Of a stretch of 23,735 bases of DNA, positions 1 through 23,735 are shown in pieces. Below the pieces are notes generated by a model. The model saw only the letters and a list, made by a program, of their open reading frames with translations. It did no database searches and was not told the DNA's origin. Source of the stretch: Candidatus Eiseniibacteriota bacterium (lineage in GTDB: Bacteria > JAFGKV01); contig JALOPK010000012.1 of the NCBI GenBank assembly GCA_025453925.1, forward strand, positions 1 to 23,735. Direction: 5' to 3'. Within the stretch, counting starts at the first letter, position 1. Each line of letters begins with the position of its first letter. Position numbers and translations under genes: made by a program.

Positions 1-356
1 CAGTGCTGCGCACGTTTGTCGCCAGCAGTTCCGGGCACATCTCTCGTTTCGATGCGAGGGTAGTCGGTGAAGTGTCGGTCGCCCTTGGTGCGGGTCGCGC
101 CGCCGTGCATGACTCCGTCGACCCCGGCGTAGGCATCGTGCTTCGGGTGAAGGTTGGCGGGGCGGTGGAGGCGGGAGACGCTCTCGCCGATGTGCATGCG
201 GCCAACACAGAAGCCGCCGAGCGGGCCGTGGCGGAATTGGCGGGAGCGGTTGACATCGTTCCCGATCGGGTTACGAGACGTGCTCTGATCCTGGAACGTA
301 TGGAGCACAAGGACGCCGTTTCTCCGGCGAAGCCGACGGCTGTTGTGCATGACTGA
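1..356 (+). CDS. Pyrimidine-nucleoside (thymidine) phosphorylase, C-terminal part
   Basis: Only the last ~117 codons are present; the reading frame enters from the left edge. The translation matches the C-terminal alpha/beta domain of the thymidine/pyrimidine-nucleoside phosphorylase family: a 'SGHISRFDA' stretch, then 'LGAGRAAVHDSVDPGVGI' and 'GDALADVHA'. The family cleaves thymidine or uridine with phosphate to the free base and (deoxy)ribose-1-phosphate in the cytosol, for nucleoside salvage. The catalytic N-terminal part lies outside the window, so deoA-type (thymidine) and pdp-type (broad pyrimidine) enzymes cannot be told apart. The stop at 354-356 overlaps the ATG of the next gene (349), which suggests one transcript and translational coupling. 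Confidence 0.9.
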   Translation, partial: VLRTFVASSSGHISRFDARVVGEVSVALGAGRAAVHDSVDPGVGIVLRVKVGGAVEAGDALADVHAANTEAAERAVAELAGAVDIVPDRVTRRALILERMEHKDAVSPAKPTAVVHD

Positions 357-1122
357 GGAAGAGACCATCGTCCCTCGTTCTCCTGGTGCGGCGTTGCGTC
401 AGCTGCGAGAGGCACGGGGGCTCACCCTGGACGCGGCCGCCGAAGGAACCCACGTGAAGGTGCGGTATCTCGAGGCGCTGGAGCAGGAGGATACCGGCTG
501 TCTGCTGGGCCCTGCCTACGCGAAGAGCTTCCTCAAGGCCTACGCTCAGTTCCTTGACGCAGACCCCGTCCTGATTGACGAGTATCGGGCCTTGCTCAGG
601 TCTGATGCCCCCCCGCATCACCCCGTGCCGGAGGCATCCACACGCAACTGCTCCCGTGCTCCGGCGTGGTGGATCGGCATGGGCCTGGTGGGTGCCGCGG
701 CGTTCATGATCTTGGTGCTGAGACCGTTCCCCGCCAAGGAGGGACCGTCGGCCGTCGTGGATGCGGCGGCGGATTCCAGCACTCCATATCTGGCGGGGGA
801 TCCGGCCACTGCGGACACCTTGGCCATTGCGCCGGGCGGCCAGCCCATGGCGGCCTCGGATACCCTCTCGTCCCTCCAGATCGTCGCGGTGGACAGCACG
901 TGGGTTGAGGCGAGCGCTGACGGGCAGCTTCGCCTGCACGAACTGCTGCTGCCGGGCGAAGTCCGCATCATCGATGCCTCACGGGAGTACCTCCTCACCC
1001 TGGGCAACGCCGGCGGCGCCGAGCTATCCCTCAATGGGGAGAGGCTGCCCAGCCCCGGGCCTCGCGGCATGGTGATCCGCAACATGCTTATCCCGGCTCA
1101 CCGGGAGCCTGCCGGCCTCTAA
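349..1122 (+). CDS. RodZ-like helix-turn-helix membrane protein
   Basis: 257 aa. Residues ~13-72 form a RodZ-type HTH domain ('LRQLREARGLTLDAAAEGT', then 'VRYLEALE' and 'YAKSFLKAYAQFL'). A single transmembrane segment follows at ~107-125, then a low-complexity linker, then a C-terminal domain at ~180-250 resembling DUF4115 of RodZ. In that family the cytosolic HTH binds MreB and the outer part sits in the periplasm, linking cell shape to wall synthesis. The ATG at 349 is chosen; it overlaps the preceding stop by 8 bp. A TTG two codons upstream (343) is the alternative. No Shine-Dalgarno is visible, consistent with coupling to the upstream gene. Sequence-based RodZ-like calls also include transcription-factor-like relatives, so the exact role is inferred. 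Confidence 0.85.
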   Translation: MTEEETIVPRSPGAALRQLREARGLTLDAAAEGTHVKVRYLEALEQEDTGCLLGPAYAKSFLKAYAQFLDADPVLIDEYRALLRSDAPPHHPVPEASTRNCSRAPAWWIGMGLVGAAAFMILVLRPFPAKEGPSAVVDAAADSSTPYLAGDPATADTLAIAPGGQPMAASDTLSSLQIVAVDSTWVEASADGQLRLHELLLPGEVRIIDASREYLLTLGNAGGAELSLNGERLPSPGPRGMVIRNMLIPAHREPAGL

Positions 1123-3129
1123 GTGCCCAGATTCTCCCTCAAGTCTCCCTATCAGCCGTCGGGAGACCAGCCCGCAGCCATCGAAGGATTGGTCCGGCGG
1201 CTCGAAGCAGGCGCGCCCGTGTCGGTGCTTCTGGGAGTCACCGGCTCGGGCAAGACCTTCACCGTGGCGAACGTGATCGCCCGAATCGGGATTCCGACCC
1301 TGATCATCAGCCACAACAAGACCCTGGCTGCCCAGCTATACGGCGAGCTACGCGGCTATTTCCCCGACAACGCCGTGGAGTACTTCGTTTCGTATTATGA
1401 CTACTACCAGCCAGAGGCGTACGTCCCCCAGACCGACACATACATCGAGAAGGACGCGTCGATCAACGAGGAGATCGAGAAACTGCGCCTCCGGGCAACG
1501 TCGTCGCTGATGGAGCGCACGGACGTCATCGTGGTCGCGAGCGTGTCGTGCATCTATGGTCTGGGGAATCCGAAGGATTGGGAGGAGCTCTATCTTGTGC
1601 TTGAGCCCGGCGGGCACGTCGAGCGGGACCACCTTGTCCAGCGGCTTCTGAGTCTCCAGTACGAACGGAACGATCTGGCCCCCGCCCCGGGGGCCTTCCG
1701 GCTCCGCGGCGATGCGGTGGAAGTGCATCCCGCCTACGGTGATCATCTGATACGAATAGAACTCCTGGACGCTGAAGTCGAGAGGATCCTCAAGATTGAC
1801 CCGGTGACCGGCAGGGTCATGGAGTCTCTGTCACGGGTAACCCTCTATCCCGCGCATCACTTCGTCACCACCGAATCTCGGCGCACGCACGCCATTCATG
1901 CCATCGAAGAGGAGCTGAAGTCGCGGCTTGCCGTCCTTCGCGGCCAGGGTAGCCTCCTGGAGGCCCAGCGTTTGGAGTCTCGGACCCGGTATGATCTGGA
2001 GATGTTGCGGGAGACCGGGTTTTGCGCGGGGATCGAGAACTACAGCCGTCACCTGGATGGTCGCGCGCCTGGCGCCCGTCCCGCATGCCTCCTCGACTAC
2101 TTCAGCAAGCCCTTCCTCACCGTCATAGACGAGAGTCACGTGACACTCCCGCAGCTGCGGGGCATGTGGGCCGGGGACCGAAGCCGGAAGACCACGCTGG
2201 TGGACCATGGGTTCCGTCTCCCCTCAGCACTGGACAACCGGCCGCTGGTGTTTGACGAGTTCATGACCCTCGCCGGACAGCTCGTGTGCGTGTCCGCGAC
2301 CCCGGATCAGGAGGAGATCGACCTCGCGGGGGGGAGCGTGGTGGAGCAGATCATCCGACCGACCGGTCTCGTTGACCCGCCGGTAATCGTCCGGCCCGCC
2401 TCATCTCAGATGGATGACTTGCTCGGGCGCATCAGGGAGCGGGTAGGCAGCAAGGAGCGGGTGCTGATCACGACCCTGACCAAGCGATTGGCCGAAGACA
2501 TTGCCGACTACCTGATCGGTCTCGGCCTCAGAGTGCGCTACCTTCATTCCGAAATCGACGCGCTTGAGCGGGTGGAGATCCTGCGCGATCTCCGCCTTGG
2601 GGAGTTCGACGCCCTGGTCGGCATCAATCTGCTTCGCGAAGGACTCGACCTTCCCGAAGTATCGCTGGTGGCTATTCTGGACGCTGACCGCGAGGGCTTT
2701 CTCAGGTCCAGCACCAGCCTCATTCAGACCGCGGGCCGGGCCGCGCGTCATGTTCGCGCCGAGGTGGTCATGTATGCCGACACGCTCACCGGTTCGATGC
2801 AGCGGGCCATGGCGGAGACCGAGCGTCGGCGCCGGCTGCAGCTGGCGCACAACCGCGCCTACGGAATTGCTCCGGTAGGGGTGACCAAGACACGGCAGGA
2901 GATACTCCAGGTCGCGGAAGTGGCGGGAGGCCGAGTCGAATCCTCTCCGGAGCTTCCGGATCTCGACCGGGAGACTCTGGCCGGGATTATCCGCGACGAG
3001 ATGCTGACGGCCGCGGCCCGGATGGAGTTCGAGACCGCGGCGAGACTGAGGGACCGACTGAAGGAAATCACAGGGGCTGTCGCGGGGCCCGGTCGCCCTG
3101 CCTCGCGTCGTCGTCGCCGCCGGCGCTAG
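1123..3129 (+). CDS. uvrB: Excinuclease ABC subunit UvrB
   Basis: 668 aa, close to the usual ~670. It is the damage-verifying helicase subunit of nucleotide excision repair, loaded on DNA by UvrA and recruiting UvrC. Visible motifs: Walker A GVTGSGKT at 38-45, the beta-hairpin that grips DNA (YYDYYQPEAY, 91-100), DESHVT from residue 336, the motif region 'LREGLDLPEVSLVAILDADR', the arginine-rich 'QTAGRAAR', and a C-terminal UVR motif ('MEFETAARLRDRLKEI') that contacts UvrC. The GTG start directly abuts the TAA of the RodZ-like gene with no spacer, so translation is probably coupled. The protein ends in an unusual run of seven arginines. A strong hairpin follows about 80 bp downstream. Confidence 0.98.
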   Translation: MPRFSLKSPYQPSGDQPAAIEGLVRRLEAGAPVSVLLGVTGSGKTFTVANVIARIGIPTLIISHNKTLAAQLYGELRGYFPDNAVEYFVSYYDYYQPEAYVPQTDTYIEKDASINEEIEKLRLRATSSLMERTDVIVVASVSCIYGLGNPKDWEELYLVLEPGGHVERDHLVQRLLSLQYERNDLAPAPGAFRLRGDAVEVHPAYGDHLIRIELLDAEVERILKIDPVTGRVMESLSRVTLYPAHHFVTTESRRTHAIHAIEEELKSRLAVLRGQGSLLEAQRLESRTRYDLEMLRETGFCAGIENYSRHLDGRAPGARPACLLDYFSKPFLTVIDESHVTLPQLRGMWAGDRSRKTTLVDHGFRLPSALDNRPLVFDEFMTLAGQLVCVSATPDQEEIDLAGGSVVEQIIRPTGLVDPPVIVRPASSQMDDLLGRIRERVGSKERVLITTLTKRLAEDIADYLIGLGLRVRYLHSEIDALERVEILRDLRLGEFDALVGINLLREGLDLPEVSLVAILDADREGFLRSSTSLIQTAGRAARHVRAEVVMYADTLTGSMQRAMAETERRRRLQLAHNRAYGIAPVGVTKTRQEILQVAEVAGGRVESSPELPDLDRETLAGIIRDEMLTAAARMEFETAARLRDRLKEITGAVAGPGRPASRRRRRRR

Positions 3130-3205
3130 CGGTCGGGGCCGGGCCGGCGTTCGCGGCGCGACTCCCTTCTCCCTGCGGCGTCGCCCGGCGTGACAAGCCG
3201 TCCGG

Positions 3206-3241
3206 TGCATCACATCGCCCGCGTCGCGGGCGATGTGTGCA
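3206..3241. terminator. Strong hairpin between convergent uvrB and FN3 genes
   Basis: Arms CACATCGCCCGC (3211-3222) and GCGGGCGATGTG (3226-3237) pair perfectly over 12 bp around a 3-nt GTC loop. Outer TGCA/TGCA (3206-3209, 3238-3241) adds four pairs past a bulged T. It sits in the 144-bp gap between two converging genes, the expected place for a bidirectional terminator. There is no T-run on either strand, so intrinsic termination in the classical sense is uncertain. Confidence 0.6.
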
Positions 3242-3273
3242 TGACTCCCGCTCTCGGGTGAGACTCCCAGACG

Positions 3274-6200
3274 TTACGGGGCAGGAGTCGCCGAACCCGT
3301 GGCGGCGATCGCGTAGTTGAATCTCCAGTCAAACGGCACGACTGCATAATGGTAGGTCACACCATTGGTGAGACCACTGTCGATCACGGTCATCTGGGCA
3401 GGACCGAGGATTCCCACGATGGTCGACGTGCCGATAGTGGTTTCTCCGGCATAGTCCTCGCCCTGTGCGGGGAGGTCGCTCACGGCGGTACCGGCTCTTC
3501 GCAACACGACGGTGCCGGTGTGGTCGGACTCCGGCGGGTTTTCCCACGTCAAAGTATCCACGCCGTTGCCCGCGTCTATCGTCAGGTGTTGGACGGAACC
3601 CGGGGCGGTCGCGTCATAGGTCGCGCTGTCGGTCTTCGCCGTGGAGTAGTTCGGGGCTTCGTCCCTGGCGAAGGCGGCATAGAAGTAAGTCTGTTCCACC
3701 GGCGCGGCGTGCAGCATGGAATCGGCCGCCGAGGGACTGCCCGGTTCGATGCCCAGAAGTGTCCCCGCGGTCGGCGTTGCGGGATACGCTGTGGTGGAAT
3801 ACCGGATCATCACGCTCTGGAAGTCGGCGGTCGATGGGTTGTTCCACGTGAGCCGAATGCCGGCGGAGACTTGACGCGCGGAGAAATCGGTGACCGGCGC
3901 GGGCGCGGTCACGTCGGCGGGGGTGCCGGAGGCCTGGCGACCCTCGGAGTAGTTCCACGCCAGATCATAGCTGAAGGCGCGATAGTGGTAGGTCGTGTCG
4001 TTGATCACCGCGGTGTCATCCCACTGGGTGGCATCGCCGATGTAGACGACCGTGCTGGTGCCATCCGGGAGAGGATCCCCCACGCCGTAGTCCACCCTCG
4101 GGACGGGATTGGAGTTGACCGGATAGGTCATCCGCCGGGCGATCAGCACGCCCTCGTAATCCGAGCTGGTGGGCGGGGTCCATGTCAGGTGGAGCTTCTG
4201 GTCATCCTCGTCGAGCGTGAAGGTCAGTACGTCCGGCGGGGGCGTCAGGTCTGCGCCGGTTGCTGCGCCGGGTGAGTTGGAAAGGAGCGACCAGTTGCCC
4301 TCGTCGTCTTTCACCTTGAGGGCCACGTAGTGTACGACGTCGGGCGGCAACCCTGTAATGACCAGAGAATCCCTGACGCCGGGAGCCGAGGGATCGGGCT
4401 CGTCCGAGACTTCTTCCGCAACCAACCAGGCCGCCTCCGTCGTGATCGGGCTTCCGGTGCGGTAACGAAGATCATACTCCTCCGCGGGCCCGCCGGCGAG
4501 GGAGTCATCTCCCACTGCAGTCCACCGCGCCTTCAAGGTCCCCTGGGTCGAACCCGTGATGGACTGCAGATCGGTCACACGGGCCGGCCGGGTGATATCC
4601 ACCTGGACCGTGTCATGGGGGCTGTTCGAGACGGTTGACTCGTTATCGTGGTCATCCAGCGCCCTGCACGCGAAGTACACGATGGCGCCCGGAGTAAGGT
4701 TCTTCGCCACGAGGGTGTCTGGCTGTCCGGCCGGCGAGAGACTTGGGGCACGCGCGATCTGTGACGATTGCAGTGGGGTGGCGCTGTTCCAGTTCGACTC
4801 GGAGATGGGCATGCCGGTTTGGTAGCGGAACTGATATCCCGATACCGTCCCTGTGAGCGAGTCGTCGCCCACGGCGGTCCACCGGAGCTGAAGTTGCCCC
4901 TCGACGATGCCCTGCGCATTTCCCGATGCGGTCATGTCGGTCACGCGGGCGGGCCTGGTGACGTCGTTCTGGGGAAGCGCCTGCGGGCTGTTCGACACCG
5001 CGGATGTATTACCGGCATCATCAACAACGCGCATGCCGAAGAAATACCACACGCCCGGAGTGAGCGACCCCACAACGAAGGACTCGGCCTCTCCGGCCGT
5101 CGCGGGCGCGAAGGGCACCGCCACCGTGATGCAGGCCGGATTGTTCCAGTCATCCGGGCCGATTTGCGCACCCTGCCGGTACTTCAGTTGGTACGCGGAT
5201 GCCGCCGCGCCGGAATCGCCATCATCGCCGACGGCGGTCCACGTCAGTGCCACCTGCCCCTCGACGAGACCGGATGCCGAACCCTGCGCGGCCATGTCGG
5301 TGATGGCCGCGGGCGACGTGACGTCGACCTGCGAGAACTCGCTGACCTGGGCGGACATCGACGATCCATTGCTTGCTTCGTCGAAGACGCGCAGCCGGCA
5401 GTAGTACTTCGTGTTCGGCGTCAGGCCCGTCGCCACGAAAGTCTCCTGTTGCCCTGCCGGCGCGGGAGTCGGCGGGTTCGCAAGGTGGATGGCAGCATTG
5501 AACTGATCCAGGGTCGTGATGGGGTTCAAGGATGCACGGATCTCATACAGGCTGGCGGTGCCGACGGCACCATCGTCGCCCGTCGCCGTCCACGTGAGGA
5601 GTATCTGCCCTTCCGTGACGCCCTGGGTGGAGGCCTCCAGATCGTCGACGTAGCCCGGGGGCGTTACATCGGCCTGCGCGGATGTCGAGGCCGCATTGGA
5701 GAACGACGAGAGGTTGCTTCGGTCGTCGGTGGACCGGAGGCAGAACCACACTTGCCCGGTGGTCGGGAGTCCCCGCGCAGTCATTTGCTGTTCAGTACCG
5801 GCGGTTGCCGGTGTCGGCACGCCAGCCGTGATGGCGGTGGCGGCGTTCCACTCGGTTTCGGTCAAGATCGAATCAGCCGCGAATTTGACGAAGTACGATG
5901 CCGCCCGTCCCTCATCCCCATTGTCGCCTGGCGCGGTCCACGTCAGAACCGCCTCTCCTTCCAACTGGCCGGGTGCTGCATGAAGATCGTCGATGGCGCC
6001 GGGAGGCATCTCATCGTCTGCGGTGATGGGTCCCGCCTCGTTGGATGGCGTGGATTCCAGGGAGCCTTCGAACGCAGTGACGCGGTAGAAGTAGGGAAGC
6101 AGGTCGCTCACCCCCGTATCCATGTATTCCGCCCCCCCCGCGGCCACGGTGGCCGTGGGAATTCCATACACCCCGCTCTCGGTGCTGCGATAGACGCGAT

Positions 6201-7329
6201 ACCCGTCGATGCCCGTGCCCGTGCCATCGTCGGGGCTCTTCTGCCACAAGAGCTGGATGCGGCCGCCGCCGTCGGGGGATGGGTTCAGCGCCCGGAGATT
6301 CGATGGGGACTGCGGTGCGCCGTTGTCCACGGCTCGGGCTGAGTCAGCAGCGGAGAATGCGGAGAACGCGACCGAGTCCTTGGCGCGTACGCGATAGTAG
6401 TACACGCCACCGCTCTCCACACCCTGATCGAGGTATTCGCCGACTCCCGCGCTGACCGACCCCGCGCTCACCAGAGTCGTGGTGTCGGGGCCGGCACCCC
6501 TGTACACCTCGTAGAGGGCGACATCGTCCGCGCCTGCTCCATCGTCCGGGGACAGCGACCAGACCACCCCGATTGCCGTGCCCTGATCGTTCGGGAAGTC
6601 AGTCGCCACCACGCCGGGAGGGCGCAGGGGGGGAACATCGTCCACGGGCCGTGAGCTGTAGGGGCCGGCCGGCTCCGAGAAAAGTGCACCCGCAACGGCG
6701 TAGACCCGGTAGTAGTAGAGTTTCCCGGGGGTGAGGCCACAGTCAGTTACCGAACCTACCCGGGCCGCAACGGTGTCGACTGGCGGGTACCCGCCCTGGA
6801 GCGTCGTGTCCCTGGCCACGACATAGCCCGTCACATCGCCGCCCGCCGTATCCATGGGCGACAGGGCCCAGGACACGATCAGGCATGTCCCCTGATCCGA
6901 GGGTTCATCGGTCACCGCGAGACCAAACGGCGGACTGACGGCATCGGGATAGGCCGACGACACATCGGAACGCCTGCTGGTCTCCCCCCGCGCAAATGAG
7001 GCGACCTGGTAGTCATACCGAATATCGGGCATCACGTCGGAATCCACGTACGTTGTCTCCGGGCAGGCCACCCGAACGAGCTGCACGAATGAGGTCGTGT
7101 CTTCCCTGGTGTCTCGTCTGAATATCACCGTCGAATCGATCCCGGGAACGTCGGGTATCTCCCACGCCAGCCTCACGCGGCCAACCTGCCCCTCCGCTCT
7201 GAGGTTGAACGGCTCGGAGTTCACCGGATCAAGGGGGTTCTCATGCTCTCTCGTGCACGAGGGGACCAAAGTGACGGCGAGCACCAGTGCGCAGACCGCA
7301 CCAATGCCCCAGACCATGCGTATCCGCAT
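3274..7329 (-). CDS. Large lipoprotein with about twelve fibronectin type III modules
   Basis: 1351 aa. The N-terminus is a lipoprotein signal (hydrophobic residues 5-22, VPSC lipobox, Cys25). The remainder reads as roughly twelve FN3-like modules of ~95-125 residues starting near residue 40. Each carries the typical 'LxWTxxxDD...YxLRY...YYxRxxAxDxxxNxS' pattern, and modules are joined by 'DVTPP' or 'DVTRPARVTD' linkers. Modules 5-9 resemble each other most ('EGQ..LTWTAVGDDG'), which suggests tandem duplication. No enzymatic domain and no C-terminal sorting tag are visible. It is probably anchored in the outer membrane and works as an extended adhesion or scaffold protein; this role is inferred. 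The ATG at 7329 is supported by GGAGGAGA upstream. It follows the minus-strand CsgG/FlgO-like gene by 32 bp, so the two are likely co-transcribed. Confidence 0.9.
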   Translation of the reverse strand: MRIRMVWGIGAVCALVLAVTLVPSCTREHENPLDPVNSEPFNLRAEGQVGRVRLAWEIPDVPGIDSTVIFRRDTREDTTSFVQLVRVACPETTYVDSDVMPDIRYDYQVASFARGETSRRSDVSSAYPDAVSPPFGLAVTDEPSDQGTCLIVSWALSPMDTAGGDVTGYVVARDTTLQGGYPPVDTVAARVGSVTDCGLTPGKLYYYRVYAVAGALFSEPAGPYSSRPVDDVPPLRPPGVVATDFPNDQGTAIGVVWSLSPDDGAGADDVALYEVYRGAGPDTTTLVSAGSVSAGVGEYLDQGVESGGVYYYRVRAKDSVAFSAFSAADSARAVDNGAPQSPSNLRALNPSPDGGGRIQLLWQKSPDDGTGTGIDGYRVYRSTESGVYGIPTATVAAGGAEYMDTGVSDLLPYFYRVTAFEGSLESTPSNEAGPITADDEMPPGAIDDLHAAPGQLEGEAVLTWTAPGDNGDEGRAASYFVKFAADSILTETEWNAATAITAGVPTPATAGTEQQMTARGLPTTGQVWFCLRSTDDRSNLSSFSNAASTSAQADVTPPGYVDDLEASTQGVTEGQILLTWTATGDDGAVGTASLYEIRASLNPITTLDQFNAAIHLANPPTPAPAGQQETFVATGLTPNTKYYCRLRVFDEASNGSSMSAQVSEFSQVDVTSPAAITDMAAQGSASGLVEGQVALTWTAVGDDGDSGAAASAYQLKYRQGAQIGPDDWNNPACITVAVPFAPATAGEAESFVVGSLTPGVWYFFGMRVVDDAGNTSAVSNSPQALPQNDVTRPARVTDMTASGNAQGIVEGQLQLRWTAVGDDSLTGTVSGYQFRYQTGMPISESNWNSATPLQSSQIARAPSLSPAGQPDTLVAKNLTPGAIVYFACRALDDHDNESTVSNSPHDTVQVDITRPARVTDLQSITGSTQGTLKARWTAVGDDSLAGGPAEEYDLRYRTGSPITTEAAWLVAEEVSDEPDPSAPGVRDSLVITGLPPDVVHYVALKVKDDEGNWSLLSNSPGAATGADLTPPPDVLTFTLDEDDQKLHLTWTPPTSSDYEGVLIARRMTYPVNSNPVPRVDYGVGDPLPDGTSTVVYIGDATQWDDTAVINDTTYHYRAFSYDLAWNYSEGRQASGTPADVTAPAPVTDFSARQVSAGIRLTWNNPSTADFQSVMIRYSTTAYPATPTAGTLLGIEPGSPSAADSMLHAAPVEQTYFYAAFARDEAPNYSTAKTDSATYDATAPGSVQHLTIDAGNGVDTLTWENPPESDHTGTVVLRRAGTAVSDLPAQGEDYAGETTIGTSTIVGILGPAQMTVIDSGLTNGVTYHYAVVPFDWRFNYAIAATGSATPAP

Positions 7330-7361
7330 CTATTCTCCTCCGAGTGTCACGCGCAGCGTCG

Positions 7362-8282
7362 TCAGAACCTGCGAGAAATCACGAGTCCCACGTTCCGGGG
7401 ACCCAAAGTGACGGCGGGAGACCACGAGTCGTCGCGAGAGGGTCCAAGAGACCATTGCTCGGACGAGCCGTAGTCATGGCCGAACCAGTAGTGTATCGCC
7501 AGCGCAAGGCTTCCCGCGCCGAGTGCTGCCAGCACGTTGCGCGCAAGGAGGTAGTCACTGGCCTTACCGTACAGACGAGTTATCTCGTGTTCCCGGATGG
7601 CGCGCAGGTAGTCGTCCCACGTGTCGGACGCCTGCGCGTCATAGTGATAGGTAAGGTAGGCCAGGGCGACCGTCGCCCCCAGGGCCGCCCACGGCTCAAG
7701 ATGGAGCGCCGGGGACCCGCCGAGCGTCGAAGCGGCGGGGACCGGCGCACGCTGTGGCGCAGAACCCGTGGGCGTGATGCCGACCACCTGGCCCTGCACC
7801 ACCCGCGCCGTTTCGACGCCCGCCTGGTCTGAGTTCACGTCCAGACGCGGTTCCACTTGCTCAATGGTGTGCACCGTCAGTGCCTGGCAGTCGACGATGT
7901 ATGTCTTGATGTTGATGATATCCCCGCTGCGGGTGAACGAGCCGAAGATGACCTTCTGGGCATCCACGGCCTGGCCGAGGCGAAAGGCCTGGCGCTCATT
8001 CGTGAGGTATCCGAGTTCCGGAGCCAGAGTGTCCATCACGGCCGCCACCTGCTCGCTTGGAGCGATGAGAACCCTCCCCGTGGCGATGAGCCGGTTGGCG
8101 ATGGCCTGTCTGATCAATCCTTCGAACACCCCAAGAGAATCCACTTCGGTTCTATTGCGATATGCGAGCACCACGATTCTCGGAAGCTCCGATTGACCAG
8201 AATCCGGAAGGGCTTGTGCCCAGGATGGGGCCCCGTACACTGCAACCAGCAGTGCCACGATCCGCAGAATCGATCTCACCAT
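7362..8282 (-). CDS. Secreted CsgG/FlgO-like envelope protein with hydrophobic C-terminal region
   Basis: 306 aa. A signal peptide covers ~1-24 ('SILRIVALLVAVYGAPSWAQA'). Residues ~30-145 resemble the CsgG / FlgO / TolB-N type alpha-beta fold: 'RIVVLAYRNRTEVDSLGVF', 'AIANRLIATGRVLIAP', then 'LGQAVDAQKVIFGSF' and 'INIKTYIVD'. After a Pro/Ala-rich linker the C-terminal third has two hydrophobic segments around a 'TYHYDAQASDTWDDYLRA' stretch, rather like DUF5683-type membrane regions, and ends in Phe. The start is placed at 8282, where AGAGGTG lies a few bases upstream; an in-frame ATG at 8300 is the alternative. It is the first gene of a minus-strand pair with the FN3 lipoprotein, so a role in presenting or exporting surface protein is possible but unproven. 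Confidence 0.75.
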   Translation of the reverse strand: MVRSILRIVALLVAVYGAPSWAQALPDSGQSELPRIVVLAYRNRTEVDSLGVFEGLIRQAIANRLIATGRVLIAPSEQVAAVMDTLAPELGYLTNERQAFRLGQAVDAQKVIFGSFTRSGDIINIKTYIVDCQALTVHTIEQVEPRLDVNSDQAGVETARVVQGQVVGITPTGSAPQRAPVPAASTLGGSPALHLEPWAALGATVALAYLTYHYDAQASDTWDDYLRAIREHEITRLYGKASDYLLARNVLAALGAGSLALAIHYWFGHDYGSSEQWSLGPSRDDSWSPAVTLGPRNVGLVISRRF

Positions 8283-9073
8283 TTCACCTCTGGGTTCCAT
8301 GTGTGCTCCGGCACACGTGCCATCCGGCTCGTCGCGACTTCACCGGCTGAACTGCTGGACTGCCTGCCCCTCCGACATCCTGTACCCCCGGGATGATCCT
8401 TCGTTTCCCATGCCCCGGACTCCTGCCGCGGCATATCTCAGTGCGACTCCGTGACTCTTCGCGGAAACGCCAACACCCGTGCGTCGGGGAGGCCTTCCTG
8501 AAAGGCCGAGCACGGCCCGGCGCCCGGTGTGGCCACCACACCAAGTGCCGTGCGCGGATGGACGGGGAATGGAAGTCATTCGCGTAACACGCCAATTTGG
8601 CTCCCCCGGAGCTTTCGTGCAAGCATCACGCATCGACTGCACATCTGACATCGCACGCACCCACAAAGGCCCTCACTCCGACGATCGCTGTGTCTCGTCA
8701 CGGCAGGCTCACGTTGCGGCATCGCCCCGCGTGCTGTACGTTGCGGGTCCACGCCAGAGAACGGATGGCCACGGGTGACTCGCCGCGGGGGCCCGCTCGA
8801 CAGCGACGCAGGTGCGCAACGCTCACGGGCTCGCGCGCGGAATGCCCGGAAGGATTTCGTGACGCATGGGCGTCGGCCCGGTCAGCTTGCGCGCACGCGG
8901 GCGTTCCTGAAAACCGGTGGCCTGCCTGCCGCCAGGGCCGGTTCGCGGAATCGCCGCGTCCGAGGTAGGGCCGAAGCGTTCCTTCCGCTGCGCGTTGGGA
9001 GCGCCTCGCGGTGCGGGAACGGTCAATGGTCGTGGCCGCTCCATGTGTCTTGGGCTCAGCTCGGGAGGTGATT
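8283..9073. other. 791-bp stretch without a convincing gene
   Basis: Reading frames here are short, Arg/Ser/Pro-rich and mutually overlapping, unlike the neighbouring proteins. Small hairpins are visible: GTGTGC/GCACAC at 8301-8316 just upstream of the minus-strand gene, GGCCTT/AAGGCC at 8491-8507, and a larger one at 8912-8943 (AACCGG...CCGGTT enclosing CCTG...CAGG). A weak promoter-like pair is at 8714-8742. The region should hold the divergent promoters of the flanking operons. A structured RNA in 8750-9060 cannot be excluded, but I recognise none: no tmRNA or RNase P RNA signatures were seen. Confidence 0.6.
8714..8742 (+). promoter_or_regulatory. Weak sigma70-like promoter candidate
   Basis: TTGCGG (8714-8719), a 17-bp spacer and TACGTT (8737-8742). 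Only TTG and three of the six -10 positions fit the consensus. If used, it would start a transcript near 8750, giving a ~320-nt leader before the gene at 9074. Confidence 0.25.
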
Positions 9074-9526
9074 GTGACCGCTGAGAAGTCTCCGGGGCCC
9101 CCACGCTCGGAGGAAACCGCCATCCTATCGTGGAGGGTTCACCCCGCGGCGCGCAGCCCCCGCAAGACCGTCGCGGTCGGGCTGATCATCGCCGGTCTGG
9201 TCGCAGGCAGCGCCTGGTATGCCGGAGTCGCACTGGGAGTGGTCGCGTGCGCGCTCTTGTGTGGAAGTCTGTGGCCTTTCTTCATGCCAACGACCTACCG
9301 TCTCACCGCTTCGGCAGTGGAGCAGGTTCGCTGGCCGACTCGCCAGCGTCGGCCGTGGTCGGCCTTCCGCCGGTTCGAGGCTGACGGCCGGGGAGTCCTC
9401 TTGAGCCCCTTCCCTCACCCTTCTCGACTCGATCCGTTCCGAGGCATGTACCTGCTCACCGCACCGGAGATCGATATCACCCGCGTGCTCCGCGATCATG
9501 TGGGGCCCGACGAGGCAGGGGCGTGA
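9074..9526 (+). CDS. Small two-helix membrane protein with PH-like C-terminal part
   Basis: 150 aa, no family recognised with certainty. After a polar N-terminus with 'SWRVHPAARSPRKT' there are two adjacent hydrophobic segments ('VAVGLIIAGLVAGSAWYAGVA', then 'LGVVACALLCGSLWPFF'). The soluble end contains 'TTYRLTASAVEQVRWPTRQR', 'PWSAFRRFEADGRGVLLSPF' and 'RLDPFRGMYLL', reminiscent of bacterial PH-like (YdbT-type) membrane proteins. The GTG at 9074 is chosen because GGGAGGTG lies immediately upstream with 5-nt spacing from GGAGG; the frame is open further 5' to 9011 without a comparable site. The stop overlaps the miaA GTG start in a GTGA arrangement, so it leads a coupled operon. Confidence 0.75.
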   Translation: MTAEKSPGPPRSEETAILSWRVHPAARSPRKTVAVGLIIAGLVAGSAWYAGVALGVVACALLCGSLWPFFMPTTYRLTASAVEQVRWPTRQRRPWSAFRRFEADGRGVLLSPFPHPSRLDPFRGMYLLTAPEIDITRVLRDHVGPDEAGA

Positions 9527-10446
9527 GCGGGAAGTCCTGGGCCATCTTCGGCCCGACGGGAGGTGGAAAGACCGAAGCCGCCCTGGCACTGGCCGAGCGT
9601 TTTCCCCTGGAGGTCGTCGGGCTTGACAGCCGGCAGCTCTACATCGGGATGGACATCGGGACGGCCAAACCCACGGAAGCCCAGCGGGCGCGGGTGCCTC
9701 ACCACATGATCGATGTGATCACCCCTGATGTCCGATGGGACGCCATGACCTACGCGCGGGCAGCCCGGCCGGTGATCGATGAGATCACCGCTCGGGGCCG
9801 CAGAGCCCTGATCGTGGGGGGATCTGGTTTCTACTTCGCCGCCCTTGCCGGAGAGCTCAATGAAGACCTCCCACCCCGCGACGAAGCGCTGCGCGCGCGG
9901 CTCCGCGTCGAGGCGGAAGTAATCGGGAGCCCCGGGTTGTGGGAGCGACTCAGGGAGCATGATGCAGCAACTGCGGCACGGCTCCATCCTCAGGACATGT
10001 CCCGGATCATCCGAGCGCTAGAGATCCTGTCGCTGACGGGCACCACCCTCGGCGAACGGGCCCGTACCGCGCCCCCGGTGCGGTGGGGGGACTGGAGCGT
10101 CATCGTGCTCGCTCCGCCCCGGGATCGATTGAAGGCGCTGATCAGGCGACGGGTCACGCGTATGATTCGCGAAGGATGGGCGGAGGAGGTGCGCCGGCTG
10201 CTGCATGCGGGCCATGACGAATCCCACCCCGGCATGAGCAGCCTGGGGTATCCGGAAATGATCGAGCACGTTCGAGGCATCATGCCGGCGGAAGAGGCCG
10301 TTGCGCGCATCGCCCAGCGGACTTGGCAATATGCCCGGCGGCAGCTGACGTGGTTCCGCCGCTTCCCGGCCGAGCGGTGGATCGCGACAGACGACCCCCT
10401 GGCGGCGGCGGAACGGGCTGCCAGCCTGCTGGACCGTCGGGGATGA
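9523..10446 (+). CDS. miaA: tRNA dimethylallyltransferase MiaA
   Basis: 307 aa, the normal family length. It transfers a dimethylallyl group to N6 of A37 in tRNAs reading UNN codons. Seen: P-loop GPTGGGKT at 10-17, the 'DSRQLY' motif at 35-40 followed by 'GMDIGTAKP', 'GGSGFYFAAL', 'DMSRIIRALEI', and the C-terminal 'QYARRQLTWFRRF' that contacts tRNA. The start is GTG, overlapping the previous stop by 4 bp (GTGA). The stop overlaps the ATG of the next gene (ATGA). This places a tRNA-modification enzyme inside an operon of envelope and glycosyltransferase genes. Usual partners such as mutL or hfq are not adjacent. Confidence 0.97.
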   Translation: MSGKSWAIFGPTGGGKTEAALALAERFPLEVVGLDSRQLYIGMDIGTAKPTEAQRARVPHHMIDVITPDVRWDAMTYARAARPVIDEITARGRRALIVGGSGFYFAALAGELNEDLPPRDEALRARLRVEAEVIGSPGLWERLREHDAATAARLHPQDMSRIIRALEILSLTGTTLGERARTAPPVRWGDWSVIVLAPPRDRLKALIRRRVTRMIREGWAEEVRRLLHAGHDESHPGMSSLGYPEMIEHVRGIMPAEEAVARIAQRTWQYARRQLTWFRRFPAERWIATDDPLAAAERAASLLDRRG

Positions 10447-12161
10447 TTGTGGACCGCGCGGCGGCTGCGGCCGCGCTGGTGATCGTGACGGTCAACGGTG
10501 CATCCGCCGCCTGGACTGTGCCCGTCGACCTTGCCGCCGGCGCGCGGGTTTTTAGGTCCGACACCGAGTTCCGTGTGGCCGCGGCCGCGAAGCACACCCT
10601 GGCGCTCCCGTGGCAGCCGACCCTCCGCTGGGACACCAAGGGACAGATGTACCACGTAGGCACGCTGGATCGCGACAAACAGAACTCCCTGCTCAAGGCG
10701 CTTCTGACTGCAACGCCCGGGCCCGGGTATACCCTGGAGTTCTCTACCGAAGGGTGGCGAAGAAGAGACGCCGGCGAGCGTGTCATCGAGAGAGGCGCTG
10801 GCGCCTCTCTCGAAGGCCGATTGGGGGTGCGTGGGCCTTTGGGCATCAATCTGTCTCAGACGGTAGCGGCGATTCGAGATCGCGTGGCCACAGCCGGTCT
10901 GGCGGGCCAGGAAACCGACAACGGAGGGATACGGACGGACTCCCAAGTGGATTTCTCCCGAACTCTGGGGCGTAGTAGCTGCGCGGTTCAGATCCAACGC
11001 GCGGTCAAGGATGTGCGCCTGGATGGTTTCGACGACCGGACGCTCAGAATGCGCATCGACGGCATCCCCGGCGCTCTCGAGATGGTAGCCTTCTCCAACC
11101 GGAGACGATACCGGACCGGGGTGATCACGGAGTCAAGAACGGAGCGTGGTCGATCTCTGCGACTTACCGGGGGTCTGGCTCAGGCCGCGTCCTGGAGCTT
11201 CGGGTACGCGTCATCGTCAAGTGCGTACCAGGAGGAGACGAATCAGGATTTCTCCACTGCGGCCGGGGACCTGCGTGTCCACATCCACCCGCTGCGATCT
11301 GGCGCGGTCCAGCCGTTTCTCAAGCTCAACCTCACACAACGCCTGTATGACGAGAGCGCACGGTCCGTGTATGATCGAGAAGACCTTGGGCGCGCTCTGG
11401 AGGCAGGCCTCGCGATCAGCGGCCGGGACTCCCTGTACCGCGTCGAACTGAGTCATCAGATATCACTGGATCGCAACAGCTATGTCGACGCGACGAACTT
11501 CAGCGACCATGACATCCGCGATCAGCGGATCACCGCCGACCTTGCGTGGAGGAAGGGCGGGTCATCTCTGAGGCTGGTGCTGGCTCGGAGGAACAACGAT
11601 CTTGTGTACGTCGATGCGCAACGGTCGGCAAACACGGTGAGGAACGCGGAGTATTCCGCGTCGATTGGCTACTACGTCCGTCTGGGGCGGCTCCGGTGGT
11701 CGCAAGACGGATCCGTGTCGGCGCGACATGCGATGTATCGTTTCAGACCTGAGTCGGATGCTCTGAGTCGGCGCGGGATCGTCGCAAGCAGACTGGCGGT
11801 GGCGCGGGGAGGCCATGAGATCGAGCTGCACCAGAAGTGGTTGTGGGATGACAACGGCCCTTTTCAGGACGGGTTGTTCTCCCGTCTGGAGCTGATTGAC
11901 GATGTGGAGGTGGGAATTCGATGGGGCGCCTCGTGGGGGCGGTGGAGGATCGCTCCCGGCATTCGTCAGCGCTGGCGGCTGGTGTACGGGCCGTGTGGCA
12001 GGCAAAAGAGGACTGCTACTCCGGCCCAGGTCGAGCGTCGAGCAAACATTGATGTTGGCCTGCCGATGGTCGGTGGGGACATCACGGTCGCCGCGACACG
12101 CGTTCAGAGCGGGAGTATGGGCCACTGGGAAGCCTCCGTGGAGGCGAAACATGCGTGGTAG
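10443..12161 (+). CDS. Putative outer-membrane beta-barrel protein
   Basis: 572 aa, no named family recognised. A signal peptide spans ~1-23 ('AAAAAALVIVTVNGASA'). The rest is rich in alternating polar/hydrophobic short strands with frequent Arg, Asp, Ser and Tyr ('SWSFGYASSSSAYQEET', 'YRVELSHQISLDRNSYVD', 'AEYSASIGYYVRLGRLRWS'), and the chain ends 'EASVEAKHAW' with the terminal aromatic typical of barrels inserted by BamA. No plug domain or TonB box is visible. The ATG overlaps the miaA stop (ATGA). The same frame is open ~120 bp further upstream, but that part lies inside miaA and is not believed. A 28-nt near-perfect inverted repeat lies within the gene at 10786-10813. The adjacent lipoprotein gene overlaps its 3' end by 11 bp. 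Confidence 0.75.
   Translation: MIVDRAAAAAALVIVTVNGASAAWTVPVDLAAGARVFRSDTEFRVAAAAKHTLALPWQPTLRWDTKGQMYHVGTLDRDKQNSLLKALLTATPGPGYTLEFSTEGWRRRDAGERVIERGAGASLEGRLGVRGPLGINLSQTVAAIRDRVATAGLAGQETDNGGIRTDSQVDFSRTLGRSSCAVQIQRAVKDVRLDGFDDRTLRMRIDGIPGALEMVAFSNRRRYRTGVITESRTERGRSLRLTGGLAQAASWSFGYASSSSAYQEETNQDFSTAAGDLRVHIHPLRSGAVQPFLKLNLTQRLYDESARSVYDREDLGRALEAGLAISGRDSLYRVELSHQISLDRNSYVDATNFSDHDIRDQRITADLAWRKGGSSLRLVLARRNNDLVYVDAQRSANTVRNAEYSASIGYYVRLGRLRWSQDGSVSARHAMYRFRPESDALSRRGIVASRLAVARGGHEIELHQKWLWDDNGPFQDGLFSRLELIDDVEVGIRWGASWGRWRIAPGIRQRWRLVYGPCGRQKRTATPAQVERRANIDVGLPMVGGDITVAATRVQSGSMGHWEASVEAKHAW
10786..10813. repeat. 28-nt inverted repeat inside the barrel gene
   Basis: TCGAGAGAGGCGC (10786-10798) and GCGCCTCTCTCGA (10801-10813) are perfect reverse complements separated by TG. 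In the mRNA this would fold into a very stable hairpin with a ~4-nt CTGG loop. It encodes the ordinary-looking stretch 'IERGAGASLEGR'. No function is assigned. Confidence 0.8.
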
Positions 12162-12735
12162 GACAGCGCTCATGCTGGGCCTTCTCATGCTTGGGTGCGG
12201 CTGGTTCGACACCCGTTCGCCGGCGGAGCCATCCGAGAGCAATGTGCCGTGGCGACAGCCGACCCAGGCTCACTACGTGGTCGAGAATCTGGAGAACACC
12301 TTGGAGGGAATGGATCTCACGCTCTATGGACGCTGCATCGACGCGGACCGTTTCCTGTTCCAGGCCGATCCCGTGCTGGCCCAGATCGACCCGTCGCGCT
12401 ATGAGAACTGGAGATGGGCTGTGGAAGAGGGTTCGACCCGCCGGATGCTGGAAGCCGTGGAACAGCACTGGGGAACTGCGGATTCCGCCATCGTGCTTGC
12501 GTTCACGGAGGAGGAATGGCTCGTGAATGAAGCGGATACGTCCATGGTGCAGTACCGATACCATCTCACCGTGCACCATGGCAGAACCGATGTGGACAGC
12601 CTGGCCGTGGGAACGCTGCGGTGGGGGTTCCGCCGATCCGCCGCAGACCGGCTCTGGTACCTCGCCGGCTGGTCGGATTTCGCCGACGAGGCCGGCACGG
12701 CCTGGAGCACCATCAGAGGAGCCTTCCGGCAGTGA
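12151..12735 (+). CDS. NTF2-like lipoprotein
   Basis: 194 aa. A short lipoprotein signal ends in LMLGC with Cys16. The mature part has the pattern of NTF2/SnoaL-like periplasmic domains: an amphipathic 'YVVENLENTLEGMDLTLYGRCI' helix, 'DRFLFQADP', a middle helix around 'RRMLEAVEQHWG', and strands 'AIVLAFTEEEWLV', 'MVQYRYHLTVHH', 'GTLRWGFRRSA', 'LWYLAGWSDF'. Such proteins usually bind small ligands or partner proteins without catalysis; the function here is unknown. The ATG at 12151 has GGAGG six bases upstream and overlaps the barrel gene by 11 bp. Its stop overlaps the following GTG start. Pairing with the beta-barrel suggests they act together at the outer membrane (inference). Confidence 0.8.
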   Translation: MRGRTALMLGLLMLGCGWFDTRSPAEPSESNVPWRQPTQAHYVVENLENTLEGMDLTLYGRCIDADRFLFQADPVLAQIDPSRYENWRWAVEEGSTRRMLEAVEQHWGTADSAIVLAFTEEEWLVNEADTSMVQYRYHLTVHHGRTDVDSLAVGTLRWGFRRSAADRLWYLAGWSDFADEAGTAWSTIRGAFRQ

Positions 12736-13571
12736 GGTACTCGGTCGCGATCCCCGCGTTCAATGCCGAGGCGACACTACCCAGAGTGCTGGACGCAGTG
12801 AAGAACCTTCAGTGGCACCCGCGCGAGGTTGTCGTGGTCGATGACTGCTCGGATGATGCCACTTCCCGCATCGCCCTGGGTGCTGGCGCGCGTCTCATTC
12901 GACACGGGGATCGCCGCGGGCTTGCGGGTGCCCGCAATACCGCCCTCGCGGAGATCTCTGATCCGTTCATTCTGTGGTTGGACGCGGACTTTGTTCCCGA
13001 ACCCCAGGTTCCTGAAGCACTCTGGGATGGATTCGATGGCGACGATGTCGCCGCTGTCGGCGGCCGCGCCCGCGAGGCCGTGGGTTCGCGCTCGGACCTG
13101 TGGCGCCGCACTCATGCGCCGCAGGATCACGGGCGAAGGCCTCTGCGCTCCGCATGGATGGTCATGGGATTGTGCGCCATGCACCGCGTCGACGCCGTGC
13201 GAGGCGTGGGCGGGTTCGACGAGCGCTTCCGCTCGTGCGCGGAGGACGTGGAGATGAGCCTCAGGCTGAGACGGAGCGGTTTCCGTCTCGCCTACCGTCC
13301 CCGCGCAACGGGAGAACACCTGCGGCACGACAACGATGAGCAGCTCGTGGAGAGGATGAAGGAATACATCGGGAGCACGAGTCTCGCGCTCGTGCTCCAC
13401 GGGAAACGGCCGCGACGGTGGTTTGCGCCGGTTCTCGCGAAGCAGCTCATCACGCACCCCTCGTCCGATCTGCTGCACGGGCGATGGAACCTGATTCCCC
13501 TGGATTTCCGGATCTGGCGCGCCCGGTGGCGGGCCCTGTGCTCGTGGGATGCGAATCGATTCCCCTCCTGA
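12732..13571 (+). CDS. Family 2 glycosyltransferase
   Basis: 279 aa from the GTG at 12732, which overlaps the previous stop (GTGA). The frame is open upstream, but only the first strand 'YSVAIPAFNAEATLPRVLDA' fits the family start. GT-A fold motifs: 'VVVVDDCSDD' with Asp37/38, 'ILWLDADF' with the metal-binding DAD at 84-86, and 'CAEDVEMSLRLRRSGFRL' with Glu171-Asp172 as the likely catalytic region. There is no transmembrane segment, so it probably acts at the cytosolic membrane face on a lipid- or protein-linked acceptor. The sugar donor cannot be told from the sequence. A second GT2 gene follows immediately, suggesting two successive transfer steps. Confidence 0.9.
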   Translation: MRYSVAIPAFNAEATLPRVLDAVKNLQWHPREVVVVDDCSDDATSRIALGAGARLIRHGDRRGLAGARNTALAEISDPFILWLDADFVPEPQVPEALWDGFDGDDVAAVGGRAREAVGSRSDLWRRTHAPQDHGRRPLRSAWMVMGLCAMHRVDAVRGVGGFDERFRSCAEDVEMSLRLRRSGFRLAYRPRATGEHLRHDNDEQLVERMKEYIGSTSLALVLHGKRPRRWFAPVLAKQLITHPSSDLLHGRWNLIPLDFRIWRARWRALCSWDANRFPS

Positions 13572-13584
13572 TGCCGGAGTGACC

Positions 13585-14448
13585 GTGCGCCCCCGGGGGG
13601 CATCCTGTCCGCTCAGCGTCATCATTCCCACCCGGGACCGGGCGGGAGTCCTCGCCGGCGTCTTGAAGGCGCTGCTGACCCAGGCGCGGGACGTCGGAGG
13701 GGAAGTGGTGGTGATCGATGACGGCTCGGGCGATCACACTCCGGGATTATTGACCAGACTCGCGCGTTCCGACACCGCCCTTCGCTGGATCAGGCAGACG
13801 GCCTCCGGTCCGGCGGCGGCCAGGAACCGAGGCATGGAAGTCGCATCGGGACGGATCGTGTTCTTCACGGGCGATGACATGTACCCTGCCCCCGGCCTTC
13901 TGGAAGGCCACGTGCGCGCCCACGCCGTTGCGTCCCGGTCGGCGGTGCTCGGCCATGTCGCCTGGGATCCGGCAATGAGGACTTCTCCGTTGATGAGGAT
14001 GATGGCGCCAAACGGCCCCCTCTTCAATTTCGCCAAACTGAGACGGAGCCGGTGCCGCCTCCACCGGTTCTTCTACACGGCGAATCTCTCGATGCGGGCG
14101 GAAGACCTTGGTTCTGAACGATTCCACGAAGGCTTCGAGGGCGCGGCCTTCGAGGATGCTGAACTTGGAGTCAGGTTGGAGCGGGCGGGGATCCGCCTGG
14201 TCTACCGACCTGATCTGCTGGTCTCTCACCGGCACGCGCTCAGCGCGCGCGCCATGACGCGGCGGCTCAGTGCGCTCCGCACAGGGAGGAAGCTCCTCAG
14301 TGCGCTGCATCCTGAGCTGGCGCCCGGCCTGCGCGGGCGAGCCGCCGATCTGGCACTCGAGGTCTTCGTGAGGACTTGGGTGCCCCTGGAGTGGCTGCTC
14401 CACCTGGGTCCTTCCGTACCGGAAGATTGGACAAACGACGACATCTGA
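13585..14448 (+). CDS. Family 2 glycosyltransferase (second)
   Basis: 287 aa from the GTG at 13585, preceded by GGAG with 5-nt spacing. An in-frame ATG at 13549 would add 12 residues and overlap the previous gene by 23 bp. GT-A motifs: 'LSVIIPTRDRAGVLAGVLKA', 'VVVIDDGSGD' with Asp45/46, 'AAARNRGM', 'FFTGDDMYP' with a DD pair at 97-98 in place of the first enzyme's DAD, and 'FEDAELGVRLERAGIRL' with Glu190-Asp191. It belongs to the same superfamily as its neighbour but is clearly divergent, so it probably uses a different donor or acceptor. It is the last gene of the coupled run that starts at 9074. Confidence 0.88.
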   Translation: MRPRGASCPLSVIIPTRDRAGVLAGVLKALLTQARDVGGEVVVIDDGSGDHTPGLLTRLARSDTALRWIRQTASGPAAARNRGMEVASGRIVFFTGDDMYPAPGLLEGHVRAHAVASRSAVLGHVAWDPAMRTSPLMRMMAPNGPLFNFAKLRRSRCRLHRFFYTANLSMRAEDLGSERFHEGFEGAAFEDAELGVRLERAGIRLVYRPDLLVSHRHALSARAMTRRLSALRTGRKLLSALHPELAPGLRGRAADLALEVFVRTWVPLEWLLHLGPSVPEDWTNDDI

Positions 14449-14505
14449 TGCACATTGTATGTTTACCGTCATGAGCAGGTGGGAGTGCTGTGTCGGGGAG
14501 GACCA

Positions 14506-14853
14506 ATGATCGAACCCGCTGGCCCGCGCAGGTCCGGACGGGATGAGGTGACTGAGGCAGTGGGCCTGGCTGACAGCCCCACGTGCGGCGATGTGGTACG
14601 GGTTACACTCGACATCAACCGGCGTCGGCTCATCGTACGCACCGGATTCCGCGTGTATGGCTGCGGATCGGCCATGGCGCGGACTTCCCACGCGCTCCAG
14701 GCGATCGAGGGGAAGACAGTAGAACAGGCGCGACTGGTGACGCAGGCGTCGGCGACCCGCGAAGCCTTTCCTGAGAACGGCAATGGAGGCTGTGCCGCAG
14801 TAGAACAGGCCGTGCTCGCGGCGCTGGATGATTTCGTCAGGCAGCGGGGGTGA
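14506..14853 (+). CDS. IscU/NifU-N-type iron-sulfur cluster scaffold protein
   Basis: 115 aa. It aligns with the IscU / NifU N-terminal / SufU scaffold, which builds a [2Fe-2S] cluster and passes it to apo-proteins. All three ligand cysteines are present: Cys27 in 'SPTCGDVV' (with the conserved Asp29), Cys53 in 'VYGCGSAMA', Cys96 in 'GGCAAVEQAV'. The region before the last Cys is Gly/Asn-rich ('FPENGNGGC') in place of the usual 'VKIHCS'. The ATG at 14506 is supported by GGGGAGG upstream; the frame is open to 14455. No IscS/SufS, IscA or ferredoxin gene is adjacent, so the cysteine desulfurase must be elsewhere. Confidence 0.85.
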   Translation: MIEPAGPRRSGRDEVTEAVGLADSPTCGDVVRVTLDINRRRLIVRTGFRVYGCGSAMARTSHALQAIEGKTVEQARLVTQASATREAFPENGNGGCAAVEQAVLAALDDFVRQRG

Positions 14854-14864
14854 GGATCCGGCCC

Positions 14865-14892
14865 TTGACCGGAGCCGGGTGCGCGCTACCTT
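14865..14892 (+). promoter_or_regulatory. Promoter for the small membrane protein and tRNA unit
   Basis: TTGACC (14865-14870), a 16-bp spacer and TACCTT (14887-14892) within 'gcTACCTTgg', a reasonable housekeeping promoter in a GC-rich genome. Transcription would begin near 14899. The leader contains two mutually exclusive small hairpins, CGAGC/GCTCG (14898-14925) and GAGCG/CGCTC (14911-14924). Confidence 0.5.
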
Positions 14893-14933
14893 GGTCCGAG
14901 CTTTTTCTCTGAGCGGTTTCGCTCGTTCACGGG

Positions 14934-15149
14934 ATGGTAGGTATGGTTGCGCGTGCCCACAAGCAGGATGAGCAGCATTCGATCGACAAATGGCCGTTCG
15001 GCCCGAAGAACTATGCCGCGTTCGGGTTGGGTCTGCTGAGTATAGTCCTGGGCTATGTGTTCCTGTCCCAGGGATCGATCACGGCCGCGCCCATTCTTCT
15101 GGTCCTGGGCTACTGCGTGATCATTCCCATCGCCATCATGATCAAGTAG
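14934..15149 (+). CDS. Small membrane protein, DUF3098-like
   Basis: 71 aa. A hydrophilic N-terminus is followed by 'KWPFGPKNYAAFGLGLLSIVLGYVFL' and a second helix 'TAAPILLVLGYCVIIPIAIMI'. The 'PFGxxNY...GLxLLxxGY' start and the 'APxLLVLGY' second helix resemble DUF3098-type two-helix proteins; the role is unknown. The ATG at 14934 is used; an ATG at 14943 is equally possible because no clear Shine-Dalgarno decides. The TAG stop ends one base before tRNA-Val, so the tRNA must be cut from the same transcript. Confidence 0.75.
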   Translation: MVGMVARAHKQDEQHSIDKWPFGPKNYAAFGLGLLSIVLGYVFLSQGSITAAPILLVLGYCVIIPIAIMIK

Positions 15150-15150
15150 G

Positions 15151-15227
15151 GGGCGAATAGCTCAGCCGGTCAGAGCGCCTGCCTTACACGCAGGAGGTCA
15201 CAGGTTCGATCCCTGTTTCGCCTACCA
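15151..15227 (+). tRNA. tRNA-Val (anticodon UAC)
   Basis: 77 nt including an encoded CCA. Acceptor GGGCGAA pairs with TTCGCCT; D-arm GCTC...GAGC with a 9-nt loop; anticodon arm CCTGC-CTTACAC-GCAGG with anticodon TAC; T-arm ACAGG-TTCGATC-CCTGT; tail ACCA. All stems pair, with a G-U at the end of the acceptor. It starts one base after the stop codon of the 71-aa membrane protein. Confidence 0.97.
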
Positions 15228-15253
15228 GGGCGATTGATGTTTGAAGGTCTCAC

Positions 15254-15332
15254 GGGGCCGTAGTGCAGTTTGGTTCAACACGTCGGCCTGTCAAGCCGAA
15301 GATCGCGGGTTCAAATCCCGTCGGCCCCGCCA
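15254..15332 (+). tRNA. tRNA-Asp (anticodon GUC)
   Basis: 79 nt including an encoded CCA. Acceptor GGGGCCG pairs with CGGCCCC; anticodon arm TCGGC-CTGTCAA-GCCGA with anticodon GTC; T-arm GCGGG-TTCAAAT-CCCGT; discriminator G then CCA. The D-arm (GTGC...ACAC) has three pairs and a large loop. It lies 26 bp downstream of tRNA-Val and is probably processed from the same precursor. Confidence 0.96.
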
Positions 15333-15338
15333 CGATTT

Positions 15339-15387
15339 GCGCCGGAACTCATTGTCACGAGATGGGTTCCGGCGCTTCTTGTTTCCC
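15339..15387 (+). terminator. Rho-independent terminator after the tRNA pair
   Basis: GCGCCGGAAC (15339-15348) and GTTCCGGCGC (15366-15375) form a perfect 10-bp stem with a 17-nt loop, followed by the T-rich TTCTTGTTTCCC. It lies 6 bp after the CCA of tRNA-Asp and ends the membrane-protein/tRNA transcript. Confidence 0.85.
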
Positions 15388-15542
15388 ATGCAGCGGCGGT
15401 TCGAGGCCGCGACCCTGGTGGCACGAGGCTCCCCTGCCTCGCGTCCATGATGCCCTCTGACCCGTCGGTCAAGGAAGCGGCGAGGCGAGTGCCGCGCCGT
15501 CTCCGCCATGTCGCAGGCCGGCGGCACGAAGGGAGCATGAGA

Positions 15543-17024
15543 ATGGCCCGTCTCCTCGCCAGCGGGCGTCCACGCCCCGCGGCTCTCCTGGCGGTTGCCG
15601 CGCTGGCCCTGTGTCCGCGTCTCTGCCCGGCCGACGTGGTCTGCATCGATGACGACAATCAGACCGGTGTATACGACGGCACCCCGCTCCATCCGTTTTC
15701 GGACATCGCCCCCGCCATCGCCGCGGCCGTCTCCGGCGACGAACTTAGAATCGCAGCGGGGGTGTACCCCGGGAACCTGCTGGTTGACACCAAGGCCCTG
15801 AACCTTCTCGGAGGCTATCCCGGAGGGACCGCCAGTGGATATGCGGGCGGCATCGCCGGGGAGTTCGGCACGCAGGATCCTGTGGCCCAGGTCACCCACC
15901 TCCAGGGCGACGGATCCGCGGCGGTCATTCGGTTCAGGCGAGTGGGCGGCGTCGACGGCTCGACGGTCGTCGACGGCCTCCGCATTACCGGCGGGACCAG
16001 CGGCATCCTGTTCGATGACGAGTACCCCTCCGGTGAGTTTCGTGATTTCGTAATATCGCGCAATCTGATCGAGGAGAACGGGCATCACGATCCGGCATAC
16101 GGCCATCGTGGCGGCGGCATCGCCGTCGACGGTTCCTGCATCAGGATCTCAGACAACACCATCAGGAACAACACGGCCGACACCGGCGCAGGCATTGGCG
16201 GCGCGGCGGACACCCTGCTGGTGGAAAACAATGTCATCGAGGGCAATATCGGCTTCGGCGATCACGGTGGAGGCCTCTGGCTCGGCGGGGAGGGAACCCT
16301 GGCGCACAATCTCATCCACGCCAACGTGATTGGTGATCTTGCCGGGTACGGGTGGGGTGGGGGAGTTCTGGTGGTCGGGAGGTGGGTCATCGTCGGCAAC
16401 ACCATCAGTGGCAACACGGCCCCCTCGTTGGGAGGCGGCTTGTTCATCGACGAAGGGGCCGAGGCCTGGGTGGACCACAACCTCATCGTCGAGAATGCCA
16501 CGCTCACGGAATGGGTGAAGGGCGGCGCCGGCGTCTACGTGGATGGCGCATGGGACGGGACTCCTTCATCGGCTCACCTCACGAGCTGTACGATCGCGGA
16601 CAACGCCTCGCCTGGCACCAATGGCGGAAATGGCATCTACGTGGAGTACTCGGACGTGGATGTCAGCGGTTGCATCTTCTGGGGTAACGAAGGAGGAGAC
16701 GATTTCTACCTGGATCCCTCCTCGACCCTGACCGTGGTGCATAGCCTGTCAGAGGAGCCCATCGCCGGGGCCGGGAACCAGTCTGCCGATCCCCTCTTCG
16801 CCGATCCGCCGACCTGCGACTACCACCTCAAGTCGCTGGTCGGACGCTGGGATCCCGGCCTGACAGCGTGGGTGGCGGACGACGAGCACAGCCCGGCCAT
16901 CGACGCCGGAGACCCCGCGGCCGCGTACTCGGCTGAACCATCCCCCAATGGCGGGAGGCGAAATGCGGGGGCCTACGGGAATACCCCGGAAGCGAGTCGA
17001 AGCTGCGTCGTATTCGAGTGGTGA
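15543..17024 (+). CDS. Secreted parallel beta-helix protein
   Basis: 493 aa. A signal peptide covers ~1-30 ('PAALLAVAALALCPRLCPA'). The body consists of right-handed parallel beta-helix turns, seen as repeated 'NxIxxN' rungs: 'NLIEENG', 'NTIRNNTAD', 'NVIEGNIG', 'NLIHANVIG', 'NTISGNTAP', 'NLIVENATL', 'CTIADNASPG', 'CIFWGNEG'. The end, 'HSPAIDAGDPAAAYSAE' then 'PNGGRRNAGAYGNTP', is the tail often seen in such 'choice-of-anchor' surface proteins. Family members bind or cut polysaccharides, but no catalytic site is evident here. The ATG at 15543 has GGGAG with 7-nt spacing; an ATG at 15537 and a frame open to 15270 (across tRNA-Asp) are disfavoured. Confidence 0.85.
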   Translation: MARLLASGRPRPAALLAVAALALCPRLCPADVVCIDDDNQTGVYDGTPLHPFSDIAPAIAAAVSGDELRIAAGVYPGNLLVDTKALNLLGGYPGGTASGYAGGIAGEFGTQDPVAQVTHLQGDGSAAVIRFRRVGGVDGSTVVDGLRITGGTSGILFDDEYPSGEFRDFVISRNLIEENGHHDPAYGHRGGGIAVDGSCIRISDNTIRNNTADTGAGIGGAADTLLVENNVIEGNIGFGDHGGGLWLGGEGTLAHNLIHANVIGDLAGYGWGGGVLVVGRWVIVGNTISGNTAPSLGGGLFIDEGAEAWVDHNLIVENATLTEWVKGGAGVYVDGAWDGTPSSAHLTSCTIADNASPGTNGGNGIYVEYSDVDVSGCIFWGNEGGDDFYLDPSSTLTVVHSLSEEPIAGAGNQSADPLFADPPTCDYHLKSLVGRWDPGLTAWVADDEHSPAIDAGDPAAAYSAEPSPNGGRRNAGAYGNTPEASRSCVVFEW

Positions 17025-17093
17025 GCCGTGGGAGGCCGTCATGATGATGTTGTCTGATCCCGGGGGACCCCGCGGCCGGGCGGAGTGGCCATC

Positions 17094-17951
17094 ATGAGTT
17101 GGGATGTCATCACTATCGTGCTCATGTGCCTGGTGGTGATCCTGGCAGGAGTGATCCGCTACGGCGCTTATCGCGGGGAAACCGTTGCGCGGAGCCTGCG
17201 CGGACGACTCGAAGACGCTCGCGAACCGGTGCATCCCGCGGCGTTCTATGCAGGGGAACTCCTGAACCTGCCGGCACCGGTGCAGCGCTACTTCCGCGCC
17301 GTGCTTACCGACGGCCAGCCGATGGTGACTGCCGTCACCGTCCACCACACGGGTACATTCAACATGAGCGAGACCGGCGAGCGATGGCGGCCGTTCGTCT
17401 CAACGCAGCGGGTGGTCACACGGCGCCCTGGCTTCGACTGGGATGGGCGTATCCGGATACTGCCCGGCCTGGCGGTGCGGGTTCACGATGCATACGTGGC
17501 AGGCGAGGGTCTCCTCAACGCGACGTTGTTGGGGCTGATTCCGCTGGTCAACATGCGCGGCACGCCTGAGGTGGCACAGGGCGAACTCATGCGGTTCTTC
17601 GCCGAAGCGGCATGGTACCCGACCGTGCTGTTGCCGAGTCAGGGTGTGCAGTGGGAGAGCGTCGACGACTGCTCGGCGCGGGCTACGCTGCACGACGGCC
17701 CCATCCGGCTCAGCATGCTGTTTCGATTCGATGAGGACGGGCTCATCGCGTCGGTGCGCGCCGAGGCGCGAGGCCGCACGTCGGGCGGCAGGGTTGTCCC
17801 CACGCCCTGGGAGGGCCGCTGGAATCGATATGCCCTGCATGACGGAATGCGCATTCCCGTGGAGGGCGAAGTGGCGTGGCTGCTTCCCCGCGGACCGAAG
17901 CCATATTGGCGGGGGCGCATCACCAGCATACGCTGCGAGTTCGCGTCATGA
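17094..17951 (+). CDS. DUF6544-like membrane-anchored protein
   Basis: 285 aa. One N-terminal helix ('VITIVLMCLVVILAGVI') is followed by a soluble domain with features I associate with the DUF6544/DUF6920 group: 'LPAPVQRYFRAVLTDGQP', 'VHHTGTFNM', 'FDWDGRIRILPGLAVRVHDAY', 'LLGLIPLVNMRGTPEVAQGE', 'AEAAWYPTVLLP', 'PWEGRWNRY', 'MRIPVEGEVAWLLPRG'. The biochemical role of the group is unknown. The ATG at 17094 has GGAG 8 bases upstream; a GTG at 17085 is in frame. It is separated from the beta-helix gene by 69 bp and may share its transcript. Confidence 0.8.
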   Translation: MSWDVITIVLMCLVVILAGVIRYGAYRGETVARSLRGRLEDAREPVHPAAFYAGELLNLPAPVQRYFRAVLTDGQPMVTAVTVHHTGTFNMSETGERWRPFVSTQRVVTRRPGFDWDGRIRILPGLAVRVHDAYVAGEGLLNATLLGLIPLVNMRGTPEVAQGELMRFFAEAAWYPTVLLPSQGVQWESVDDCSARATLHDGPIRLSMLFRFDEDGLIASVRAEARGRTSGGRVVPTPWEGRWNRYALHDGMRIPVEGEVAWLLPRGPKPYWRGRITSIRCEFAS

Positions 17952-18031
17952 CGGGCCCGTCGCGCATGGATATCGATCCTGGCCGCGGGGTGTGGGGCAC
18001 CCCCGACCGCCCCGCAGGACATCTGCACGGT

Positions 18032-18249
18032 GGCAGATATCCGTCACCGAGGATTTCACAGGCTCGGTACACAGCGTGATCCCCGGGCCTGATCTCTCCA
18101 CGGCGCCGCCGCCTCCGGCACGCACCTCCTTGCCCCACGATGCGGAGGCCATAGGTTGCATTCCTGCGTACTCGCGTTCATACCCACGGTCACGCACCGA
18201 GAGCGACGGGGCGACCGGGCAGCGGGCGAGCGAGGAGGGCAGATATCCG
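18032..18249. repeat. 12-nt direct repeat GGCAGATATCCG
   Basis: Identical copies at 18032-18043 and 18238-18249. Each copy overlaps a hairpin arm. No function is known. Confidence 0.55.
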
Positions 18250-18292
18250 AGATGATATCTTTCCGATCGAGCACTCCGCCGGCTGGCGGAGT
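18241..18292. promoter_or_regulatory. Two adjacent hairpins upstream of the lipoprotein gene
   Basis: AGATATC-6-GATATCT (18241-18260) and ACTCCGCC-GGCT-GGCGGAGT (18273-18292), both with perfect arms. The second could be a terminator or leader structure (no T-run); the first is AT-richer than its surroundings and could be an operator. This is inferred from form alone. Confidence 0.35.
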
Positions 18293-18383
18293 CGGGATGC
18301 AACGGCGCTCGAACGCGATCGTAGGCGTGAATCCGAGTACCAGGTTGTCCTTCCAGACCCCGCTCTCTTACCACGAGGTATGC

Positions 18384-18953
18384 ATGATGGCAGCTTCCAT
18401 GTTTCCCGGCGGATGCCGTTCGCTCCTGAGTCTCGTCCTGCTTGGGCCTTTCTTCCTGATGTCGTGTGGTGGCGAGAGGCCTGCAACCGATGCCCAGCCT
18501 GCGCCTCAGTCGAGTGCCGACCGGCCTGCCCCCGCAGCGGTTTCCGCCGCCCCCACCAACCCGTGCACCCTGATCAGCCCCGAGGAGGCGCAGGCCGCAA
18601 CCGGTATCGCGGCCGAAGGGAGTTCGTCGACCAGCGGAGGCGCGGCGGTCTGCAGCTGGATCGATGCCACGGGGAAGTCCGCCGTTGTGCAGATCTTTCC
18701 TACCGCATCGGGCTATGAAGTGTCTCGCCGGGCGTTCGAGTCATTCTATGATGCGACTGCGGAAATCGTCTCCGGACTTGGTGACGAGGCGTGCTACATC
18801 ACGGGGAAGACGGCGTCGGTGCCCACCGCGACGTTCTGCGTGAGGAAGGGATCCGCGGCCGCCAGTGTGCAGGTCATGACCATGGGCCAAGACGCAGCCG
18901 CGCTCAAGGATCAGGCGCTGGCCCTGACCCGAACACTCGTGGCGAAGCTGTAG
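18384..18953 (+). CDS. DUF3558-like lipoprotein
   Basis: 189 aa. A lipoprotein signal ends in 'FFLMSC' (Cys28), followed by a Pro/Ala/Ser-rich linker and a compact domain: 'NPCTLISPEEAQAATG', 'AVCSWIDATGKSAVVQIF', 'GLGDEACYI', 'TATFCVRKGSAAASVQVM'. The 'NPCxLLSxxEAxxxxG ... CxW' pattern is that of DUF3558-type lipoproteins, best known from actinobacteria; their role is unclear. Four cysteines in the mature domain could form disulfides outside the cell. The ATG at 18384 is chosen from GAGG with 5-nt spacing; an ATG at 18387 is adjacent, and the open frame reaching back to 18156 is not believed. It converges with the isochorismatase-like gene 32 bp away. Confidence 0.75.
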   Translation: MMAASMFPGGCRSLLSLVLLGPFFLMSCGGERPATDAQPAPQSSADRPAPAAVSAAPTNPCTLISPEEAQAATGIAAEGSSSTSGGAAVCSWIDATGKSAVVQIFPTASGYEVSRRAFESFYDATAEIVSGLGDEACYITGKTASVPTATFCVRKGSAAASVQVMTMGQDAAALKDQALALTRTLVAKL

Positions 18954-18985
18954 CGCACGACCGGCAACCTGAGCCTCGACGCCCT

Positions 18986-19495
18986 TCAGTCCGCCGCAGC
19001 CTTCAGCATGAGCTGGAGGGCTGAATAGCCAACCGTGTCAGAGATCTGTTCGACATAGCCGGTGTAAGCCGAGTTGTGGCTCATGATGGCGTCCTTCACC
19101 ATGAACGTCGAGAACTCCAGGTCCTTGGCTGCGTGATACGTCGCGAGAGCGCACATCACGGCGCTCAACCCCGTCACGAACACAGTGTTGCACTCCATGT
19201 CCCGCAGCAACTTCTCCAGCTCGGTCTTCTTGAAGGCATTGGGGTAGTTCTTGATGATCCGGGGGTCATCCGGCCGCACCGCCACACCGGCGGGGAACTC
19301 GAACGGTTCCGTGCCCGGTGCCGGGCCCCGCTGCGGATCTGTGTGGTAGACACGCACCACCGGGAACCCGTATTCCCGGAACAGGGCGATCGTCGCGTTG
19401 ATCATCCACAGGCCGACTCCCCGGTCCCGTTCCGGCACGTAGTTCAGGAATTCGTTCTGGATGTCGATGACCAGCAATGCGGGCTTCAGTTTCAT
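18986..19495 (-). CDS. Isochorismatase-family cysteine hydrolase
   Basis: 169 aa. The fold and catalytic triad of the isochorismatase-like family are visible: Asp11 in 'ALLVIDIQNEF', Lys82 in 'RIIKNYPNAF', Cys115 in 'VTGLSAVMCALAT' after the usual cis-peptide region, with 'HAAKDLEFSTFMVKDA' following. Members hydrolyse amides (nicotinamide, N-carbamoyl compounds) or isochorismate; the length and motifs do not settle the substrate. There is no signal peptide, so it is cytosolic. The ATG at 19495 has AAGGAGG 7 bases upstream, an excellent site. It stands alone on the minus strand. Confidence 0.9.
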   Translation of the reverse strand: MKLKPALLVIDIQNEFLNYVPERDRGVGLWMINATIALFREYGFPVVRVYHTDPQRGPAPGTEPFEFPAGVAVRPDDPRIIKNYPNAFKKTELEKLLRDMECNTVFVTGLSAVMCALATYHAAKDLEFSTFMVKDAIMSHNSAYTGYVEQISDTVGYSALQLMLKAAAD

Positions 19496-19938
19496 CTGGC
19501 GTCCTCCTTGGCTTGTCTGGTGAGTGTCGGCCAGCCAGCGTAGGCAGGCCGAGCGGGCTGGATGGAACAGACCGTGATCTGAGGTCCTCCTTTCGGCTCA
19601 TCGAGCGCGGGCCTCGGTCATCGGTCGGATTCGCGGCCCGGGAATGCGGAGCGGCCCTCAGCCAAGCGGAGTAGGAACCCATGGACGGAATGCCCGTCAA
19701 GTGGTGGCGGTGCAGGGGGCTCCCCCGCAGCCGGAAGTCAGCGGCGCCGGCCCATCCGGTGCGTCTTTCGGACACGGCGCCGGTTCGCGGCTCACCCGAC
19801 GCGACCTTGCTGCCGCGTGCTTCCTTTCCCTGGGCGTCTTCTCGGCGAATCGCGCGCACGTTTCCCCGGCACGGACGTTTCACGCGCGTGCTCTCCCGGA
19901 TCACCGCTACTCATGCTGGCGGGCGCCCGCTCGTACAC

Positions 19939-19964
19939 GCACTATTCTAATATTAGAATAGTGC
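19939..19964. promoter_or_regulatory. Perfect 26-bp AT-rich palindrome, operator-like
   Basis: Half-site GCACTATTCTAAT (19939-19951) is followed directly by its exact reverse complement ATTAGAATAGTGC (19952-19964). The core is almost pure A/T inside very GC-rich DNA. The form fits a dimeric regulator site (TetR/MarR/BlaI-like); as RNA it would also fold. It lies ~145 bp before the thioredoxin gene start. Confidence 0.6.
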
Positions 19965-20044
19965 ACACCATCCGTACTTTGACCGTCCTCGCTGGAGGGT
20001 CCCGGCACAGTCGACGATATAGAGGATGCCGGCCGCACGTGTGT

Positions 20045-20072
20045 TGCGCCGATCCGCGGATGAGGTAGTATT
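20045..20072 (+). promoter_or_regulatory. Promoter candidate for the thioredoxin genes
   Basis: TTGCGC (20045-20050), a 16-bp spacer and TAGTAT (20067-20072; four of six consensus bases). A start near 20079 would leave a ~30-nt leader ending in GGAGGAG before the ATG at 20109. The match is moderate. Confidence 0.4.
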
Positions 20073-20108
20073 CGCTGCCTTGGCCGTCACTCGTTCCCGG
20101 AGGAGTTC

Positions 20109-21611
20109 ATGCAACGATCGGTATCCTTGATTGTCGGCAGCGTGGTGCTGGTTGCCGCGATCGCGTGCCCCGTCTTCGGCAAGGAGTACTCTCTCAAATC
20201 GCTGAAGGCCGAGGTGGACGCAGCGGAATCCGCCGCGATGTTGCGCGCGGTGTTTCAGGACTACCTGGAACATGCGGTGGACATCGATGTCGCCCGAGCA
20301 TCCCAAGACCAGTGGAGGTTCCTGGACGAGCCGGGTGTGCGCGCGTTCGCCGAGAGTCTCTACCAGGCGAATGCCGACTCGGGCCGGTGGATCTACCTCC
20401 GCGGTCGGATGGCCTCGGCGCCCCTGGAGCAGATCGAGATTGGCCGTAGACTCGTCGCCATGCACCCCGAGGTGCCCTGGGGCTTTCGGCTCATCGTCGG
20501 CGCCTATGACCAATACCTCTTCGCCGACACCGGGGAGCAAGCTACCCGCAATGCGCTTGCTGCCGAATTGCCCAACGACCTGTGGTGTTTCCACGAACTT
20601 GCCGCCCTCCAGCCGACCCTGCCGCTGGCCGGGCTCGCCTTGTTCGACTACCACGTCTATCGTGGCGCGTGGGACAGCGCCCAGGCGCTCTTCGACGTGG
20701 CCCGCGCGGCAGGAGGCTCGTGGGCAGGCGAGAACAAGGCCCTGCTGCTGGCCGCCGGGCAGGGCCGGTACGATGAGGTTCTAGGGAAGGTTTCCGCCGG
20801 CATCGACACGATGATCGCCCATGGCGCCGTGGATCCCCAGCGGCGTGATGAGACGATACGCCGGCACTACGACGGCGTGCTCCGAGACGCGAAGGCCTAC
20901 GACGAACTGGTCCGCTATCTCGCGGCGTTACCCGGGGCCGCCACGGACCCCGGCGTGCTCTACGATCTTGCCTGCTACAGCGCCCTGGCAGGCCGTTCTG
21001 ATGAGGCGTTCGCCCATCTGGAAGGCGCTGTCGAGGCTGGCTGGAACGCCCTCGACCACACGCAAGGAGACCCTGATCTTGCGAGCCTGCGAGGCATGCC
21101 GCGATGGGAAGCGCTGATCGCGCGGCTCTCCCAAGCCGCCTCGGCAGTCCCGGAGGGAGAAGGGGTGGCGGGAGCCATAGGCGACACGCTTTCCACGCCC
21201 GCGCCGGACTGGGCGCTCGCCGACGTGCGTGGCGACACGGTTCGTCTGGCTGATCTCAAGGGATCAGTGGTCGTCTTGGACTTCTTCGCGACCTGGTGCG
21301 GCCCGTGCAGGATGGCCTTGCCAGTCCTGAGCCGTTATGTGCACGAAGCCAAGCCGGAAGGTGCGCGCGTCTACTCGATCGACGTATGGGAGAAACCCTT
21401 CGCCAAGGCGGAGATGCTGTGGGAGAGCGAAGGCCTCGGCATGACCTTGCTGAAGGGCACCGATGATCTCGGCACGAAGTACGGGTTTGACGGTATCCCG
21501 TTCATCTGCGTCGTCGACAAAGCGGGGCAGATCCGCGCGAAGTTCGCCGGCTACAGCGACGGCATTGACACGGAAATCGGTGAGGTTGTGGACCGGCTGC
21601 TGGAGGAATAG
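20109..21611 (+). CDS. Secreted TlpA-like thioredoxin with helical TPR-like N-terminal region
   Basis: 500 aa. A signal peptide spans ~1-24 ('LIVGSVVLVAAIACPVFG'). Residues ~30-350 are helical and repeat-like; one unit, 'LYDLACYSALAGRSDEAFAHLEGAVEAGW' followed by 'DPDLASLRGMPRWEALIARL', has the classic TPR-type end-motif pattern. Residues ~365-500 are a TlpA/ResA thioredoxin domain: 'APDWALADVRGDTVRLADLKG', redox pair Cys397-Gly-Pro-Cys400, and the cis-Pro loop 'FDGIPF'. It probably works in thiol-disulfide exchange in the periplasm or at the outer surface, with the helical part binding a partner (inference). The ATG at 20109 has GGAGGAG upstream. A second TlpA-like gene follows 123 bp later. 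Confidence 0.9.
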   Translation: MQRSVSLIVGSVVLVAAIACPVFGKEYSLKSLKAEVDAAESAAMLRAVFQDYLEHAVDIDVARASQDQWRFLDEPGVRAFAESLYQANADSGRWIYLRGRMASAPLEQIEIGRRLVAMHPEVPWGFRLIVGAYDQYLFADTGEQATRNALAAELPNDLWCFHELAALQPTLPLAGLALFDYHVYRGAWDSAQALFDVARAAGGSWAGENKALLLAAGQGRYDEVLGKVSAGIDTMIAHGAVDPQRRDETIRRHYDGVLRDAKAYDELVRYLAALPGAATDPGVLYDLACYSALAGRSDEAFAHLEGAVEAGWNALDHTQGDPDLASLRGMPRWEALIARLSQAASAVPEGEGVAGAIGDTLSTPAPDWALADVRGDTVRLADLKGSVVVLDFFATWCGPCRMALPVLSRYVHEAKPEGARVYSIDVWEKPFAKAEMLWESEGLGMTLLKGTDDLGTKYGFDGIPFICVVDKAGQIRAKFAGYSDGIDTEIGEVVDRLLEE

Positions 21612-21734
21612 AAAGGGGGTTACGGAGCGACGCGACGAGTCTGACTCTGGCCTTGTTCTGTCGTGTCGTCGAGATACGTTTCTCGTTCTGACTCGCGATC
21701 GATCCACGGCGCTGAACCGATCTGGGGGATCGCC

Positions 21735-22268
21735 ATGCCTGGACTGTGGGTTGCCGCTGTCGTCCTCTGCTTGCTCCGATCGAACCTCCAGGCTCTCCAG
21801 GTGGGAGATCGTGCTCCAACCTTCGCGCTCCCGCGCCTCTCCGGCCCCGACGTATTCCTTCGTGACTTCTGCGGCCGAGAGCTGCGTGATCCGGCGGTGA
21901 GACCACGCGTGGTCGTTCTCGATTTCTGGGCCACCTGGTGCGCACCATGCCAGAAGTCCCTGCCCGCCATTCGCGAGACAGTCGCGCGGTTCGACTCAAC
22001 AAGAGTCGTCCTGCTCATCGTGAGCGAGGATGATGCGAAGACGCAGTCACGTGTGGCGAGTATGCTTCTGCCGCTGGCAGGCAACGAGTACTGTGCGCTG
22101 GACACCTACCGCTGGGTCATGCGGGATCGTTACGGACTCCCGGCGATTCCAAGGACGTTCGTGATCTCGCCGCGTGGCAACATCGTCGCTCTCTTGGGTT
22201 CCCATGACAATACGGCCGCGCTGTCCGGCGAGCTGACCGGGGCCATTGGCCGTGCTTTCTCTGAGTGA
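21735..22268 (+). CDS. Secreted TlpA-like thioredoxin (second)
   Basis: 177 aa. A signal sequence covers ~1-20 ('LWVAAVVLCLLRSNLQA'). The mature domain starts 'VGDRAPTFALPRLSGPDVFL', with 'VVVLDFWATWCAPCQKSLPAI' carrying Cys69 and Cys72 and a cis-Pro loop 'YGLPAIPRTFVISPRG'. This fits a minimal TlpA/ResA-type periplasmic thiol oxidoreductase. The ATG at 21735 is preceded by GGGGGA; the open frame back to 21663 is not needed. It shares little sequence with the upstream thioredoxin beyond the fold (WCAPC versus WCGPC), so recent tandem duplication is unlikely. The two are probably co-transcribed. Confidence 0.88.
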   Translation: MPGLWVAAVVLCLLRSNLQALQVGDRAPTFALPRLSGPDVFLRDFCGRELRDPAVRPRVVVLDFWATWCAPCQKSLPAIRETVARFDSTRVVLLIVSEDDAKTQSRVASMLLPLAGNEYCALDTYRWVMRDRYGLPAIPRTFVISPRGNIVALLGSHDNTAALSGELTGAIGRAFSE

Positions 22269-22278
22269 GCTCGAATGC

Positions 22279-22313
22279 AGCGCTTTGCGCTCCCTCGTCG
22301 CGCACAGGAGCGC
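22279..22313. repeat. Overlapping alternative hairpins
   Basis: AGCGC-TTT-GCGCT (22279-22291) and GCGCTCC-13-GGAGCGC (22287-22313) share the middle arm and cannot form together. They lie just after the second thioredoxin stop, 100-130 bp before the MNT gene. There is no T-run. Confidence 0.4.
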
Positions 22314-22408
22314 CGTTGGGCGCGAGGCCGACAAGGTGCTCAATCCATCGTGAGTCCTTCGCGAAGCTTTGACCGGCTGGGAACCGACCCTGAGGTGAGG
22401 AGGATGGG

Positions 22409-22717
22409 ATGAGAATATCGCAAGAGGACAAAGGCGCTCTGAAACGGACGTTGGTCCGCTGTCTGAGCGGTGAGAATGAGATCACCAAGATCATTGTGCT
22501 CGGGTCGTTCCTGACCAGTGAAACCCCCCATGACATCGACGTGGCAGTCTTCCAGGACAGCGCGGAGGGCTACCTCCCTCTCGCCCTGAGGTATCGCAAG
22601 AGGACGCGCGACGTCTCTCGGATCATTCCTCTCGACCTCATCCCCGTGAACTCACGGGCCTGGAGCGGCCCATTCCTTGACGAAATCACCAAGGGAGAGG
22701 TGATCTATGAGCGATGA
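22409..22717 (+). CDS. Minimal nucleotidyltransferase (MNT), antitoxin-type
   Basis: 102 aa. Pol-beta-type nucleotidyltransferase core: 'KIIVLGSFLTSETPHDIDVAVF' with Gly32-Ser33, Asp42 and Asp44 as metal ligands, and a likely third acidic residue Asp76 in 'IPLDLIPV'. In characterised MNT/HEPN pairs such enzymes AMPylate and silence the HEPN ribonuclease. The spacing between GS and DxD is two residues shorter than in many MntA proteins, so activity is not assured. The ATG at 22409 has GGAGG 5 bases upstream. It overlaps the following HEPN reading frame by 11 bp, the usual operon arrangement. The partner is broken, so this antitoxin is either orphaned or acts on another HEPN protein. Confidence 0.85.
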   Translation: MRISQEDKGALKRTLVRCLSGENEITKIIVLGSFLTSETPHDIDVAVFQDSAEGYLPLALRYRKRTRDVSRIIPLDLIPVNSRAWSGPFLDEITKGEVIYER

Positions 22718-23098
22718 GTTTCTTCGCTGGCTGAGCTACGCCACGGAGAACCTGCGATCGGCCGAGGTCTTGCTGGAGAGTGGGTTGTACAACCCGAGTC
22801 TGCGGAATGCGTAACAGGCCGTCGAGAAATGCCCCAAGGCCCTCCTCATCAGGCACTCGCTGGAGTTCACACGGACGCATCGCATTGCGGGTCTCAGAGC
22901 GCTCCTTGCCGCAGCCGGCGTGGGGGTTGACCTGAACGACGACCAATGTGATCTGTTCGATTCCATCTACCTTCCGTCGAAACACCCTCTCGCAGTGCTC
23001 TGCCGGACTTCGAGCCAGACGAAGAGCTGTGTCGCCGCTGCATCGAGATCGCCGTGGGAGTGCTGAATGCCGCTGGGTCACGAGGAGATGCCGTGTAA
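22707..23098 (+). pseudogene. HEPN-domain gene, inactivated by a stop codon and a frameshift
   Basis: From the ATG at 22707 the frame reads 'FLRWLSYATENLRSAEVLL', then 'NPSLRNA', TAA (22812-22814, codon 36), then 'QAVEKCPKALLIRHSLEF', 'TRTHRIAGLRALLAA' and 'DSIYLPSKHPL'. The stop sits where the family has Gln ('QQAVEK'), so CAA to TAA is the simplest cause. After ~22990-23000 the family-like end 'LPDFEPDEELCRRCIEIAV' continues only in another frame (from 23000), implying loss of one base, and ends at TAA 23096-23098. With both changes repaired, a ~130-aa HEPN protein of normal length results. The start has AGG with 6-nt spacing and overlaps MNT. Sequencing error could explain one defect but less easily both. 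Confidence 0.8.
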
Positions 23099-23536
23099 GG
23101 GGTGACGAGGAGGGGGTGGGCCGCGGCGGGTTCGAAATCCCACCCGACCTCCCTTTGCGACAGGGAGGGGCACAGGGCTTCTGCACGCCGAAGCGGCCTT
23201 GGTCGGGCCTGAAGGCCCTCTTACAAGGGCCGCAGCACCGTGCGTGGCCGGCGAGGGAGGCGGAGTGTAGAAGGAACTGGAGCGACTCCCCTCGGTCAAG
23301 CGGGGCATCTACTATTCCGCGGACGCGTCCGGGTATCCGCCTCCGTGTCGCGCGGGCGCACGTCCGCATCTCCACCTGGCCTATCCGGGGCTCGTTGGCC
23401 TCGGGAGGACAAGCAAACAGGCCATTCCCCCGCCGCTTGTTCCCTTGCGAGCAGCCAAAGGACGGGGACCGGGGGCAGCTGAGCATCGCAGTTCCTGGTC
23501 GCTGTCACCGTCACCGTCGGTGACTGGGCCGGACCG
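23099..23536. other. 438-bp hairpin-dense stretch without a convincing gene
   Basis: The first ~135 bp carry consecutive inverted repeats: GGGTGGG/CCCACCC (23114-23145), CCTCCCT/AGGGAGG (23148-23168), and the competing pair GGGCC/GGCCC (23206-23218) versus GGCCCT/AGGGCC (23214-23231). The rest (23240-23536) has a long stop-free plus frame from about 23270, but it is Arg/Ser/Pro-rich, lacks a good start and looks non-coding. The segment could be a REP-like intergenic repeat. Confidence 0.5.
23103..23231. repeat. Cluster of inverted repeats, REP-like candidate
   Basis: Four short palindromic units within ~130 bp just after the broken HEPN gene, with perfect arms of 5-7 bp and loops of 4-18 nt. 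'GGGTTCGAAATCCCACC' between the first arms resembles a tRNA T-arm, but no tRNA body is present. Confidence 0.4.
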
Positions 23537-23735
23537 CTACTCCCTGCCCGTCGCACGACCCAGGATCCGATATACCCGCACCTCCCCGACGTCCCGCACT
23601 ACTTCATGGCAGTACAGACTCTCGATCTGTGCCTTGACTGGGGGCTGTGAGGCCACGGCGAGAACGGAATCGGAGAGACGATCCGGTGGGGCGAAGCTCA
23701 CGGCGCAGCCTTTTGCCTTCAGTACGCCGGCGTAG
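23537..23735 (-). CDS. C-terminal part of an unrecognised protein, running off the right edge
   Basis: The complementary strand is open from the edge to a TAG at 23537-23539, giving 65 residues in frame with 23734. The sequence reads like an ordinary folded protein: 'YAGVLKAKGCAVSFAPPDRL', 'SDSVLAVASQPPVKAQIESL', 'YCHEVVRDVGEVRVYRILGR'. It has balanced charge, hydrophobic strands and mostly G/C third codon positions, whereas the opposing plus frame is Arg/Ser/Thr-rich. No family is recognised from this fragment. The start lies beyond the window. Confidence 0.5.
   Translation of the reverse strand, partial: YAGVLKAKGCAVSFAPPDRLSDSVLAVASQPPVKAQIESLYCHEVVRDVGEVRVYRILGRATGRE

Follow-up and report, generated by a model that had tools for sequence, protein, structure and literature searches.

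The operator of HipB has the layout TATCC-N8-GGATA, and small dispersed repeats (SDR) of cyanobacteria are very small (20-30 nt), dispersed, structured elements of a narrow lineage. SDR are cited in PMC3116915, together with the REP/REPIN sequences and their RAYT transposases; REPs are short, palindromic, extragenic and lineage-restricted, occur in tens to hundreds of copies, are able to form hairpins, and are found there as pairs with a spacer (PMC3116915). Bacterial stem-loops in general favour convergent intergenic spaces and 3' ends, paired DNA uptake sequences being included among those at transcript ends (PMC1590033).

We analysed a perfect palindrome in a stretch of 23,735 nucleotides (the window; contig JALOPK010000012.1 of assembly GCA_025453925.1, GTDB lineage Bacteria; JAFGKV01), which is part of a draft genome with a size of 3.9 Mb, 502 contigs and a completeness of 82%. 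This palindrome belongs to a family that resembles each of the above systems in part. With HipB-type dimer operators it shares the layout (TATTC-N8-GAATA), independent half-sites and a pyrimidine-purine dyad, but there are about 70-80 near-identical copies beside unrelated neighbours, convergent spaces are enriched and about 40% of the copies carry arms. Like the cyanobacterial SDR, the element is very small, dispersed, structured and confined to a lineage; unlike in those repeats, neither nested insertions nor proven empty sites were seen, and several orthologous positions are conserved. The likeness to REP/REPIN (PMC3116915) covers the size, the palindromic and extragenic nature, the copy number, the lineage restriction and the hairpin capacity. 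However, no copy lies beside the inspected Y1 transposase genes, one symmetric core with constant spacing takes the place of paired REPs, and the hexamers are far better conserved than the centre, with variable arms. The copies are inverted repeats that favour convergent spaces and positions behind stops, as transcript-end stem-loops do (PMC1590033), but they have no T-run, their core is fixed, lone half-sites are not over-represented and the density is about one copy per 55-65 kb.

Results

Positions 19939-19964 of the window read GCACTATTCTAATATTAGAATAGTGC, two 13-base arms with 100% complementarity and no spacer; the perfect 26-bp palindrome claimed in a sequence-only reading of this DNA is thus real. 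A chance origin had been called very unlikely, and indeed about 0.001 palindromes with arms of at least 13 bases are expected per 23.7 kb at 65% GC, against 1 found. No other perfect palindrome in the window has an arm longer than 7 bp, and the 18-bp core is present there a single time and was absent from shuffled sequence. The setting is also as described, with a hydrolase gene on one side and two thioredoxin-type genes on the other:

18986..19495, minus strand: isochorismatase-family hydrolase gene, start at a distance of about 445 bp, divergent with respect to the palindrome
19939..19964, no strand: perfect 26-bp palindrome, core plus GC/GC arm extension (direct reading, chance estimate)
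19941..19962, no strand: 22-bp family core ACTATTCTAATATTAGAATAGT, the same as the commonest form of the family
19941..19950, plus strand: left half-site ACTATTCTAA, hexamer TATTCT at 19943-19948
19953..19962, minus strand: right half-site ACTATTCTAA, plus-strand hexamer AGAATA at 19955-19960
20109..21611, plus strand: gene of a secreted thioredoxin/AhpC-TSA-type protein, start about 145 bp from the palindrome
21663..22268, plus strand: second AhpC-TSA/thioredoxin-like gene

A scan at up to three mismatches, as had been proposed along with that reading, gave 66 matches to the 18-bp core in the window's own genome; further copies are present in the one same-genus genome compared (G001, a Candidatus Fermentibacteria MAG, JAFGKV01). 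With the central six bases left free, the own genome holds 69 copies at no more than one hexamer mismatch and only 11 more at two, a reversed-pattern control giving 8. G001 holds 76 exact copies, a number that rises to 137 when up to two mismatches are allowed (12 for the control). About 50 copies of G001 have one or two hexamer mismatches above chance, a tail that the own genome lacks. The same-family genome has no copy when up to one mismatch is allowed among the 16 fixed positions of the 22-bp core; at two hexamer mismatches there were 93 matches against 48 for the control, none of them exact, and a weak trace of the family there is conceivable. Other genomes gave the background level only. 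Among GTDB species genomes, the exact 22-bp core gave only JAFGKV01 and one isolated match, with A/T arms, in a Prolixibacteraceae MAG. As far as these data go (three genomes of the phylum including one congener, all draft assemblies in which counts depend on contig breaks), the family appears restricted to one genus among the genomes compared. A limited search of the literature on the phylum or the motif gave nothing useful.

Some copies stand close together. Overlapping degenerate pairs, with two palindromes 16 bp apart, are present at L218:1392-1425 and L198:8917-8950, and in L081:2737-2808 a further GC-rich hairpin lies between two copies that are 54 bp apart.

The anatomy of the core was determined on 120 distinct exact-hexamer copies from the own genome and G001. 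It has the form ACTATTCT-M-A-N-N-T-K-AGAATAGT, with almost invariant hexamers and a variable centre, mostly a pyrimidine-purine step; the consensus is (A/G)C-TATTCT-(A/C)-A-N-N-T-(T/G)-AGAATA-G(T/C). As the copies were found via their hexamers, hexamer identity within this set is partly a matter of selection of the copies, and the independent argument for constraint is the sharp drop in count at two mismatches relative to the control in the own genome. The choice of A or C at half-site position 9 on one side is nearly independent of that on the other, and this independence, together with the pyrimidine-purine centre, is typical of dimer sites. The spacing of the half-sites is fixed, with 0 matches having 7-37 bp between them, which excludes terminal inverted repeats of a longer element. 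Lone half-sites number 17 in 591 kb, about the value estimated from base composition; the single unpaired motif is therefore not over-represented, and a DNA uptake sequence was rejected. The family thus presents the two-fold symmetric, constrained half-sites at fixed spacing of a dimeric-regulator operator, and the site seems, on comparison of the copies, to be kept intact by selection.

Beyond the core, perfect Watson-Crick arms of at least 5 bp are present on 51 of the 120 copies, with copy-specific sequences, compared to a mean of 5.4 and a maximum of 12 in shuffled flanks. Arms of at least 8 bp occur on 20 copies, compared to 0.24. The remaining 69 copies exhibit no flank complementarity (z +1.9), none past 4 bp, and therefore two classes can be distinguished. 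There is no excess of G-U pairs in the arms, and pairing energies of the sense and antisense strands do not differ in tandem contexts, so that nothing points specifically to selection on single-stranded RNA. The predicted hairpins of the copies are stable. Read in the sense direction, the copies in tandem contexts show no T-run, and a canonical Rho-independent terminator (a GC-rich stem followed by a T-run) was therefore rejected. A known RNA family was rejected too, as there were no matches to Rfam covariance models.

Genes were called with our own codon-usage script, and gene starts are therefore approximate. In sampled DNA that is 82% coding, 117 of the 120 copies lie outside predicted genes and 3 inside. 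Both neighbours are known for 96 copies, of which 62 are in tandem, 24 in convergent and 10 in divergent spaces. Convergent spaces hold 25% of them, twice the 12% expected by intergenic length (P=0.0003), and divergent spaces 10%, half the expected 23% (P=0.003). Within 60 bp, 11 of 50 armed copies are behind a stop and 1 of 26 before a start, while unarmed copies show no bias (7 of 51 and 6 of 43, respectively). By nearest gene end alone, armed and unarmed copies do not differ significantly (P=0.15).

The families of 58 downstream and 80 upstream neighbouring genes revealed none recurring among the 25 commonest families listed, and 30 neighbour proteins viewed one by one had no common function. 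No coherent regulon was found among these neighbours, and the convergent enrichment likewise speaks against a location at the promoters of one gene set. At L061:2437-2964, a PadR-family regulator gene, whose product is a candidate binder, starts 36 bp from a copy.

Six copies are at orthologous gene ends in G001, with distances kept, hexamers intact and most flanks diverged:

L007/L130: inside the end of the DUF1731 epimerase gene, 24/25 bp before uvdE
L012/L090: 223/219 bp before a DUF2089-HTH gene, whose product is another candidate binder
L013/L036: 29/27 bp after a stop
L068/L098: 42/43 bp before a glycosyltransferase gene
L080/L123: 110/110 bp before mnmA
L063/L219: 249/251 bp before an alpha/beta-hydrolase gene

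The arms of L013/L036, both read towards the core, are CCAGGGGGAC and ATCCGGGCAC; they differ, yet each is fully paired. Long arms are absent from the remaining five pairs. The copy in L007:1501-1518 and L130:2941-2958 is in frame in the DUF1731 C-terminus, where it encodes Tyr-Ser-Asn-Ile-Arg-Ile and Tyr-Ser-Thr-Ile-Arg-Ile, respectively. A protein-coding repeat Tyr-Ser-x-x-Arg-Ile is excluded for the family, as this pair is the only conserved case. The majority of copies have no counterpart at the orthologous position in the sister species. Site-bearing loci are over-represented in the G001 sample; in the part of it not fetched for a copy, although some contigs there were chosen for a known copy elsewhere on them, a copy is present on 4 of the 18 orthologous gene sides compared to a 2% baseline, the distance being kept only in L063/L219 and two of the four sides flanking one and the same copy. 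Retention of copies thus exceeds chance, but most have turned over.

Longer repeat blocks, A and B, flank some copies in various combinations (A with the palindrome, the palindrome with B, A alone) at L060:1-300, L092:2651-2950, L051, L053, L048 and L143. Their homology ends at the palindrome or close to it, in the manner of a recombination or insertion boundary; L143 carries block A without the palindrome, and there the homology ends before the site. No clear gene emerged from the reading frames around the blocks. The own genome (G000) and G001 have eight Y1_Tnp matches; the loci inspected around four of them (L159, L161, L163 and L164) contain no copy, and linkage to Y1/RAYT transposases is excluded at these four genes.

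We then return to the locus itself, where the palindrome had been suggested to serve as the operator through which a dimeric repressor controls either the thioredoxin genes or the hydrolase gene that diverges from them. A functional-looking, constrained and two-fold symmetric site is retained from that suggestion; control of these genes is not. The copy does lie in a divergent intergenic space about 145 bp before the thioredoxin ATG, some copies keep short distances before starts (uvdE, glycosyltransferase and mnmA, above), and a PadR-family gene begins near one copy. However, about 70 copies stand beside unrelated genes, divergent regions are depleted (10 of 96) and convergent ones enriched. 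No sigma-70-like promoter match was found around 19939-19964, nor a terminator-like site in window positions 19400-20300. The best match to the thioredoxin protein in G001 has 62% identity over residues 32-500 and is cut at the contig end. A second G001 contig matches residues 11-118 at 59%, and may or may not be the same gene; it has no palindrome upstream of the thioredoxin start, and the upstream gene differs.

Discussion

The palindrome is best read as a copy of a genus-restricted, dispersed intergenic element, a putative dimer-bound duplex site at the borders of transcription units, to which we give a probability of roughly 0.4. The constraint on the hexamers, their unchanging distance, the lack of surplus lone half-sites, the near independence of the halves and the strand symmetry point to ACTATTCT-MA-NN-TK-AGAATAGT as a site recognised in duplex DNA by a two-fold symmetric protein. 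A dimer would bind this core, and its role would be global, over many transcription-unit borders, rather than that of an operator of one operon. Copies behind genes may have gained arms and so formed hairpins that stabilise RNA or resemble terminators acting in both directions. Such an added role there is suggested by the armed copies close to stops and by the arm changes on both sides of one orthologous copy; it would not be that of a canonical terminator, because the T-run is missing. Some observations weigh against a dimer site. A duplex-binding dimer does not need the arms seen on 51 of the 120 copies, no coherent regulon was found, and most copies are not orthologous. Convergent enrichment is unusual for the operators of regulators, as promoters are not expected in such spaces, and together with the unrelated neighbours it argues against ordinary operators.

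A serious rival to the two-fold site, although we consider it rather unlikely, is a REP-like or small-dispersed-repeat family, i.e. a palindromic element spread in the genus and moved by an enzyme in trans, with no role at its individual loci. The family has the properties of an extragenic palindromic repeat in many copies: tens of lineage-restricted copies, mostly not at orthologous places, with blocks A and B meeting or breaking at or near the palindrome, in a genus where Y1-type transposase genes are present. However, the four inspected Y1 genes have no copy within about 1.5 kb and no precise empty site was found. Moreover, the hexamers are intact while the centre varies, and the six orthologous copies keep both of them despite mostly diverged flanks.

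We regard as still less probable that the family is in essence an RNA hairpin at transcript ends, either a bidirectional terminator free of a T-run or an mRNA-stabilising stem-loop, whose conserved apex would be bound by an RNA-binding protein. Convergent enrichment with divergent depletion, the position of armed copies behind stops, the different yet fully paired arms of L013/L036 just past a stop and the stability of the predicted hairpins are all consistent with it, and the preference for convergent spaces and 3' ends is general for stem-loops (PMC1590033). Nevertheless, the 69 armless copies, the ten divergent ones, the missing T-run, the absence of G-U excess and of strand asymmetry, and the non-significant 3'-end bias by nearest gene end (P=0.15) stand against it, and an RNA stem does not require invariant bases on both sides.

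The dimer-site reading can be extended, more speculatively and at distinctly long odds, to a genus-specific boundary element, in which a putative dimer on the fixed core would mark borders genome-wide and 3'-end flanks would co-evolve into perfect, copy-specific arms. The outcome would be an element that, with the help of the protein and in the absence of a T-run, terminates transcription in both directions or insulates. A local operator of the thioredoxin or hydrolase genes is the least supported of the readings, and we consider it very improbable.

The presence of a highly constrained palindrome, restricted to one lineage, at dozens of borders between genes would imply a dedicated recognition protein in this uncultured phylum. 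With a fixed core and copy-specific arms, the DNA-site and hairpin roles may be separable, and the family lends itself to studying how palindromes at gene ends originate and persist.
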